The notes under the pieces were generated by a model. That model did no database searches. It was given only the letters and a program-made list of their open reading frames with translations, and was not told the origin of the DNA. A stretch of 64,000 nucleotides of DNA from contig JAAXKA010000026.1 of NCBI GenBank assembly GCA_012269555.1, positions 1 through 64,000 of the forward strand, read 5' to 3'. The position numbers and the translations under genes are program-made. The stretch is from Alphaproteobacteria bacterium (lineage in GTDB: Bacteria; Pseudomonadota; Alphaproteobacteria; Puniceispirillales; Puniceispirillaceae). The number at the start of each line of letters is the position of its first letter. The first letter of the stretch is position 1. Positions 1 through 64,000 of this stretch are shown here, piece after piece.

Positions 1-168
1 ATTACACTTGGTTTAGATTTTATTCGTACGTCTCCTGATCATGGCACTGCATATGATATAGCAGGTAAAAATATTGCTAATGCTGAAAGTTTAATAGCTG
101 CAATTAATACAGCAGAAACAATGAGTAACACTTCCCTGAAATTCGCTGATGCAACAAATAAATTATAA
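1..168 (+). CDS. pdxA: 4-hydroxythreonine-4-phosphate dehydrogenase, C-terminal fragment (cut by window edge)
   Basis: Only the last 55 codons are in the window, in frame from base 1 to a TAA stop at 166-168. The fragment carries the PdxA C-terminal signature [14 protein letters not shown] followed by a helix. In this family the histidine of that segment lies near the active site. PdxA oxidises 4-phosphohydroxy-L-threonine in pyridoxal 5'-phosphate synthesis in the cytoplasm. The stop overlaps the next gene's ATG by one base (TAATG), so pdxA and rsmA are translationally coupled, as in many proteobacteria where lptD, surA, pdxA and rsmA form one operon. The call is firm; the gene's 5' part lies outside the window. 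Confidence 0.9.
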
Positions 169-1001
169 TGATTGACCCTATAGATAATCTTCCAACTATC
201 CGTAAAACCTTATCTAAAGTTAATCTAAGGGCAAAAAAATCATTAGGCCAAAATTTTCTTTTAGATGAAGCTTTTACAGATAAAATTGCTGAATCAGCTG
301 CTCCATTTGAAGGAACCGTAATTGAAATTGGCCCTGGACCCGGAGGACTGACCCGGTCTATTTTATTAATGGGAGCGCATGAGCTGATAGCAATTGAAAA
401 AGACCGGCGTGCTATTGAATTCCTAGAGGAGCTGAATAAAGCTGCATCTCCAAGACTTCAAATAAAGCAAGCTGATGCTCTTACGGAACCAGTTTGGGAA
501 TTTGGTTCTCAACCAAGGCAGATCATTGCAAATTTACCTTATAATATTGCTACACCATTATTAATACTATGGTTAAAGCACTCTAATGCTTTTGATAAAT
601 TAACCCTTATGTTCCAGAAAGAGGTGGCTGAGCGTATAGTGGCTCAACCAGGAGAAAGCTGTTTTGGCAGGCTATCTGTTTTATGCGACTGGCTGACAAC
701 TGCAAAAATATTATTTGAAGTACCAGCAGATGCATTTTCACCAAAGCCAAAAGTTACTTCTGCAGTTGTTCAGCTTATGCCTAGGAAGAGCCTTTTATTC
801 GATTGCAGGCTAAATTACCTAGAAAAGGTTACCCAAATTGCTTTCAATCAACGTCGTAAAATGCTTCGTACGAGCTTCAAAAAATTTGGCGGCACTCAAA
901 TGCTCACTTCACTAAATATCGATCCAATGATAAGACCACAAGATTTATCGACTGAGAGTTTTTGTAAGTTAGCCAATCATTTAGGGCCACAATTGGGGTA
1001 G
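168..1001 (+). CDS. rsmA: 16S rRNA (adenine1518/1519-N6)-dimethyltransferase
   Basis: RsmA (KsgA) dimethylates two adjacent adenines in the 3' hairpin of 16S rRNA late in 30S assembly. The 277-residue protein has the N-terminal KKSLGQNFL segment (about residues 23-31), the SAM-binding glycine motif EIGPGPGG (53-60) and the catalytic NLPYNI motif (122-127). The C-terminal helical domain is intact, and the length matches the family. The start ATG overlaps the pdxA stop by one base. The gene runs convergently into gmk with an 18-base gap, and I see no strong hairpin terminator between them. Confidence 0.96.
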   Translation: MIDPIDNLPTIRKTLSKVNLRAKKSLGQNFLLDEAFTDKIAESAAPFEGTVIEIGPGPGGLTRSILLMGAHELIAIEKDRRAIEFLEELNKAASPRLQIKQADALTEPVWEFGSQPRQIIANLPYNIATPLLILWLKHSNAFDKLTLMFQKEVAERIVAQPGESCFGRLSVLCDWLTTAKILFEVPADAFSPKPKVTSAVVQLMPRKSLLFDCRLNYLEKVTQIAFNQRRKMLRTSFKKFGGTQMLTSLNIDPMIRPQDLSTESFCKLANHLGPQLG

Positions 1002-1019
1002 TGAATGAACTAAGTGTAA

Positions 1020-1655
1020 TTATAACTGAGCACGAAGGTATTTTACAAATTCAACAAGCCCAATTTGTCTTTCTCTTCGAGATCTTTCTGCACATAAAAT
1101 AGATTGTACCTGCTGCACTGATTTATCTAGGTCATGATTGATAATTACATAATCATATTCAGGGTAATGGCTCATTTCGCTAGCAGATTTTGACATTCGA
1201 TTTGCTACTACTTCGCTTGTATCCTGGGCTCGTTTGAACAGTCTCTTTTCGAGCTCCTTTATTGATGGTGGTAAGATGAACACAGAGACAAGATCCTGGC
1301 GCGCCCGTGCTTTTAGCTGCTGAGTTCCTTGCCAATCAATATCAAATAGCACGTCAACTCCAGATTTAAGAGTTCTTTCCACTAATTGAGCTGGTGTGCC
1401 ATAATAATTACCAAATACTTTAGCATATTCAAGAAATTGAGACTTATTAATTCTACTTTCAAATTCCTGTATTGATAAAAATTGATAATCTTTTCCTTCA
1501 ACTTCTCCGGGACGTCTTTTCCGAGTCGTAGCAGATACAGAAAGTACAAGACCTGTATCTTGCTGTAAAAGCTTTTTACATATGCTTGTTTTACCTGCTC
1601 CAGAGGGAGAGGATAATACAAGCATTAATCCACGTTTTGTAATTGGAGTTGTCAT
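1020..1655 (-). CDS. gmk: guanylate kinase
   Basis: Phosphorylates GMP to GDP with ATP, in the cytoplasm. The 211-residue protein has the P-loop SSPSGAGKTS at residues 15-24, followed by the GMP-binding TTRKRRPGE segment near 43-51 and the YGTP region near 85. The lid region rich in Arg and Lys is present around 138-142. The length is normal for bacterial Gmk. It is the last gene of a leftward run (fabD to gmk) and starts only 11 bases after the mltG stop, so it is probably co-transcribed with mltG. The neighbourhood fabF-mltG-gmk is common in alphaproteobacteria. Confidence 0.96.
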   Translation of the reverse strand: MTTPITKRGLMLVLSSPSGAGKTSICKKLLQQDTGLVLSVSATTRKRRPGEVEGKDYQFLSIQEFESRINKSQFLEYAKVFGNYYGTPAQLVERTLKSGVDVLFDIDWQGTQQLKARARQDLVSVFILPPSIKELEKRLFKRAQDTSEVVANRMSKSASEMSHYPEYDYVIINHDLDKSVQQVQSILCAERSRRERQIGLVEFVKYLRAQL

Positions 1656-1666
1656 TTAAAAATCCT

Positions 1667-2659
1667 TTATTTATTTTTTTCTGACAAAAATTTCCTGTAC
1701 TTTCTTACATTCTTGTTATGCTCGTCTAGAGTTTTAGCAAATCGATGCCCGCCCCTTCCATCTGCAACAAAATAAAGGTAATCGGTTTTTGCTGGGTTTA
1801 GTACCGATTGAATAGCAGCAAATCCAGGGTTTGAAATAGGCGTTTTAGGCAAACCTCGCATCATATAAGTGTTCCATTCGTGCTTTTGTTTTAAATGTTT
1901 TCTCAAAAGCCGCTTCGGAGCAACACCTATTTTTTCAAGCCCATAAATAACTGTAGGGTCAGATTGAAGCGGCATTTTTGATTTTAGTCTATTTATAAAC
2001 ACAGAGGCAACAAGCGGTCTTTCTTCAGGTCTTGTTGTTTCTTGTTCGACTATCGAAGCAAGAATTACAGCCTCTTTTGGTGTATATAGTGGAAGATTTT
2101 CTTTTCTAGTTGCCCATAAATCTGCCAATACTCCCTTAGATTTTTGTGATGCTCGATCTATAATATTGTGTCTTGACATACCATATGTATAAAAATAAGT
2201 ATCTGGAAACAAACTCCCCTCATCTGGAATGGTAATGATCTCATCTGTCATATTTGGAGCGTTATTTAAAACATCTATGATTTTTTTTGATGTTAATCCC
2301 TCTGGAAAAGTGACTTTTCGCTGCAGTGAAACACCTGAGTGAAGAATTTCCATTACCTGAAATAGAGTAGCATAAGCTGGGATCTCATACTCCCCTACCT
2401 TGGGAACAAAAGGCTTTCTAGCGGTATATTTTGCAATAAAAAAGTAAGCCCTATTTGATATAATATTTTTACGGTATAGCTCCCAGCTTATCGTATTATC
2501 CCCATCTCCAGGGTGCACTAATATAATTTCTGGATCTTTATTGCTGCCATTAGAGTTGACTGAAATTTCTACCAGCACATATCCCGCAGAACTTATACAA
2601 ATAAATAGAAATGTAAAAATAAAAGTAATACGTAAAAACAGCCGCATGGCCCGTTTCAT
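1667..2659 (-). CDS. mltG: endolytic murein transglycosylase
   Basis: MltG (YceG family) cuts nascent glycan strands of peptidoglycan and is thought to terminate their extension. The 330-residue protein begins with a short basic stretch and one transmembrane segment (about residues 7-30), leaving the rest in the periplasm. A LysM-like region precedes the catalytic domain. The motif ASIVEQET holds the expected catalytic glutamate at residue 205. The conserved SDPTVIYG and PISNPG segments follow. The gene lies 4 bases from the fabF stop and 11 bases before gmk, consistent with one operon. Length and domain order are typical. Confidence 0.95.
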   Translation of the reverse strand: MKRAMRLFLRITFIFTFLFICISSAGYVLVEISVNSNGSNKDPEIILVHPGDGDNTISWELYRKNIISNRAYFFIAKYTARKPFVPKVGEYEIPAYATLFQVMEILHSGVSLQRKVTFPEGLTSKKIIDVLNNAPNMTDEIITIPDEGSLFPDTYFYTYGMSRHNIIDRASQKSKGVLADLWATRKENLPLYTPKEAVILASIVEQETTRPEERPLVASVFINRLKSKMPLQSDPTVIYGLEKIGVAPKRLLRKHLKQKHEWNTYMMRGLPKTPISNPGFAAIQSVLNPAKTDYLYFVADGRGGHRFAKTLDEHNKNVRKYRKFLSEKNK

Positions 2660-2663
2660 CTAA

Positions 2664-3926
2664 CTACTCAACCTCACCTATGATTAAGGAAGCGTTAGTA
2701 CCACCAAATCCAAATGAATTAGACATCGCATTCTTAATTTTCTTATTGCGAGATTTAATTGGAACTAAATCTAAATTTTCTAAACCCTCCTCCTTTTCAT
2801 TAAGGTTTAATGTGGGTGGGAGCATATTATCTCTAACGGCAAGTGCGGAATAAATAGCTTCGATGGCTCCTGCTGCCCCTAGCAAATGTCCAGTGGCACT
2901 TTTTGTAGAGGACATAGATAAACTGTGAAGACAATCACCAAATAGGCGCATGACAGCCCCTGCTTCTATCATATCGCCAAGAGGTGTGGAAGTCCCATGT
3001 GCATTAATGTATCCAATGTCTGCTGGCTCCAATTTAGCACGCTTAAGAGCGTTCTTCATTGACCTAAACCCTCCATCTCCATCAGAGGCCGGCGCTGTTA
3101 TATGATGGGCGTCACCAGACATTCCATATCCTTTTATCTCACAATAAATTTTGGCTCCTCTTTTTAATGCATGTTCATATTCCTCAAGGACGACTACACC
3201 AGCCCCCTCCCCCATAATAAAACCATCTCTTCCAATATCCCAAGGACGAGAGGCTATTTCAGGTGAGTCATTATATTTGGTGCATAGCGCTCTTGCTGCT
3301 GCGAAGCCCGCCACACCAAGTCTGCAAACGGCTGCTTCTGCTCCACCAGCAATCATCACGTCAGCATCATCAACAGCAATTATCCTAGCGGCATCACCTA
3401 TGGCATGTGCTCCTGTAGAACAAGCAGTCACGACAGAATGGTTTGGCCCTTTGAAACCAAACTTAATAGAAACTTGACCTGAAATTAAATTTATCAAAGC
3501 AGAAGGAATGAAAAATGGACTAATTCTTCTTGGGCCTCGTTCATTCATAAGCTCAGTTGTTTCTACAATAGTTTGCAATCCTCCTATTCCAGAACCAATC
3601 ATTACGCCAGTCCTCTCTTGATGAAAAACTGTCTTCGGCTCCCAACTAGAATCATCTACAGCTTCAATAGCTGCGACAATTCCAAGTTGAATAAAACGAT
3701 CAATTTTACGTTGTTCTTTTGGATCGATAAAATCATCCAGATTAAGACCATTAATGTCATTTTTCTCTGGAATAAGGCCTGCAATCTGACAAGTTATATC
3801 AGAAACATCAAATGATTGAATTCTTGATATTCCGGATTTTCCCGCTAATAGATTTTTCCAATTAGCATCTACCCCTTGTCCCAAAGGAGTTACCATACCC
3901 ATACCAGTAACAACAACTCGACGCAT
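2664..3926 (-). CDS. fabF: beta-ketoacyl-ACP synthase II
   Basis: Condenses malonyl-ACP with acyl-ACP in the elongation cycle of type II fatty acid synthesis. The 420-residue protein has the full Cys-His-His triad: Cys169 in VVTACSTG, a histidine in INAHGTSTPLGD near residue 309 and a second in SATGHLLGAAGA near 346. The glycine-rich NSFGFGGTNAS segment closes the C-terminus. FabF is preferred over FabB because of the length and the acpP-fabF arrangement. It lies 73 bases downstream of acpP and 4 bases before mltG on the same strand. Confidence 0.96.
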   Translation of the reverse strand: MRRVVVTGMGMVTPLGQGVDANWKNLLAGKSGISRIQSFDVSDITCQIAGLIPEKNDINGLNLDDFIDPKEQRKIDRFIQLGIVAAIEAVDDSSWEPKTVFHQERTGVMIGSGIGGLQTIVETTELMNERGPRRISPFFIPSALINLISGQVSIKFGFKGPNHSVVTACSTGAHAIGDAARIIAVDDADVMIAGGAEAAVCRLGVAGFAAARALCTKYNDSPEIASRPWDIGRDGFIMGEGAGVVVLEEYEHALKRGAKIYCEIKGYGMSGDAHHITAPASDGDGGFRSMKNALKRAKLEPADIGYINAHGTSTPLGDMIEAGAVMRLFGDCLHSLSMSSTKSATGHLLGAAGAIEAIYSALAVRDNMLPPTLNLNEKEEGLENLDLVPIKSRNKKIKNAMSNSFGFGGTNASLIIGEVE

Positions 3927-3999
3927 TTTATTTGACCTCTTGAAGGATTAGCCCAGATTAAATAAATAATAGATATGGGCTAATTTTTCGTAGAGCTAT

Positions 4000-4233
4000 T
4001 TACGCAGCACTTTCTAGAAAATCTACCGCATCTTTAACAGTTTGGATTTTCTCAGCTGCATCATCAGGGATTTCAACCTCAAACTCTTCTTCAAATGCCA
4101 TAACTAATTCAACTGTATCCAGACTATCTGCTCCTAAATCATCAATGAAGGAGGCACTGTCAACAACTTTTGAATCCTCTACACCTAGATGCTCTACAAC
4201 AATTGCTTTTACACGACTTGAAATATCACTCAT
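4000..4233 (-). CDS. acpP: acyl carrier protein
   Basis: A small acidic 77-residue protein that carries growing acyl chains on a 4'-phosphopantetheine arm. The arm attaches to Ser37 in the invariant motif [10 protein letters not shown]. The charge pattern and the four-helix layout are those of bacterial ACP. It sits between fabG and fabF, the classic fab cluster order. The 115-base spacer on the fabG side and the 73-base spacer on the fabF side are the longest in this run, so acpP may have extra transcript ends or its own promoter, as happens for this highly expressed gene in other bacteria (inference). Confidence 0.97.
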
Positions 4234-4348
4234 TATAATCCCCTATTTAATGGCCCATTTAGGACACGATCGTTCACATTTTGGCGTGGGTTTAGCACAG
4301 TTTTCATTTTCAGGCTAGTGTCTGTTTTTTTACTCATCTACAATTTGT

Positions 4349-5089
4349 TTATATCATTGCCATCCCACCGTTTACATGCAATGTAGACCCAGTCAAATAA
4401 CTTGCCTCTGAAGTGGCTAAATATATGACTGCTGACGCCACTTCATTTGGAGTTCCTAATCTACCAACAGGCACTTGTCCTAGCAATTTTTCTCTTTGTT
4501 TTTCATCTAACATTTCTGTCATAGGTGTTTCTATAAAACCGGGAGCAACAACATTTACAGTAATTCCCCTACTCGCCACCTCTTGGGCGAGTGATTTGCA
4601 AAACCCAATCATACCAGCTTTAGATGCTGAATAATTAGTTTGTCCTGAATTACCAGTTACACCAACAATAGAGGAAATAGATATAATTCTGCCCCACTTC
4701 TGTTTAATCATAGAGCGAATGGCTGTTCTACACAAAATCATATTTGCTGTTAGATTTACATCCAATACTCTCTGCCACTCTTCAACTTTCATTCGTAATA
4801 ACAATCCATCTATTGCAAAACCAGCATTATTTATAAGAATATCTATTGGAGAATCGGATAATTTACTTGCGGACTCTACAAGTGAAGATACCGCTTCTAA
4901 ATCACTAAGGTCTGCTGTAATGTAGGAAGAATTTGACCCTAGCTGATTTGCAAGACTAATGAGTTTTTCTTCACGTGTTCCATGTAATACCACATAGGCT
5001 CCTTGCTGATGAAGCCGCGTCGCAATTGCTTTACCGATGCCACCACTTGCTCCAGTAACAAGAGCTGTCTTTCCAGTTAATTCAAACAT
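4349..5089 (-). CDS. fabG: 3-oxoacyl-ACP reductase
   Basis: An NADPH-dependent reductase of the fatty acid elongation cycle and a member of the SDR superfamily. The 246-residue protein has the cofactor motif TGASGGIG (about residues 13-20), NNAG near 88, the catalytic serine in ISISSIVG and the YSASK motif with catalytic Tyr and Lys. The PGFIETPMT loop and the C-terminal GGMAMI end are characteristic of FabG. The gene lies between fabD and acpP, which separates it from the other SDR genes in the window at 15.8 kb and 30.6 kb. Confidence 0.96.
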   Translation of the reverse strand: MFELTGKTALVTGASGGIGKAIATRLHQQGAYVVLHGTREEKLISLANQLGSNSSYITADLSDLEAVSSLVESASKLSDSPIDILINNAGFAIDGLLLRMKVEEWQRVLDVNLTANMILCRTAIRSMIKQKWGRIISISSIVGVTGNSGQTNYSASKAGMIGFCKSLAQEVASRGITVNVVAPGFIETPMTEMLDEKQREKLLGQVPVGRLGTPNEVASAVIYLATSEASYLTGSTLHVNGGMAMI

Positions 5090-5166
5090 AAAAGTATCCT
5101 TTATTCTTATTTCTAATATCTTTGTTGGAAAATGCCTTTATCACTGCAAAAAAAAGAAATAACAGC

Positions 5167-6114
5167 TTAAGAAAAATAATCTGTTATGTCTTTATATGAC
5201 TCTAGTGATATTGTTTTCACATCTGTAATTGTTCTTTTGACCAAACCAGACAAAACTTTTCCAGTTCCTATTTCTACAAATTGACTAACTCCATTTTTAG
5301 CCAAATTTAAAATTGTTTCTCGCCACCGCACTCTTGCAGTCACCTGGGCAACTAAATTTAATCTAAGTTTACTAATATCTTCTTCGACTAATGCCGTTAC
5401 ATTGCAGAAAATCTTCAATTGAGGAGGTTTAAACTCACTTTCATTTAAGTGGTCTAACATTATTTCTGCTGCAGGAGCCATTAAATCAGAGTGAAATGGA
5501 GCGCTAACTGGCAACATAAGACTTTTTTTTATGCCTTTCTGCTTTGCCATTTCACACAATATCTCAACTGCATTTTTGTGCCCACTTACAACGATTTGAC
5601 CAGGAGAATTATCGTTTGCAATTTGCACTATCTCATCAGACTGAGTTGTATTAAAGGAAGCTATTAGAGATTCCACTTGCTCTATTTCTGAGCCTAATAT
5701 TGCTGCCATAGCACCGACGCCAACAGGGGTAGCAGATTGCATAGCATCTCCCCTTATCCTCAACAATTTTGCAGCTTTTGTTATGTCAATTGACTTTGCG
5801 GCTGCCAGTGCAGAATACTCACCAAGGGAGTGACCTGCAGCAAATGAAGCAATTTTTCTAATATCACCAAACCTCTCCTCAATTGTTGCGACAACAGCCA
5901 ATGAACTTGCAAAAATCGCTGGTTGAGCATTTCTGGTAAGTTGAAGGACATCTTTAGGGCCGTCTCTCATGATGGAAAACAAATCTTCTGATAACGCCTC
6001 GTTTACTTGTTCAAAAACGAGTTTAGCGGATTTGCTTTCACTGGCGAGCGATGCACCCATTCCAATTATTTGTGAACCTTGACCGGGGAATAAAAATGCT
6101 ACGGGTGCTTCCAT
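5167..6114 (-). CDS. fabD: malonyl-CoA-ACP transacylase
   Basis: Transfers malonyl from CoA to ACP to supply fatty acid elongation. The family start LFPGQGSQ lies near the N-terminus. The nucleophile serine is in GHSLGEYSAL and the partner histidine in PVSAPFHSDLM. I place the start at 6114, giving 315 residues. An in-frame ATG at 6174 would add 20 residues with no family similarity and no ribosome site, whereas an AAAGAG-like site precedes 6114. FabD opens the leftward fab run and is divergent from rpsF across a 239-base regulatory spacer. Confidence 0.94.
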   Translation of the reverse strand: MEAPVAFLFPGQGSQIIGMGASLASESKSAKLVFEQVNEALSEDLFSIMRDGPKDVLQLTRNAQPAIFASSLAVVATIEERFGDIRKIASFAAGHSLGEYSALAAAKSIDITKAAKLLRIRGDAMQSATPVGVGAMAAILGSEIEQVESLIASFNTTQSDEIVQIANDNSPGQIVVSGHKNAVEILCEMAKQKGIKKSLMLPVSAPFHSDLMAPAAEIMLDHLNESEFKPPQLKIFCNVTALVEEDISKLRLNLVAQVTARVRWRETILNLAKNGVSQFVEIGTGKVLSGLVKRTITDVKTISLESYKDITDYFS

Positions 6115-6285
6115 ATTAATACTCTTTGAATTCTTTGAATTAATTTTTAAAAACTGGTTTACCCCATTTGCCAAATATGGTGAAGCGTATTTTAAAACTA
6201 TAGTCTTGCAAACTCAAATATTTTATTGCATATAGTGTTTTTATCGATTGATTTATGTGTAAAATCCGCAAAATCACACTCCCTT

Positions 6286-6350
6286 GCCAGTATCGATACT
6301 GGCTCGTTACATGAATAATTGATTATGTAACCATTAGCCATAAGGAGAGA
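6286..6350 (+). promoter_or_regulatory. candidate structured leader of the rpsF operon
   Basis: Two possible hairpins lie in the 5' leader of rpsF. Hairpin A is a perfect 18-base palindrome at 6286-6303 (GCCAGTAT and its complement). Hairpin B pairs GGCT (6301-6304) plus GTTACAT (6306-6312) with ATGTAAC (6325-6331) plus AGCC (6336-6339), leaving an asymmetric internal loop. The two share bases 6301-6303 and cannot form together. B ends just before the ribosome site AAGGAGAGA (6342-6350). Leader control of rpsF by S6:S18 is known in other bacteria; a match to that motif is not claimed here. Confidence 0.4.
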
Positions 6351-6353
6351 ATA

Positions 6354-6764
6354 ATGAGGCTATATGAATGCGTGATAATTGGGCGACAAGATGTATCGTC
6401 TGGGCATGTTGAAGAATTAGTCAACGAATTTTGTTCTATAATTGAAAAAGACGGAGGCTCTATTAAAAAAAGAGAGTATTGGGGTCTGCGTTCGCTTGCA
6501 TATAGAATAAAAAAGAACCGCAAGGGCCATTACATTCTTTTAAATTTCGAAACCAATCCAAAAACACTTAAAGAGTTTGAGCGTGTTATGGGACTAAACG
6601 AAGATATTCTCCGTTTTATGACAATAGTCATAGATGCAGTAGAAGAAAATCCCTCTGTTATGATGCAAACCAAGCCAGAACGTCCACGCTCTGAAAAAAC
6701 AGAGAGACAAGTGTCTCAAAACGATGATGAAATTAATAATCAATTGTCTGCTGAGGGAGTTTAA
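6354..6764 (+). CDS. rpsF: 30S ribosomal protein S6
   Basis: S6 binds 16S rRNA in the platform of the 30S subunit together with S18. The 136-residue protein opens with [13 protein letters not shown], and the core [18 protein letters not shown] matches the family. An acidic, low-complexity tail after about residue 105 makes it longer than the common ~100 residues, which is usual among alphaproteobacteria. A strong ribosome site, AAGGAGAGA, precedes the ATG. It is the first gene of rpsF-rpsR-rplI. Confidence 0.97.
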
Positions 6765-6766
6765 AA

Positions 6767-7021
6767 ATGACCCAATTAGAAATTACAAGAGAGGCAATCC
6801 GCCGCCCACAAAATAGACGTCGTAAGTCATGTCCTTTTTCAGGTCCTAATGCCCCCAAAATTGATTACAAGGATGTGAAATTACTAACTAGATTTGTTTC
6901 TGAAAGAGGAAAAATAGTTCCATCTCGGATTTCCGCCGTATCAGCAAAGAAACAGCGTGAATTATCTAATGCAATTAAGCGGGCACGTTTTTTAGCCTTA
7001 ATGCCATATGCTTCTATTTAA
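6767..7021 (+). CDS. rpsR: 30S ribosomal protein S18
   Basis: S18 pairs with S6 on the 30S platform. The 84-residue basic protein contains the family core: CPFSG, then [19 protein letters not shown], and the [21 protein letters not shown] segment in the C-terminal half. It begins two bases after the rpsF stop, so expression is coupled. rplI follows 15 bases later. The length is normal. Confidence 0.97.
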
Positions 7022-7036
7022 AAAGGATAATGAATT

Positions 7037-7639
7037 ATGGAAATTGTACTTTTAGAGCGCGTTGAGAAACTTGGTAAGATTGGTGATGTTGTTAAGGTAA
7101 AACCTGGATACGCAAGAAATTTTTTGTTACCTCGCGGGAAGGCATTGCGAGCTAACAAACAAAATTTAGCAAAATTTGAAGCAGAGCGTAGCGCTATAGA
7201 AGCCCGAAATGCGGATGCAAAGAAAAGCGCAGAATTACTATCCGAATCTATAGGAGATCTTAACGTTGACATCGTCCGAGCAGCTTCTGAAATGGGTCAA
7301 TTATATGGTTCCGTGACATCGCGTGATATATCGGAGGCGATTTCAAAAGCGGGATATGAAGTTGAAAAAAGACTAGTGGTAATGGACGCCGCCATCAAAA
7401 CATTAGGATTGTTTACGATAAAATTGGCACTTCACCCCGAGGTTAGTAAGAAAATTGTGGTAAATGTTGCACGTTCACTTGAGGAAGCAAAAATGCAATT
7501 AGATTCTGGGAAGGCGGTGATTACAAACCTGAATGAAGAGAGCCAAGAGGAGACTTCGCAGCTAACTGCAAATATTGAAGTTGAAAATAATAATGACGAG
7601 CTTCGAGACGATAAAGACGACACTGAGAATGTTCAGTAG
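7037..7639 (+). CDS. rplI: 50S ribosomal protein L9
   Basis: L9 binds 23S rRNA near the base of the L1 stalk and helps maintain the reading frame. The N-terminal domain has the signature GDVVKVKPGYARNFLLPRG (about residues 16-34), followed by the long connecting helix and the C-terminal domain. At 200 residues it carries an acidic extension of about 45 residues (Glu, Asp and Asn rich) beyond the usual ~150, which is seen in several alphaproteobacteria. A Rho-independent terminator follows at 7707-7743, closing the ribosomal-protein operon. Confidence 0.97.
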   Translation: MEIVLLERVEKLGKIGDVVKVKPGYARNFLLPRGKALRANKQNLAKFEAERSAIEARNADAKKSAELLSESIGDLNVDIVRAASEMGQLYGSVTSRDISEAISKAGYEVEKRLVVMDAAIKTLGLFTIKLALHPEVSKKIVVNVARSLEEAKMQLDSGKAVITNLNEESQEETSQLTANIEVENNNDELRDDKDDTENVQ

Positions 7640-7706
7640 CTAAACAAACGAACAAGCATTCCTTAATAAAAAGCTTATCAATTTAAGTTATTGCCTTTTT
7701 TAATAT

Positions 7707-7743
7707 AAAAATACCAGCCGCTCTTTATGGTTGGTATTTTTTT
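7707..7743 (+). terminator. Rho-independent terminator after rplI
   Basis: ATACCAGCC (7711-7719) pairs with GGTTGGTAT (7729-7737) through nine base pairs including one G-U, around a nine-base loop. Six or more T residues follow directly. An A-run lies on the 5' side. It is placed 70-100 bases after the rplI stop and before the dnaB control region. Confidence 0.85.
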
Positions 7744-7746
7744 GAG

Positions 7747-7773
7747 TTATCCCTGTTATCCTCGTTTTCCACA
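7747..7773 (+). promoter_or_regulatory. three tandem DnaA-box-like 9-mers upstream of dnaB
   Basis: TTATCCCTG (7747), TTATCCTCG (7756) and TTTTCCACA (7765) lie head to tail with an exact 9-base period. Against the DnaA box TTATCCACA they match 6, 7 and 8 of 9 positions. They sit between the rplI terminator and the dnaB start. Whether DnaA binds here is inference; a chance AT-rich repeat is possible. Confidence 0.4.
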
Positions 7774-7805
7774 ACTAGAAAAGAAACTAGATTAGGTATA
7801 AGCTA

Positions 7806-9317
7806 TTGATTATGAGCGAAAATAAAAATGATAAAACTATAGCACTATTTCCCCAAAATGATGCTGGGGTAAATTCAGTACGTTCCATGCCAAATAATAT
7901 TGCTGCTGAACAAAATTATCTTGGCGCACTTTTATATGACAACCAAGTTCTCGACAAAACTAATGACTTGATTCGCCCTGAACATTTTTTCGACCCATTG
8001 CACGGCAAGATATTTGAATCAGCCTCTAAATTGATTATTCGCGGTCAAGTTGCCAATAATGTAACGCTGAAGGCATTAATAATCTCTGATCCCACTATCT
8101 CCGAAATTGACGTTGATAACTACCTAGGCGACTTAATTGATGGAATTATATCAATCTCAGATGCTTTAGATTATGCCCAAATAATACATAATAATTATCT
8201 TCGGCGTGAACTAATTCGGATTTCTGATACCATTATTAGGGATGCGACTCATCCAGACATAGAACATTCAGCTTTCCGCCAAATTGAAGCTGCTGAACAA
8301 CATTTATTTAATTTAGCAGAAAAGGACAGTGCAGATGTGGGTCTCCGCCCCTTTTTATCCGTCCTAACTGAAACAATTAAACGAGCAGAAATTGCAGCTA
8401 ATTCGGATGGTCATTTATCAGGATTATCTACTGGACTAACTGGTCTAAATAATCTTCTAGGAGGGATGCATAAATCAGACCTTATAATCATAGCAGGTCG
8501 ACCTGCAATGGGAAAAACAGCGCTCGCAACAAATATCGCCTTTCACGCCGCCACAACCACTCGCACAGGCGAAAAAGCTGCGCCTGTAGCTTTTTTCTCG
8601 CTTGAAATGTCTGCAGAACAACTTGGTCTTAGAATTCTTTCTGAGCGCTCAGAACTAGACTCTGAGAATATCAGAAGAGGTAAATTAAAAACAGAAGAAT
8701 TCAATAAACTAGTAAATGCTAACCGTGAAATTAATATGGCTCCATTTTTCATTGATGACACCCCTGCTTTGTCAATTAGTCAACTTGCAAGCCGTGCCAG
8801 AAGAATGAAACGTACCTCAGGACTAGGGCTTATCGTGGTTGACTATCTTCAACTGCTACAAGCCCAAATTGGAGTTAAACCAGAGAACAGAGTTCAGGAG
8901 ATTTCAAATATAACGCGCTCTCTGAAGGCGCTCGCCAAAGAGCTAGATATACCTGTTCTTGCTTTATCTCAGCTGTCCCGCGCAGTTGAACAAAGAGAAG
9001 ATAAACGACCTAATCTAGCAGACCTGAGAGAATCTGGTTCAATAGAGCAAGATTCAGATGTAGTAATGTTTGTATATAGAGAAGAATATTATCTCTCTAA
9101 GAGCGAGCCAGAAAGAAAAGATAATGAAACAACAGAAAAATATAATGAACGCTATGATAATTGGACAAAAAGACTAGAGAAATCAGCTGGTCTTGCAGAA
9201 ATTTTAATTGCAAAGCAACGGCATGGACCAGTGGGAAATGTAACCGTTCAATTTGAAGGAAGACTTACAAAATTTCATGATCCAATCTCCTCAGATTATC
9301 TTCCAGAAAATTTTTAA
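7806..9317 (+). CDS. dnaB: replicative DNA helicase
   Basis: DnaB is the hexameric 5'-3' helicase that drives the replication fork. The 503-residue protein has the N-terminal DnaG-interacting domain starting at NIAAEQNYLGALL and a RecA-like C-terminal domain. The Walker A motif is GRPAMGKTALA near residue 240 and Walker B is IVVDYLQLL near 348. The GSIEQDSDVVMF and AKQRHGPVG motifs are also present. Start choice is ambiguous. TTG at 7806 lies about nine bases after an AGGT ribosome site; ATG at 7812 is two codons later. No intein is present. Three DnaA-box-like repeats lie just upstream. Confidence 0.96.
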   Translation: MIMSENKNDKTIALFPQNDAGVNSVRSMPNNIAAEQNYLGALLYDNQVLDKTNDLIRPEHFFDPLHGKIFESASKLIIRGQVANNVTLKALIISDPTISEIDVDNYLGDLIDGIISISDALDYAQIIHNNYLRRELIRISDTIIRDATHPDIEHSAFRQIEAAEQHLFNLAEKDSADVGLRPFLSVLTETIKRAEIAANSDGHLSGLSTGLTGLNNLLGGMHKSDLIIIAGRPAMGKTALATNIAFHAATTTRTGEKAAPVAFFSLEMSAEQLGLRILSERSELDSENIRRGKLKTEEFNKLVNANREINMAPFFIDDTPALSISQLASRARRMKRTSGLGLIVVDYLQLLQAQIGVKPENRVQEISNITRSLKALAKELDIPVLALSQLSRAVEQREDKRPNLADLRESGSIEQDSDVVMFVYREEYYLSKSEPERKDNETTEKYNERYDNWTKRLEKSAGLAEILIAKQRHGPVGNVTVQFEGRLTKFHDPISSDYLPENF

Positions 9318-9388
9318 TAGATTTATTTGTAAAAAAATACCAAAATTAAAATTTATGTGTCTCACTAGATTTTTTTGGGAACCAATTT

Positions 9389-10507
9389 GTGTCGACTGAG
9401 TTATCACACTTCATTATTGACCTGGGGCAACTAACGCGAAATTGGCAGTGGTTAAATACAAAAACTGATGCCAATTGCCATACTGCTTGTGTGGTAAAAG
9501 CAGATGGCTATGGTCATGGGATGAATACCATTGCTTTCAGTTTGTTCGAAGCTGGATGCCGAACTTTTTGCGTTGCAAGACTCGAAGAAGCGCTCCAGCT
9601 TCGTTTCTTTTTAATTCAAAAAAATGTTGGGATAGATGTTGTTGAAATTATATCTTTTGACGGCTTGCAAAAAAGTGATTTTTCTTTATACCAAAAATAT
9701 AAAATAATACCTGCGCTTAAACAAGTTTCTGAGATTGAATTTTCTATCAATATTGCTCGCACTGCGGCCGAGAAATTCCCAGTTTGGATGCAACTGGATA
9801 CTGGAATGAACCGTCTAGGGATTTCCGAAAATGAATTAAACTCATTTTTTGAAGAAAGCTCTATCAATGACATGACTGGACTTGATGTCAAAGTTGTAAT
9901 GAGCCATCTCTCTTGCTCTGACGCACCAAATCATAGTGCAAATGAGAAACAAAGAACGCGTTTTATAAAAATGAGTAAAAAGTTTCGAACAGCATCATTG
10001 TCACTATCCGCAAGCCATGGCCTTCTAATATCAAAAAGTTTTCATTTTGATATCACACGTCCAGGAATTGCACTTTATGGTTATCAGGACAATCCAGGCA
10101 TAAACTTTGGATGTAAACCAATCCTAAATTGGATGGCACCAATATTACAAATACGTGATATAAATAAAGGTGAACAAATCGGTTATGGTGCTGATTATAC
10201 TGCAAGCCAACCAATGCGTATTGCAACAATTGGCGCCGGTTATGCCGATGGTTACAATCGTTCTCTTTCCAGTTTTGGGAAAATAGAGGTAGGTGGTTAT
10301 ATCTGCAAACCAGTCGGACGTATTTCTATGGACAGTTTAGTAATAGATATATCAAATGTTCCTGAGGCATATTTGGCAGAAATATCACAAGTATGCCTTC
10401 TTGGTGAGCATTATAACGCAAAAGATATGGCTGCTGATTTGTCGACTATAAGCTATGAAATTCTTACCAACCTTGGTTCTAGGCCAAAAAGATTATACAA
10501 AAAATAG
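9389..10507 (+). CDS. alr: alanine racemase
   Basis: A PLP enzyme that interconverts L- and D-alanine for peptidoglycan. The 372-residue protein has the PLP lysine in VVKADGYGHG (Lys37). The second catalytic tyrosine is in IGYGADYTA in the C-terminal domain, near residue 270. The YADGYNR and GRISMDS segments are also family marks. The start is GTG, with TTGGGA about eight bases upstream. It follows dnaB by 71 bases, a neighbourship common in alphaproteobacteria. There is no nearby dadA, so a biosynthetic role is more likely than a catabolic one. Confidence 0.95.
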   Translation: MSTELSHFIIDLGQLTRNWQWLNTKTDANCHTACVVKADGYGHGMNTIAFSLFEAGCRTFCVARLEEALQLRFFLIQKNVGIDVVEIISFDGLQKSDFSLYQKYKIIPALKQVSEIEFSINIARTAAEKFPVWMQLDTGMNRLGISENELNSFFEESSINDMTGLDVKVVMSHLSCSDAPNHSANEKQRTRFIKMSKKFRTASLSLSASHGLLISKSFHFDITRPGIALYGYQDNPGINFGCKPILNWMAPILQIRDINKGEQIGYGADYTASQPMRIATIGAGYADGYNRSLSSFGKIEVGGYICKPVGRISMDSLVIDISNVPEAYLAEISQVCLLGEHYNAKDMAADLSTISYEILTNLGSRPKRLYKK

Positions 10508-10651
10508 ACAAAACGGCTTCATACCTTTGAAAAAATCTTTTGTTTAATAAATTTTCTAAAAATTAAAATTTAAAATTGAGTAATTTTATAGATTTAAAAT
10601 TGAGATGCATGGTAAAAGATAATTATTTTTGTTTTAAAAAGGGTCCATATA

Positions 10652-11422
10652 ATGGGTTTTTTTCAATCACTCGGTCGAAGTGGTTTAAGTTTATGCCGCT
10701 TGATAGGCAGCATAGCATTATTTATTGTGCTTTCATTACGTTGGTGTCTGATACCACCTTTTTATGGTAGGCAGATAGTGAGACAGCTGATTGATGTTGG
10801 CTACTACTCTCTTCCTGTGGTTGGGCTTACAACACTTTTCTCTGGAATGGTACTTGCTCTACAAAGCTATACTGGTTTTGCGCGTTTTTCGGCTGAAGAC
10901 ACTGTTGCGACCGTTGTAGTTCTTTCTGTCACTCGTGAACTTGGGCCAGTTTTAGCAGGATTAATGGTTGCTGGCAGAGTTGGGGCTTCTATCGCTGCTG
11001 AAATTGGAACTATGCGCGTTACTGACCAGATTGATGCTCTGGAAACACTATCAACAAGACCTATGCAATATTTAGTGGGACCTCGCTTGATAGCAGGAAC
11101 AATATGCCTTCCTATATTGGTTCTAATTGGCAATATTATTGGAGTTTTCGGAGGCTATCTAGTTGGAATTTATAGGCTTGGATTTAATTCTTCCGTATAT
11201 CTTTCAAAAACATTAGAATTTCTTGAGTTTAGTGATGTAATGTTAGGGCTTTTAAAAGCAGCTATATTTGGATTTATTATTGCTCTGATGGGATGCTATC
11301 ATGGATATCATTCTGGTCGTGGCGCGGAGGGTGTTGGAAAGGCTACAACAAATGCGGTTGTTTCTGCTTCAATATTGATTCTAATAGCTAATTATTCTGT
11401 TACTGCTTTGTTCTTTGGATAA
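10652..11422 (+). CDS. mlaE: MlaE-family ABC transporter permease (lipid asymmetry)
   Basis: An inner-membrane permease of the MlaFEDB type, which moves phospholipids between inner and outer membranes. The 256-residue protein has about five or six hydrophobic segments. It carries the family motif SVTRELGPVLAGLMVAGRVG near residues 90-110 and the conserved EIGTMRVTEQ-like loop, here EIGTMRVTDQIDALE. The ATG is preceded by an AAGGG site. The ATPase gene follows six bases later. The periplasmic substrate-binding MlaD is not next to it, unlike the Escherichia coli operon. Confidence 0.92.
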   Translation: MGFFQSLGRSGLSLCRLIGSIALFIVLSLRWCLIPPFYGRQIVRQLIDVGYYSLPVVGLTTLFSGMVLALQSYTGFARFSAEDTVATVVVLSVTRELGPVLAGLMVAGRVGASIAAEIGTMRVTDQIDALETLSTRPMQYLVGPRLIAGTICLPILVLIGNIIGVFGGYLVGIYRLGFNSSVYLSKTLEFLEFSDVMLGLLKAAIFGFIIALMGCYHGYHSGRGAEGVGKATTNAVVSASILILIANYSVTALFFG

Positions 11423-11427
11423 TTAAA

Positions 11428-12246
11428 ATGACTGATGAAAAAAAACAGAATGTAAAGATAAAAATCTCAAATCTTGTTAAGCATTTTGGAGGAGATTATG
11501 TTCTTAACGGATTCAGTTTATCATTAAAAAAAAGTGAATCTCTGTGTTTAATTGGCACATCTGGAAGTGGAAAATCAGTGGCTTTAAAATGTCTAATTGG
11601 GCTGCTATCTCCTGACTCTGGCTCAATAACGGTAGATGACCAAGAGACTATAGGACAAAGTAGACCTCAACATGAAGCGATGCTCAAGCGTTTTGGAATG
11701 ACCTTCCAGTTTGGCGCCCTCTTTGATTCTCTTCCTATTTGGGAGAACGTTACCTTCAGGTTACGTCAAAAAGAAAAATTAAATAAAAAAGAAGCAAAAG
11801 AAATAGCAGGAGATATACTAAGCCAACTTGGCCTAGCTCATCAAGTACTTGAACTTTTCCCAGCTGAATTATCCGGGGGTATGCAGAAAAGGGTTGCAAT
11901 AGCAAGGGCAATAGCAGACAAACCTGAAATTCTTTTATTTGATGAACCAACATCAGGTCTTGACCCTATAACTTCTGGTGTGATTAATGATTTGATTTTA
12001 AACTCAGTTAATAGACTTGGTGCAACTACCCTTACCATCTCGCATGATATGGCATCTGTTCGCCAAATTGCAGATACAGTCGCAATGTTGCATAATGGGC
12101 GCATAATATGGTGCGGACCTATTAAAGATATAAATCATACAGGTATTTCCGAGGTTGACCAATTTGTAAATGGCAAACCTTATGGACCCCTTACAACAAA
12201 TAAACGAGAAATGCTTCAATCGAAGCAAACTGAGATATCAGTTTAA
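11428..12246 (+). CDS. mlaF: MlaF-type ABC transporter ATP-binding protein
   Basis: The ATPase partner of the upstream MlaE permease. The 272-residue protein has Walker A GTSGSGKS near residues 43-50, the Q-loop region FQFGALFDS (an MlaF-type variant), the signature LSGGMQKRVAIARA, Walker B LLFDEPTSGLDP and the switch histidine in TISHD. Its stop overlaps the radA start by one base (TAATG). A cytoplasmic STAS partner (MlaB) is not present nearby. Substrate identity as phospholipid comes from family knowledge. Confidence 0.92.
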   Translation: MTDEKKQNVKIKISNLVKHFGGDYVLNGFSLSLKKSESLCLIGTSGSGKSVALKCLIGLLSPDSGSITVDDQETIGQSRPQHEAMLKRFGMTFQFGALFDSLPIWENVTFRLRQKEKLNKKEAKEIAGDILSQLGLAHQVLELFPAELSGGMQKRVAIARAIADKPEILLFDEPTSGLDPITSGVINDLILNSVNRLGATTLTISHDMASVRQIADTVAMLHNGRIIWCGPIKDINHTGISEVDQFVNGKPYGPLTTNKREMLQSKQTEISV

Positions 12247-13616
12247 TGGGTAAAAATACTCAATTTCACTGTCAACAATGTGGATCTGTTTACCCTAAAT
12301 GGTCAGGTAGATGTGAAGCTTGCGGTGCTTGGAATAGTATCGTCGAAGAACAAGTTAGCAGTAGGCCAAGTCTTGCAAAATCAGCAAAATCAGCCAGAAA
12401 AATTGAATTTTATTCCTTAACTGATCAAAAAAATGACCAAGAAACCAAAAGATTATTATCAGGTATATCGGAGTTTGATAGAGTAACGGGTGGCGGTATT
12501 GTGCCAGGTTCAGCTATTTTAATTGGAGGAGACCCTGGTATCGGAAAATCAACATTATTATTACAAATTGCATGCAGTATATCTCGAAGAAAAAATCAAA
12601 CCATATACATAACAGGAGAAGAATCAGCAGACCAAGTGAGACTTAGAGGTCAAAGATTGGGTCTTTCAAACACAAATATAAATGTTGCAACTGCAACTAA
12701 TGCTACCGACATCTCAGAAACCATTAGGAGAACTCCAGAGCTTGAACTAATTATCATTGATTCGATCCAAACTATGTATCTACCTGCCTTAGATTCTAGT
12801 CCAGGAACAGTAAGTCAGGTTCGAGCATCTGCACAAGAATTAATTCAGGCAGCAAAAACAAATGATACAGCTCTTATTTTTGTTGGCCATGTAACTAAAG
12901 ATGGTGCAATAGCAGGACCAAGGGTACTTGAACACATGGTTGATTCTGTTCTTCATTTTGAAGGAGATAGGAGCCATCATTTTAGGATATTGAGAGGTAT
13001 CAAAAATCGGTTCGGCGCAACTGACGAAATAGGCGTTTTTGAAATGACGGCAATTGGATTAAATGAAATTTCTAACCCTTCAGAATTATTCCTTGGTGAG
13101 AGAAAAAATGAGATGGCAGGAACCGCTGTTTTTGCCGCGATTGAAGGAAGCAGACCATTACTTGTAGAAATTGAGGCACTTGTTGCACACTCTCCCCTCG
13201 CAAGCCCTAGAAGAAATGTTGTCGGCTGGGAGTCCAGCAGACTAGCTATGCTAACTGCCGTGTTAGAAGCAAGATGTGGGATTCCTCTTTCTGGAAGGGA
13301 TATATTTTTAAATGTTGCTGGCGGCATGAAAATTCAGGAACCTGCAGCGGACCTTGCGGTTGCAGCTGCTCTAATTTCATCGGTTAGGAACCACCCACTT
13401 CCTGATAGGTCCGTCTTTTTTGGAGAGGTCGCGCTTTCATCTCAGATTAGGCAAGTTTCACAGGCAGAACAACGGCTCAAGGAAGCAAAAAAACTAGGGT
13501 TTGAAAAGGCCTTCCTTCCAAGACCAATAAAAAGAAATAAGATTAACGCTGACCTTCAATTAACTTATTCAGAAAATTTATCTGATTTGATTGACATTCT
13601 TGATAGGATATCGTGA
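12246..13616 (+). CDS. radA: DNA repair protein RadA
   Basis: RadA is a RecA-like, DnaB-type ATPase that promotes branch migration in recombinational repair. The 456-residue protein has the N-terminal zinc finger (Cys9, Cys12, Cys23, Cys26) and Walker A GGDPGIGKST near residues 97-106. It also has the RadA-specific KNRFGATDEIGVF motif and a Lon-protease-like C-terminal domain with the GRDIFLNVAGG segment. The start overlaps the mlaF stop. Placement before cvpA and purF is a conserved alphaproteobacterial order. The length is normal. Confidence 0.96.
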   Translation: MGKNTQFHCQQCGSVYPKWSGRCEACGAWNSIVEEQVSSRPSLAKSAKSARKIEFYSLTDQKNDQETKRLLSGISEFDRVTGGGIVPGSAILIGGDPGIGKSTLLLQIACSISRRKNQTIYITGEESADQVRLRGQRLGLSNTNINVATATNATDISETIRRTPELELIIIDSIQTMYLPALDSSPGTVSQVRASAQELIQAAKTNDTALIFVGHVTKDGAIAGPRVLEHMVDSVLHFEGDRSHHFRILRGIKNRFGATDEIGVFEMTAIGLNEISNPSELFLGERKNEMAGTAVFAAIEGSRPLLVEIEALVAHSPLASPRRNVVGWESSRLAMLTAVLEARCGIPLSGRDIFLNVAGGMKIQEPAADLAVAAALISSVRNHPLPDRSVFFGEVALSSQIRQVSQAEQRLKEAKKLGFEKAFLPRPIKRNKINADLQLTYSENLSDLIDILDRIS

Positions 13617-13662
13617 TTATAAAATCGAGTATTACCAAATCTAGCATAAAAGTCCGAAGAAT

Positions 13663-14346
13663 ATGGAATTCACAAGCCTAAATTATATAGACTATATTGC
13701 TCTAGCTATTTTATTTATATCCGCAATGTTATCAACAATTCGTGGTATGACGCGTGAATTTCTTGGATTAGTAGGTTGGTTCGTAGCTATTTTTATTGCA
13801 AAATTAACTTCACCAATTCTTGTTCCCATTCTTGAAGGGTTCATTTCAGTGGTTTATGTTATTACCCCTCTTTCATTGGTTATACCTTTCTTAGCTGCTT
13901 TCATTGTTTGGTATGTTTTTGCAAGTGTTGTTTCACCAAGCCTATCTCGTGCTGGTTTGGGTGCTTTAGATGGCGGAATGGGAGTATTTTTTGGGCTTGC
14001 AAGAGGAGCTGTTATAATAGTTCTATCTTATCTGGCACTTTTATATCTTTTTGGGGGATCTAATAAGATTCCTGATGTTGTTAAAGAATCAAATGCTTCG
14101 CGTTTTTCCATCTTATTGATTAATACTACCAAACCAATATTACCTAATATAATTCTAATGCAATTTAATGATTTATCATTTTTAGAAATTCAATCACCCG
14201 GCTCAAACACATTGAATACTGACCCTAAATCTGCTGCAACAACTAGGAATCAAGAAAATGTCGAAACCAATGCTCAAAACACCGTTGAATTTGAGACAGA
14301 TAAAAAACCGGCTTCGGCAAACTTAATAGTAAGAGCTGTTGAATAA
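13663..14346 (+). CDS. cvpA: CvpA family membrane protein
   Basis: A 227-residue inner-membrane protein with four predicted hydrophobic segments in its first ~145 residues, including the CvpA pattern STIRGMTREFLGLVGW near residues 26-41. The C-terminal ~70 residues are polar and probably cytoplasmic or periplasmic. CvpA is linked to colicin V secretion in E. coli and more generally to envelope homeostasis; the molecular role is not settled. It sits immediately before purF (two bases apart), the same arrangement as in E. coli. Confidence 0.9.
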   Translation: MEFTSLNYIDYIALAILFISAMLSTIRGMTREFLGLVGWFVAIFIAKLTSPILVPILEGFISVVYVITPLSLVIPFLAAFIVWYVFASVVSPSLSRAGLGALDGGMGVFFGLARGAVIIVLSYLALLYLFGGSNKIPDVVKESNASRFSILLINTTKPILPNIILMQFNDLSFLEIQSPGSNTLNTDPKSAATTRNQENVETNAQNTVEFETDKKPASANLIVRAVE

Positions 14347-14348
14347 GG

Positions 14349-15794
14349 ATGAGCAAAAATAAACTGCTTCCATTTGAGAATGATAAAATTTCAGAAGAGT
14401 GCGGAATTTTTGGAATTTTTGGTTCCCCTGAAGCACATCTTCTTACTGCTCTAGGATTGCATGCTCTTCAGCATAGAGGACAAGAAGCGACTGGTATGGT
14501 TAGCTTTGATGGAAAACAATTTAAAGCAAAACGAGGGCTTGGTCACGTAAGCGAAAATTTTAATGCCGCCTCAATGAAAATGGATGAATTAGCTGGATAC
14601 GCAGCCATAGGACATAATCGTTACTCGACAACAGGGCAATCTGAAATTAGAAATATACAGCCTTTTTTAACAGAGCTAGCTTTTGGAGATTTTGCAATTG
14701 CCCATAACGGAAATCTTACAAATGCAGAACGAGTCAGAGGATCGCTAATTGATACTGGTAGCCTTTTCCAATCAACTACAGATACAGAAACAATCATTCA
14801 CCTAATCGCCCGGTCCAAGAGAAATAAAGTGGAAGAGCGTATTAAAGAGGCATTACTTCAAATAGAGGGGGCATATGCACTTATTGCTCTTGTTGACAAT
14901 ATGATGATAGGTATAAGAGATCCACTTGGAGTGCGTCCCTTAATTCTTGGGAAACTTAACAATTCATATATTCTCACATCCGAAACATGTGCCCTTGATA
15001 TCATTGGTGCTGAGTATATAAGAGATATTGAACCGGGAGAAATGGTGCTGATTACTGAGAATATTGTAAAAAGCTTGCGTATTTCAGAGCCTTTGAAAAG
15101 TCGGTTCTGCATCTTCGAATATATTTATTTTTCTCGTCCAGACTCTGTTATTAATCAAAAATCTGTATACAAAGCGCGCAAAATGATCGGTGCTGAACTA
15201 GCTAGGGAGTCCAAAGTTTCGGCAGACCTAGTTATTCCTGTCCCTGACTCAGGCGTTCCAGCAGCACTTGGATATGCGCAAGAATCTGGTATTCGGTTTG
15301 AGTTTGGCATTATTCGAAATCATTACATTGGCCGAACTTTTATACAGCCATCGCAAGATGCCCGGTCTTCTGGTGTTATGATGAAGCATAATGCAAATGC
15401 AAATATTATTAGCGGTAAGGATATTATTTTAGTGGATGATTCCATAGTGCGTGGAACAACCTCACGTAAAATTGTAAAAATGATGAGGGAAGCAGGAGCT
15501 AAATCTGTTCATATGAGAATAGCAAGTCCTCCAACAACAAACCCATGTTTTTACGGAGTTGATACTCCAAGTAAGGAAAACTTAATCGCTGCGCAATTAA
15601 ATTTAGAGGACATCCGAAATGAAATAGAAGCTGACAGCCTTGCGTTTATATCTATTCACGGATTGTACAGAGCTATGGGAGAGACAAAACGTAATAAACA
15701 ATCTCCACAATATTGCGATGCCTGCTTTACGGGAGATTATCCGATAGCACCAAGTAGAAATTTTATTTCAAGGAGTAAGAATAATGTTAGTTGA
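14349..15794 (+). CDS. purF: amidophosphoribosyltransferase
   Basis: The first committed step of purine synthesis, converting PRPP and glutamine to phosphoribosylamine. The 481-residue protein has a short propeptide and the N-terminal nucleophile cysteine in EECGIFGIFG (Cys18), exposed after processing. It also has the RYSTTG and HNGN glutaminase segments and the PRPP-binding loop ILVDDSIVRGTTS in the C-terminal half. Cysteines typical of the Fe-S-containing type are present towards the C-terminus (CDACFTGDYP). It starts two bases after cvpA and overlaps the following SDR gene by 11 bases. Confidence 0.96.
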   Translation: MSKNKLLPFENDKISEECGIFGIFGSPEAHLLTALGLHALQHRGQEATGMVSFDGKQFKAKRGLGHVSENFNAASMKMDELAGYAAIGHNRYSTTGQSEIRNIQPFLTELAFGDFAIAHNGNLTNAERVRGSLIDTGSLFQSTTDTETIIHLIARSKRNKVEERIKEALLQIEGAYALIALVDNMMIGIRDPLGVRPLILGKLNNSYILTSETCALDIIGAEYIRDIEPGEMVLITENIVKSLRISEPLKSRFCIFEYIYFSRPDSVINQKSVYKARKMIGAELARESKVSADLVIPVPDSGVPAALGYAQESGIRFEFGIIRNHYIGRTFIQPSQDARSSGVMMKHNANANIISGKDIILVDDSIVRGTTSRKIVKMMREAGAKSVHMRIASPPTTNPCFYGVDTPSKENLIAAQLNLEDIRNEIEADSLAFISIHGLYRAMGETKRNKQSPQYCDACFTGDYPIAPSRNFISRSKNNVS

Positions 15795-16512
15795 GAAACC
15801 CCTTTTTGGAAAGGTTATATTGCTTACCGGTGCGAGCAGAGGAATAGGTCGAGCTGCTGCAATAGCATGTGCTAAAGAAGGTGCAGAATTAATTATTACA
15901 GGTAGGACCGTAGGCGCTCTGGAAGAAGTAGACGACGAGATAAAAAAATTAGGAAGCAAATCAACAATTGTCGAACTCGACTCTAAAGATTTACCCGCAA
16001 TACCTAGATTAGCAAAAGCAATACATGATAAATGGGGTAGGCTAGATGGCTTTATTGCAAATGCAGGCCAGCTAGGACAAATGTCACCAATGCCACATAT
16101 AGAACCTGATGCATGGGATGAGACGATACTTGTTAATTTGACATCTGTGTGGCATCAAATACGAAACTTTGATCTATTATTGAGAGCAGCACCATCTGCT
16201 CGAGTCATTTTAATGTCATCTGCTGCTGCATTGGGTCCCCGTGCTTATTGGGGGGCGTATGCTGTTTCGAAGGCTGGTATAGAGGCTATGGGCCGAGCTT
16301 GGGCAGCAGAGAGTGAGAAGACTAAAATTAAAATCAATATGATTGACCCAGGTGGTACTCGCACCGGAATGAGAGCAGCAGCCTTTCCTGGCGAGGACCC
16401 CCTTACACTTCCAACACCTGAAGATATTTCTCCTGCTTTTGTCGCTTTAATGCGAGATGATTGCCCTCATCATGGTGAACTTGTAAAAGCAAGAGACTAT
16501 ATTTCAACATAA
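15784..16512 (+). CDS. short-chain dehydrogenase/reductase, YciK-like
   Basis: A 242-residue SDR enzyme with the cofactor motif TGASRGIG near residues 15-22, NAG near 93, the serine in LMSSAAALG and the YAVSK catalytic pair. Sequence flavour (WGRLDGFIANAG, then LMSSAAAL and YWGAYAVSKAG) resembles E. coli YciK, whose physiological substrate is unclear. Its ATG lies 11 bases inside the purF reading frame, so it is translated with purF. This fixed position after purF is seen in several alphaproteobacteria. The substrate cannot be told from sequence. Confidence 0.85.
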   Translation: MLVEKPLFGKVILLTGASRGIGRAAAIACAKEGAELIITGRTVGALEEVDDEIKKLGSKSTIVELDSKDLPAIPRLAKAIHDKWGRLDGFIANAGQLGQMSPMPHIEPDAWDETILVNLTSVWHQIRNFDLLLRAAPSARVILMSSAAALGPRAYWGAYAVSKAGIEAMGRAWAAESEKTKIKINMIDPGGTRTGMRAAAFPGEDPLTLPTPEDISPAFVALMRDDCPHHGELVKARDYIST

Positions 16513-16519
16513 AATATTT

Positions 16520-18382
16520 TTAAATACTCTTCCGCCTAGATTTAGTTCTTGTCGCGCGAATTGCAAACCGATGAGGATCAATTATTTTCATGATGTTTTT
16601 CTCTAACCCAGGGGGCCTATGAGCAATTTTTCTTGCCAAAATTAGCCCTAGTAGGGGGGCGTTGGTAAGCCCACGTGAACCAAGTGCACTAAATAGATGA
16701 ATTGTATCATGCCAGTCACCAACTAATGGCCATCTATCCTGACTAGCAAGACGTTTTGAAACTCGACCCTGTAATTGATAAGTATCTAAAATCTGTTTTT
16801 GCAATGCATCCGGTAAAAGGCTAATATTATAATTATGTCCTCTTTGCGTAACTTGCGTAGTAGCTGATAAATCGAAACTTGCACCTAAAACTTGTTTTCC
16901 GTTTATCATTGGAGTTAAATATCCGCCAAACTGAAGACCAACAGAGAGATTATTTAGTGTTGTGTTTTTTGGGAGAAAGCTAAGTTGTCCAGATGTTACC
17001 TGCAAATTCAATGAAGGAAGTGAGAATTTCTCAAGAAATTTAGGAAGACCTGCTCCGATACATAATACAATATCAGTTGCTGTGAGTATACTACCTGCTG
17101 TAGTTGTTAACTCCCATCTCCCTTTTGTCTTTACGAGCGAAGATATCGATACACCTAGTAGCACTTCACTACCATCTAGCATTTTTTTAGTAAATTTTGA
17201 TGGATCTATAAGTTGCCCCGCTGACTGAAAGAAACCATCCTGCTCAATTGCTAAATTTGCTATTTGCGACAACTGGCGTGCGTCAGCTTCTTGAACTAAC
17301 TCATTTGGCCATTCTTGTTTAGCCATCTTTCTTTGTCTTTTTCCCTGCTTTTCTGGATAATGCAAACTAATAAGTCCTTTGTGTAAGACTACACTATGTT
17401 GAAAGGCAAGCTCTCTTGCATAGGAAAAACAAGCAAGTGACATTTGCATGGAAGGATGCGGAGCTGCCATCAACTGAGGTCCTTGTAAACCAACCGGATT
17501 ACCAGATGCACCACTTGCAATCGTTTCTGAAGCCTCTACAACAATATGCGCGATATTTGTTGCCCTTAGACCATGGGCTATACTAGCCCCTGCAATACCA
17601 GCCCCGATTATGATTACCTTTTTATCTGAATGAGAATAATATTTGGAAAGCCCAGCTGTATAGTATCCGGTCAACATTTCTCTTTTTTTGCCAAATCCCC
17701 TTTTTTTTTCGATCTTGAAACCCGCTTTTCTAAGTCCATCCTTTACCAATGCTGCAACTGAAAAACTCGCAATGGTTGCTTTTGATGCAGATAATCTAGA
17801 AATTTGTGTAAATATATTTTCAGTCCAAAGCTCTTTATTTTTTACGGGTGAAAAACCATCCAGAAACCAAATATTCGCTTTAAAATTAAGCTGTTTCATT
17901 TCGAGGAGTGCATCACCATAATGAAGATGCAAATGTATTCTGTCCTGTAAAAATAATCTATGATGAGTACATGCCCAGTGTTCAGGCCATAGCTTTTTCA
18001 ATAAAATGCTATTTCTTTGCAATTCTGAAAATGGTTTCCTAGCCTCAAATGCTAGCTCCTTATCTAATGGATAGGCCTCAAAGCTGATATAATCAATTGT
18101 ACAATTAGTAGCCGATTTTTCTACTAAGTCCATTACAGCGAGAAAATTTAACCCTGTGCCAAATCCAGTTTCTGCAATTACTAAATGGTCATTAGAATTA
18201 AGAAGAGCAGCAAGATTTGTTCCCTCAACAAATACGTGCCTTGCTTCGGCAAGACCATTTTCTGAAGAGAAATATATATCCTTGAACCTATCAGAGCGAA
18301 GCACGCCATCTGTAATTTTTGCATCTGGGCCCAAAATTTTATAATTTGCCGTTGCATTAGGATTTTTGGATTGTTTTATCAT
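16520..18382 (-). CDS. mnmC: bifunctional tRNA 5-methylaminomethyl-2-thiouridine biosynthesis protein
   Basis: MnmC finishes the mnm5s2U wobble modification of tRNA. The N-terminal half is the SAM methyltransferase domain, with ETGFGTGLNFL near residues 74-84 and the WFLDGFSPVKN active-site segment near 172-182. The C-terminal half is an FAD oxidoreductase domain, with IIGAGIAGASIAHG near 255-268 and ASGNPVGLQGPQLM. At 620 residues it is slightly shorter than the E. coli protein but has both activities. It is convergent with the SDR gene (eight-base gap) and divergent from the UPF0260 gene. Confidence 0.94.
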   Translation of the reverse strand: MIKQSKNPNATANYKILGPDAKITDGVLRSDRFKDIYFSSENGLAEARHVFVEGTNLAALLNSNDHLVIAETGFGTGLNFLAVMDLVEKSATNCTIDYISFEAYPLDKELAFEARKPFSELQRNSILLKKLWPEHWACTHHRLFLQDRIHLHLHYGDALLEMKQLNFKANIWFLDGFSPVKNKELWTENIFTQISRLSASKATIASFSVAALVKDGLRKAGFKIEKKRGFGKKREMLTGYYTAGLSKYYSHSDKKVIIIGAGIAGASIAHGLRATNIAHIVVEASETIASGASGNPVGLQGPQLMAAPHPSMQMSLACFSYARELAFQHSVVLHKGLISLHYPEKQGKRQRKMAKQEWPNELVQEADARQLSQIANLAIEQDGFFQSAGQLIDPSKFTKKMLDGSEVLLGVSISSLVKTKGRWELTTTAGSILTATDIVLCIGAGLPKFLEKFSLPSLNLQVTSGQLSFLPKNTTLNNLSVGLQFGGYLTPMINGKQVLGASFDLSATTQVTQRGHNYNISLLPDALQKQILDTYQLQGRVSKRLASQDRWPLVGDWHDTIHLFSALGSRGLTNAPLLGLILARKIAHRPPGLEKNIMKIIDPHRFAIRATRTKSRRKSI

Positions 18383-18475
18383 TAATTCTTTTTATAGTGA
18401 TGAAATTAGCTCGTAAATGCACAATTTCCAAAATTCTATTTTAGAAAATTTATACCGAAAGTCTATTTAGATAAA

Positions 18476-18943
18476 ATGAAAAAAAAAATTCAACCTGATT
18501 TCTGGAGAGAAAAATCACTATCTGAAATGAGTTATCAGGAATGGGAGTCTTTATGCGATGGATGTGGTAAATGCTGCGTTTTAAAACTTCAGGATATTGA
18601 TAGAGAGCAGATTTTTTATACAGATGTTTGTTGTAGACTACTTGACTGTGAAACAGCCCAATGCAGCCAATATGATACCCGTAAGTCTCATATAGCAGAT
18701 TGTATTATTTTATCACCCACTAACCTAGCTCCTCTAAGCTGGATGCCTGATAGTTGCTCTTATAAGCTTGTTCATAATGGACTAGAACTTCCTGACTGGC
18801 ACCACCTTATCACTGGGAATAAGTCTAGTACTCTAGATTCTGGAAACTCCGTTGCCGGCCGCGTCATCCCCGAAACAGAACTTGAAAGCGAAGATGATTT
18901 GTTAGAACATATAATTGACTGGGATGAAGCACTCAAAAAATAA
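18476..18943 (+). CDS. UPF0260 (YcgN-like) cysteine cluster protein
   Basis: A 155-residue protein of the YcgN/UPF0260 family. It has a cysteine-rich cluster, CDGCGKCC at about residues 28-35, followed by CCRLLDC and CSQY. These cysteines are expected to bind a metal or an iron-sulfur centre, but the function of the family is not established. Length and motif spacing are typical. It is divergent from mnmC across 93 bases and is followed by two very small genes on the same strand. Confidence 0.88.
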   Translation: MKKKIQPDFWREKSLSEMSYQEWESLCDGCGKCCVLKLQDIDREQIFYTDVCCRLLDCETAQCSQYDTRKSHIADCIILSPTNLAPLSWMPDSCSYKLVHNGLELPDWHHLITGNKSSTLDSGNSVAGRVIPETELESEDDLLEHIIDWDEALKK

Positions 18944-18996
18944 TCACTAAATATTAGTATTATTCTACAAAATATGAAATTTAAAAAGGATTAATC

Positions 18997-19173
18997 ATGG
19001 ATTTAAGATGGTTATTGGTTATATTAATGAGCTTAATTGTAATTGCCTTTATTTGGCGTGATATGAACGGTATGGGAGATATGCCCTGGACTAAATGCAA
19101 AGAATCCTTGTTTACTCAAGTAACCACAGGTGAGTGCACATTGCGCTTTAAGGCAGATTTAATTCCATCTTAA
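18997..19173 (+). CDS. small single-pass membrane protein, unknown
   Basis: A 58-residue reading frame starting at ATG 18997. A strong ribosome site, AAAGGA, lies seven bases before it. The first ~20 residues form one hydrophobic segment (WLLVILMSLIVIAFIW). A short polar tail follows with two cysteines, one in WTKCKES and one in TGECTL, that could form a disulfide if the tail is periplasmic. I do not recognise the family. It lies in the same direction as the UPF0260 gene, 53 bases after it. Support comes from the ribosome site and the protein-like composition only. Confidence 0.55.
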   Translation: MDLRWLLVILMSLIVIAFIWRDMNGMGDMPWTKCKESLFTQVTTGECTLRFKADLIPS

Positions 19174-19229
19174 TTATAGAGTCCTCTATACCTATAACCG
19201 TTATTTTTTATTCGTAGGCAATATTTTTT

Positions 19230-19388
19230 ATGGCAAAAATGAAAAAAAAATCCACATTGCCGACGAAACAATGTCGGACCTGCAACAAACCATTTAGTTG
19301 GCGAAAAAAATGGACAAAAGATTGGGAGAATGTAATTTATTGTTCTGAGAGATGCAAACGTCAGAAAAATTTAATAAAACTTCCTTAA
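19230..19388 (+). CDS. DUF2256 zinc-ribbon-like small protein
   Basis: A 52-residue basic protein. The sequence fits DUF2256: [14 protein letters not shown] in the middle and YCSERCK near the end, giving CxxC and CxxxC pairs likely to bind zinc. The family has no established role; members are often found near photolyase/cryptochrome or DNA-repair genes. Here it lies eight bases from the 3' end of the ATP-dependent ligase gene, convergent with it, which fits a repair-related neighbourhood (inference). The ribosome site is weak. Confidence 0.8.
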
Positions 19389-19396
19389 GTTTCTTA

Positions 19397-20989
19397 TTAT
19401 ATGTCTATCATCGCAATAAGGTCAGATACAGAATTAGCTTCGTGCGCTTTTTTATCCCATCTAATAGCTTTAAACCTTGGGAAACGAGTTGCAACACCTG
19501 ATTTATGACGTTTAGAGAGTTGCACTGAATCGAATGCAATCTCTACTACTAATGTTTTATTGACTTCTCTTACCGGTCCAAATTTTTTAATGATGTTTTC
19601 TCTAACAAATTTATCAAGCTTTTTTAACTCATCATTGCTAAATCCAGAATAAGCTTTGGCTACTGGCATTAATATGTTTTTGTCTTCTGCACTGTCATAA
19701 GTCCAAGCACCAAGTGTAAAATCAGAAAAAAATGAGGAACGTTTTCCGTGACCTCGCTGTGCATATAAAACAACTAAATCAGCTGTAAGCGGATCCCGCT
19801 TCCATTTAAACCATTTTCCTTTAATTCTGCCTGCGTGATAAGCACTTGTTATCTCTTTTAGCATTACACCTTCTACAAGACCGCCTGCCCTACATTTCTC
19901 TCGCCATTTTTTTAAATTAAAAAGGTTGGGGTTGGGCAATATCTCTGAAAGACCGATATAAGGCATTTTCAGGTCTGAACTTATCCGTTTTTCCAAAATA
20001 CCCCTTCTATATCCCAGCGTTTGTTCTCGAATGTCTAAACTTTGATCAAATAAGATATCATATGCCATAATAAAAACTGGGGTTTCTGTAAGCATTTTAG
20101 CAGACGGTTTCTTTCGATTTAGTCTAAGTTGTAATTGCTGAAAACTTCCAATCTTAAGCGGAGTTCCTGCTAAAAGTTCTCCATCAATAACACCCTGCCA
20201 TTCAAGTGGCCTAGTTAATTCAGGAAAAGAGCTTGAAATATCATCTCCCGACCTGGAGAATATGCGTAAATCATCATTCGCCGAAACTAATTGAATACGG
20301 ATTCCATCCCATTTCCATTCTGCTTGAAAAGAACTGAAATCTATCTTTGTAATCTCAGTTTCTGAAAGTGGGTGTGCCAACATCATTGGTCGAAATACTG
20401 CTTTACCTTTAGCATCAGGCTTATCAGCTTTACCCTCTAACCAATTAAATAATTCCAAATAGGGAGGCTGTATTAGTGGCCAAATTTGTTCAATTTCGTC
20501 CACTTCAATTTCATATGACTTTGACAGTGCTAGTCTTGCCATTCGTGCCGACACACCTACTCTAAGCCCACCAGTGACCAATTTCAATAATGCCCATCTT
20601 TGTGATTCTGGCATTTGGTCAAGCAGTCCCTCTAAGTAATCACTTGCATGCAACTTTGATGACTCCTGTAACACTGTTATGATATCACTTATTTTTATCT
20701 CTATATCTTTTTCGGATTTTGTTGGCCATATAAGGGCAACTGTTTCTGCTAAATCTCCAACAAAATCATAAGATAAATCAAATAGTAAAGGGTCACATCG
20801 TTTATATGCTATTTGACGAATAAGATGTGTTTTAACACCCTGAATAGACAATTCTCCTGTCAATGCTGATATCACGAAACCCCTATCAGGGTCCTTTGTA
20901 TTCTTAATAAATTCTTCTAAATAAGCTTGTTTGACCGAGCGTTGTGGTGCGTATAACAAAGAATGAAGCAAATCTGAAAATTTCTTCAT
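19397..20989 (-). CDS. ATP-dependent DNA ligase of the ligase-associated damage-response module
   Basis: Seals DNA nicks using ATP. The 530-residue protein has an N-terminal DNA-binding domain and the nucleotidyltransferase motif I WKWDGIRIQL with the adenylated Lys226. Motif III is around VIDGELLAG and motif V is KGKWFKWKRD, followed by an OB-fold domain. This architecture matches the bacterial ligase type found with a metallo-beta-lactamase exonuclease, an Lhr-like helicase and PdeM (TIGR04120-TIGR04123 set). Its start overlaps the exonuclease stop by four bases, so the two are translated together. It is additional to the essential NAD-dependent LigA, which is not in the window. Confidence 0.93.
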   Translation of the reverse strand: MKKFSDLLHSLLYAPQRSVKQAYLEEFIKNTKDPDRGFVISALTGELSIQGVKTHLIRQIAYKRCDPLLFDLSYDFVGDLAETVALIWPTKSEKDIEIKISDIITVLQESSKLHASDYLEGLLDQMPESQRWALLKLVTGGLRVGVSARMARLALSKSYEIEVDEIEQIWPLIQPPYLELFNWLEGKADKPDAKGKAVFRPMMLAHPLSETEITKIDFSSFQAEWKWDGIRIQLVSANDDLRIFSRSGDDISSSFPELTRPLEWQGVIDGELLAGTPLKIGSFQQLQLRLNRKKPSAKMLTETPVFIMAYDILFDQSLDIREQTLGYRRGILEKRISSDLKMPYIGLSEILPNPNLFNLKKWREKCRAGGLVEGVMLKEITSAYHAGRIKGKWFKWKRDPLTADLVVLYAQRGHGKRSSFFSDFTLGAWTYDSAEDKNILMPVAKAYSGFSNDELKKLDKFVRENIIKKFGPVREVNKTLVVEIAFDSVQLSKRHKSGVATRFPRFKAIRWDKKAHEANSVSDLIAMIDI

Positions 20990-22002
20990 TCGGTTTCATC
21001 CTCATATCCAATTAATGAAAGAGCTTTAGCATCTAACCCCATTTGACTACAAGCATGTATCAGTGCATCTTCTCTCCCATGGGTTATCCAGACCTGTGTA
21101 GCTTTTACCTCTTGAATTGTGCGCAAAATGTCATTCCAATCAGCATGATCTGATATTATAAGGGGTAATTCGACACCACCTTGTTTAGCACGCTGTCTTA
21201 CCTGCATCCATCCCGATGCAGAAACAACAAGAGGGTCAGGTAATCTTTGCGCCCATTTGGTTCCTATAGCAGAAGGTGGTGCGATGATAAATTTGTTGGC
21301 TAACGATCTATTGTGATTTTCAATTTTGTCTAATGGTATTGTTTGCAAGCTACCCAGCTGAATGCCGAAAGATTGGTATAATTCACAAAGTTTTTTTACC
21401 GCACCATGGATAAAAATTGTCTCATTATACCCAGCCGCACGAAGCAATGCTATTAAGCGTTGTGCTTTGCCAAGAGAATAAGCTAAAACTGCAATTGAAC
21501 GCTCTGGAAACAGATGTCTAACCTGAATTAATTTTTTGATTTCATCTTCCGGCTTTGGATGAGAAAAAACAGGCAATCCAAAGGTGGCCTCTGTTATAAA
21601 AACGTCACATTGCTCTACCTGAAAAGGGACACATGTCGGATCTAAGCGTCTCTTATAATCTCCAGCCGCAATTATTTTTGTATTTTCATATTTTAGCACT
21701 ATCTGCGCAGAACCAAGCACATGACCAGCCGGAATAAGCTTTACTTCAACCTCTCCTAAAGTAAATTTATCATTATATGTAAGTGCAGTTTTTTGGTTAG
21801 CAAAATTTTCTCCATATCGTGCCGACATAATAGCTAGTGTTTGTTTCGTTGCAATCACATGTTTATGACCAGGCCTTGCATGATCAGAGTGTCCATGAGT
21901 AATAATAGCAGTATCAACGGCTCTAATTGGGTCTATGTGCGCTTTTGCGGGTAAGACATATAAACCAGGTTTAGAAATTTTTAGCCAGCTTGTATTTACC
22001 AT
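20986..22002 (-). CDS. ligase-associated exonuclease, metallo-beta-lactamase fold
   Basis: A 338-residue MBL-fold nuclease of the beta-CASP/Artemis type. The metal motif THGHSDHAR lies at residues 35-43. Further ligands are the histidine in GHVLGSAQ near 94 and the aspartate in AAGDYK near 113. The family is expected to process DNA ends before ligation. The overlap with the ligase start (ATGA) makes it the upstream partner in a two-gene unit. The start ATG at 22002 gives the MVNTSWLKI N-terminus that precedes the MBL domain. Confidence 0.92.
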   Translation of the reverse strand: MVNTSWLKISKPGLYVLPAKAHIDPIRAVDTAIITHGHSDHARPGHKHVIATKQTLAIMSARYGENFANQKTALTYNDKFTLGEVEVKLIPAGHVLGSAQIVLKYENTKIIAAGDYKRRLDPTCVPFQVEQCDVFITEATFGLPVFSHPKPEDEIKKLIQVRHLFPERSIAVLAYSLGKAQRLIALLRAAGYNETIFIHGAVKKLCELYQSFGIQLGSLQTIPLDKIENHNRSLANKFIIAPPSAIGTKWAQRLPDPLVVSASGWMQVRQRAKQGGVELPLIISDHADWNDILRTIQEVKATQVWITHGREDALIHACSQMGLDAKALSLIGYEDETE

Positions 22003-22036
22003 TAGTATAGGAGCGATACCTTTTTATTATTTTTGT

Positions 22037-22729
22037 TTATTCTGGCTTAGTTGTACCAAATAACCTTCGCCATTCCTCACCACTAAGATTGCGCAGGTCT
22101 ACTTGCTTATTTTCTGCAATCTCATATGCTTTTTTAACTGCCTTTCTTTTAAATAAACTCTCTCTCCAACGATCAATATTTGGAAAATTTTCTAAATTAA
22201 TTCCTTGTCTTTCGTAGCTCTTAGTCCATGGTAGAATTGCTATATCTGCAATCGTATATTCTTTCCCTGCTACATATTCACTCTTTGATAATTGAGTATC
22301 AAGAACTCCATATAACCGTGCTGCTTCATTCATATATCTTTCAATTGCATAATCAATTTTAACTGGAGCATAATGATTAAAATGGTGAACCTGTCCGAGC
22401 ATTGGACCAAAACTAGCCATTTGCCACATCAGCCATTCCCAAACATTAATGCGAGCTTTAATATCAGAGGGGTTAAATAGTCCAGTTTTCTCGGATAAAT
22501 ACAACAAAATGGCACCAGATTCGAAAATGCTTGTTGGTCGTGAGTTAACGCCGTTTTGATCTATAATTGCTGGCATTTTATTATTAGGTGAAAAGAGAAG
22601 AAATTCTTGTTTATATTGGTCTCCTTTCGATATATCAACATAATGGATTTTATATGGCAATCCCATCTCTTCAAGAGCAATTGTTATCTTGTGACCATTT
22701 GGTGTTGGCCAATAATATAAATCAATCAT
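22037..22729 (-). CDS. glutathione S-transferase, Nu-class-like
   Basis: A 230-residue GST with a thioredoxin-like N-terminal domain: DLYYWPTPNGHKITIALEE, with the YfcG/Ure2p-like substrate region and the NNKMPAI cis-proline loop. An all-helical C-terminal domain follows. The start at 22729 fits the family N-terminus; the reading frame stays open upstream to 22846, but that extension overlaps the helicase start and has no homology. Related proteins reduce disulfides or act on glutathionylated substrates. It lies inside the four-gene repair module, a less usual member, 34 bases from the exonuclease and divergent from the helicase. Confidence 0.9.
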   Translation of the reverse strand: MIDLYYWPTPNGHKITIALEEMGLPYKIHYVDISKGDQYKQEFLLFSPNNKMPAIIDQNGVNSRPTSIFESGAILLYLSEKTGLFNPSDIKARINVWEWLMWQMASFGPMLGQVHHFNHYAPVKIDYAIERYMNEAARLYGVLDTQLSKSEYVAGKEYTIADIAILPWTKSYERQGINLENFPNIDRWRESLFKRKAVKKAYEIAENKQVDLRNLSGEEWRRLFGTTKPE

Positions 22730-22813
22730 TAAAAATCCTCTATTTTTTAAAAAAATGCCTTTTTTTATACAGTCTAATCGCAAGAAAAGCCAAAATATAA
22801 GTATGATAATAGA

Positions 22814-25267
22814 ATGAGCGAAATAGAAACAAGTCATATTACCCATAACAAAAACCTTCCATCAAAATTTCAGAGGTGGTTCTCAAATAGAGGCTGGCAA
22901 ATTTACGAGCATCAATTATCTATGATTTCGGAATTTAAGAAAGGAAATTCTTGTTTGCTTATCGCTCCCACAGGTTCTGGGAAAACATTATCTGGATTCT
23001 TACCAAGTCTTATTGAGCTTTGCGAGCTGCCATTTGAGAACAAAATAAAGCCTAAACTGCACACGCTTTATATCTCTCCCCTCAAGGCACTAAGTGTTGA
23101 TGTGCAACGAAATTTACAAATACCTATTACTGAAATGGATCTTCCAATTCTTTGTGAAACCCGTACTAGTGATACTAGCCCAAAAAAGAGGAATAGGCAA
23201 AAAGTAGCGCCACCTAATATATTACTTACCACCCCAGAATCTCTTGAGTTAATGTTAGCATGGCCAGAGGCTAAAAATTATTTCTTTAATCTATCTACAA
23301 TTATTATAGATGAGATACATTCTGTAATTGGCAATAAGCGAGGAGATTTGTTATCTCTATCCATTACTACGCTTCGTAATTATGCACCCAATGCATCATT
23401 CATAGGACTATCGGCTACAGTTGCAGATTCTGGGCAGTTGGCAAAATGGCTTGTACCTGAACCTAATAAAGTGACAATTTTAAAACCAAAAATAACTAAA
23501 AAAATAGATATCAAAATTTATTATCCGACATCGAGTGAAATTCCTTTCGCTGGGCACTCTGCAGATTATGCTGTTGCAGATATCTATCAGATGATATCAG
23601 CTCACAAAATTAGTCTGATATTTGTTAATACTAGGGCGCAGGCAGAATTGTTGTTTCAATCTTTATGGAAGGAAAATAATAATAATTTGCATATTGGATT
23701 ACACCATGGCTCTTTAGATGCTAGTCAGCGTCGAAAAGTAGAAAAAGCAATGGCGGAGAGTAAATTAGACGCTGTAGTAGCAACTTCTTCACTAGATTTA
23801 GGTATAGATTGGTCAGACGTTGACCTTGTTATACAAGTTGGTGCGGCAAAAGGAACAACTCGCCTTATTCAACGTATCGGACGCTCAGGTCACAGTCTAG
23901 GAAAGCCCTCCAATGCGATAATTATTCCTACCAATAGATTTGAGGTAATAGAAGCGGTAGCAGCCCGAGAAAATATCCTTGATGGAAAGCTTGATAAGTT
24001 AGAAGAATATCCAGGAAGTATAGATGTTCTCGCTCAATATATTGTAGGTAGAGCAGTAGCAGGTTCTTTTGATGCTGAAAAACTTTATAAGCAGATACTT
24101 ACAGCACCGCCATATAGATCCCTCGAAAAGGGCACATTCTTAAAAATTTTGGAATTCGTTAGCACTGGTGGTTATGCTTTGGAGCATTATGAGCAATTTA
24201 GGCGCATCGTAAAAGGTATCGACGGCTTATATAGGCTTACAAATAAACGTGTTGCCTCAAGATGGCGTATGAATATTGGAACAATTGTCGAGACAACAAC
24301 ATTAAAAATAAAATTTGCCCGTGGCCCAGTTCTTGGGGAAATAGAGGAATATTTTGTCCAATCTCTTCGTACGGGTGATAGTTTTATATTTGCTGGCCGA
24401 GTGGTAGCTTTTGTAGAAATAATTAATATGCAAGTTATAGTAGAACCTACTATTGCCAAAGAACCAAAAGTGCCTACGTATGCTGGAGGCAGATTACCTC
24501 TTACGTCTGATATGTCTGAAAAAGTCAGGCATATTTTGCAATCTGTTGAAATTCATAAGTCTTTGCCTGGGCCTGTGCGAGAATGGCTAGAAATTCAGCA
24601 ACTTCATTCAAAATTACCTAATGCAGATACATTACTATTAGAAACATTCCAACGCGGAGAGCGTCATTATCTTGTTGCATATGGATTTGAAGGCCGGAAT
24701 GCACACCAGACATTAGGCATGCTTCTTACGAAACGGATGGAACGTCAACATTTAAAGCCTCTTGGATTTGTCGCAACAGATTATGCTATTGCCATCTGGT
24801 CTCTTGAAAAAGTGATTAAGCCAATTACCTTATTCACTCCTGATATATTAGGTGATGAGCTTGAGGAATGGATGGCAGAATCAACTATGTTAAAGCGATC
24901 ATTTAGGCAAGTTGCAATAATTTCGGGATTGATAGATAAAAAAATTCCAGGATTAGAGAAAACTAAAAAGCAGGTAACAATTAATTCAGATTTAATTTAT
25001 GACGTATTAAGGAAATATCAGCCAAATCATATATTGCTTGAGGCCACTAGGCAGGATTCTGCAAGAGGGCTTACTGACATTCGGCGACTTGGAGAGCTCT
25101 TAAATAGATTTGAAAACAAAATTACCCATATGGAGCTACCCAGAATATCTGCTTTGGCCATCCCTCTTTTACTGGAGGTCGGAAAGGAATCTGTTATGTC
25201 AGAGGCTGTTGAAACAATGCTAAAGGAATTAGAGACTGACCTAATTAAAGAGATCAGAAAAAGTTAA
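22814..25267 (+). CDS. ligase-associated Lhr-like DEXH-box DNA helicase
   Basis: An 817-residue superfamily 2 helicase of the Lhr-Core type. Motif I APTGSGKT is at 51-58, motif II DEIH at 166-169, motif III SATV near 199 and motif VI QRIGRSGH near 352. A C-terminal region typical of Lhr follows. Family members translocate 3'-5' on single-stranded DNA. In Pseudomonas the same set (helicase, MPE nuclease, exonuclease, ligase) forms one operon. The downstream pdeM-like gene begins five bases after the stop, so the pair is co-transcribed. An 84-base spacer separates it from the divergent GST gene. Confidence 0.93.
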   Translation: MSEIETSHITHNKNLPSKFQRWFSNRGWQIYEHQLSMISEFKKGNSCLLIAPTGSGKTLSGFLPSLIELCELPFENKIKPKLHTLYISPLKALSVDVQRNLQIPITEMDLPILCETRTSDTSPKKRNRQKVAPPNILLTTPESLELMLAWPEAKNYFFNLSTIIIDEIHSVIGNKRGDLLSLSITTLRNYAPNASFIGLSATVADSGQLAKWLVPEPNKVTILKPKITKKIDIKIYYPTSSEIPFAGHSADYAVADIYQMISAHKISLIFVNTRAQAELLFQSLWKENNNNLHIGLHHGSLDASQRRKVEKAMAESKLDAVVATSSLDLGIDWSDVDLVIQVGAAKGTTRLIQRIGRSGHSLGKPSNAIIIPTNRFEVIEAVAARENILDGKLDKLEEYPGSIDVLAQYIVGRAVAGSFDAEKLYKQILTAPPYRSLEKGTFLKILEFVSTGGYALEHYEQFRRIVKGIDGLYRLTNKRVASRWRMNIGTIVETTTLKIKFARGPVLGEIEEYFVQSLRTGDSFIFAGRVVAFVEIINMQVIVEPTIAKEPKVPTYAGGRLPLTSDMSEKVRHILQSVEIHKSLPGPVREWLEIQQLHSKLPNADTLLLETFQRGERHYLVAYGFEGRNAHQTLGMLLTKRMERQHLKPLGFVATDYAIAIWSLEKVIKPITLFTPDILGDELEEWMAESTMLKRSFRQVAIISGLIDKKIPGLEKTKKQVTINSDLIYDVLRKYQPNHILLEATRQDSARGLTDIRRLGELLNRFENKITHMELPRISALAIPLLLEVGKESVMSEAVETMLKELETDLIKEIRKS

Positions 25268-25272
25268 GCGAA

Positions 25273-26016
25273 ATGAATTCTCCGATTATCATTACATCAA
25301 ACCCTTCCTCTCTTTTTTATGAAAAAATTGAAATTAAATTCTGTGGGCATATATTCTGGTTATACGCAGATGGAACGTGTTTCCATGTGAAAAGCAAGAC
25401 ATTAATTGTTGCAGATATGCATTTAGAAAAAGCATTTTCTCAATCTAGAGCTGCATTGCTTCCTGGATATGATACCAAAGAGACTTTGGAACTGTTAGAA
25501 GCCGCCTTAAATAGGAACCTAACTCAAAATTGTGTTTTTCTGGGTGATAGCTTTCACAATGCAATGACAGCACAATCACTCGCAGACCCATATAGGGAAA
25601 AACTGCAGCAATTATCGCAGATAAATCATTTCACATGGGTAATAGGAAATCATGACCCAATATTGCCAAATTTTTTAATTGGAGAGCAATGCCATTCAAC
25701 ATCTATTGATAAGATTGAACTTAGACATCAACTTGAAAGACAGGGGTATGAAGAACAAATCACACCAGAGACTGGTCAAATTATTGGTCATTATCACCCA
25801 AAAGCAAAATTAAAATTACGAGCGGGAAAAGCATCTGGAAAATGTTTTATATTTGATAAAAAATTGATGATTATTCCAGCTTTTGGTGTCTCAACAGGTG
25901 GATTGAATATCACCGATAAAGCTATTTCAAAATTATTCTCTAACACCCCTGATGTTTATTTCTGCTATAAAACGAAACTTTATCATATTCATGATGTTGC
26001 AAATTTACGCAAATGA
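25273..26016 (+). CDS. pdeM: ligase-associated endonuclease PdeM (metallophosphoesterase)
   Basis: A 247-residue binuclear metallophosphoesterase. The metal-ligand motifs appear in order: VADMHLEK with Asp48 and His50, LGDSFHN, IGNHDP and GHYHPK. The Pseudomonas putida counterpart is a manganese-dependent nuclease acting on single-stranded DNA, so this product probably incises DNA during repair with the helicase just upstream (five bases apart). The C-terminal residues 200-247 are less conserved. The start ATG at 25273 leaves about 40 residues before the first metal motif, slightly long but without a better alternative. Confidence 0.9.
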   Translation: MNSPIIITSNPSSLFYEKIEIKFCGHIFWLYADGTCFHVKSKTLIVADMHLEKAFSQSRAALLPGYDTKETLELLEAALNRNLTQNCVFLGDSFHNAMTAQSLADPYREKLQQLSQINHFTWVIGNHDPILPNFLIGEQCHSTSIDKIELRHQLERQGYEEQITPETGQIIGHYHPKAKLKLRAGKASGKCFIFDKKLMIIPAFGVSTGGLNITDKAISKLFSNTPDVYFCYKTKLYHIHDVANLRK

Positions 26017-26073
26017 AATAGAAAGGAATTAAAAAAGATTTTACATAAATTTGAGATTTTAAAAGGGTAAATT

Positions 26074-27405
26074 ATGCGTATTGCAATCGTCGGTTCAGGA
26101 ATTGCTGGTTTAAGTGCCGCATGGTTATTTCATAAAGAACATGAGGTTAAACTATTCGAGAAAGACAATCGATTTGGCGGGCATGCGCATACCGTTGACG
26201 TCAAAAAGGACGAAGACACTGAGCCAGTTGCCGTTGACAGTGGGTTTATTGTTTATAATGAGCTTAACTATCCCAATTTAATTGGGTTGTTTGATGCGTT
26301 AAATATAGAAACACAAAAAACCGAAATGTCTTTTGGTCTATCTTTATCTAATCGTCAATTTGAATATGCTGGTTCTTTGAAAGGGTTATTTGCACAACCT
26401 TTAAATTGGCTAAAACCAAAGTATTGGCTGTTACTTTCAAATTTATATAGGTTTTATAAAACGGCGGCAAATCAAGTAGAGCTTGGTCCAACAGATGAAA
26501 CTCTTCAAGAATTAATGATTAGAATGCGTATGAGTGATACTTTCATTTATGAACATATGCTTCCTATGGCTGCAGCAATTTGGTCTTGCCCATCCGATGT
26601 AATTATGCAATTTCCAGCGCGCTCATTTATAAAATTTATGGATAATCATAAATTATTAGATTTTTCAGGACGCCCTATTTGGCGAACAGTGAGCGGTGGA
26701 TCCAGAAATTACGTAGCAAAAATTATAAAAATACTTGGGTCGAATGCTAGGTGCAATGTTTCGATAAACAAAATTGAGCGGACACAACAAGGGGTCATTA
26801 TTTCAATTGAAGGGGAAAAATCAGAGTTTTTTGATAAGATTATTTTTGCAACTCATGCTAATGATACCCTTGAATTATTGCACGATATAAAACAAGAAGA
26901 ATATGATATATTGAGCCAATTTTCTTTCCAAAAAAATAATGTAATATTGCATTCACAATCTTCTTATATGCCAAAGAAAAAAATGGCATGGTCTTCATGG
27001 AATTACCTTTCCAATAATTCAGAAAAAAAGGAATTATGTGTAACCTACTGGATGAATAAGCTACAATCTATTTCCAACCACTTTCCGCTATTTGTGACAT
27101 TAAATCCTTTTTCTGATTTTCCGATAAAAGAACCTCATAGGCATTTCACCTATTTACATCCAATTTTTGACCAAAAAGCTATAGAAGCACAAAAAAAATT
27201 AAATACTATACAAGGACCTCTCCATACCTATTTTTGTGGAGCATGGACGAGATATGGCTTTCATGAAGATGGGATTTTATCTGCTGTAGCGATTGCAAAA
27301 GCATTCAATATTGAAATCCCATGGTTTAGCCCAACAGAAGCCTGCCATGCTCCCAATTGGCTAGACATCTGGGAAAAGAAAGCTACAGAAAATGCAGAAA
27401 CATAA
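26074..27405 (+). CDS. COG2907 FAD-dependent amine-oxidase-like protein (lipid module)
   Basis: A 443-residue flavoprotein with the dinucleotide motif IVGSGIAGLSAAWLF at residues 4-18, then the acidic end of the second beta strand and RFGGHAHTV. These are marks of the COG2907 NAD/FAD-binding family. The C-terminal FAD motif GAWTRYGFHEDGILSA is present. It is named after amine oxidases, but genes of this type travel with DUF1365 and cyclopropane-synthase homologues, so an acyl-chain desaturase or oxidase role is more likely (inference from context). The stop overlaps the next ATG by one base (TAATG). Confidence 0.85.
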   Translation: MRIAIVGSGIAGLSAAWLFHKEHEVKLFEKDNRFGGHAHTVDVKKDEDTEPVAVDSGFIVYNELNYPNLIGLFDALNIETQKTEMSFGLSLSNRQFEYAGSLKGLFAQPLNWLKPKYWLLLSNLYRFYKTAANQVELGPTDETLQELMIRMRMSDTFIYEHMLPMAAAIWSCPSDVIMQFPARSFIKFMDNHKLLDFSGRPIWRTVSGGSRNYVAKIIKILGSNARCNVSINKIERTQQGVIISIEGEKSEFFDKIIFATHANDTLELLHDIKQEEYDILSQFSFQKNNVILHSQSSYMPKKKMAWSSWNYLSNNSEKKELCVTYWMNKLQSISNHFPLFVTLNPFSDFPIKEPHRHFTYLHPIFDQKAIEAQKKLNTIQGPLHTYFCGAWTRYGFHEDGILSAVAIAKAFNIEIPWFSPTEACHAPNWLDIWEKKATENAET

Positions 27406-28238
27406 TGGGTCTTATATTAATGCAAGCAGTTAGATTAGCATCTTCAGTTATCACCCATACGAGGCACGGAAAACCATCTCATTTTTTGTCTCGCTCTGGT
27501 CTTTCCGTATTTATTGATTTGGATAAACTCATGATCGCGAATAGTCAAAGTAGCTTATTTTCAGTGGATAAATTTAATCTCATTTCATTTCATCAGTCAG
27601 ATTATGGTGAAGAGTATCTTCAAAAAAAAAGGAATAGAAAACACCCTCAAATTTCATACAAACTAGCAGATTATATCAGAAGCATAGCCCGTGAATATCT
27701 TCCTAATAAAAAAATTGCTAATATTTCTCTACTAACATTCCCAAGAATTCTTAATCTGAATTTTAACCCAATTTCAGTCTTTATCTGCCAAGATCAGGCA
27801 GGAAAAGACTGTTTCATAATTTACGAAGTTCATAACACCTTCGGCGACTCTCATAGTTATGTTAGTATTATCGAAGAAAACAATAGAAACCAGAAACACT
27901 TTGCGTTAAAGCAAATGCATGTTTCACCATTTTTTCCAACTGATGGTGAGTACATTCTTAGCTATAAAAAACGAAAAGATACGTTTTCGCTCATTGTACG
28001 CTATTTCAGAAACAACAAACCAGCTCTCACAGCAACAATGCGTGGCAATTTTTCTCAATTATCGTCTATTGAAATCTTGAAACATATTATTGTGAATAGA
28101 CAATTTCCACTAAGGCCCCTAATATCGATTCATTTTGAGGCCCTTAAGTTATTTTTAAAAAAATGCATTTATCATCCAAGACCAACACCCCCATCAATCC
28201 GAATTAGCCAATCACAAACTCGAAAGTCCAATAAATGA
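27405..28238 (+). CDS. DUF1365 family protein (lipid module)
   Basis: A 277-residue DUF1365 (COG3496) protein. Recognisable segments are the N-terminal SSVITHTRHGKPSHFLSR, the FDLD-like FIDLDKL, LLTFPRILNLNFNPISVFIC and the HVSPFFPTDGEY region. I choose ATG 27405, which overlaps the preceding stop by one base. Upstream in-frame codons to 27357 lie within the flavoprotein gene, and ATG 27420 is another option. The biochemical role of DUF1365 is not established; it nearly always sits between a COG2907 flavoprotein and a cyclopropane-fatty-acid-synthase homologue. The stop overlaps the next gene by four bases. Confidence 0.85.
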   Translation: MGLILMQAVRLASSVITHTRHGKPSHFLSRSGLSVFIDLDKLMIANSQSSLFSVDKFNLISFHQSDYGEEYLQKKRNRKHPQISYKLADYIRSIAREYLPNKKIANISLLTFPRILNLNFNPISVFICQDQAGKDCFIIYEVHNTFGDSHSYVSIIEENNRNQKHFALKQMHVSPFFPTDGEYILSYKKRKDTFSLIVRYFRNNKPALTATMRGNFSQLSSIEILKHIIVNRQFPLRPLISIHFEALKLFLKKCIYHPRPTPPSIRISQSQTRKSNK

Positions 28239-29431
28239 CAATAGAGCTATGGAAGTCCTTTAGAATTAAGGCATTAAAAAAGATTTTTGAACAGATACAG
28301 TTTGGTGAACTGCAAGTCACTTTCCCGGATGGAGAATTGACAAGCTATAAAGGCAAACAAAATGGACCGAAGGCTGATATAATACTATCTTCACACGACT
28401 CCGTAAAACACATACTAAAAAGTGGAATCATTGGTTTTTGTGAGGCCTATATGGATGAAAAAATTGAGACCAAAAACCTAGCCTCTCTAATAGAACTTGG
28501 TTCACTTCATTCTAAATTTCTTAGTCAGATACTGAATTTTAATCCAATAAAGCAGTCAATATTAAAATTTATTCACTTTACAAATCGAAACAGTAAAGCC
28601 GGTTCGCGCAAAAATATTGCTTACCACTATGACCTCGGCAATGAATTCTATGGAGAATGGCTTGATCCCTCCATGACTTATTCATCTGCTATTTTTGCAT
28701 CAGAACACCAAGGGCTCAGCGAAGCACAGTTTAATAAGTATAAAATAATTTCAGAACTTGCTGAAATAAAATCTGGTGATCGGGTGCTTGAAATCGGTTG
28801 CGGTTGGGGTGGGTTCATGGAGTACGCGGCTAAGACATATGACGCTCATATCACCGGCATTACAATTTCAAATTCGCAGTTTGATTTTGCATCAAAACGC
28901 ATGCAATCAGAGGGGTTAACGGGAAATACAGACTTAAAGCTTCTTGATTATAGAGACTTAAACCAGAAGTTTGATAAAATTATTTCAATAGAAATGTTTG
29001 AAGCGGTGGGTGAAAAGTATTGGCCAATTTATTTTAATAAAATAGGCCAATCATTAAAAAAAGGCGGTAAAGCAGCATTACAAATCATTACAATTAATGA
29101 AAACCAGTTTCCATTCTATCGAAATAATCCAGATTTTATTCAAAGATATATTTTTCCAGGCGGTATGCTGCCATCTCTAGCGGCCCTTCAGAAACCCATT
29201 AGCAGTGCTGGTTTACAGATAAATGATAGCTATGGGTTTGGTCTTGATTATGCAAAAACACTATCAAACTGGAGAAATCGCTTCGTCAAAGCCTGGCCAA
29301 AACTGGCAAATCAAAAAAAATTTGATAACCGCTTCTTCAAAATGTGGGAATTATACTTAGCTTATTGTGAGGGTGGCTTTAGAGGTGGAGTTATCGACGT
29401 AAAACAAATGCTAATAACGCATAAAATGTAA
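28235..29431 (+). CDS. cyclopropane-fatty-acid-synthase-family SAM methyltransferase with altered bicarbonate site
   Basis: A 398-residue member of the CFA synthase family, which methylates double bonds of membrane phospholipid acyl chains. SAM-binding motif LEIGCGWGG is at residues 185-193. The HYDLGNEFY segment is at 131-139 and YIFPGGMLPSL at 305-315. Aligned by eye to E. coli Cfa, the bicarbonate-binding residues Glu239, Ile268 and Tyr317 are kept (here Glu256, Ile285, Tyr339). Cys139 has become Ser151 and His266 has become Gln283. This suggests methylation without ring closure. It is the third gene in a coupled run (ATGA overlap with DUF1365). The family is certain; the product is not. 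Confidence 0.88.
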   Translation: MTIELWKSFRIKALKKIFEQIQFGELQVTFPDGELTSYKGKQNGPKADIILSSHDSVKHILKSGIIGFCEAYMDEKIETKNLASLIELGSLHSKFLSQILNFNPIKQSILKFIHFTNRNSKAGSRKNIAYHYDLGNEFYGEWLDPSMTYSSAIFASEHQGLSEAQFNKYKIISELAEIKSGDRVLEIGCGWGGFMEYAAKTYDAHITGITISNSQFDFASKRMQSEGLTGNTDLKLLDYRDLNQKFDKIISIEMFEAVGEKYWPIYFNKIGQSLKKGGKAALQIITINENQFPFYRNNPDFIQRYIFPGGMLPSLAALQKPISSAGLQINDSYGFGLDYAKTLSNWRNRFVKAWPKLANQKKFDNRFFKMWELYLAYCEGGFRGGVIDVKQMLITHKM

Positions 29432-29631
29432 CCAAATATTTTTTGAAATAAAACTGAAGGAAACCAGCCAATTTTCAGATAAGAAGTTGTTTCACATTCC
29501 TATTTATTTGTTTTGATGGCTATTGCTTAACCAAATAGAAATCATTTTTTTACATCCCAAAATATGCAATTTGAACCAATTTGACCCTCAATTCGTAAAA
29601 TATATTATAATATTACTTATAAAGGTCTTTT

Positions 29632-30153
29632 ATGAACAAGTTAACAAATACTTATGGAACTATAGCGTTATCAGAGAATTTTGTTCCTGAAAACTATTTT
29701 ACTGGTAACATCGAAGCCACCGGCGTATTTGTAGACCGTTTTGGCGTCATTAGAAGACGATTTAATGTATCTATCATAGGTAGTAAAAAAGATAATGGGT
29801 TTTCATTAGATGAGTACTTTTTATTCGATGATGGTGAGCAGGAAATTAGGAAGTGGGAAATTGAGAAAATAGACCACGAAACTTACGTAGGAAAATGTGA
29901 AGATGTATGTGGTAAAGCTATTGGTAAATTATGCAATTCCATTTTAAATTGGCAATATCATTTCAATTTAAAAATATTTAATCAAAAAATTAAAGTTAAA
30001 TTTGAGGATATTATGGTTCAACAAACACCCTCAATCATGCTTAATAATGCGAAGATAAAGAAATATGGCCTTTTGCTTGGGCAGGTATTCATTTCTTTCA
30101 ATAAAAATCCACAACCATCTTCTTACACTGAACCACTATATGCGGCCAAATAA
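29632..30153 (+). CDS. DUF3833 family protein (lipid module)
   Basis: A 173-residue protein matching the DUF3833 pattern: a DRFGVIRRRF segment near residues 36-45, DEYFLFDDGEQEIRKW near 60-75, and a C-terminal KYGLLLGQVFISF end. Many members are lipoproteins, but no lipobox or signal sequence is visible here; the N-terminus is polar, so a cytoplasmic location is likely unless the start is wrong. The function is unknown. It follows the CFA homologue after 200 bases and may have its own promoter. It shares its neighbourhood with CFA-linked genes in other proteobacteria. Confidence 0.78.
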   Translation: MNKLTNTYGTIALSENFVPENYFTGNIEATGVFVDRFGVIRRRFNVSIIGSKKDNGFSLDEYFLFDDGEQEIRKWEIEKIDHETYVGKCEDVCGKAIGKLCNSILNWQYHFNLKIFNQKIKVKFEDIMVQQTPSIMLNNAKIKKYGLLLGQVFISFNKNPQPSSYTEPLYAAK

Positions 30154-30154
30154 A

Positions 30155-30186
30155 AATCATATTTGTCCTTAAAATAACAAATGATT
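30155..30186 (-). terminator. hairpin terminator between convergent DUF3833 and NTF2-like genes
   Basis: AATCAT plus TTGT (30155-30166, two bulged bases) pairs with ACAAATGATT (30177-30186), a ten-pair stem. On the minus strand it is followed by TTTTTATTT, which fits termination of the leftward SDR/NTF2 unit; the other direction has a weaker T-run. It overlaps the stop codon of the NTF2-like gene by two bases. Confidence 0.5.
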
Positions 30187-30628
30187 ATTGCTTTAATTTA
30201 AACATTTTTAGTAAAAGACGCGTGGTAAAGCCTAAAACCGGAATTAAAGTGAGTAGTTGACTGGCACTATCCCAATGGTCATGATGTGTTGTGATCTTAC
30301 CTTCTGCATTTGCTTTAACCTCTGATATGCCCACTATATTTATCTTAATAAATCTAAATCTTTTAACTTTTCCAGTTAACCGCCATTTAATATAACTTGC
30401 CTTTTGTGATTCACTTAGATCCAATATTTCAAATTTTGGGTCTGCCATTACCTCGAACATATGACTAAATATGGCAATAAACTTTGTTTTACCACAGGTA
30501 ATGTTAAAAGGGTCAGAGAATTCAATATCATCAGAGACCATCTTACTCAAATCTGCTAAATTTTCAGCGGTCAGTTGTGAAAATAAATGAGCATATTTAT
30601 AAATAAGTGAACAGTTTTCTGTATTCAT
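30185..30628 (-). CDS. NTF2-like/SnoaL-fold protein (lipid module)
   Basis: A 147-residue protein of the nuclear-transport-factor-2-like fold. It shows the usual order: an N-terminal helix, a LSKMVSDDIEFSDPFN segment with the acidic pocket start, and a beta-rich second half ending in HHDHWDSASQLL. Such proteins can be enzymes or binding partners; no active-site residues can be assigned. It overlaps the SDR stop by four bases (ATGA), making a two-gene leftward unit that converges on DUF3833. SDR plus SnoaL pairs accompany CFA-type genes in several alphaproteobacteria, so a role in the same lipid pathway is plausible. Confidence 0.75.
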   Translation of the reverse strand: MNTENCSLIYKYAHLFSQLTAENLADLSKMVSDDIEFSDPFNITCGKTKFIAIFSHMFEVMADPKFEILDLSESQKASYIKWRLTGKVKRFRFIKINIVGISEVKANAEGKITTHHDHWDSASQLLTLIPVLGFTTRLLLKMFKLKQ

Positions 30629-31365
30629 CGATTAGTTATCCATCTGATTACCTTAAAATAAATACTTTTTGGTAAAATTCTCAGAAGTTTCATTATTATT
30701 ACAAAGCCAGTTGGAAAGCATATTTCAAATTTGTTACTTTTAAGGCCTTTAATAATATTATTAGCCGCTTTGCTTGCGGAAATAATTTGTGGCATTTTGA
30801 AATCGTTTATAGCGGTAGCCTCTGTCTCCACAAACCCCGGACTAATAATTTGTACCTTTATCCCTAGTGGAGTTAAGTCTATGTGCAACGCTTCAGCCAA
30901 ATTACTCAATGCTGCTTTTGTTGGTCCATATGCAGCTGACCTTGGTAATCCTCCATATCCTGCTGTTGACCCCATAATTACGATATGACCTGTTTGAAGA
31001 CCAATGAATTTGGGTATAATACTATCTAGAGAATGAATGACTCCCATGTAGTTCACCATCATATGGCCATAAAATTCCTCAGAATTAAGTTCAAGTCCGC
31101 CAAGAGGTAAATATTTTCCAGCATTTAAAATAGCACAGTCAATATTTCCACCACTTTTAATACTCTTTTCGATAGCATTGTTGATTTCTAATCTATCGCA
31201 TACATCTGCACGAAAAATATTAATATTTTTGTGTTTGCCCTTTATTTTCTTAAGATGGTCGATCCGCCTCGCAACTGCACTTACTACGTGACCTTCTGAT
31301 GCTAAAGCAATAGATAGAGCTTTTCCGATACCAGAGCTAGCGCCTGTTATAAAATAATGAGCCAT
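30625..31365 (-). CDS. short-chain dehydrogenase/reductase (lipid module)
   Basis: A 246-residue SDR with TGASSGIGKALSIALA near residues 7-22, NAGKYLPLG near 86, the serine in IMGSTAGYGG and the AYGPTKAAL motif with catalytic Tyr and Lys. The C-terminal part has a hydrophobic stretch (GFVIIMKLLRILP), compatible with membrane association and a lipid substrate. It is translated together with the NTF2-like protein. The SDR family is certain; the substrate is inferred from neighbours. It differs from FabG at 4.3 kb and the YciK-like gene at 15.8 kb. Confidence 0.82.
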   Translation of the reverse strand: MAHYFITGASSGIGKALSIALASEGHVVSAVARRIDHLKKIKGKHKNINIFRADVCDRLEINNAIEKSIKSGGNIDCAILNAGKYLPLGGLELNSEEFYGHMMVNYMGVIHSLDSIIPKFIGLQTGHIVIMGSTAGYGGLPRSAAYGPTKAALSNLAEALHIDLTPLGIKVQIISPGFVETEATAINDFKMPQIISASKAANNIIKGLKSNKFEICFPTGFVIIMKLLRILPKSIYFKVIRWITNR

Positions 31366-31460
31366 TTTTTTTCTTTTATTAAATCTGATAAAACGTTATT
31401 CTATTTTTAGATAAATATAGAGTTTTATAGTCAATAAATACAATAATTTAATAAATGTGC

Positions 31461-32162
31461 TCAGCGCAAACTGCATTGCTCAAACATTATTCTAACATAA
31501 CCACGCAAATTAGATTTAGTTATTCTGGCTTTTAAAAGCCATGTTTCTGCTGGTATAACAATGTCGAGGGGCAAGCTACCTTTAACAATTTTTTGACCAC
31601 CAAGATATGCTAACCTTACCTCAATATCCTGCTCTGGATCAAACCAAGGATTGTTTTTGTTGCCTTGGGAAAATGGTGCACCATGAACATGAACAAGTAG
31701 CCCTCCTTGAAACAAGGACAGGCTTGACTCAGAACCAGTATATAATTCAGTCGCCACCGCAAGCTTATTATCAGCCAGTGATCGACAATTAATTGGAGAG
31801 GATATTGCAAGCAATGACTGACGTATTTGTTCTAATGAAACGTCAGATTCTAGCAAAAATTTGATTGAATTAGATAAAATTTTATCAGAGTCTTCTAATC
31901 CTAAATCAGATATTATATTTCCGGCAGCAAGTTTTTTATTAAGTTGCTCGAGTGATGCTATTTCTTGATTAAGTTGATTTAACTGAGCTTGAGATTTATC
32001 CAACTCATTATTTATATTCTCGTATAAATTTTTTTGATCATAATTTCCCCATTGCCAACCTAGCCAAAGAACTAACCCAATTACACTGATACGAATTACT
32101 ATATTGATATAAATCCGATATTCTTTTCTTCTGTACTTCTCTCTGGTCTCAAAAAAATCCAT
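31461..32162 (-). CDS. membrane-anchored coiled-coil protein, unknown
   Basis: A 233-residue protein I do not recognise. A short basic N-terminus (RRKEYR) is followed by one transmembrane segment at about residues 21-40, so the rest is probably periplasmic. Residues 48-75 are a heptad-like Gln/Asn/Leu-rich coiled coil (NELDKSQAQLNQLNQEIASL). The C-terminal half is beta-rich, with an HVHGAP segment near 156 and two cysteines near 125 and 230. The layout resembles envelope adaptor proteins. Neighbours (an SDR and an HD hydrolase) do not reveal a role. It is a single gene with spacers on both sides. Confidence 0.7.
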   Translation of the reverse strand: MDFFETREKYRRKEYRIYINIVIRISVIGLVLWLGWQWGNYDQKNLYENINNELDKSQAQLNQLNQEIASLEQLNKKLAAGNIISDLGLEDSDKILSNSIKFLLESDVSLEQIRQSLLAISSPINCRSLADNKLAVATELYTGSESSLSLFQGGLLVHVHGAPFSQGNKNNPWFDPEQDIEVRLAYLGGQKIVKGSLPLDIVIPAETWLLKARITKSNLRGYVRIMFEQCSLR

Positions 32163-32387
32163 AACTTATCTTTCATTAAAACCGTTACATAACCCCACCA
32201 AAATCCAATATTGGCTTTAAAATTATAAAAAATGGCAATTCAAACCAATCAGAGAAGTTGATTTTTTACACATTTGTCTTCTCAACGTAAATAATTATCT
32301 TACTGTGTGATACAGAAACATAGACTATTTACATTTTAGTTTGTTTGGTAAACAACATTCTTCTAAGTTAATTATTAAATTTTAGAT

Positions 32388-33014
32388 ATGGCATTAAAAA
32401 ATCATACCCCAAAACGGGCCTGGCAAAGGATGCTCTCTGGGCGAAGACTTAATGTATTAGAGCCTAGTCCGCTTGATATTGAAATCGATGATATTGCTCA
32501 CGGTTTATCTAGATTAGCGCGATGGAATGGACAAACACTTGGCAATTATGCCTTCTCAGTAGCTCAACACAGCATATTAGTTGAGAAAATTATGCATATG
32601 AATTTTTCAAAACTACCAAATTATTGGCGCTTAGCATGTTTGCTTCATGATGCACCAGAATATGTGATAAGCGACTTGATAACTCCTTTAAAGTCAGCTC
32701 TAGGTTCAGAATACAGAAACATCGAGGAAAATCTGCAAAAGGCTATTCATATACGATTCGGTTTGCCAGCAATTATCCCAGAAGAAATAAGTAGATCAAT
32801 TAAACTTGCAGATAAAATGGCAGCATGGATTGAAGCCACTCAAATCGCCGGATTTAAAATAGAAGAAGCAAACAAGGTTTTTTCCAAACCAAAAGGAACG
32901 CCTCTAGATATCAAATTAGTAGCAAGCTCACCTAAAAAAGCGAAAGAGGCATTTATTAGACGTTTCATCATGCTAGGTGGTGGAAATGGGAAAATAAATT
33001 TTAAATCAATCTAG
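32388..33014 (+). CDS. HD-domain phosphohydrolase, YfbR-like
   Basis: A 208-residue HD-superfamily hydrolase. The metal-binding pattern is H in VAQHSILVE (near residue 60), HD in CLLHDAPEY (near 86-92) and a later Asp in KLADKMAAW. The DAPEYVISDLITPLK segment places it with COG1896, whose characterised member YfbR is a 5'-deoxynucleotidase. Nucleotide monophosphate hydrolysis is therefore likely but not proven. It stands alone after a 225-base spacer in which I see only AT-rich sequence. A tRNA gene follows 61 bases downstream. Confidence 0.87.
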   Translation: MALKNHTPKRAWQRMLSGRRLNVLEPSPLDIEIDDIAHGLSRLARWNGQTLGNYAFSVAQHSILVEKIMHMNFSKLPNYWRLACLLHDAPEYVISDLITPLKSALGSEYRNIEENLQKAIHIRFGLPAIIPEEISRSIKLADKMAAWIEATQIAGFKIEEANKVFSKPKGTPLDIKLVASSPKKAKEAFIRRFIMLGGGNGKINFKSI

Positions 33015-33075
33015 AAAGAGACTTGTAAAAATAGCTATTCGCATTGTAGAACAGTGTAAATAGCATGTCAAAAAT

Positions 33076-33162
33076 GGGGGCATGGTGAAATTTGGTAAAC
33101 ACAGCAGACTTAAAATCTGCCGACGATAAGTCTTCCCGGTTCAAGTCCGGGTGTCCCCACCA
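33076..33162 (+). tRNA. tRNA-Leu (anticodon TAA)
   Basis: An 87-base cloverleaf. The acceptor stem GGGGGCA pairs with TGTCCCC (one G-U). The anticodon stem GCAGA/TCTGC holds the loop CTTAAAA, giving anticodon TAA, which reads UUA. There is a long variable arm (CGACGATAAGTCTT), the class II feature of leucine tRNAs, and a T arm CCCGG-TTCAAGT-CCGGG. Discriminator A and an encoded CCA end the gene. The opposite strand reads as a short open frame containing GHPDLNR, a well-known artefact of tRNA genes. Confidence 0.97.
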
Positions 33163-33267
33163 ACCAAAAAATATTATCAAAATCATAACTATAACTCAGG
33201 AATGAGAATATAAAAAATATTTTAAATATCACTTTAGTTGTCCTACAAATTTGTATCTGTTAATATT

Positions 33268-34122
33268 ATGTTTTTTTTACCTTTATTTGATAGACTAATT
33301 TCCTCTCGAACTCCCATTATTTCTTGGTGTATTTTATTTTTTTGTGTTGTCATATTTTGCTGGCAATTATCACTTGATAGTTACACTCTCCGTATTGTTT
33401 CACTTAAATATGGTGTTATACCGTCAGTTATATTTGGACATCAGTCTCTCCCCCCTGAATTACAATTATTCCATCCTTTTCTTTCTATAATTAGCTCGAT
33501 GTTTTTACATGCAGGTTGGCTCCATATTGGATCAAACATGCTTTATTTATGGATTTTTGCAGATAATATTGAAGACTCAATGGGACATCTCAAATTTGTG
33601 ATATTCTACATCATTTGTGGTACTGCAGCAGCTTTCGCACAGGGAATTATTGACCCGGAATCAACTACTCCTATGATAGGGGCCTCTGGCGGTATAGCTG
33701 GTATATTAGGCGCCTATATTGTTCTGCATCCGAGGGCACCAATTCAAGTTTTAATGATAATTTTAATTTTTATAAGATTTATAAGTATGCCTGCGTGGAT
33801 TGTATTAGGAGTCTGGATAGGAACTCAATTTGCTGCGGCGCCTACTAGCTTTTCACAAGAGGGCGGTGTGGCTTATTTTGCCCATATTGGGGGATTTTTA
33901 GCAGGTGCTTCCCTCATACCATTTTTTAAACGAAAAGATATACCGTTGTTTGGTAAATATGACACTGTGATGTCGAAGTCAGATTTTACAAATCCCATTT
34001 CTTTTGATGAGGTAAAAAAACAAGCTATAAAAAAATATACTTATCAAAAAGTTGAAGGAGAGATGAAAAAAGGGTCGCTTCCAACATTTAAAAAAACTCC
34101 AAAAGGGCCTTGGAATAGCTAG
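33268..34122 (+). CDS. rhomboid family intramembrane serine protease
   Basis: A 284-residue membrane protein with about six hydrophobic segments. The catalytic serine is in GASGGIAGILGAY and the catalytic histidine in FAHIGGFLAG. The HAGWLHIGSNMLYLW segment of transmembrane helix 2 is also typical. Rhomboids cleave single-pass membrane proteins within the bilayer. I use ATG 33268; the frame is open to a TTG at 33238, but those ten extra residues add nothing to the family start. The polar tail ending GPWNS is usual in alphaproteobacterial rhomboids. Confidence 0.9.
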   Translation: MFFLPLFDRLISSRTPIISWCILFFCVVIFCWQLSLDSYTLRIVSLKYGVIPSVIFGHQSLPPELQLFHPFLSIISSMFLHAGWLHIGSNMLYLWIFADNIEDSMGHLKFVIFYIICGTAAAFAQGIIDPESTTPMIGASGGIAGILGAYIVLHPRAPIQVLMIILIFIRFISMPAWIVLGVWIGTQFAAAPTSFSQEGGVAYFAHIGGFLAGASLIPFFKRKDIPLFGKYDTVMSKSDFTNPISFDEVKKQAIKKYTYQKVEGEMKKGSLPTFKKTPKGPWNS

Positions 34123-34166
34123 CAAACCCGTATTTCTAAATTAAATAATCGAATTCGAATAATAAA

Positions 34167-34916
34167 CTAAACAGCATCCTCTGCTTCATAACCAGACTGT
34201 CTTACTAACACACATAATTCGCTCGCAGCTTTCACTACCGTATTCTTTTCAAGCCCTGTTAATACTACTGCTGTTCCAAATTGTCCTGGCTTAAACCAAG
34301 GATAACTTCCAACAGAAACTCTTTCATATTTATAACTTATCTGCTCAAGAATATGGGCGACATTTCCCTCACCCGTTTGACATTGCACAGTAAGCCTCGT
34401 TGGAATTGTACCTTTCTTTAAACTAGGTGCGATACCATCAAACATTGACTGCATGATAGATGGAACACCTGCCATCACATAAACATTTTTTAGACAAAAT
34501 CCAGGCGCTGCACTTACTGGATTATCTATCAAAGTTGCCCCATTAGGAATATCTGCCATTTTCTTTCTGACTTCGTTTAATACAATATCAGTTCCCTTAT
34601 AATGCTGCTCGAGCCGTTGCAATGCTTCCCGATTTCGTTCCACAGAAACACCAAAAGCTTGGGCAACAGATTCAGTTGTAATATCATCGTGGGTTGGTCC
34701 AATGCCACCAGAGGTAAAAACATAATCATTTGAGTCAGATAAATCAGTAATATGGCGAATTATTATTTCTTTCACATCTGCAATAATTCGTGCTTCAGTC
34801 AACTGAATGCCTAGTTCTGTAAGTTGGTCTGCTAACCAGCCAATATTCTTATCCTTTGTTCTGCCTGAGAGAATTTCATCGCCTATAACACATATTGCTG
34901 CTGTCAGATTTGCCAT
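34167..34916 (-). CDS. CinA-like molybdopterin-binding domain protein
   Basis: A 249-residue protein corresponding to the N-terminal half of CinA (COG1058). It has the GDEILSGRTKDKN motif near residues 12-24, RIIADVKEII and FTSGGIGPTHDD near 85-96. The C-terminal nicotinamide-nucleotide amidase domain of full CinA is absent, which is normal for this alphaproteobacterial subgroup. The N-terminal domain of related proteins hydrolyses ADP-ribose and similar pyrophosphates, so a nucleotide-repair role is possible. It is divergent from map across 125 bases. Confidence 0.87.
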   Translation of the reverse strand: MANLTAAICVIGDEILSGRTKDKNIGWLADQLTELGIQLTEARIIADVKEIIIRHITDLSDSNDYVFTSGGIGPTHDDITTESVAQAFGVSVERNREALQRLEQHYKGTDIVLNEVRKKMADIPNGATLIDNPVSAAPGFCLKNVYVMAGVPSIMQSMFDGIAPSLKKGTIPTRLTVQCQTGEGNVAHILEQISYKYERVSVGSYPWFKPGQFGTAVVLTGLEKNTVVKAASELCVLVRQSGYEAEDAV

Positions 34917-35041
34917 TTGCCTATATCTCCTAGTATATCATTACTATAATGTTAGATATTTAAGTTTATTTATGTAAGGCTTATATAACGTTGTCGCTTA
35001 AATGCAAATAGACGTTTAGTATTCTTTGTAAAGGATTAAGA

Positions 35042-35836
35042 ATGCGAGAAAGTAATGTATTAATTCATGATGAAGCTGGCTTTCAAGGAATGCGCAAGGC
35101 TGGTGCACTTGCAGCAGACGTTCTTGACATGATTACAGAGCATGTCAAAAAAGGCAATACAACACAGATGCTCGACGATATATGTCATGAATATATTATA
35201 AATCAAGGAGCCATACCTGCTCCCCTAAATTATAAGGGTTTTCCTAAATCTACCTGTATTTCTTTAAATCATGTTGTTTGTCATGGGATACCAGGTGACA
35301 GAAAATTGTTGTCTGGTGATATATTGAATATTGATGTAACTGTTATTCTCGATGGCTGGTATGGTGATACCTCAAGAATGTATTACGTTGATACACCCCC
35401 TATTAAATCGCAGCGTCTTACGGAAGTTACTTATGACTGCTTGATGTTTGGAATTGAAGCTGCGAAGCCAGGTAATAGACTTGGCGATATAGGGTATGCC
35501 ATACAGACGTGCGCTGAGAAAAATAGGTTTTCTGTAGTTCGAGACTTTACTGGGCATGGCCTTGGTAAGGTTTTTCATTGTGCTCCAAGTGTTCTTCATT
35601 TTGGAAACCCAGGAACTGGCATGTTGTTGGAACCTGGAATGATTTTTACGATTGAGCCGATGATTAATGCGGGTAAACCAGAAACAAAAATTCTAAGCGA
35701 TGGTTGGACCGCTGTAACAAGAGATAAGAGTGCATCCGCGCAATTTGAACACTCCATTGGCATTACAGAAACAGGCGCAGAAATTTTTACATCTTCAGCG
35801 ATCGGCTTTAAATTTCCTCCATATATGAAAACTTAA
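35042..35836 (+). CDS. map: methionine aminopeptidase, type I
   Basis: Removes the initiator methionine from new proteins. The 264-residue protein has the pita-bread fold motifs. His in VVCHGIPGD, two Asp in NIDVTVILDGWYGDTSRM, His in DFTGHGLG, Glu in FTIEPMI and Glu in AQFEHSIGIT make up the five-ligand dimetal site plus the substrate histidine. The length is standard for type Ia without an extension. The start ATG at 35042 follows an AAGGATT-like site. It is monocistronic here, divergent from the CinA-like gene. Confidence 0.95.
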   Translation: MRESNVLIHDEAGFQGMRKAGALAADVLDMITEHVKKGNTTQMLDDICHEYIINQGAIPAPLNYKGFPKSTCISLNHVVCHGIPGDRKLLSGDILNIDVTVILDGWYGDTSRMYYVDTPPIKSQRLTEVTYDCLMFGIEAAKPGNRLGDIGYAIQTCAEKNRFSVVRDFTGHGLGKVFHCAPSVLHFGNPGTGMLLEPGMIFTIEPMINAGKPETKILSDGWTAVTRDKSASAQFEHSIGITETGAEIFTSSAIGFKFPPYMKT

Positions 35837-35952
35837 ATTTCGATTTTATGATTAATGATAATTCTTATCTTTCATTATAATATGCATTATTGTTGTTTGG
35901 CACTTAACAATATCTAGGAAACTAAGAATTTTCATGTATTTTACTTGAATTT

Positions 35953-36159
35953 TTATTTTTCATTTTCGAAATCATCCATACCTTTTTTAATTTCCTTTTT
36001 AATTTTTCTATAGGTCTTACCTGCTACCCTACTTCCTTTTAAGAGTGCTGGTTTAGCTTTGGTGGCAACATTTTTTGCAATATGTTTTGCTTGCTTTTGC
36101 ACAGCTGGATCTTGCGCTGCATAGCTAAGTGCACTAATAACTAATTTTTTAAGAATCAT
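35953..36159 (-). CDS. small basic helical protein, unknown
   Basis: A 68-residue protein rich in Lys and Ala, with a likely first helix MILKKLVISALSYAAQDPAV and an acidic last stretch (DDFENEK). It looks like short alphaproteobacterial proteins with a hydrophobic helix followed by an AAKDPA-type repeat, but I do not know a named family. There is no strong ribosome site. It is a lone gene between map and purB on the opposite strand. I keep it because the composition is protein-like and the frame fills the gap. Confidence 0.5.
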   Translation of the reverse strand: MILKKLVISALSYAAQDPAVQKQAKHIAKNVATKAKPALLKGSRVAGKTYRKIKKEIKKGMDDFENEK

Positions 36160-36280
36160 TTTTTACCGATTTTCAACTATGTTTTTGAATAAATTATTAT
36201 CAATCTTTACAGTTATGAGTATAGCATTTTTCCAAACAAGATGATATTGATGTTAGTATAAATAATCAGGAAAAACGTTT

Positions 36281-37576
36281 ATGATTCCCCGCTATTCTAG
36301 ATCAGAAATGACACAGGTCTGGTCTGAACAAACTAAATTTCAAATCTGGTTTGAGATCGAAGCTCATGCATGTGATGCTCAAGCACAGTTAAAAGTAATT
36401 CCTCACACTGCCGCTAAAGCTGTATGGGAAAAAGGAAAGTTTGATATTGACCAAATTAATGAAATCGAGCGTGAAACAAAGCATGACGTTATAGCTTTTC
36501 TTACGAATTTAGCTCAACATGTAGGTTCTGATGCTCGTTTTATCCATCAGGGAATGACTTCATCTGACATATTAGACACAACTTTCTCTATTCAGCTCAC
36601 ACGTGCTGCAGACATTCTGCTTGGCGACTTAGACAAACTATTATCTGCTTTAAAAGCTCGCGCAATAGAACATAAATACACACCTACTATTGGCAGGTCA
36701 CATGGGATCCACGCAGAACCGACTACTTTTGGTCTCAAACTGGCACGTTTTTATGCAGAATTTGAAAGAAATAAAAATAGGCTCAAAGCAGCTAAAGAAG
36801 AAATCTCTACTTGTGCAATTTCCGGCGCTATCGGTACTTTTGCGCATATAGACCCCAAGGTTGAGCAATACGTTGCTAAAAAAATGAACCTTCAAATAGA
36901 GAAAATCTCAAGTCAAATCATACCTCGAGATCGCCACGCTATGTTTTTTTCTGTGCTCGGCGTAATTGCTAGTTCCATAGAAAATTTAGCCATTGAAATT
37001 CGTCACTTACAAAGGACGGAAGTTCGTGAAGCTGAAGAGTTCTTTTCAATTGGACAAAAAGGTTCTTCAGCTATGCCTCATAAACGAAATCCTGTATTAA
37101 CTGAAAATTTAACTGGTCTTGCCCGCATAGTTAGGTCCGCTGTAATCCCAGCTTTAGAAAATGTTGCCCTTTGGCACGAACGGGACATCTCTCATTCATC
37201 CGTAGAGCGCATGATTGGACCAGATGCGACGGTGACTCTAGACTTTGCTTTGAACAGACTGGAAGATGTCATTAAAAAACTAGTAATCTATCCAAAAAAA
37301 ATGGAAGAAAATTTAAATTCCCTTGGTGGATTGGTCCATTCACAACAAATACTGTTAGCGCTAACTCAAAAAGGTGCAAGTCGAGAGGATGCATATCACT
37401 TAGTCCAAAAGCATGCGATGGATGTGTGGGAAAAGGGTGGAAATTATCTAGATAAAATGAAATCTGATACAAAAATAAAAAAATATTTTACGGTAGAGGA
37501 ACTCGAAAACCTATTTGATGCAAAACAGCATCAGCGACATGTTGATACTATTTTTAAGAGAGTTTTTGAAAGTTAA
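36281..37576 (+). CDS. purB: adenylosuccinate lyase
   Basis: Acts twice in purine synthesis, releasing fumarate from SAICAR and from adenylosuccinate. The 431-residue protein has the superfamily signature GSSAMPHKRNPVLTE near residues 262-276, with the catalytic serine of this flexible loop. Also present are TIGRSHGIHAEPTTFG with the catalytic His and the TSSDILDTT segment. It opens the purB-purC-purS-purQ-purL run, 66 bases before purC. The length matches the bacterial and archaeal short type. Confidence 0.95.
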   Translation: MIPRYSRSEMTQVWSEQTKFQIWFEIEAHACDAQAQLKVIPHTAAKAVWEKGKFDIDQINEIERETKHDVIAFLTNLAQHVGSDARFIHQGMTSSDILDTTFSIQLTRAADILLGDLDKLLSALKARAIEHKYTPTIGRSHGIHAEPTTFGLKLARFYAEFERNKNRLKAAKEEISTCAISGAIGTFAHIDPKVEQYVAKKMNLQIEKISSQIIPRDRHAMFFSVLGVIASSIENLAIEIRHLQRTEVREAEEFFSIGQKGSSAMPHKRNPVLTENLTGLARIVRSAVIPALENVALWHERDISHSSVERMIGPDATVTLDFALNRLEDVIKKLVIYPKKMEENLNSLGGLVHSQQILLALTQKGASREDAYHLVQKHAMDVWEKGGNYLDKMKSDTKIKKYFTVEELENLFDAKQHQRHVDTIFKRVFES

Positions 37577-37642
37577 AGTTAAAAAATATATTCTCTTATC
37601 CGAAAAATAATTTATTTTTTTAAACTCTTTTAAGAGGGGATT

Positions 37643-38380
37643 ATGAAGTTACTGTATGAAGGAAAAGCCAAAAAACTTTTCAAAGGTCCTGATAAAGGAA
37701 CTGTTATTCAGTACTTTAAAGATGATGCCACCGCCTTTAATGCACAAAAAAAAGACATTATTCAAGGAAAGGGTATCATCAATAACTATATTAGTAGTTC
37801 AATTTTTCACGCTCTTGACCAAACAAATATTCCTCATCACTTTATCAGAAGACTTTCGGACAGGGAACAGCTTGTGAAAGAAGTTGATATCATCCCTATT
37901 GAAATAATCATGCGGAAAGTAGCGGCGGGGTCAATCTGCAAGCGACTTGGTCTTATAGAAGGAAAGACATTACCAAGACCTTTGATAGAATTCTGCTTAA
38001 AAAATGATGCACTTGGTGACCCTATCATTTCAAGAGAGCATATAGAAATCATGCAGCTGGCTGATAAGTCAGAAATGGAAGTTATTACTTCAATTTCCTT
38101 TCGTATTTTAGATTTTCTAACAGGATTTTTCTCAATGATGCATATTCAACTTATTGATTTTAAGATAGAATTCGGACGATGTAAGGTTGCTAATAAAACT
38201 CATGAGGTGATCCTAGCAGATGAAATTAGCCCCGATAATTGCAGGTTATGGGATATAAAAACTAATCAGAAACTAGATAAAGACAGATTTAGAGAAGACC
38301 TAGGTGGTTTAATTGAGTCTTACTCTGATATAGCCAATAGGATGTCCATACAACTGCCTGAATTAAAAGCAGAAAAATAA
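37643..38380 (+). CDS. purC: phosphoribosylaminoimidazole-succinocarboxamide synthase
   Basis: SAICAR synthase, joining aspartate to CAIR with ATP. The 245-residue protein starts MKLLYEGKAKKLF, the family N-terminus with the ATP loop. It has the IIPIEIIMRKVAAGS core near residues 79-93 and ends with the EVILADEISPDNCRLWD motif. An AGAGGGG site precedes the ATG by about eight bases. It is followed 46 bases later by purS, continuing the purine operon. Confidence 0.95.
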   Translation: MKLLYEGKAKKLFKGPDKGTVIQYFKDDATAFNAQKKDIIQGKGIINNYISSSIFHALDQTNIPHHFIRRLSDREQLVKEVDIIPIEIIMRKVAAGSICKRLGLIEGKTLPRPLIEFCLKNDALGDPIISREHIEIMQLADKSEMEVITSISFRILDFLTGFFSMMHIQLIDFKIEFGRCKVANKTHEVILADEISPDNCRLWDIKTNQKLDKDRFREDLGGLIESYSDIANRMSIQLPELKAEK

Positions 38381-38426
38381 GTGTCTAAATATAAAGCCTT
38401 ATTTTTTGTGAATTAAAGGAGTTATC

Positions 38427-38675
38427 ATGCAGGTAATAATCACAATTAATAAAAAGCCAGGAGTTTTGGATCCCGAGGCTCAAGCAATAAAACAATCTCT
38501 TTTCTCACTGGGGTTTGATGATTTAGAAAATGTAAATATGGGTAGGCAAATAACTCTTTTTATAGAAACAGATGATCAAGAACGAGCTAAATATAGAGCT
38601 GCTAAAATGTGTGAAGCTCTTTTAGCAAATGCTGTAATCGAAGAATATAAAATTCAGGTAAAAGAACTATCATGA
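38427..38675 (+). CDS. purS: phosphoribosylformylglycinamidine synthase subunit PurS
   Basis: The small structural subunit of the three-part FGAM synthase (PurS, PurQ, PurL). The 82-residue protein has the family pattern: a KPGVLDPEAQAIKQSL segment (about residues 10-25), a central GFDDLENVNMGR, and the C-terminal CEALLANAVIEEY. It bridges the glutaminase and synthetase subunits. The stop overlaps the purQ start by four bases (ATGA), and an AAAGGAG site precedes its own ATG. Confidence 0.95.
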   Translation: MQVIITINKKPGVLDPEAQAIKQSLFSLGFDDLENVNMGRQITLFIETDDQERAKYRAAKMCEALLANAVIEEYKIQVKELS

Positions 38676-39361
38676 GGATTGCAATAATAGTATTTCCTGG
38701 TTCAAATTGTGATCGTGATATGATGGTTGCGGTAGAGTCGCTTACAGGCAGAAGACCTGCTCTAATTTGGCATAAACAAAATAATCTAGACCCAGTTGAC
38801 CTTGCAATTATCCCAGGAGGATTCTCTTTTGGTGACTATCTAAGGTGTGGCGCACTTGCTGCACATTCGCCAATTATGAATGCGCTTCATGACCATGCAG
38901 CAAGGGGAGGTGCTATTTTAGGCGTCTGTAATGGTTTTCAAATATTGACCGAATCTGGGATGTTACCAGGATTTCTTGCCCGTAACCAAGAACTTAAATT
39001 TATTTGTAAACAAATAACATTATCTGTGAATGGAGCAACAAATTGTGCCCTTACAGCGTCGCTTGACCATAAGCAGACCCTTCAAATTCCAATTGCTCAT
39101 AATGAAGGAAGTTTTTTTGCCGACCCTGAAACTTTGAATAGTATTGAGAGCAACGGACAGGTGGTTTTAAGATATAAATCAGATAAATATGCTACTTCAA
39201 GTAATCCAAATGGGTCACTAAATAATATTGCTGCAATATGTTCCTTAAACGGAAAAATTCTTGGTATGATGCCACACCCTGAACGGGCGATGGGCAAAGG
39301 TCACGAAAGTGCAGATGGAAAAAAACTTTTGCACTCAATCTTCGAGGCAATAATAACATGA
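38672..39361 (+). CDS. purQ: phosphoribosylformylglycinamidine synthase glutaminase subunit PurQ
   Basis: A class I glutamine amidotransferase that supplies ammonia to PurL. The 229-residue protein has the nucleophile cysteine in [12 protein letters not shown] near residue 89, and the histidine and glutamate of the triad in [10 protein letters not shown] near 206-212. The N-terminal FPGSNCDRD segment is specific for PurQ. It overlaps both purS and purL by four bases, so the three subunits are made in step. Confidence 0.95.
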
Positions 39362-41562
39362 GTAAGAAAGCAGAAATGAAATATGAAAATGCTGCTTCTA
39401 TGGGACTTTCCGAAGAAGAATGGCTCAATGTATGCTCGCATCTAGGACGTATTCCAAACTTGTGTGAACTAGGTATTTTTTCAGCAATGTGGTCAGAACA
39501 CTGTTCCTATAAATCTTCTAAAAAATGGCTAAAAACTCTGCCTACTGAGGGTGAGTGCGTCATACAAGGTCCAGGAGAGAATGCTGGTGTTGTTGATATT
39601 GGTGATGGCCTTGCAGTTGTATTCAAAATTGAAAGTCATAATCATCCATCTTTTATAGAACCGTATCAGGGAGCAGCGACAGGTGTGGGAGGTATCCTTC
39701 GGGATGTATTCACAATGGGCGCACGCCCCATCGCATTACTTAATGCGTTGCGGTTTGGACAAATTGACCATAAAAAAACATCTCATCTCATTTCTGGTGT
39801 TACATCTGGAATAGGTGGTTATGGTAATTGTATAGGCATACCAACAGTAGGTGGTGAAGTTGAATTTGATAGCTCTTATAATGGTAATATTCTTGTAAAT
39901 GCTATGGCAGTTGGTTTAGCGCACAATGATAGAATTTTTTATTCTGCCGCCTCCGGTGCTGGAAATCCGGTAATTTATGTTGGAGCTAAAACTGGACGTG
40001 ATGGCATACATGGAGCTACTATGGCCTCTGCTGAATTTAATGATGAGGCGGAGTTAAAACGCCCTACAGTTCAGGTTGGAGACCCATTTAAGGGTAAATT
40101 ACTGATGGAGGCATGCCTTGAGCTAATGGCTGCTGATGCAGTTATTGCAATTCAGGATATGGGTGCCGCTGGACTAACTTCTTCTTCTGTTGAAATGGCC
40201 GCAAAAGGCAGACTTGGTATGGAAATCGACCTTGATCTTATTCCTGTAAGAGAGACAAATATGACTGCTTACGAAATTATGCTGTCTGAGAGCCAAGAAC
40301 GTATGCTGATGGTGATAGATCCTAATCAGGCAGAAATTGCACAACAAATATTTAATAAATGGGACCTTGATTTTATGCCAATCGGAAAAGTCACCGAGAC
40401 AGATAGGCTTGTTCTTCTCAAAGAAGGGGAACTTGTTTGTGACATTCCGATTGCACCATTGGTAGATGACGCACCCGAATATGATAGGCCACATCTATCA
40501 TCAGAGATCCAAATTGCAACAAACATAAATGATATTGTGCAAAAAATTCCTATAACAGAAGCCTTAAAAAAACTGGTTGGGAGTGAAGACTTATGCTCAA
40601 GAAGATGGATATATGAACAATATGACAGTCAAGTCATGGCAGACACCATCATTGGCCCTGGAGGGGACGCAGCACTTGTAAGAGTATATGGAACAAAAAA
40701 AGCAATCGCATTAACCACTGATTGCACTACTAGATACGTAGAGGCAGACCCTTATAGTGGTGGCAAACAAGCAGTGGCAGAAGCATACCGTAATATTATC
40801 GCTGTTGGGGCTACACCCCTTGCCGTAACTAATAATCTTAATTTTGGAAATCCTGAAAAGCCAGAAATAATGGCACAACTTGTAGAAAGTGTTGCTGGCA
40901 TCAAAGATGCGTGCATTCAATTATCGACGCCTGTTGTTTCTGGAAATGTGTCTTTATACAATGAAACAGAAGGAAGAGCCATTAAACCATGCCCTGTAAT
41001 AGGCATGGTTGGTGTTATAGATGACTGGGAGAAATCTGGTACAATTGCACTCCCATCTGATAATGATATAGTTATCATTGGACAAAACGAGAAAAATAAT
41101 TCAGGTTGGTTGTCCAATAGTACTTATGCAAAATTTATTTCCAAGAAGCTTGGTGGGGCACCACCACCGGTTGATTTAAACTCTGAGTTAAAGACTGGAA
41201 AATTTATATTAGATTGCTATCACAATGATTTAATTAATGCCGCACATGATATTTCTGATGGTGGTATGCTGGTTGCTTTGACTGAAATGATGCTGGCGGG
41301 TAATAATGGTGCCGAAATAATACATCCAAAAGAGGCAGATCCTCATTGTTGGTTTTTTGGAGAAAATCAATCTAGTTATATAATTGCAACAACTAAATTG
41401 AAAGAAATTATAAAACGCTCTGAAAATGCCAATATCCCTTTCAGTTACCTGGGCAGGTCTAGTTTAAGTCAAGAATTGAAAATATCAAATGGAGATATTA
41501 TATCTCTTAAAGAACTGCAGAATATTTATGAAACAGGGTTACCAAGGCAATTATTACAATAG
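39358..41562 (+). CDS. purL: phosphoribosylformylglycinamidine synthase subunit PurL
   Basis: The synthetase subunit of FGAM synthase. At 734 residues it is the small PurL that needs separate PurQ and PurS, not the ~1,290-residue fused form of gammaproteobacteria. The N-terminal [14 protein letters not shown] segment, [21 protein letters not shown] and the GGDAALVRV region in the second half mark the ATP-binding and FGAR-binding halves. It overlaps the purQ stop by four bases. bolA follows after 29 bases. Confidence 0.96.
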
Positions 41563-41591
41563 TTATAAAGCAAGAGGAAATTTGATAAAAA

Positions 41592-41825
41592 ATGGCAATG
41601 CAGGCACATGAAATCGAAGAATTAATTATAAAAGCTTTTCCAAATGCTGTTGTTAAAATTGAAGACATGGCTGGAGATGGAGACCACTATTCCTGCTTTG
41701 TAGAATCAGAGCTTTTTGCCGGAAAAACACGTGTTCAACAACATCAGATGGTGTATCAAGCTTTAGATGGTAGAATGGGTGACCAATTACATGCTCTTGC
41801 ACTACAAACGAAAATACCAAAATAA
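41592..41825 (+). CDS. bolA: BolA family protein
   Basis: A 77-residue BolA-like protein with the family motif VVKIEDMAGDGDHYSCFVES and the histidine in RVQQHQMVYQAL, the second a likely Fe-S ligand. BolA proteins pair with monothiol glutaredoxins to bind a [2Fe-2S] cluster and act in iron-sulfur trafficking. That partner, grxD, is the next gene 29 bases downstream, the classic arrangement. It follows purL closely and is probably expressed with the purine operon. Confidence 0.93.
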   Translation: MAMQAHEIEELIIKAFPNAVVKIEDMAGDGDHYSCFVESELFAGKTRVQQHQMVYQALDGRMGDQLHALALQTKIPK

Positions 41826-41854
41826 GAAATTATTATAAGAAAGTGAGAATTAAA

Positions 41855-42199
41855 ATGAGTACACTTGACCCTGATATATCAGACCGGATTCAGTCAGAAA
41901 TAAATAGCCAGGATGTTGTTCTGTTCATGAAAGGCACACCTGTAATGCCACAATGTGGATTTTCAGCAGCTGTTGTTGGAGTTTTGAGTCATATCGGCGT
42001 GCAATTTAGAGGAGTAAATGTTCTTGAAGATGAGCAAATTAGAGAGGGAATTAAGGTTTATTCAGACTGGCCAACCATTCCTCAACTTTATGTTAAAGGT
42101 GAATTCATGGGCGGCTGTGATATTGTAAGGGAAATGTACGAGACCGGTGAATTATTGGAGATGTTAAATACCCACGGGATAAACGTATCACCACAATAA
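41855..42199 (+). CDS. grxD: monothiol glutaredoxin, Grx4 family
   Basis: A 114-residue glutaredoxin with the monothiol active site CGFS in MPQCGFSAA and the cis-proline region WPTIPQLYVKGEFMGGCDI. It coordinates a bridging [2Fe-2S] cluster with glutathione and with BolA. I use ATG 41855; a GTG at 41843 is in frame, but an AAGTGAG ribosome site lies between the two and fits the ATG. A strong hairpin at 42225-42254 follows, ending the purine/bolA/grxD transcript. Confidence 0.94.
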   Translation: MSTLDPDISDRIQSEINSQDVVLFMKGTPVMPQCGFSAAVVGVLSHIGVQFRGVNVLEDEQIREGIKVYSDWPTIPQLYVKGEFMGGCDIVREMYETGELLEMLNTHGINVSPQ

Positions 42200-42224
42200 T
42201 ATTCTATAAATATGGATGTAAATA

Positions 42225-42254
42225 AATAAGGCGCCGTGATTAAGGCGCCTTATT
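42225..42254. terminator. bidirectional terminator between grxD and rpsD
   Basis: A perfect 11-base-pair stem, AATAAGGCGCC with GGCGCCTTATT, around an eight-base loop. The T-rich flanks on both strands (TTATTAT on the plus side, TTATTTATTT on the minus side) allow it to end both convergent transcripts. It lies 25 bases after the grxD stop and 20 bases after the rpsD stop. Confidence 0.8.
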
Positions 42255-42273
42255 ATAAATATAAAGATGTTTA

Positions 42274-42903
42274 CTAGCGTGAATAATATTCAACAACCAA
42301 ATTTGGTTCCATCATAACTGGATATGGTACTTCGTCAAAAGCTGGCACCCTAATATATTTTGCAGAACGCTTATCATGATCCACTTCTAAATATTCGGGA
42401 ACCTCACGTTCATTTGATGCCATAGCCTCGAGTATAGGTGGTATATCCTTCACTTTTTCTTTAACCTGAATTTCATCTCCCACACGAAGCATCACAGAGC
42501 CAATGTTACAACGCTTTCCATTGAGAAACACATGCCCATGATTTATGAACTGTCGTGCCGCAAACACCGTAGGTGCGAGTTTAGAACGATAAAGAACGGC
42601 ATCAAAACGGGACTCTAATATACCTATCAGATTCTCACCAGTATCCCCCTTACGCCTTGCTGCCTCAATATAATATTTCTTGAATTGCTTTTCACCAATA
42701 TTGCCATAATAGCCTTTTAATTTTTGCTTAGCCATCAACTGGGTGCCATAATCAGTTGGCTTTTTTCTTCTCTGACCGTGCTGACCAGGAGCATAAGAGC
42801 GAGCATTCAACGGAGATTTTGTTCGCCCCCAGATATTTACGCCCATTCGACGATCTATTTTGTGCTTAGAGTTACGGCGCTTATGTTCGACTTTTGGAGC
42901 CAT
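42274..42903 (-). CDS. rpsD: 30S ribosomal protein S4
   Basis: S4 is a primary 16S rRNA-binding protein that starts 30S assembly. The start at 42903 gives 209 residues beginning [15 protein letters not shown]. The frame stays open upstream to 43017, but that part is not S4-like. The [10 protein letters not shown] segment, the S4 RNA-binding domain ([10 protein letters not shown]-like [11 protein letters not shown], with [11 protein letters not shown]) and the C-terminal [15 protein letters not shown] are typical. The two N-terminal zinc cysteines found in some S4 proteins are absent. It converges on grxD across a bidirectional terminator. Confidence 0.96.
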
Positions 42904-43039
42904 TTTATTTTCCTTTAATTTATTTGTCCCGGTATTGCTTATTTTATAAGCCGGGATGCTACCGAGTTCGCACACATCCAACATTCCCAGGAATAGAGGA
43001 GTGAATACCCAAATCATTCTAGTACGTCAAGAAAATAAG

Positions 43040-43885
43040 CTATTTCCGCTTACTAAATAATGTCAAAATTCCATGCCATGTCAAAAGCTCCTGTTTTGTA
43101 AAACGAGCCTTGATAAAAAAGTTCCTCAAGTTGCGTTTTACTGTAGGTGCTTTTTCTTGAGCTGAAAAGAAACCTTTTTTTTCAAGTAGCATCTCAAATC
43201 TATCAAAAAAATACTTCTGTTCTTCAATAGTAGCAGCAGACTTTAGATTTTTCTGTTTAACTTTTTCCAACATAGCTCTCGGAAATACCGCTTCTTGAGT
43301 TTCGGTTATAGCTTCTAGAGAAGTGGCAATCATCACAAATTCCCAACACATTATCATCACAGCTTGAGCAAGATTTAATGAATTGCTATCGGGATTTAAA
43401 TTTGCTTCTACTATAAAATCAGCAAAAACAATTTCATCATTGGTCAGCCCCATCCTCTCTGAGCCAAATAAATAAGCAGCTTTATATGTGTTCCCGTTCG
43501 CTTCAGCTGGATATTTTTGCATATTTCCTTCAAAAGAGATGTCTCTTAGGGCGTAGTCAACACATTTTTGAGCTGCCATTCTTGGATTGATAACTGTTTT
43601 TTTTAGCTCTCTGGGCCTCGCAGTAGTAGCAAATAGGTGTGTAATGTCAAAGCAGGAAGAAGCAAGGTCCTTATATACGGTGGTAGTCTTTAGGATATCT
43701 GCGGCATGTGTTGCCATAGGTTCAGCATCAGCATTAGGCCATCCGTCACGCGGATTTATAAGCCTAAGGTCAGTAAAGCCACAATTTTTCATTGCTCTCG
43801 CTGAGGCGCCGATATTTTCGCCTAATTGAGGATTAGACAAAATTATAACCGGAGGCACGAGTGACAAAAACGGCGATTTATTCAT
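43040..43885 (-). CDS. trmJ: tRNA (cytidine/uridine-2'-O-)-methyltransferase TrmJ
   Basis: A SPOUT-class (TrmH/TrmJ family) methyltransferase that 2'-O-methylates position 32 of some tRNAs. The 281-residue protein has the N-terminal LSNPQLGENIGASARAMKN motif (about residues 16-34) and the knot motifs LFGSERMGLTNDEI near 139-152 and SLNLAQAVMIM near 173-183. A C-terminal helical extension makes it longer than TrmH. The family's substrate assignment comes from E. coli TrmJ. It lies between rpsD and cimA with short gaps, on the same strand. Confidence 0.9.
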   Translation of the reverse strand: MNKSPFLSLVPPVIILSNPQLGENIGASARAMKNCGFTDLRLINPRDGWPNADAEPMATHAADILKTTTVYKDLASSCFDITHLFATTARPRELKKTVINPRMAAQKCVDYALRDISFEGNMQKYPAEANGNTYKAAYLFGSERMGLTNDEIVFADFIVEANLNPDSNSLNLAQAVMIMCWEFVMIATSLEAITETQEAVFPRAMLEKVKQKNLKSAATIEEQKYFFDRFEMLLEKKGFFSAQEKAPTVKRNLRNFFIKARFTKQELLTWHGILTLFSKRK

Positions 43886-43948
43886 AATTTGCTTTCAAGT
43901 TTAAAATGATGTTTCAGTCAATCTAAAAATACAAACTTTAGTACTGTT

Positions 43949-45559
43949 TTAGATTGAGGCATGGTTTGCACCGTCATTCATTAACTTCCATACCATTCCA
44001 TCTGATAAAGCCATTACAGATGCATCAATAATATTAGTAGAAACACCAACCGTTCTCCATATTAAATCGTGTTCGTCCTTAAACTCAATTAAAACACGGG
44101 TAACTGCTCCGGTTCCTTTTTGCCCCTCATGTGGTTCAAGAATTCTAACCTTAAAATCAATTAGATCAACATCACCAAGTGAAGGATAGAACTGAATTAA
44201 TGCTTTACGGATCGCCTTATCAATAGCATGCACGGGTCCATTTCCATATTCAACTTCATACTGTGTATGAGAACCAATCGTAATTGCTGCTGTTGCCTCA
44301 GATTCAACAACCAATTCCCCTTTTGCATTAAATCTCCTTTCATCAGTGACCCTAAAACGACCAATCGTAAAATAGTCTGGAACTTGCCCTAATGCCTTTC
44401 TAGCAAGTAACTCGAAACTGGCTTCAGCAGAGTCAAAAGACCAACCATTATACTCTTTTTCTTTAATCTCTCTAATAAGCTTTTCTATCCTGATGTCATC
44501 TGCGGGAATTTCAATACCAACCTCTGAAAAGCGCGCTAGTACATTTGATCTTCCTATTTGATCAGAAATAACAAATGAACGCTCGTTTCCGACTGTCTCA
44601 GGAGGAATATGCTCGTAGGTTCTAGGGTCTTTCTGAGCGGCTGAGGCGTGAAGACCTCCTTTATGAGCAAACGCAGCTGAGCCCACATATGGAGCATGTG
44701 AGTTAGGAACCAGATTGAGCCTATCATCTACCATTCGAGACAAGCTCAATAGTTTTGAAATCTTTTCCTCTGGAATAGAGGTCTTATAACCAAGTTTCAA
44801 CATCAATGTTGGGATAAGCGTAATAAGATCCGCGTTTCCACAGCGCTCTCCAAGGCCATTTATTGTTCCTTGCACCTGTCTTGCGCCCGCCTTAATTGCA
44901 GCTATGCTGTTTGCAACCGCTAGCCCAATATCATTATGACAATGAATCCCAATATTTGCTTGAGGTAAGAATGATTTTGTCTTAGAGACAATTTCAAACA
45001 CATCATCTGTCAACGTGCCACCATTTGTATCACACAAGATTATCCAACGCGCACCGCCGTCAAAAGCAGCTTTTACACATTCCAAAGCAAAATCAGAGTT
45101 TGCTTTGAATCCATCAAAATAATGCTCACAGTCAAACATTGGCTCTCTACCCCGAGCACTGGCTGCTTGAAGTGACTCTTTTATCATTTTTAAATTTTCA
45201 TCCATTGAAATGTTTAAGGCGGTGTTTACATGAAAATCCCATGTTTTTCCAACCAAACAAGTTGCATCCGTCTGCGCATTAATTATTGCATTAAAGCCAG
45301 GATCATTTTCGGTTGATCTACCACCCCTTCTTGTCATACCAAAGGCGACTAAGGAAGATTTTTTTAATTTTGGTGGCTTTTCAAAAAACTGATCATCTGT
45401 TGGGTTTGCCCCTGGCCATCCTGCCTCCACATAGTCAATACCGAACTCATCTAATGCCTGACTAATTGCAATTTTATCTGAAACACTAAAGTCAACGCCT
45501 CGTGTCTGACCACCATCACGAAGCGTGGTGTCAAAAAGCCAGATGTGATTATCACTCAT
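43949..45559 (-). CDS. cimA: (R)-citramalate synthase
   Basis: Condenses pyruvate and acetyl-CoA to citramalate, a threonine-independent entry to isoleucine (and 2-oxobutyrate). The protein has the HMGL-like barrel with FDTTLRDGGQTRGVDFS at the N-terminus, the GIHCHNDIGLAVANS metal motif, and a C-terminal LeuA-type regulatory domain with feedback site. At 536 residues, with KGGLHASAAQKDP, it fits the TIGR00977 citramalate/2-isopropylmalate-like family. I place the start at 45559 because AGAAAG lies nine bases before it; a TTG at 45580 and an ATG at 45568 are in frame upstream. Homocitrate or isopropylmalate activity is less likely. Confidence 0.87.
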   Translation of the reverse strand: MSDNHIWLFDTTLRDGGQTRGVDFSVSDKIAISQALDEFGIDYVEAGWPGANPTDDQFFEKPPKLKKSSLVAFGMTRRGGRSTENDPGFNAIINAQTDATCLVGKTWDFHVNTALNISMDENLKMIKESLQAASARGREPMFDCEHYFDGFKANSDFALECVKAAFDGGARWIILCDTNGGTLTDDVFEIVSKTKSFLPQANIGIHCHNDIGLAVANSIAAIKAGARQVQGTINGLGERCGNADLITLIPTLMLKLGYKTSIPEEKISKLLSLSRMVDDRLNLVPNSHAPYVGSAAFAHKGGLHASAAQKDPRTYEHIPPETVGNERSFVISDQIGRSNVLARFSEVGIEIPADDIRIEKLIREIKEKEYNGWSFDSAEASFELLARKALGQVPDYFTIGRFRVTDERRFNAKGELVVESEATAAITIGSHTQYEVEYGNGPVHAIDKAIRKALIQFYPSLGDVDLIDFKVRILEPHEGQKGTGAVTRVLIEFKDEHDLIWRTVGVSTNIIDASVMALSDGMVWKLMNDGANHASI

Positions 45560-45650
45560 CGCATTCATCTTTCTTATCAATCCAGAGAACTGTCATAATA
45601 AATATAGTAACTCCTATCAAAAATCCTCACAAAACTGTAGTCTTTTCATT

Positions 45651-47000
45651 TTATTTCCTTCTCCAACTTGTACCGTCTGAATTATCAAATAGCTCAATAC
45701 CACTCGAAGCAAGCTTTTGCCTAATATCATCTGCTTTTAAAAAATCTTTATTGACACGAGCAATTCTGCGCTCTTCGATTTGTTGTTCAATCTCTAAGCT
45801 AGATAGCTCATTTTTATGTGCTTCTGATTGAAACCATTCTTGTGATGAATATTTGAGAAGCCCCAGTAACTCTGTGCATGCCTTTATTTCACCTGCTACT
45901 TGTTTTTCACCTTTATTAAAGTCTTTGACTTTTTGATGTAGGAATGCAAGGGCCTTTGGAGTATTTAAGTCATCGTCTAGAATTTCAATAAACTCAGATG
46001 GTGGTAATGATGGGCTCGCATCTCCAGCTACTCTATAAAGCCTATCCAATGCCAATTTTGACTCTGAAACCTGAGCATCAGAATAATCAAGAGGCGCTCT
46101 ATAATGAGCGGCCATCAATGCATAGCGAATAGCTTCCCCCCGATGTTTAGTAAGTGCGTCCGACACGGTAGTAAAATTACCCGCAGATTTAGACATTTTC
46201 TCGCCATTCACAGTTACATATCCATTATGAACCCAATATCGTGCCATATATTGGGTATTATGTGCACAACAGGATTGGGCAATTTCATTTTCATGATGAG
46301 GAAAAATCAAGTCTAGACCCCCAGCGTGTATATCAAATTCTTTACCTAAATATTTTTTTGCCATTGCAGAACATTCAATATGCCATCCCGGCCTTCCTCT
46401 CCCAAACGGACTATCCCAACCTGGTTGCTCTGGAGTTGATGGCTTCCATAACACAAAATCAGAAGGATCTTTTTTATAGGGAGCAATATCAACTCGGGCA
46501 CCTGCTATCATTTCATGCAGGCTTCTACCAGATAATTTACCATATTCAGGCATTGTTAAAACAGAAAATAACACGTGACCTGATGTCTCATAGGCATGAT
46601 CGCGTGCGAGCAATGTTTCAATTATTTCTATCATATCAGAAATATGTTCAGTAGCTCTTGGTTCCACATCTGGAGAAGAAACGTTTAGGGCCCTGCAGTC
46701 ATCATGGAAATCATTAATAGTGGTTTCGCAGAGGCTATTGATAGACATCCCAAGTTCCAAAGCTCGTTTGTTTATCTTATCATCAACATCAGTGATGTTT
46801 CTAACATAAGTTACGTCTTTATAATGGTAACGAAGCAATTTTACGAGTATATCAAAAAGGACAAGAGGTCTTGCATTACCTACGTGAATTCTGTCATAAA
46901 CAGTAGGCCCGCAAGCATAAATTCCTACATGATTTATGCTGAGAGGAGTAAAGAGTTCTTTTTCTTTTACAAGTGTATTGTAGAGCCGCAAACCACTCAT
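45651..47000 (-). CDS. cysS: cysteine-tRNA ligase
   Basis: Charges tRNA-Cys in the cytoplasm. The 449-residue class I synthetase has the HIGH-type motif CGPTVYDRIHVGNARP near residues 30-45, the zinc cysteine there with a second in the HIECSAMAKKYLG segment, and HPHHENEIAQS-like FPHHENEIAQS. KMSKSAGNFTT is near 266-276. A C-terminal anticodon domain is present. Its start overlaps the gltX stop by four bases (ATGA), so the two synthetases are co-translated. The length is normal. Confidence 0.96.
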   Translation of the reverse strand: MSGLRLYNTLVKEKELFTPLSINHVGIYACGPTVYDRIHVGNARPLVLFDILVKLLRYHYKDVTYVRNITDVDDKINKRALELGMSINSLCETTINDFHDDCRALNVSSPDVEPRATEHISDMIEIIETLLARDHAYETSGHVLFSVLTMPEYGKLSGRSLHEMIAGARVDIAPYKKDPSDFVLWKPSTPEQPGWDSPFGRGRPGWHIECSAMAKKYLGKEFDIHAGGLDLIFPHHENEIAQSCCAHNTQYMARYWVHNGYVTVNGEKMSKSAGNFTTVSDALTKHRGEAIRYALMAAHYRAPLDYSDAQVSESKLALDRLYRVAGDASPSLPPSEFIEILDDDLNTPKALAFLHQKVKDFNKGEKQVAGEIKACTELLGLLKYSSQEWFQSEAHKNELSSLEIEQQIEERRIARVNKDFLKADDIRQKLASSGIELFDNSDGTSWRRK

Positions 47001-48340
47001 GCCGTTATTCCCGATAAACGTTTTCGAACGCGTTCCCTACCCATATACTTAAGTAAATTTTTTACCTCGGGCCCTTGTGTTTTACCTGTTAAAGCTAGCC
47101 GAAGGGGGTGAAATAAAGATTTACCCTTTTTACCAGATTTCTCTGATATCAATGCAACCCAGCTATTCCAGGTTTCTGCCGTCAATTCGCCTTCCGGCAT
47201 ACTCTCAATAGCCAATTCACATAATTCATTATCCTCGATTATGGGTTTTATTTCACTGTGACATAGTTGCCACCAAAACTTAATATCAGAAAAATAAAGA
47301 ATATTTCCTTTAATAGCTTCCCAAAATTCCTCATCTATTTCTGAAACATCTTCAAAAGAAAATCTATCGCGAAGCTCATTAAAAGTTAAAAGCTGAAGTG
47401 TTTTTGCATTGATTAAACTAAGCTCTACTGGGTCAAATTTTGCGGTTGAGCGACTAAATTTCTCTATTGAAAATTGTTCTATAATTTCATCAAATGTTGA
47501 AAACGCTTCAATGGGGTCAGAGGTACCAATTCTCGCTAATAGAGCAGCAATTGCTAGAGGCTCAAATCCTTCTTCGCGCAACTGACCTATAGAAAGACTA
47601 CCTAGTCTTTTGGACAAACCCTCTCCTTCTGCTCCAGCTAATAAGGCCATATGTCCCAAGTCCGGCGGCTTTACTCCTAATGCTTCAAAAAGTTGAATTT
47701 GAGCAGCAGAGTTTGTAACATGGTCTTCACCTCTTAAAATTGTTGTAATACCGTGATCAATGTCATCCACAACTGAAGCAAGTGTGTAAATAACTCTCCC
47801 ATCAGCCCGAAGCAGTACGGGGTCAGAGAGGCTTGACATATGAATACTTGACTCACCCCTTATAAGGTCCGTCCATCTAACCTCCTCATCATTAAGTAAA
47901 AATCGATAGTGAGGCATAATATTCTGCTCGTTATAAGCTTTTTTTTGAGCTTCCGTTAATCGAAGAGCCGCTCGATCATAAACAGGCGGCTTGCCAGACA
48001 TTAAAAGTGCTTTTCTTTTTAAACCTAACTCTTCTTGCGTTTCATAACATGGATAAGCGCGACCATTTTGAATAAGCCTTTCTAAGGCCTTATTATAAAT
48101 GTCTAATCTTTCCGATTGTCTGTCTTCACTTTCCCATTTAATGCCAAGCCATTTCAAGTCATCTCTAATTGACTCTTCAAACTTTAATGATGAGCGCTGT
48201 TTGTCCGTATCGTCAATTCTGAGCATAAAATGACCACCAGCTTTTTTTGCATAAAGAAAATTCACTAACGCTGTTCTAAGATTTCCTACATGCAAATGTC
48301 CTGTTGGACTTGGCGCAAATCTAACCTTTGGCAATGTCAT
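46997..48340 (-). CDS. gltX: glutamate-tRNA ligase
   Basis: Charges tRNA-Glu (and tRNA-Gln in organisms using the amidotransferase route). The 447-residue class I synthetase has the HIGH motif RFAPSPTGHLHVGNLRTAL at the N-terminus and the KMSKS-type loop EGLSKRLGS near residue 241. The LRGEDHVTNSAAQ segment is typical. Alphaproteobacteria often have two GltX copies; this one's lineage cannot be told without alignment. It lies 10 bases after nadE and overlaps cysS. Confidence 0.93.
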   Translation of the reverse strand: MTLPKVRFAPSPTGHLHVGNLRTALVNFLYAKKAGGHFMLRIDDTDKQRSSLKFEESIRDDLKWLGIKWESEDRQSERLDIYNKALERLIQNGRAYPCYETQEELGLKRKALLMSGKPPVYDRAALRLTEAQKKAYNEQNIMPHYRFLLNDEEVRWTDLIRGESSIHMSSLSDPVLLRADGRVIYTLASVVDDIDHGITTILRGEDHVTNSAAQIQLFEALGVKPPDLGHMALLAGAEGEGLSKRLGSLSIGQLREEGFEPLAIAALLARIGTSDPIEAFSTFDEIIEQFSIEKFSRSTAKFDPVELSLINAKTLQLLTFNELRDRFSFEDVSEIDEEFWEAIKGNILYFSDIKFWWQLCHSEIKPIIEDNELCELAIESMPEGELTAETWNSWVALISEKSGKKGKSLFHPLRLALTGKTQGPEVKNLLKYMGRERVRKRLSGITA

Positions 48341-48350
48341 ATGTGCAATC

Positions 48351-50039
48351 CTACCTATTATGATATGCAGGTCTAAAACCCGAAGTTAGAGGCAATCGTC
48401 TATCTCTGCCAAATGCCCTAGTAGTAATTTTAGGACCTGGTGCCGCTTGAAAGCGTTTGTATTCAGCTCTAAACAATAATTGACTAGCTTTTTCAACAAC
48501 TTCCCTGTCAAATCCTCTTGATATAATCGTTTTTATGTCCGCCATTTCTTCTGTTAAAGCAACAAGAATAGGATCCAGTACGTCATATTCCGGAAGACTA
48601 TCTGTGTCTTGCTGGTCTGGCCTTAATTCTGCTGATGGTGGTCTGGTGATTATACGCTCCGGTATAATTTTATCTTTTTTGATAGGTGATAATCGCGGTA
48701 CATTATTATTACGCCATTTGCAAAGTTCAAATACGGTTGTTTTCCAAACATCTTTAATTGGTGCATACCCACCACACATATCCCCATATAATGTTGCATA
48801 ACCAGCAGCATATTCAGATTTATTACCAGTAGCTAATACCATCGAACCAAACTTATTAGAATAGGCCATTAGAGTTAGTCCGCGAAGTCTAGATTGAATA
48901 TTCTCTTCTGCTATACCAGCATCTGTATTTTTAAAATAAGGCTCTAACATAATGTTAAATTGCGACATCGCTTCAGCTATTGAAATGGTTTTATAGCTAA
49001 TACCTAGGTTATCTGCGAGTAATTCTGCATCGTTAAGGCTAATATCTGCTGTGTACTCAGAAGGCATCATAATCGTATCAACTTTATCAGCACCAAGGGC
49101 ATCAGCCGCTAGCACAGCCACAAGCGCAGAGTCAATTCCACCTGAAAGACCTAAAACAACACCAGGAAAATTATTCTTTTCAACATAGTCCCTAATTCCA
49201 ATCATCAGAGCATTATAGCAAGACGCAAGACCTTCCTCTGGTTTGTAGACCTGACCTATCATCCTTACTCCCGCAGGCTTGACCTCTAATGTAACTGTAG
49301 ATACTGTTTCTGAAAAACTTGGAAGATGGGACGCAAGCTCACCGCCTAAATTAAGGGCAAAAGAATTACCATCAAAAACCACTTCGTCCTGTCCACCAAC
49401 CATATTCAAATAAATAATAGGCAAATTAGTTTCACCCATTCTAGCGATTGCCGTTGCCATTCTTTTATCTTGCTTACCAATTTCAAATGGGCTTGCGTTT
49501 AATGAAATTATTAATTGTGCACCAGCCTCCTGCAATGTCTCACAAATATCAGGAGTCCAGATATCCTCGCAAATTGCTAGACCAAGACGCCAACCTCTAA
49601 GAGAAATTGGACCTGTACCATTCCCTGCCTTGAAATTACGTTTTTCATCAAACACACCATAATTTGGTAAGTTAATCTTATCGTAATGATGAATTATTTT
49701 TCCGTCATCTAATACAAAAAGAGAATTAAACAGAACACCGTCGTTCTTTCTAGGTGCACCAACAATAATAGCCGGCTTACCGTCAGTTGTAAGTTTTGCT
49801 AGATCATGCAATGAGGCTTCGATCTCTGCAATAAAATCATCACGATATACCAAATCATCACATGGATATCCCGCAAGAAACATTTCCGGAGTGATAATAA
49901 TATCAGCACCCATTCTAATGGCTTTTTTATGTGCTATAATTAGTTTTTTAGTGTTTAAATGCACGTTACCAAGATGCGGATTAAGTTGAGCAAGTGCAAT
50001 AGAAAGCTGCTCCGTTTCTTTAAGGTTTTCCAATGTCAT
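48351..50039 (-). CDS. nadE: glutamine-dependent NAD+ synthetase
   Basis: Makes NAD from deamido-NAD, with ammonia drawn from glutamine. The 562-residue protein joins an N-terminal nitrilase-like glutaminase domain (Glu in TPEMFLAGYP, Lys in HYDKINLPNYG, Cys in LAICEDIWTP) to a C-terminal synthetase domain with the P-loop LGLSGGIDSALVAVL near residues 290-304. This two-domain form needs no external ammonia. It overlaps the nicotinate phosphoribosyltransferase gene by four bases, linking salvage and final step of NAD synthesis. Confidence 0.95.
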   Translation of the reverse strand: MTLENLKETEQLSIALAQLNPHLGNVHLNTKKLIIAHKKAIRMGADIIITPEMFLAGYPCDDLVYRDDFIAEIEASLHDLAKLTTDGKPAIIVGAPRKNDGVLFNSLFVLDDGKIIHHYDKINLPNYGVFDEKRNFKAGNGTGPISLRGWRLGLAICEDIWTPDICETLQEAGAQLIISLNASPFEIGKQDKRMATAIARMGETNLPIIYLNMVGGQDEVVFDGNSFALNLGGELASHLPSFSETVSTVTLEVKPAGVRMIGQVYKPEEGLASCYNALMIGIRDYVEKNNFPGVVLGLSGGIDSALVAVLAADALGADKVDTIMMPSEYTADISLNDAELLADNLGISYKTISIAEAMSQFNIMLEPYFKNTDAGIAEENIQSRLRGLTLMAYSNKFGSMVLATGNKSEYAAGYATLYGDMCGGYAPIKDVWKTTVFELCKWRNNNVPRLSPIKKDKIIPERIITRPPSAELRPDQQDTDSLPEYDVLDPILVALTEEMADIKTIISRGFDREVVEKASQLLFRAEYKRFQAAPGPKITTRAFGRDRRLPLTSGFRPAYHNR

Positions 50040-51196
50040 AATTTTCTGCCTTTGTCAGAAGCAGATTTTTTTCTAGAAAATAAGAACTCCCGACCAATTT
50101 TAACTTGAGACACACCATTATAAGAGATGATATCCGCAGTAGCGTATGTATCTGACCAGTTAGAAGGCAAATAAGAACCTGTGCCTATAATATCTACTGG
50201 TGCCTTTGCCAATGAGAACACACGGCATTTATCAGGGCTGAATCCGCTGGAGGCGATAATTTTTACATTATTAAATCCAGCTTTATTCAACTGTTCACGC
50301 ATATACCAAATGGCAGCAGCTGAAACACCCGTTCCCATCAAATACTTCAGCTCTTGTTCAGTTCTGTATCCACGAATAGCATTAGGTATATTTCTATCTA
50401 AAACAGCGTATGATTCTTGTGTATCTAAACCTTGCACAAATCTTCCACCATGGGTGTCAATCCTAACGCCCAACTGCCCTGACTCAACTAATTCTGGAAA
50501 TTCAGTTGCAACTTCTATGGCATCATCAATTTCATTTCCGTAATAATCCACAAGCACGGTTAAAGCACGTTCTGGAAAGGTTTTGTGAAAAAGCTTTGCT
50601 GCCTTAAGTGTGCTCCCAGCATACCCGATCAGCGCGTGAGGCATAGTTCCTATTCCATAAGTCATGCCAAAATGATGTGCAGTCGCATCAGTTGCGCAAC
50701 CAATAAATCCTTTAGCTCCGTTTTTCGAAATTGCTTTTTTTGAACCAACAGATGCGCCATATGCCATTAATTCTGCCATCTCTGTTCCAGCGCAATGACG
50801 CGCATCCATGGCTATAAAACCCACTTGAGGAAGTTCCATTGACATATGATAGGCATTATAAGCAGCGACACAGGCTGCCCCTAATTTTTGTAAAAATATA
50901 GTCTCTAAATCTACTAGCGCAACCATGCTCCCGGAAATATAAAACATCGGTTCTCCAGCACCAACCCAAGCGCCCTCCTTAAAAAGGGTCTCTATTTTTA
51001 CAGCTACGCCACGCTCTTCTGTCATTTTATAAAGCCAGTCTATTGCCATTTTTGAAGCAAGCGTCACTGGCCTTCGCATAAATACAGCGTAGGTTACTTC
51101 TATATCCCCATGCTCCTGCAATATTTTTCGCGTTAGGTTGAAATAGCTATCAGTATAACGCGGGTGTGATTGACTATCTGGCCACATTTTGGTCAC
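50036..51196 (-). CDS. nicotinate phosphoribosyltransferase family protein
   Basis: A 386-residue member of the nicotinate phosphoribosyltransferase family, which makes nicotinate mononucleotide from nicotinate and PRPP. Supporting segments are YTDSYFNLTRK at the N-terminus, the DARHCAGTEMAELMAYGAS core, and VRIDTHGGRF, with IASSGFSPDKC and DIIGTGSYLP towards the end. Overlap with nadE (ATGA) strongly supports NAD salvage. It could also use nicotinamide (as in NadV/Nampt), but the sequence and the nadE partner favour nicotinate. It is the first gene of the nadE unit, 34 bases from aroG. Confidence 0.88.
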   Translation of the reverse strand: MTKMWPDSQSHPRYTDSYFNLTRKILQEHGDIEVTYAVFMRRPVTLASKMAIDWLYKMTEERGVAVKIETLFKEGAWVGAGEPMFYISGSMVALVDLETIFLQKLGAACVAAYNAYHMSMELPQVGFIAMDARHCAGTEMAELMAYGASVGSKKAISKNGAKGFIGCATDATAHHFGMTYGIGTMPHALIGYAGSTLKAAKLFHKTFPERALTVLVDYYGNEIDDAIEVATEFPELVESGQLGVRIDTHGGRFVQGLDTQESYAVLDRNIPNAIRGYRTEQELKYLMGTGVSAAAIWYMREQLNKAGFNNVKIIASSGFSPDKCRVFSLAKAPVDIIGTGSYLPSNWSDTYATADIISYNGVSQVKIGREFLFSRKKSASDKGRKL

Positions 51197-51230
51197 TGTT
51201 CTGGTTCCCCATCATTTACTAGAAAAACAG

Positions 51231-52610
51231 CTAAACAGCCTGTAATATTCCAGCTGAATGGTCGCGGCGCTTTTTCATTAAATTTGCTATTAAAAAAGCT
51301 AATTCTAGTGATTGACTTGCATTAAGTCTAGGATCACAATGTGTATGATATCTATCCCCCAAAGATTCCTCAGTTACTGAAACAACACCTCCTACACATT
51401 CTGTTACATTTTGTCCCGTCATTTCAAAATGAATACCACCTGGATAAGTACCAACTTCATCATGGGCAGAAAAGAACCCCTCAACCTCTCTCATAACATC
51501 TTCAATACGCCGCGTTTTATATCCAGAACTTGCTTTTATAGTATTTCCATGCATAGGATCACAACACCAAACTACGTTTGCACCAGATTTATCGACAGCA
51601 CTCAATAATTTAGGCAATTTTGCTAAAACACGGTCTGCACCCATTCTGGTAATTAGGGTTAATCTTCCAGATATATTTTCTGGATTTAGAACTTCAATTA
51701 ATTTGATTAACTCATCTGCCTCGAGAGATGGACCACATTTAATTCCAATCGGATTTGCAATACCACGCATATATTCAACATGAGCACCGTCTAATTGACG
51801 CGTACGGTCACCAATCCAAACCATATGTGCTGATGTTGTAAACAGCTCTTTTGCATTCGTAATTGTATCTTTACGGGTCATTGCCTCTTCATAATTAAGT
51901 AATAAAGCCTCATGACTAGTATAAAACTCAGTTTCCATCAAAGCTCTTGTATTGTCTGAATTAACACCACAAGCAGCCATAAATTTAAGACATTCTTCAA
52001 TTTTCTCAGATAACTGCTCAAATTTCTTTGATTGTGCTGTATCTTTAACATAATCACTATTCCAGCTATGTACCTGATTCAGGTCAGCCATCCCTCCCTG
52101 AGAAAATGCGCGCAATAAGTTTAAAGTTGATGCTGAATGGTCATAAACATTCAGCAATCTTTTGGGGTCTGGTTTTCTACTTACCTCATTAAACTCAATA
52201 CCGTTCACCATATCACCGCGATAAGATGGAAGTTCAATGCCATCAATAACTTCTGTTGGAGAAGAACGAGGTTTAGCAAATTGGCCTGCCATTCGCCCAA
52301 CTTTTATTACAGGCAATCCCGCACCAAAAGTAAGCGCGACAGCCATTTGCAGGATCACCTTAAAACTGTCCCTAATATTGTTAGCACTATACTCTGCGAA
52401 ACTCTCGGCACAGTCTCCACCTTGAAGCAAAAATGCTTTTCCATTTGCAACTTGCCCAAGCTTTTGTCTTAATTCCTGTACTTCTCCTGCAAATACCAAA
52501 GGAGGGCGTTTTTCAAGCATTTTTTCTACTTCATTAAGCAAAGATGCATTGGGATATTCTGGCACTTGCTTAACAGGGAAATTGCGCCAGCTATTTGGTT
52601 GCCATTTCAT
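51231..52610 (-). CDS. 3-deoxy-7-phosphoheptulonate synthase, class II
   Basis: The first enzyme of the shikimate pathway. The 459-residue protein begins [18 protein letters not shown] and has the class II (plant-type) pattern: [42 protein letters not shown] with the metal histidine, and [18 protein letters not shown]. Class II enzymes differ from AroF/G/H and are usual in alphaproteobacteria. The start at 52610 gives the expected N-terminus. It is followed 34 bases later by the NAD genes on the same strand. Confidence 0.95.
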
Positions 52611-52787
52611 ACCAACACCTATTTTTTAATTTAATATTACAAACAAAAATAATCTATATTTCCGCAACCCAAATGTACTGTTTTGAGCTACCAAATGCAA
52701 ATAAACTTGCCCGTTTCTTTATTTTTATTTTTATAATTTTAAAGCTATTTTGCGATGTAGAGAATAATTTTATAGGAGCGCACAAGT

Positions 52788-54143
52788 TTAAACTCTTGGT
52801 GTTCGCATAGTTACAAATTCTTCAGCAGCAGTTGGATGAATGCCAACAGTGGCATCAAAATCTGATTTGGTAGCTCCCATTTTCATTGCAATTGCAATTC
52901 CTTGCATAATTTCAGCGCAATCTGGTCCAACCATGTGCGCACCAATTACCTTATCAGTTTCATGTTCTACAACTAATTTCATATAGCTTTGTTCTGCTCG
53001 TCCTGAAATGGTATTTTTCATTGCCTTAAATTTAGACTCAAATATTAAAACACTTATATTTCTATCGATAGCCTGTTTTTCTGTAATCCCAACGCAAGCT
53101 ATAGGCGGTTGACTAAATACAGCAGAAGCGATTAACTCATGAGACATTATTCTTTGATTATTTCCATAAAAAGTATCTGCGAAGGCGTGGCCCTCCCCAA
53201 TTGCAACAGGTGTAAGAGTTACCCTATCTGTTACATCACCTATAGCAAAAATAGATGGAACAGAAGTTTGACCATTCTCAGACACGAGTATTTGTCCAAC
53301 ATCTCCCATTTTTACTCCAATTTTATCAAGGCCTAACGATGCGGTGTTTGGTTGCCTTCCCGTAGCCGCTAAAAGTTGGTTAGCATCTATCATCTCGTTA
53401 TTATCTAAAGAAACAGATAGCTTATCTGAGTTTTTTTCAACTTTTGTAATTGAAGTATTTGGATGAAGTTTTACGCCCCTATCAGTGAGACAGTTAGCAA
53501 TGTGAGCTCTTACATCATCGTCAAACCCACGAAGAGGAAATTCGCTTCTGAAAATTAAATGAGTATCACTTCCTAGTGATGCAAAAATACCTGCAAATTC
53601 TAACGCAATATAACCACCACCTTGAATAATAATTTTTTCTGGCAGTTCTTTCAGGTCTAACGCCTCATTTGACGTAATTGCATTTTCTGCCATCCCCTTC
53701 GTGTTTAGGATGGAGGGAACACCACCTACCGCTATAAGAATTCGTTCTGCAGTCAATGTCTTTCCATTAACTAAGACTTCATTTGGACCAATAATAATTC
53801 CTTTTCCTTCAATTAGATCTACACCCGCATTTTCGAGTAGTTTCCTGTAAATTCCTTCAAGACGGGAAATCTCAGCATCTTTCGCTGATATAAGTGCCCC
53901 CCAATTGTGCATTAAGCCTTCAATTTGCCAGCCGAATCCCTCAGCATCAACCGCTTCGTGAGCAAAACTGGCTCCATAAACGAGTAACTTTTTCGGAACA
54001 CATCCTCTAATAACGCAAGTACCTCCTAGGCGGTCTTTTTCAACAATAGCAACCTTAGCCCCAAAAGAGGCAGATATTCTGCTAGCTCTCACTCCGCCAG
54101 AGCCCGCTCCAATTACTATAAGATCATAATCATGGGTTGCCAT
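52788..54143 (-). CDS. gor: glutathione-disulfide reductase
   Basis: Reduces glutathione disulfide with NADPH. The 451-residue flavoprotein has the FAD motif IGAGSGGVRASRIS, the redox pair in GGTCVIRGCVPKKL, the NADPH region with GGGYIALEFAGIFASLG and arginine in LIFRSEF, and a C-terminal GIHPTAAEEFVTM with the catalytic His-Glu pair. The CVIRGC spacing is a plant/alphaproteobacterial variant of CVNVGC. Start at 54143: AGGA lies six bases upstream, whereas the in-frame ATG at 54149 is too close. With the GST at 22 kb and GrxD at 41.9 kb it supports a glutathione-based redox system. Confidence 0.94.
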   Translation of the reverse strand: MATHDYDLIVIGAGSGGVRASRISASFGAKVAIVEKDRLGGTCVIRGCVPKKLLVYGASFAHEAVDAEGFGWQIEGLMHNWGALISAKDAEISRLEGIYRKLLENAGVDLIEGKGIIIGPNEVLVNGKTLTAERILIAVGGVPSILNTKGMAENAITSNEALDLKELPEKIIIQGGGYIALEFAGIFASLGSDTHLIFRSEFPLRGFDDDVRAHIANCLTDRGVKLHPNTSITKVEKNSDKLSVSLDNNEMIDANQLLAATGRQPNTASLGLDKIGVKMGDVGQILVSENGQTSVPSIFAIGDVTDRVTLTPVAIGEGHAFADTFYGNNQRIMSHELIASAVFSQPPIACVGITEKQAIDRNISVLIFESKFKAMKNTISGRAEQSYMKLVVEHETDKVIGAHMVGPDCAEIMQGIAIAMKMGATKSDFDATVGIHPTAAEEFVTMRTPRV

Positions 54144-54512
54144 TAGCATTCCTGCTTAGTAACAAAAATAATTCAGTAATAACCTATTTACACAAAGGTT
54201 GTCGAGAAACCTTATAATTTACTAGAATTATTTCTCTTTGATCTCAACTCACATATTAAATTAAAACCAAATAAGAAGTAATTTTCAAAATTTTTATACA
54301 AACTTACTTATTCGAATTGAATAGCATTCTTATTCTTTAAATTATTCTAGACATAGATAAAAAAATATATTGAGATAAACTTTAACTATATTTGCAAAGC
54401 TAAATTCTACTTTCTCGTTCAAAGTGGATTGGCAAAATTCAAAATCAGTGCTTATCTACAAGCATTATCTGTAAAGAGAAAAATATAATAGTTATCATCT
54501 TAGAGTATAAAT
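54144..54512. other. AT-rich intergenic region between divergent gor and acetoacetyl-CoA synthetase
   Basis: The longest gene-free stretch in the window, about 369 bases. It contains promoters for both flanking genes by position, but no consensus pair is convincing. Visible elements are an inverted repeat AAGGTT/AACCTT (54195-54213, seven-base loop) and TGCTT/AAGCA around ATCTAC near 54450-54465. I see no open reading frame with a ribosome site and no RNA gene. Confidence 0.6.
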
Positions 54513-56465
54513 ATGACAGCCACGCCCATATTATGGCAACCTACCCCCTCGGAAATAGAAAAGTCAGAATTAAGTAATTTCGCAAACTGGGTGAAGTCTC
54601 ATCACGGGTTTGACTGGAGAAATAAATATAGAAATTTATGGTTATGGTCAGTAGAATACCCAGACTTATTTTGGGACTCTATTTGGCAATGGCACGGTGT
54701 TGTTGGGCTAAAAGGCAAGAGACTACTTATTAATAGAGATAAAATTCCTGGTGCTCAATTTTTCCCAGACTCAAGCTTAAATTTTGCTGAGAACTTGCTG
54801 ATTAATGCAGATGGTCAGGCTGCGCTATCTAGTCATCATGAGGATGGCACTATTGAAACTGTTACTCGAAAAGAACTAAAGGAACGTGTGACTGTACTTG
54901 CAGGCTGGATGCAATCTCAAGGCGTTGTCAAAGGAGATAGAGTAGCCGCTTACATCCCAAATATACGGCAGGCAGTGGAAACAATGCTTGCAGCAGCATC
55001 ACTTGGAGCCATTTATTCAAGCTGCTCTCCTGATTTTGGATTTAATGGCGTATTTGACCGCTTTAGTCAGATTGAGCCAAAATTGCTAGTAACTGTTGAT
55101 GGGTATTTTTACGCAGGTAAGAAAATTAGTAGGGTAGACGTAATTCGTCAACTTATGGAAAAATTACCAAGCCTTGTTCATATTTTAGTTCATGACTATT
55201 CAGGTAACGCATCTGATTTAGTATCTGAGCCAAAAGTATCCTTATATTCAGATGCCCTTAAACATTCGCCAATAGAAGAATACACACCTGTGAAATTCAA
55301 CGATCCTTTATATATACTTTATTCCTCAGGCACCACAGGTGCACCAAAATGTATTGTGCACAGTGTTGGGGGTACACTGTTGCAGCATATTAAAGAACAT
55401 AGGCTTCATTCCAATATCCCAAGAAATGCGTCTGTCTTTTATTTTACAACTTGTGGATGGATGATGTGGAATTGGCTGGTGTCTTCGCTCGCAATACAGG
55501 CAAAGATAGTACTGTTTGAAGGAAACCCATTCTATCCCGGCCCAGAAAGGATATGGAAAATCGCAGAACAAGAGAAACTTTATCTGCTTGGAACCTCTGC
55601 AAAATTTATAGATGCTTCTAGAAAATCTGGTATTTATCCAGAAAAAATCGCAAATTTAACTAATCTTAAAGTTATTTGTTCAACAGGCTCCCCTCTTAAT
55701 GTAGAGGGATTTGATTTCATTTATAAGCACGTCAAAACTAACGTACAGCTTGCTTCCATTTCTGGCGGAACAGATATTGTATCCTGTTTTGTGCTTGGAT
55801 GCCCAATACGACCGGTTTATGCAGGCGAAATACAATGTAGAGGGCTTGGCATGGATGTAGTAATTCTTTCTGAACAGGGATTAAGTCTAAAAGGTGAACA
55901 GGGTGAATTATGCTGCAAAACTGCTTTCCCATCTATGCCAATAGGGTTTTGGAACGACCCAGATGGAAGCAAGTATCATTCTGCCTATTTTGAAATGTTT
56001 GATAATGTTTGGCGTCATGGTGACTGGGCAACTCTCTCAGAAAATGATGGCATAATCATTCATGGTAGGTCGGATGCAACCTTAAACCCAGGGGGAATTA
56101 GAATTGGAACAGCGGAGATATATCGACCTGTTGAATCTTTCAATGAAATAATAGAGGCACTTGTTATTGGACAAAATATTAATGATGATGTTCGTATAAT
56201 ATTATTTGTTAGATTAAAAGATGGCATAATTCTGGATGATGAATTAAAAAATCGACTTAAAAAGGAAATAAGAGCTAAGGCAACTCCACGCCATGTGCCT
56301 GAAGTAATCATTGCTGTTAAAGATATTCCTCGCACTCGCTCAGGAAAAATCACTGAGCTGGCTGTTCGTGATGTAATACACAACAAAGATGTTAAAAATA
56401 CAGAAGCACTAGCAAATCCTGAAGCTCTAGAGTTATTCAAAAATTTACCAGAGCTTGTTATTTAG
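54513..56465 (+). CDS. acetoacetyl-CoA synthetase
   Basis: Activates acetoacetate with ATP and CoA. The 650-residue adenylate-forming enzyme has the AMP-binding motif YSSGTTGAPKCIVH near residues 271-284, WMMWNWL, the SGGTDIVSCF segment specific for acetoacetyl-CoA synthetases, and the C-terminal PRTRSGKITELAVRD with the catalytic lysine. The SGGTD motif and the N-terminal W-rich region favour acetoacetate over acetate. No beta-hydroxybutyrate genes adjoin it, so the source of acetoacetate is not shown. The gene stands alone after a long spacer. Confidence 0.92.
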   Translation: MTATPILWQPTPSEIEKSELSNFANWVKSHHGFDWRNKYRNLWLWSVEYPDLFWDSIWQWHGVVGLKGKRLLINRDKIPGAQFFPDSSLNFAENLLINADGQAALSSHHEDGTIETVTRKELKERVTVLAGWMQSQGVVKGDRVAAYIPNIRQAVETMLAAASLGAIYSSCSPDFGFNGVFDRFSQIEPKLLVTVDGYFYAGKKISRVDVIRQLMEKLPSLVHILVHDYSGNASDLVSEPKVSLYSDALKHSPIEEYTPVKFNDPLYILYSSGTTGAPKCIVHSVGGTLLQHIKEHRLHSNIPRNASVFYFTTCGWMMWNWLVSSLAIQAKIVLFEGNPFYPGPERIWKIAEQEKLYLLGTSAKFIDASRKSGIYPEKIANLTNLKVICSTGSPLNVEGFDFIYKHVKTNVQLASISGGTDIVSCFVLGCPIRPVYAGEIQCRGLGMDVVILSEQGLSLKGEQGELCCKTAFPSMPIGFWNDPDGSKYHSAYFEMFDNVWRHGDWATLSENDGIIIHGRSDATLNPGGIRIGTAEIYRPVESFNEIIEALVIGQNINDDVRIILFVRLKDGIILDDELKNRLKKEIRAKATPRHVPEVIIAVKDIPRTRSGKITELAVRDVIHNKDVKNTEALANPEALELFKNLPELVI

Positions 56466-56496
56466 CAATTAAAAGTGCTCAACGAAGTTCTCAAAT

Positions 56497-57000
56497 TTAT
56501 CTATGTTGGCGAATAAATTCATGAATGGCGCTTGAATTTGCAAACCGTTTTTTATTTTTCTTAAGAAATGAAAGCTGTGAGGCAAGAGAGCTATCTTCAG
56601 CCTTTTTTAAATCCTTTTCATCTGGAGAAGGTCCAATTAGCTGAGGTTCACAGATATGCGTGATATAAGTATGATTTGCGCCAACTTTGTCAGCTCTTAT
56701 TTTAAACTTAGATTTTTGCCCTACTGGCCATTTTTCTCTAAGAACAAGCAATAACACATAGCTTTTAAATTCTGATTTTAAATTATCTAATACAAATGAC
56801 TCAGCAATATATGCAATATTTTCTTTCTGCGCCTGAGTTAAATTCTTATCAGCACCAACATCTAGTATTGAACCAAGCCAATTTACCTGGTCTTCTATTG
56901 TATCATGTACTTGCGATGACATGCGTTTATTTTTGAGTTGAACTTCAAATGTCTCTATTTCGCTCTCACCCATAACAGATAATATAAATCCATCAGACAT
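56497..57000 (-). CDS. hypothetical protein
   Basis: A 167-residue protein I do not recognise. It is soluble and charged, with predicted helices around residues 25-75 and an ELKNK-type repeat near the start (EVQLKNKRM). Residues 75-120 alternate hydrophobic and charged, as in a beta sheet. No cysteine cluster or nucleotide motif is visible. The start ATG 57000 follows AAAGGTTGG at nine bases; a TTG at 57009 is possible. It lies convergent with the acetoacetyl-CoA synthetase gene and upstream on the same strand from no other gene. Confidence 0.65.
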   Translation of the reverse strand: MSDGFILSVMGESEIETFEVQLKNKRMSSQVHDTIEDQVNWLGSILDVGADKNLTQAQKENIAYIAESFVLDNLKSEFKSYVLLLVLREKWPVGQKSKFKIRADKVGANHTYITHICEPQLIGPSPDEKDLKKAEDSSLASQLSFLKKNKKRFANSSAIHEFIRQHR

Positions 57001-57118
57001 TACGGCCAACCTTTCAAAAACAACAAAGCCACGTAAAAGTAGTTTTTAATATCATCTAGTCAATCTCCGAATCCACTTTTCTGCCCCCTAATGAAGGTTT
57101 TCATTTATACAAAATTAT

Positions 57119-57772
57119 CTAAAAAAAAGACGGTTTTAATAAAATAAATAGAAAAGCACCCAATAAACAGAATGACAATAACCCTAGTCCAAGTATGGTG
57201 TGACTAAATGAAATTTCTCCTCCGGGGCCCTCTGTTTCTTCTCTTGAGCCATGTATCATTGCTGGGACCAAGTTATGGCCAACCCAAAATCGATAAAAGG
57301 CAATTGCACTTAAATGTGTAAGCAAGATTAAAATTAAAAAAATTTCTGCATTTTTATGTAACTTAGTAGTAAGATCACTTAATGATGGAAAAAAATGAGC
57401 AAATGGTCCATAAAATAAAATACCATCGTTTGAAAATGACCCTGTTATTGCAAACCAACTTGTAATTGAAATAAGTGCAATAGTAGCCCAACCGCCGAGA
57501 GGTGAATGCCCTGCAATAGTATGAGCCTTTCTTTTTGAAACCTGAATTACATAGGAAATAACTATACTTGGAGATTTTATTAAATAATAAAATTTAGCAG
57601 ATGGGCTTCCAGTAAACCCCCAAATAAAGCGAAACACACACAAACCTAGTACAGCCATTCCAAAGAACTGATGAATGTTTCGGTCATTCCAATCAGCGGT
57701 AATATAAGCACTTACTACGCAAATGACTAACAACCAATGATACAATCTTAAAGGAAGGTCCCAGACAATCAA
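57119..57772 (-). CDS. cytochrome b561-family protein
   Basis: A 217-residue membrane protein of the cytochrome b561 (Ni/Fe-hydrogenase b-type) family. It opens WDLPLRLYHWLL with the first haem-ligand histidine, then has HQFFGMAVLGLCVFRFIWGF and a later LHKNAEIFLILILLTHL with further histidines. Four main transmembrane segments plus a C-terminal one are predicted. It would pass electrons from quinol or a small donor. The start codon is TTG at 57772, seven bases after a strong GGGAG site. Only one cytochrome gene is present, so its partner is unknown. Confidence 0.85.
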   Translation of the reverse strand: MIVWDLPLRLYHWLLVICVVSAYITADWNDRNIHQFFGMAVLGLCVFRFIWGFTGSPSAKFYYLIKSPSIVISYVIQVSKRKAHTIAGHSPLGGWATIALISITSWFAITGSFSNDGILFYGPFAHFFPSLSDLTTKLHKNAEIFLILILLTHLSAIAFYRFWVGHNLVPAMIHGSREETEGPGGEISFSHTILGLGLLSFCLLGAFLFILLKPSFF

Positions 57773-57842
57773 TTCTATTCTCCCACTGGTTTCTTTATTG
57801 AAAACTTGAAAATACGATGATTTTAATATAGCAGAAAATATT

Positions 57843-58475
57843 ATGTCGAAGAAGTTCCAATTAAAAATCTCTCAAGCGTTAGATAAACTAGGCAAACTCG
57901 ATAAGGACATAAAGGAGGCCGTAAAATTTTATGGTTATCCTGACGAAAGAAAGATGCCTGCATCATTTGAAACCCTTACACGTATAATAATAGGACAGCA
58001 GATATCTCGAAAAGTAGCTGAAGCAATATGGACAAGACTTAAGAAAGAAAACCTTACCATAACCAGAAATATAATTAGCTTTAATCCAGAAAAATTAATG
58101 CGAGTTGGTTTGTCGCGCAGAAAATCTGAATACATAATAGGAATAGCTAAGGCTACAACTGAAGGAAAACTCAACTTTGATGAACTAACAAAAAAAAGTG
58201 GGGGAAAAATAAAAGAACAGCTTACTTCTTTTAGAGGGATTGGAGATTGGACTGCAGACAATTTTCGCTTATTTGCTCTTCAAGATTTTGATGCGTGGCC
58301 GGGTGGAGACTTGGCATTGCAAGAAGCAATGAAAATTTTAAAAAAATTAACCGAAAGGCCTTCTAATATAGAGATGAATAGATTATCAGAACCATGGTCT
58401 CCTTACCGAGGTGCAGGTGCATTAATGCTATGGCATATATATGCAAAAGTAAAAAGTAATGGAAAGCCAATTTAA
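57843..58475 (+). CDS. DNA-3-methyladenine glycosylase, AlkA-like
   Basis: A 210-residue helix-hairpin-helix glycosylase that removes alkylated bases. The HhH segment is LTSFRGIGDWTADNFRLFAL (about residues 123-142). The catalytic aspartate is in DAWPGGDLALQEAM near 151. It is shorter than E. coli AlkA because the N-terminal domain is missing, as in many bacterial family members. It is divergent from the b561 gene and converges on the SRAP gene with a seven-base gap, giving a small DNA-damage pair. Confidence 0.92.
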   Translation: MSKKFQLKISQALDKLGKLDKDIKEAVKFYGYPDERKMPASFETLTRIIIGQQISRKVAEAIWTRLKKENLTITRNIISFNPEKLMRVGLSRRKSEYIIGIAKATTEGKLNFDELTKKSGGKIKEQLTSFRGIGDWTADNFRLFALQDFDAWPGGDLALQEAMKILKKLTERPSNIEMNRLSEPWSPYRGAGALMLWHIYAKVKSNGKPI

Positions 58476-58482
58476 GACATTA

Positions 58483-59112
58483 TTAAATTTTAGAAATGGG
58501 AAGTACAAGGCTAGCATTATCATTTACGACATTACCAACTTGTGATGATACTTCATGCCAATGAAAGAAATGGCTCTCTGGAGAAAATAGGCACTCTTTT
58601 GGTATGTTTTCTGTGATTCCAAGCCAAATAGACCAAAATTTTCTCTTTAAAAGTAAAGGTGTTCTATGATGTATCTCTGAAAGTGCCCCTTTTGCAGAAC
58701 CCGTTAAGATTACAAAACAATTATTTTCTTTTTCCTTAAACCGCAATCCAGCGAAAGCCATTACCCTGTTATCCTTCAGACTAATATAATAAGGTGTTTT
58801 ATTAGCATCCCATTCAAACCATCCTGATGCGAGCACGAGGCATCTAGCAGATTTGAAAGCCTCTTTGAACATTGGTCTCACTGTAATCGTTTCAGACCTT
58901 GCGTTAATTATTCTTTTTTTTAAGCCTGGTTCCCAAATGCCAAATTTATCCTGATTATTTAGGCTAAGGTTAAAACCATCATTACTGGTAAGCGTTAAAC
59001 TAGTTTGGGAAGGAGCAATATTCCAGCGGTTAGGAAAATTTTGTTTTGTTTTGAGAGCAAAACGATGCGACAGTTCCTCATTTGTGGTAGTTAGCGCAAA
59101 TCTTCCGCACAT
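58483..59112 (-). CDS. SRAP domain protein (HMCES/YedK-like)
   Basis: A 209-residue SOS-response-associated peptidase family member, which forms a covalent shield on abasic sites in single-stranded DNA. It starts MCGRFALTT, with Cys2 exposed after methionine removal. The active-site Asn is in RIINARSET, Glu in ASGWFEWD and His in IHHRTPLLL. All parts of the site needed for crosslinking are therefore present. The AlkA-like glycosylase creates abasic sites, so this SRAP protein next to it makes functional sense (inference). Confidence 0.93.
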   Translation of the reverse strand: MCGRFALTTTNEELSHRFALKTKQNFPNRWNIAPSQTSLTLTSNDGFNLSLNNQDKFGIWEPGLKKRIINARSETITVRPMFKEAFKSARCLVLASGWFEWDANKTPYYISLKDNRVMAFAGLRFKEKENNCFVILTGSAKGALSEIHHRTPLLLKRKFWSIWLGITENIPKECLFSPESHFFHWHEVSSQVGNVVNDNASLVLPISKI

Positions 59113-59258
59113 TTTTATTTCGTCCTATATTATTAATCTATTTAAAATTCAAAATATGTAATTATTTTATAAGTCTAGGATATCTCGATTGAAAACAACA
59201 TGGTAAACATCTTACTCTAAATACCACTCCTATCTCGTAAACAAAATTAAATGATGTC

Positions 59259-60206
59259 ATGATACTCGCACCCCAAAATCAAGATAAAACAATTGAACGT
59301 GCTGGACTAGCCCTGAGACAAGGAAAATTAGTGGTTTTTCCTACTGAAACTGTTTATGGAATTGGTGCAGCTTCAAATAATCCAAACGCCGTCGCAAAGC
59401 TATATGAGGTAAAAAAAAGACCTCAGTTTAATCCATTGATTGTACACTGTGCTAATAAAGAAATGGCATTTAAGCTGGTTAAGGTAACCAAACTTGCTAA
59501 GCATTTAGGTGATATTTTTTGGCCGGGCCCATTGAGCCTTGTACTTACCTGCCTTGACAATAGTCCCATCTGTTCTCTCGCTAGGGCCGGTTTGGATAGT
59601 GTTGCTTTGAGAGTCCCAAGTCACCCAATATGCAAAAAATTGTTAGAAATCGCAGGCGTGCCCATTGTTGCGCCATCTGCCAATCCCAGTGGTAAACTTA
59701 GCCCAACAAAAGTAAATCATCTCGATGAGGCGCTTATTTCACATTGCACTGAAGTTATTGATGCTGGTACATGCAGTGCCGGCATTGAATCCACGATTAT
59801 TGATGCACGAAATGAAGCACCCGTCATTCTCCGAACTGGACCAATAACAAATCTTGATATAAAAAATCAGACTAATATGCATTGTATATATCCAAAATCA
59901 AAACAAGGAAATAGCCCAATCGCTCCTGGCCAACTTGAAAGCCATTATGCACCATTTGCAAATGTCAGAATTAATGCAACCAATAAGAAGAAAGGGGAAA
60001 TATTTATCGGTTTCAACACTCCAAATGCTGATTTACATTTAACTGAAACTGGAGACCTCATCGAAGCTGCTGCAAAATTATTTGACTTGTTGCATGTAGC
60101 AGACAAAATGAACCCTATAAGTATAGCCGTTGCCCCTATTCCAAATATTGGTATCGGAGAAGCCATAAATGAGAGACTTGCTCGCGCTGCAGCACCTAGG
60201 AATTGA
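59259..60206 (+). CDS. threonylcarbamoyl-AMP synthase, Sua5 type
   Basis: Makes threonylcarbamoyl-AMP for t6A37 of tRNAs. The 315-residue protein has the N-terminal YrdC domain, VVFPTETVYGIGA and KRPQFNPLIVH near residues 25-75, and APSANPSGKLSPTK near 145. After the APGQLESHYAP linker near 223, it has the C-terminal Sua5 domain. This two-domain form is normal for alphaproteobacteria, unlike the short TsaC of E. coli. The FAD-linked oxidase gene follows after 35 bases on the same strand. Confidence 0.93.
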   Translation: MILAPQNQDKTIERAGLALRQGKLVVFPTETVYGIGAASNNPNAVAKLYEVKKRPQFNPLIVHCANKEMAFKLVKVTKLAKHLGDIFWPGPLSLVLTCLDNSPICSLARAGLDSVALRVPSHPICKKLLEIAGVPIVAPSANPSGKLSPTKVNHLDEALISHCTEVIDAGTCSAGIESTIIDARNEAPVILRTGPITNLDIKNQTNMHCIYPKSKQGNSPIAPGQLESHYAPFANVRINATNKKKGEIFIGFNTPNADLHLTETGDLIEAAAKLFDLLHVADKMNPISIAVAPIPNIGIGEAINERLARAAAPRN

Positions 60207-60241
60207 AATTAAGAATTGGTTCAGAAGGAATTAGGACATAA

Positions 60242-61678
60242 ATGGCAAATAATTTTTTAAAAAAAATTGAGGCGCAGATAAATAATTCAATCATCTTAAA
60301 AGATGAAACGATAATGGCTCCCTATCTAATAGATTGGCGTGGAAACTTTAGAGGGAACGCGAAAGCGATATTAATGCCAACCGATACTCAGATGGTCTCG
60401 ACCATTATGCAGATTGCAGATACAGAAAACCAGACTATCGTGCCACAAGGAGGTAATACTGGTTTAGTCGGAGGAGGTATTCCAGATCAAACCGGCGAGA
60501 GTGTTATTTTAAGCCTTAAAAAAATGAACTCAATTATTGAATTTTCACCGGAAAATAGAACAATCATTGCTCAGTCAGGATGTATATTACAACAAATCCA
60601 CGAGTTGGTAGAGAAACAAAATCTTTGCTTACCGCTAACTCTCGCAGCTAAAGGCAGTTGTACGATCGGGGGTAATCTGGCGACTAATGCCGGTGGTTTG
60701 AATGTGTTGAGATATGGTAGTATGAGAGAACAATGCCTTGGACTAGAAGTTGTACTAGCCGATGGTGCTATCATTAATCAACTTGAACCACTAAGGAAAG
60801 ATAACACCGGGTATGATTTAAAAAACCTATTCATCGGTTCTGAAGGAACTCTGGGTATTATTACAGCCTCTTGTTTAAAATTAGTATCAAAACCAAAAGT
60901 CAAATCAACTTCCATAGCGGTAATTGAAAAGTTCGAGCATTCTCTAAAATTACTAGAAATGTTGCAAAACTACTCTGGAGACCAGGTGGATTCATTCGAA
61001 ATTATGCCTAAGACATTACTAGACATAGTATACAAACAGTTTCCAGATATTTCTCAACCAATAAAACCTTACTCTGGTTTTATTTTATTAATGGAGATAA
61101 GCTCATCTAAGTCAGACAATTTAGAAGATAACACTTTAGGAAAATCTTTTTTACAAAATATCATGGAATGTTTTCTGGAGCAGGCTTATAGTGATAATCT
61201 AATATCGAATGCGGTTGTTGCTCAAAATGAGTCGCAGAGACAAGCTTTCTGGACAATACGAGAGAATGCTCCACAAGCTACCAAACAAGAATCCTGGCCC
61301 ATAAATACTGATATTTCTGTTCGCAGAGATAAACTAGCTGAGTTTTATAATTTTGCTTCAATTGAGGTTGCAAAAATATGTAACAAAAGTCGAATTTGTG
61401 GGTATGGACATGTGGGTGATGGAAATTTGCACTTCAATGTTGTAGAGGCTGAGGAAGGTGACCCAAATTGGTCAGATAAAAGAGCGCAAATCTTACAGGT
61501 AATTTACGACTCACTTGAAAAATTTTCCGGCTCAATCAGCGCTGAACACGGAATTGGCCAGCTTAAAACAAACCAGCTTATAAACACCAAAGACCCAAAT
61601 CATTATCACATAATGACTAAAATAAAAAATAGCCTCGACCCAAAAAACCTTCTTAATCCAGGTAGGATTATAAATTAA
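60242..61678 (+). CDS. FAD-binding oxidase, 2-hydroxyacid dehydrogenase type
   Basis: A 478-residue flavoprotein of the GlcD/D-2-hydroxyglutarate dehydrogenase family. The FAD-binding p-cresol-methylhydroxylase domain has VPQGGNTGLVGGGIPD near 68-83 and GGNLATNAGGLNVLRYG near 144-160. The C-terminal domain has CGYGHVGDGNLHFNV, with the metal or substrate histidines, and ends with SISAEHGIGQLKT and KNLLNPGRI. D-2-hydroxyglutarate or D-lactate are likely substrates; sequence alone does not decide. It lies between sua5 and the DUF924 gene, same direction. Confidence 0.9.
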   Translation: MANNFLKKIEAQINNSIILKDETIMAPYLIDWRGNFRGNAKAILMPTDTQMVSTIMQIADTENQTIVPQGGNTGLVGGGIPDQTGESVILSLKKMNSIIEFSPENRTIIAQSGCILQQIHELVEKQNLCLPLTLAAKGSCTIGGNLATNAGGLNVLRYGSMREQCLGLEVVLADGAIINQLEPLRKDNTGYDLKNLFIGSEGTLGIITASCLKLVSKPKVKSTSIAVIEKFEHSLKLLEMLQNYSGDQVDSFEIMPKTLLDIVYKQFPDISQPIKPYSGFILLMEISSSKSDNLEDNTLGKSFLQNIMECFLEQAYSDNLISNAVVAQNESQRQAFWTIRENAPQATKQESWPINTDISVRRDKLAEFYNFASIEVAKICNKSRICGYGHVGDGNLHFNVVEAEEGDPNWSDKRAQILQVIYDSLEKFSGSISAEHGIGQLKTNQLINTKDPNHYHIMTKIKNSLDPKNLLNPGRIIN

Positions 61679-61692
61679 TAGGAACACTAAAA

Positions 61693-62250
61693 GTGCATAG
61701 TAAATTGATTTTAACAAAAGAAGACATAATTACGTTTTGGTTTGAAGAAATCTCTCCAGAGCAATGGTTTAAAAAAGATAAAGAATTCGATGCAATGCTT
61801 TTAGAAAGAGCTGGCACTACTGTTATAAAAGCATTGAATGGTCAGTTAGATAGATGGTCAAAAACATCTACAGGCTCGGTGAGTTTAGTTATATTATTAG
61901 ATCAATTTACCCGAAATATATTCAGAGATACACCAAAAGCTTTTTCTGGGGATGAAATGGCACTTGTCCTCAGTCAAAAATCAATAAATAGTAAATGGTT
62001 TTCTGAATTATCCATGACGTATAAACAATTTTTATTAATGCCGATGATGCATAGCGAGGATATTTCAATACAGGAAAAGTCACTTCCCCTATTCAAACAA
62101 CACGCTAACAATCGAACCTATGAATTTGCGGTAAAGCATAGAGACATCATTGCAAAATTTGGAAGATTCCCTCACCGTAACCTAATACTAAGCAGGCCAA
62201 GTACCGAAGAAGAATTGATGTTTCTTAATGAGCCTGGCTCCTCATTTTAA
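61693..62250 (+). CDS. DUF924 family protein
   Basis: A 185-residue DUF924 (COG3803) protein: the FWFEEISPEQWFKKDKEFD N-terminal motif, LDQFTRNIFRDTPKAF in the middle, and the FPHRNLILSRPSTEEELMFL end. The fold resembles TPR-like helices; the function is unknown. The start is GTG at 61693, nine bases after AGGA. Its 3' end overlaps the convergent GT9 gene by nine bases, so there is no room for a terminator. It follows the FAD oxidase after 14 bases and is probably co-transcribed. Confidence 0.88.
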   Translation: MHSKLILTKEDIITFWFEEISPEQWFKKDKEFDAMLLERAGTTVIKALNGQLDRWSKTSTGSVSLVILLDQFTRNIFRDTPKAFSGDEMALVLSQKSINSKWFSELSMTYKQFLLMPMMHSEDISIQEKSLPLFKQHANNRTYEFAVKHRDIIAKFGRFPHRNLILSRPSTEEELMFLNEPGSSF

Positions 62251-63207
62251 AGGAGAAAAACCTCCCAGCTCTTGAACTTTGTTTATTACCTCTTGCGTTG
62301 TAATTTCCTGAATATTCGCTTTATATATAATCCCTGTTGCGGGCCCTGTTGGTGACGATATGTAAGGGTTTGTATCGTCTCCCATTATCATTAAGGTAGG
62401 CGCTCCTATCCTTGCGGCAAGAAAAGTTGGCCCCGTATCATTTCCAACAATAAATTGTGCTTTTGTAAAAATTTGTGCTAATTCCTGTAAGCTGGTGTTA
62501 TCGACAAGGATTTCTGAAGCTCTACTATTAGCGCAAACTTCCATTGCAATTTTTCTCTCTATTTTAGTTCCCGTTAGGTAGGGGGTGATTCCCAATTCAT
62601 AAAGCGAATTTGACAAGTTAGCATATTTCTCAGCAGACCACCTTTTACTTGGTTTTTGTGGTGAACTACCTGGTATAATCACACAATATGGTTTCTTTAA
62701 TTTAAACTTCTTAAATACCATTTTACTGTCTTTTACCAACCATGATAATTCTGCCTTAAATTCCGATGCACCTGCCATTTTCACTGCTTCTAACATTCTG
62801 TCTCTATTGTTTACATTTGTGAAATCAGGCATTGGGTGACTGCATTCCTTTGCAGTCCCATACCAATTACCACCACCCCGTTTATAAAACCAATCGAAAT
62901 AAGCCGTTGTTCTTTTAGAACATTGTAAATCAATAACTGCAGTCCAATTTTTTCTAAAATGGTTTCGTATTTGATATGTTTTTCGAAAATAGTAGAATGG
63001 TTTTCTTTCATCGATAATAATTGAGTCAAAATAAGGCATTAAATTAGCTAGTGAAGCAAATGCTGGACTAGTAAGTAGAGTTAAATTTGCTAATGGAAAA
63101 CTCTTTCGAAGACTCTCAAATGCGTCCAATCCCTGAAGGATATCTCCAAGCGCACCGTGTTTAATTATTAAATATTTATCTCTTGTAACTTTGTAAACTT
63201 CGTTCAT
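62242..63207 (-). CDS. glycosyltransferase family 9 protein (heptosyltransferase-like)
   Basis: A 321-residue GT9 enzyme with the two-Rossmann (GT-B) layout. The N-terminus has KHGALGDILQGL near residues 16-27. The C-terminal half has IIPGSSPQKPSKRWSAEKYANL near 173-194 and the donor-binding VGNDTGPTFLAARIGAP near 253-269. GT9 includes the heptosyltransferases that build the lipopolysaccharide core; donor and acceptor are not defined here. It is divergent from lptD across 117 bases and convergent with DUF924. A location next to lptD fits an envelope role. Confidence 0.88.
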   Translation of the reverse strand: MNEVYKVTRDKYLIIKHGALGDILQGLDAFESLRKSFPLANLTLLTSPAFASLANLMPYFDSIIIDERKPFYYFRKTYQIRNHFRKNWTAVIDLQCSKRTTAYFDWFYKRGGGNWYGTAKECSHPMPDFTNVNNRDRMLEAVKMAGASEFKAELSWLVKDSKMVFKKFKLKKPYCVIIPGSSPQKPSKRWSAEKYANLSNSLYELGITPYLTGTKIERKIAMEVCANSRASEILVDNTSLQELAQIFTKAQFIVGNDTGPTFLAARIGAPTLMIMGDDTNPYISSPTGPATGIIYKANIQEITTQEVINKVQELGGFSPLK

Positions 63208-63324
63208 TTTTATTCTTACTGCTTTTTCTGTTTAATAGAATTTACAAAAGAGCATGCAAGATGTTAGCTATATTATTTAGGTATCAACTTTATTCTACTA
63301 TAACGAGATTATTGAATTAATAAT

Positions 63325-64000
63325 ATGTTTTCAAAAAAAATAAATAATCAAAATATTAAGTTTATAGTTTTCTTAGTCTTACTTGCTAATATTATACATG
63401 TTTCCTTGGGACACACTGCTGACAATTCCACAAAAACAACCGAAGTTATTTTTGAAGCTGATACCATAGAAATTAATCAAAATGAAGGCGTTATAATAGC
63501 AGAAAAAAATGTTCTTTTTCAGCAGGGGCAATATAAATTGAGGGCTGATAAAGTTATTTATAATCAATCAGCCGATATTGGTAATGCCTATGGTAATGTG
63601 ACGGTGACAACTGAAGATGGTATTACAACCAAGGCAGATAAGCTCCAACTAAATGAAAATTTCCAAAATATTGTTGCTTCCCCATTATTAACCATACTCT
63701 CTGATGGGAGCCGTTTTAGAGCGCAAAGTGGAGAAAGAAAAGAGGGTATAAAAGCTGTTTACAATAATGGAGTTTTCTCTCCATGTATTTGTGATTATGA
63801 AGCAGGGGAGACACCTATCTGGGATTTAAGATCCAGTAAAATTTTTCATGATTATCAGGCTAATACTATACGGCATGAGAATGTGAGAATGCATATTTTG
63901 GGTTTGCCATTTATTTTCTTGCCATGGATTGCCCATCCAGACCCTTCTATAAATCGGCGCAGTGGTTTACTCATTCCTGAATTTAAATTTTCAGAAGACA
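63325..64000 (+). CDS. lptD: LPS-assembly protein LptD, N-terminal part (cut by window edge)
   Basis: An outer-membrane LPS insertion protein, here its first 225 codons. The start ATG is 63325. A signal peptide is clear: basic KKINNQNIK, then a hydrophobic run to about residue 28. The N-terminal jellyroll (OstA/LptA-like) begins near TEVIFEADTIEINQ, and the transition to the barrel shows FSPCICDYEAG and LGLPFIFLPWIAHPDPS, followed by NRRSGLLIPEF. The gene goes on beyond the window. The pdxA fragment at base 1 would normally come soon after lptD and surA in one operon. Confidence 0.93.
   Translation, partial: MFSKKINNQNIKFIVFLVLLANIIHVSLGHTADNSTKTTEVIFEADTIEINQNEGVIIAEKNVLFQQGQYKLRADKVIYNQSADIGNAYGNVTVTTEDGITTKADKLQLNENFQNIVASPLLTILSDGSRFRAQSGERKEGIKAVYNNGVFSPCICDYEAGETPIWDLRSSKIFHDYQANTIRHENVRMHILGLPFIFLPWIAHPDPSINRRSGLLIPEFKFSED

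Follow-up and report, generated by a model that had tools for sequence, protein, structure and literature searches.

A probable ufaM orthologue in an uncultured alphaproteobacterial lineage and the active-site signature of its clade

The gene at positions 28235-29431 (+) of the window, the 64,000-nucleotide stretch analyzed here (contig JAAXKA010000026.1, assembly GCA_012269555.1, Puniceispirillaceae), is most probably an orthologue of ufaM, encoding a SAM-dependent fatty-acyl methyltransferase that would start furan fatty acid synthesis. The product belongs to PF02353, groups with the Rhodobacter sphaeroides-type enzyme and is linked to ufaD and ufaO (26074-28238). We assign the role from the clade and from the overlapping ufaD-ufaO genes; the residue pair (Ser151/Gln283) stressed in a sequence-only reading of this DNA is not its basis. 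That reading had guessed a methyl-alkene or furan product; linkage and clade bear out the pathway, and the residue pair falls away as the reason for it. The enzyme here very probably forms a methyl-branched alkene from which a furan fatty acid is then made: homology, clade, linkage and active-site columns come from the present analysis, the reactions are those of R. sphaeroides, Rhodopseudomonas palustris and Halomonas, and the same product is expected by analogy.

The ORF is intact and encodes 398 amino acids with the SAM motif VLEIGCGWGG. Its product matches the Pfam CMAS family (PF02353) with 294 bits (E 1.3e-87; cut-off 27 bits) and aligns over nearly its full length with Escherichia coli Cfa (HMMER E 3.6e-57). 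The predicted model (pLDDT 93.7) superposes on E. coli Cfa 6BQC with Z 39.4 and an rmsd of 2.1 Å over 340 residues, so that both the Cfa fold and the SAM motif are present. Scores lie below the NCBIfam equivalog cut-offs for Cfa (PRK11705, 284.8 vs. 400 bits; CPFASynBruc, 276.5 vs. 600; CfaB, 249.7 vs. 650). The gene is the sole clear CMAS-family member of its genome. Eight of nine genus relatives (G001-G009) have a ufaM gene, in those eight as the only close match, and many members of the same taxonomic family carry a second, Cfa-type gene. Ordinary cyclopropane synthesis may be absent from the window's genus.

ufaM is the third of three overlapping genes in the order ufaD-ufaO-ufaM. The ufaD-type gene (26074-27405, +) encodes a flavin amine-oxidase-like protein of 443 amino acids with 39.9% identity to the Cereibacter johrii protein encoded beside ufaO. 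The ufaO gene (27405-28238, +) encodes a DUF1365 protein (PF07103, 182 bits) of 277 amino acids, counted from the ATG at 27405; it shares 1 base with ufaD and 4 bases with the start of ufaM. Genes for a DUF3833 protein (29632-30153, +), a SnoaL/NTF2-like protein (30185-30628, -) and an SDR oxidoreductase (30625-31365, -) follow; these are the usual neighbors of the cluster, and they accompany it in relatives as well. The same ufa cluster occurs in alpha-, beta- and gammaproteobacteria. In a first sample, ufaO was linked to 65 of 77 genes for UfaM-type proteins vs. none of 73 for Cfa-type proteins; in a second, both ufaD and ufaO were seen with 26/39 UfaM-type and 0/12 Cfa-type proteins, and 8 of the 13 UfaM-type cases without both partners lay on short stretches of about 4 kb. 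Just upstream (19397-26016) the window holds clustered genes, named by eye, for DNA ligase-like, MBL-fold nuclease-like, Lhr-type helicase and phosphoesterase proteins, interrupted by a glutathione-transferase-like gene; this group resembles known Lhr DNA-repair clusters.

In Azospirillum and Ensifer, rpoE-chrR directly adjoins the ufa cluster, and Azospirillum ramasamyi has a single row of rpoE-chrR-ufaD-ufaO-ufaM-DUF3833-NTF2-SDR. The window's own genome has an ECF sigma gene followed by one for a ChrR-type anti-sigma factor (locus L265, G000:C145; Cupin_7, 48.5 bits), a pair unlinked to the ufa cluster. A scan of the window for TGATCC-N16-20-TAA, which we take to be the RpoE-ChrR promoter consensus, gave 3 matches vs. 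4.1 expected, none of them before ufaD.

In R. sphaeroides, UfaM makes 11Me-12t-18:1, which UfaD (RSP1091) and UfaO (RSP1090, DUF1365) turn into 9M5-FuFA; ufaM, ufaD and ufaO suffice, the other operon genes (RSP1087-1089) are dispensable for furan synthesis, and the R. palustris homologues yield the same product in R. sphaeroides (PMC7380195). In E. coli, the ufaM gene of a Halomonas ufaD-O-M cluster directs the formation of 11-methyloctadec-12-enoate (PMC12089945). By analogy, the ufaM product of the window would most probably methylate a monounsaturated acyl chain bound in phospholipid, at its cis double bond (in R. sphaeroides the chain is cis-vaccenate). The cation so formed would lose a chain proton, not a proton of the new methyl, and yield a methyl-branched trans-alkene. 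UfaD (26074-27405) would then form a methylated diene, and UfaO (27405-28238) would add oxygen from O2 and close the furan.

Active-site columns were assigned from a 150-protein alignment and by pairwise HMMER comparison with 6bqc. Both pair the five residues named in the sequence-only reading with E. coli Cfa as expected (S151/C139, E256/E239, Q283/H266, I285/I268, Y339/Y317). Its claim that Cys139 and His266 are replaced is confirmed, with no Cys or His at those columns, as is the retention of Glu256, Ile285 and Tyr339, whose Cfa equivalents (Glu239, Ile268 and Tyr317) are invariant in 116/116 clade members. Three further changes, Glu253 for Gly236, Ala257 for His240 and Glu186 for Asp173, split UfaM-type from Cfa-type proteins as well as Gln283 does. 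Where Cfa has Cys139, Gly236, His240 and His266, ufaM thus encodes Ser151, Glu253, Ala257 and Gln283.

A survey of 61 relatives, plasmid records, and genomes from the class (190) and the phylum (150) yielded 202 distinct family proteins, 116 of them UfaM-type and 86 others. Glu253, Ala257 and Gln283 occur together in all 116 UfaM-type proteins, and this full signature appears in no Cfa-type protein surveyed; among the 86 others, column 253 is Gly in 85, column 257 is His in 85 and column 283 is His in 84. Gln at the His266 column (116/116 in the clade vs. 2/86) and Ser at the Cys139 column (102/116 vs. 1/86) are too unevenly distributed for the pattern to be chance. Column 151 does vary within the clade (S 102, A 12, C 1, G 1). 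The proposal that the Ser/Gln pair defines a clade is upheld for Gln and fails for Ser, and the pair was rejected as a marker; the clade is marked by Gln283, Glu253 and Ala257, with Ser151 loosely associated. Within the SAM motif VLEIGCGWG (window 28784-28810), Glu186 is Glu in 116/116 UfaM-type proteins and Asp in 85/86 others. Two Cfa-type proteins (L040 and L335) have Gln at the His266 column together with Cys, Gly and His at the remaining columns, and are natural tests of the effect of Gln alone.

In a tree built without the trait columns, the UfaM-type proteins form one side of a branch with SH-aLRT 96; in a second tree, with mycolate enzymes added and trait columns again left out, the UfaM branch has moderate support (93/81). 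C. johrii served as the R. sphaeroides stand-in for the clade test, the PufL proteins of the two being identical. Its single family gene is not linked to the ufaD-ufaO pair, an arrangement shared with R. sphaeroides, and encodes a protein 42.9% identical to the product of the window ufaM, with the same active-site columns. The window protein shares a clade with this sole homologue, apart from the Cfa-type proteins.

For the choice between ring and branched chain, Glu253 is a better candidate switch than the Ser/Gln pair. We think it quite possible, at slightly under even chances, that Glu253, assisted by Ala257 and Gln283, redirects the cation by bringing a carboxylate of the protein into the bicarbonate pocket or next to it: Glu253 would face the pocket, opened by Ala257 and Gln283, and a chain proton would be taken instead of one from the new methyl. 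More tentatively, and with some doubt, the Glu253 side chain might itself replace bicarbonate on the carbocation, MmaA1 and MmaA4 being partly convergent, so that residues would encode cyclopropane vs. methyl-alkene or alcohol. A rival to this mechanism, though not to the UfaM identity, falls just short of an even prospect: the base would still be bicarbonate or water, bound by Glu256 and Tyr339, Ser, Ala and Gln would only reshape the pocket and Glu253 would be structural. It draws on the invariance of the Glu, Ile and Tyr ligands; because these are kept in all 116 proteins, the loss of bicarbonate envisaged in the earlier reading is unsupported. The literature searched contains no structure of a UfaM, which also leaves the rival room, and no mutant. 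Bicarbonate goes unmentioned in two experimental UfaM papers (PMC7380195, PMC12089945). Against the rival, MmaA1, MmaA4 and coclaurine N-methyltransferase (CNMT) likewise carry a carboxylate three positions ahead of the Glu that binds bicarbonate, close to the methyl or substrate.

The solved cyclopropane makers CmaA1, MmaA2 and PcaA have Gly137-Glu140-His141-His167 at the four columns corresponding to 253, 256, 257 and 283; MmaA4 has Glu, Glu, His and Gln, MmaA1 has Glu, Asp, Ala and His, and UmaA has Gly, Glu, Ala and His. MmaA1 and MmaA4, the two with Glu at column 253, are cation-diverting mycolate enzymes, MmaA1 forming a trans-alkene with a methyl branch and MmaA4 an alcohol; the column is Gly in CmaA1, MmaA2, PcaA, E. 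coli Cfa and a BfaB-type protein. UmaA counts against a Glu253 rule because it keeps Gly, yet is cited as a maker of methyl-branched trans-alkene (PMC8708032). In fragment-bound crystals of MmaA4, Glu146 helps to fix a water in the substrate site, together with Glu149 and Ser178 (PMC8708032), and CNMT E204, at the same column as Glu253, pairs with the substrate cation (PMC6099451). The mycolate enzymes form a clade separate from UfaM, with at least 4 changes at column 253 and 4 at column 283 on the tree, so the residue states arose more than once; those common to UfaM and MmaA1/MmaA4 look convergent.

The BfaB-type protein, Tsukamurella L262 (so classed by its gene pair, not by comparison with the BfaB sequence), retains all ligands: Cys, Gly, His and His. 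A 10-methylene acid is the reported, not yet fully proven, product of BfaB (PMC5660069). An unchanged base would fit, since in forming such a product, as in cyclopropane synthesis, it is the added methyl that gives up the proton. A BfaB/TmsB identity for the window gene was rejected: the two lie on separate branches of the tree, and the partner here is amine-oxidase-like, not an FAD-binding oxidoreductase.

That the cluster makes a methylated or oxidized chain other than the R. sphaeroides monomethyl furan is improbable. At 35.5%, the identity of the window UfaO to its C. johrii counterpart, encoded there in the adjacent ufaD-ufaO pair, is low, which speaks for such a departure, and UfaO identity stays low (24-36%) throughout the UfaM clade; against it stand the conserved gene set and order and the unchanged product of the R. 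palustris homologues (PMC7380195). A search of the window's own genome (247 contigs) for a CNMT/FufM-like second methyltransferase, run without a true FufM query, matched only ufaM, and a dimethyl furan is therefore not predicted. In another genome (L304, G262:C24:122000-139000), a second, CNMT-like CMAS protein (6gkv, E 8e-70) is encoded at 10952-12019 (-), a few kb from a ufaD-ufaO-ufaM cluster. It is a candidate FufM-type furan methylase because FufM resembles AT4G33110 (PMC10940516).

The sequence-only reading had argued that, with the base lost through Ser and Gln, a methyl-alkene could result. As stated, this is not supported: cotton GhCPS1 produces cyclopropane fatty acids of 17C and 19C, in yeast, tobacco cells and Arabidopsis, with Ser602 and Gln737 occupying the two sites, and E. 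coli Cfa C139S retains 31% catalytic efficiency (PMC3132707). In GhCPS3 the two residues are Cys and Gln and no cyclopropane was detectable, and the SAM motif is reported as ILEIGCGWG in GhCPS3 and DxGxGxG in GhCPS1 and 2 (PMC3132707). Since GhCPS1 has both residues, Ser plus Gln does not forbid cyclopropane, and a rule of the form "His lost, so no cyclopropane" was rejected. Plant sequence motifs were sought in the literature and none were found; the GhCPS1 residue at the Glu253 column may well be Glu, in which case Glu253 alone would not exclude cyclopropane. The window gene is nonetheless very unlikely to encode a plant-like cyclopropane synthase, one in which Ser/Gln is tolerated and bicarbonate is still the base. 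This reading is favored by GhCPS1 and by the retained Glu256, Ile285 and Tyr339 and opposed by the ufaO and ufaD linkage, the clade, the absence of the full signature from Cfa-type proteins and an Agrobacterium homologue of the plant enzyme in which no cyclopropane was found (PMC3132707).

Furan fatty acids are scavengers of reactive oxygen species, and those of R. sphaeroides also exert feedback on its singlet-oxygen sigma factor (PMC6852236). The window ufaM would extend the known furan pathway to one more uncultured lineage. The pathway and the kind of enzyme are already known; the analysis adds a testable, family-wide hypothesis of the active site. Its wider value lies in the clade-wide signature, in which Glu253, Ala257 and Gln283 are open to a few point mutants and which bears on how a single methyltransferase fold can direct the same carbocation toward a ring, an alcohol or a branched alkene.

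Among known systems, the window protein shares family, clade and active-site columns with R. sphaeroides RSP2144 and R. palustris RPA2569 (tested with the C. johrii orthologue); ufaM lies beside ufaO and ufaD in R. palustris as here, whereas it is unlinked in R. sphaeroides. E. coli Cfa (6BQC) has the same fold, SAM site, Glu239, Ile268 and Tyr317, but differs in operon context and, in E. coli numbering, by C139S, D173E, G236E, H240A and H266Q in the ufaM product. The plant enzymes (GhCPS1; the UfaD-UfaM fusion AT3G23510) have an N-terminal oxidase homologous to UfaD, and GhCPS1 also has the Ser and Gln; unlike the window protein they are fused, and the GhCPS1 product is a cyclopropane. The BfaB/TmsB type (L262) shares the family and, from the BfaB literature, an alkene-type product, but keeps Cys, Gly, His and His, and the proton leaves the added methyl. 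At the Gly236 column MmaA1 and MmaA4 likewise have Glu; MmaA4 further shares Gln (His266 column) and MmaA1 shares Ala (His240 column). These two enzymes differ in their separate clade, their mycolate substrates and the lack of an N-terminal domain.
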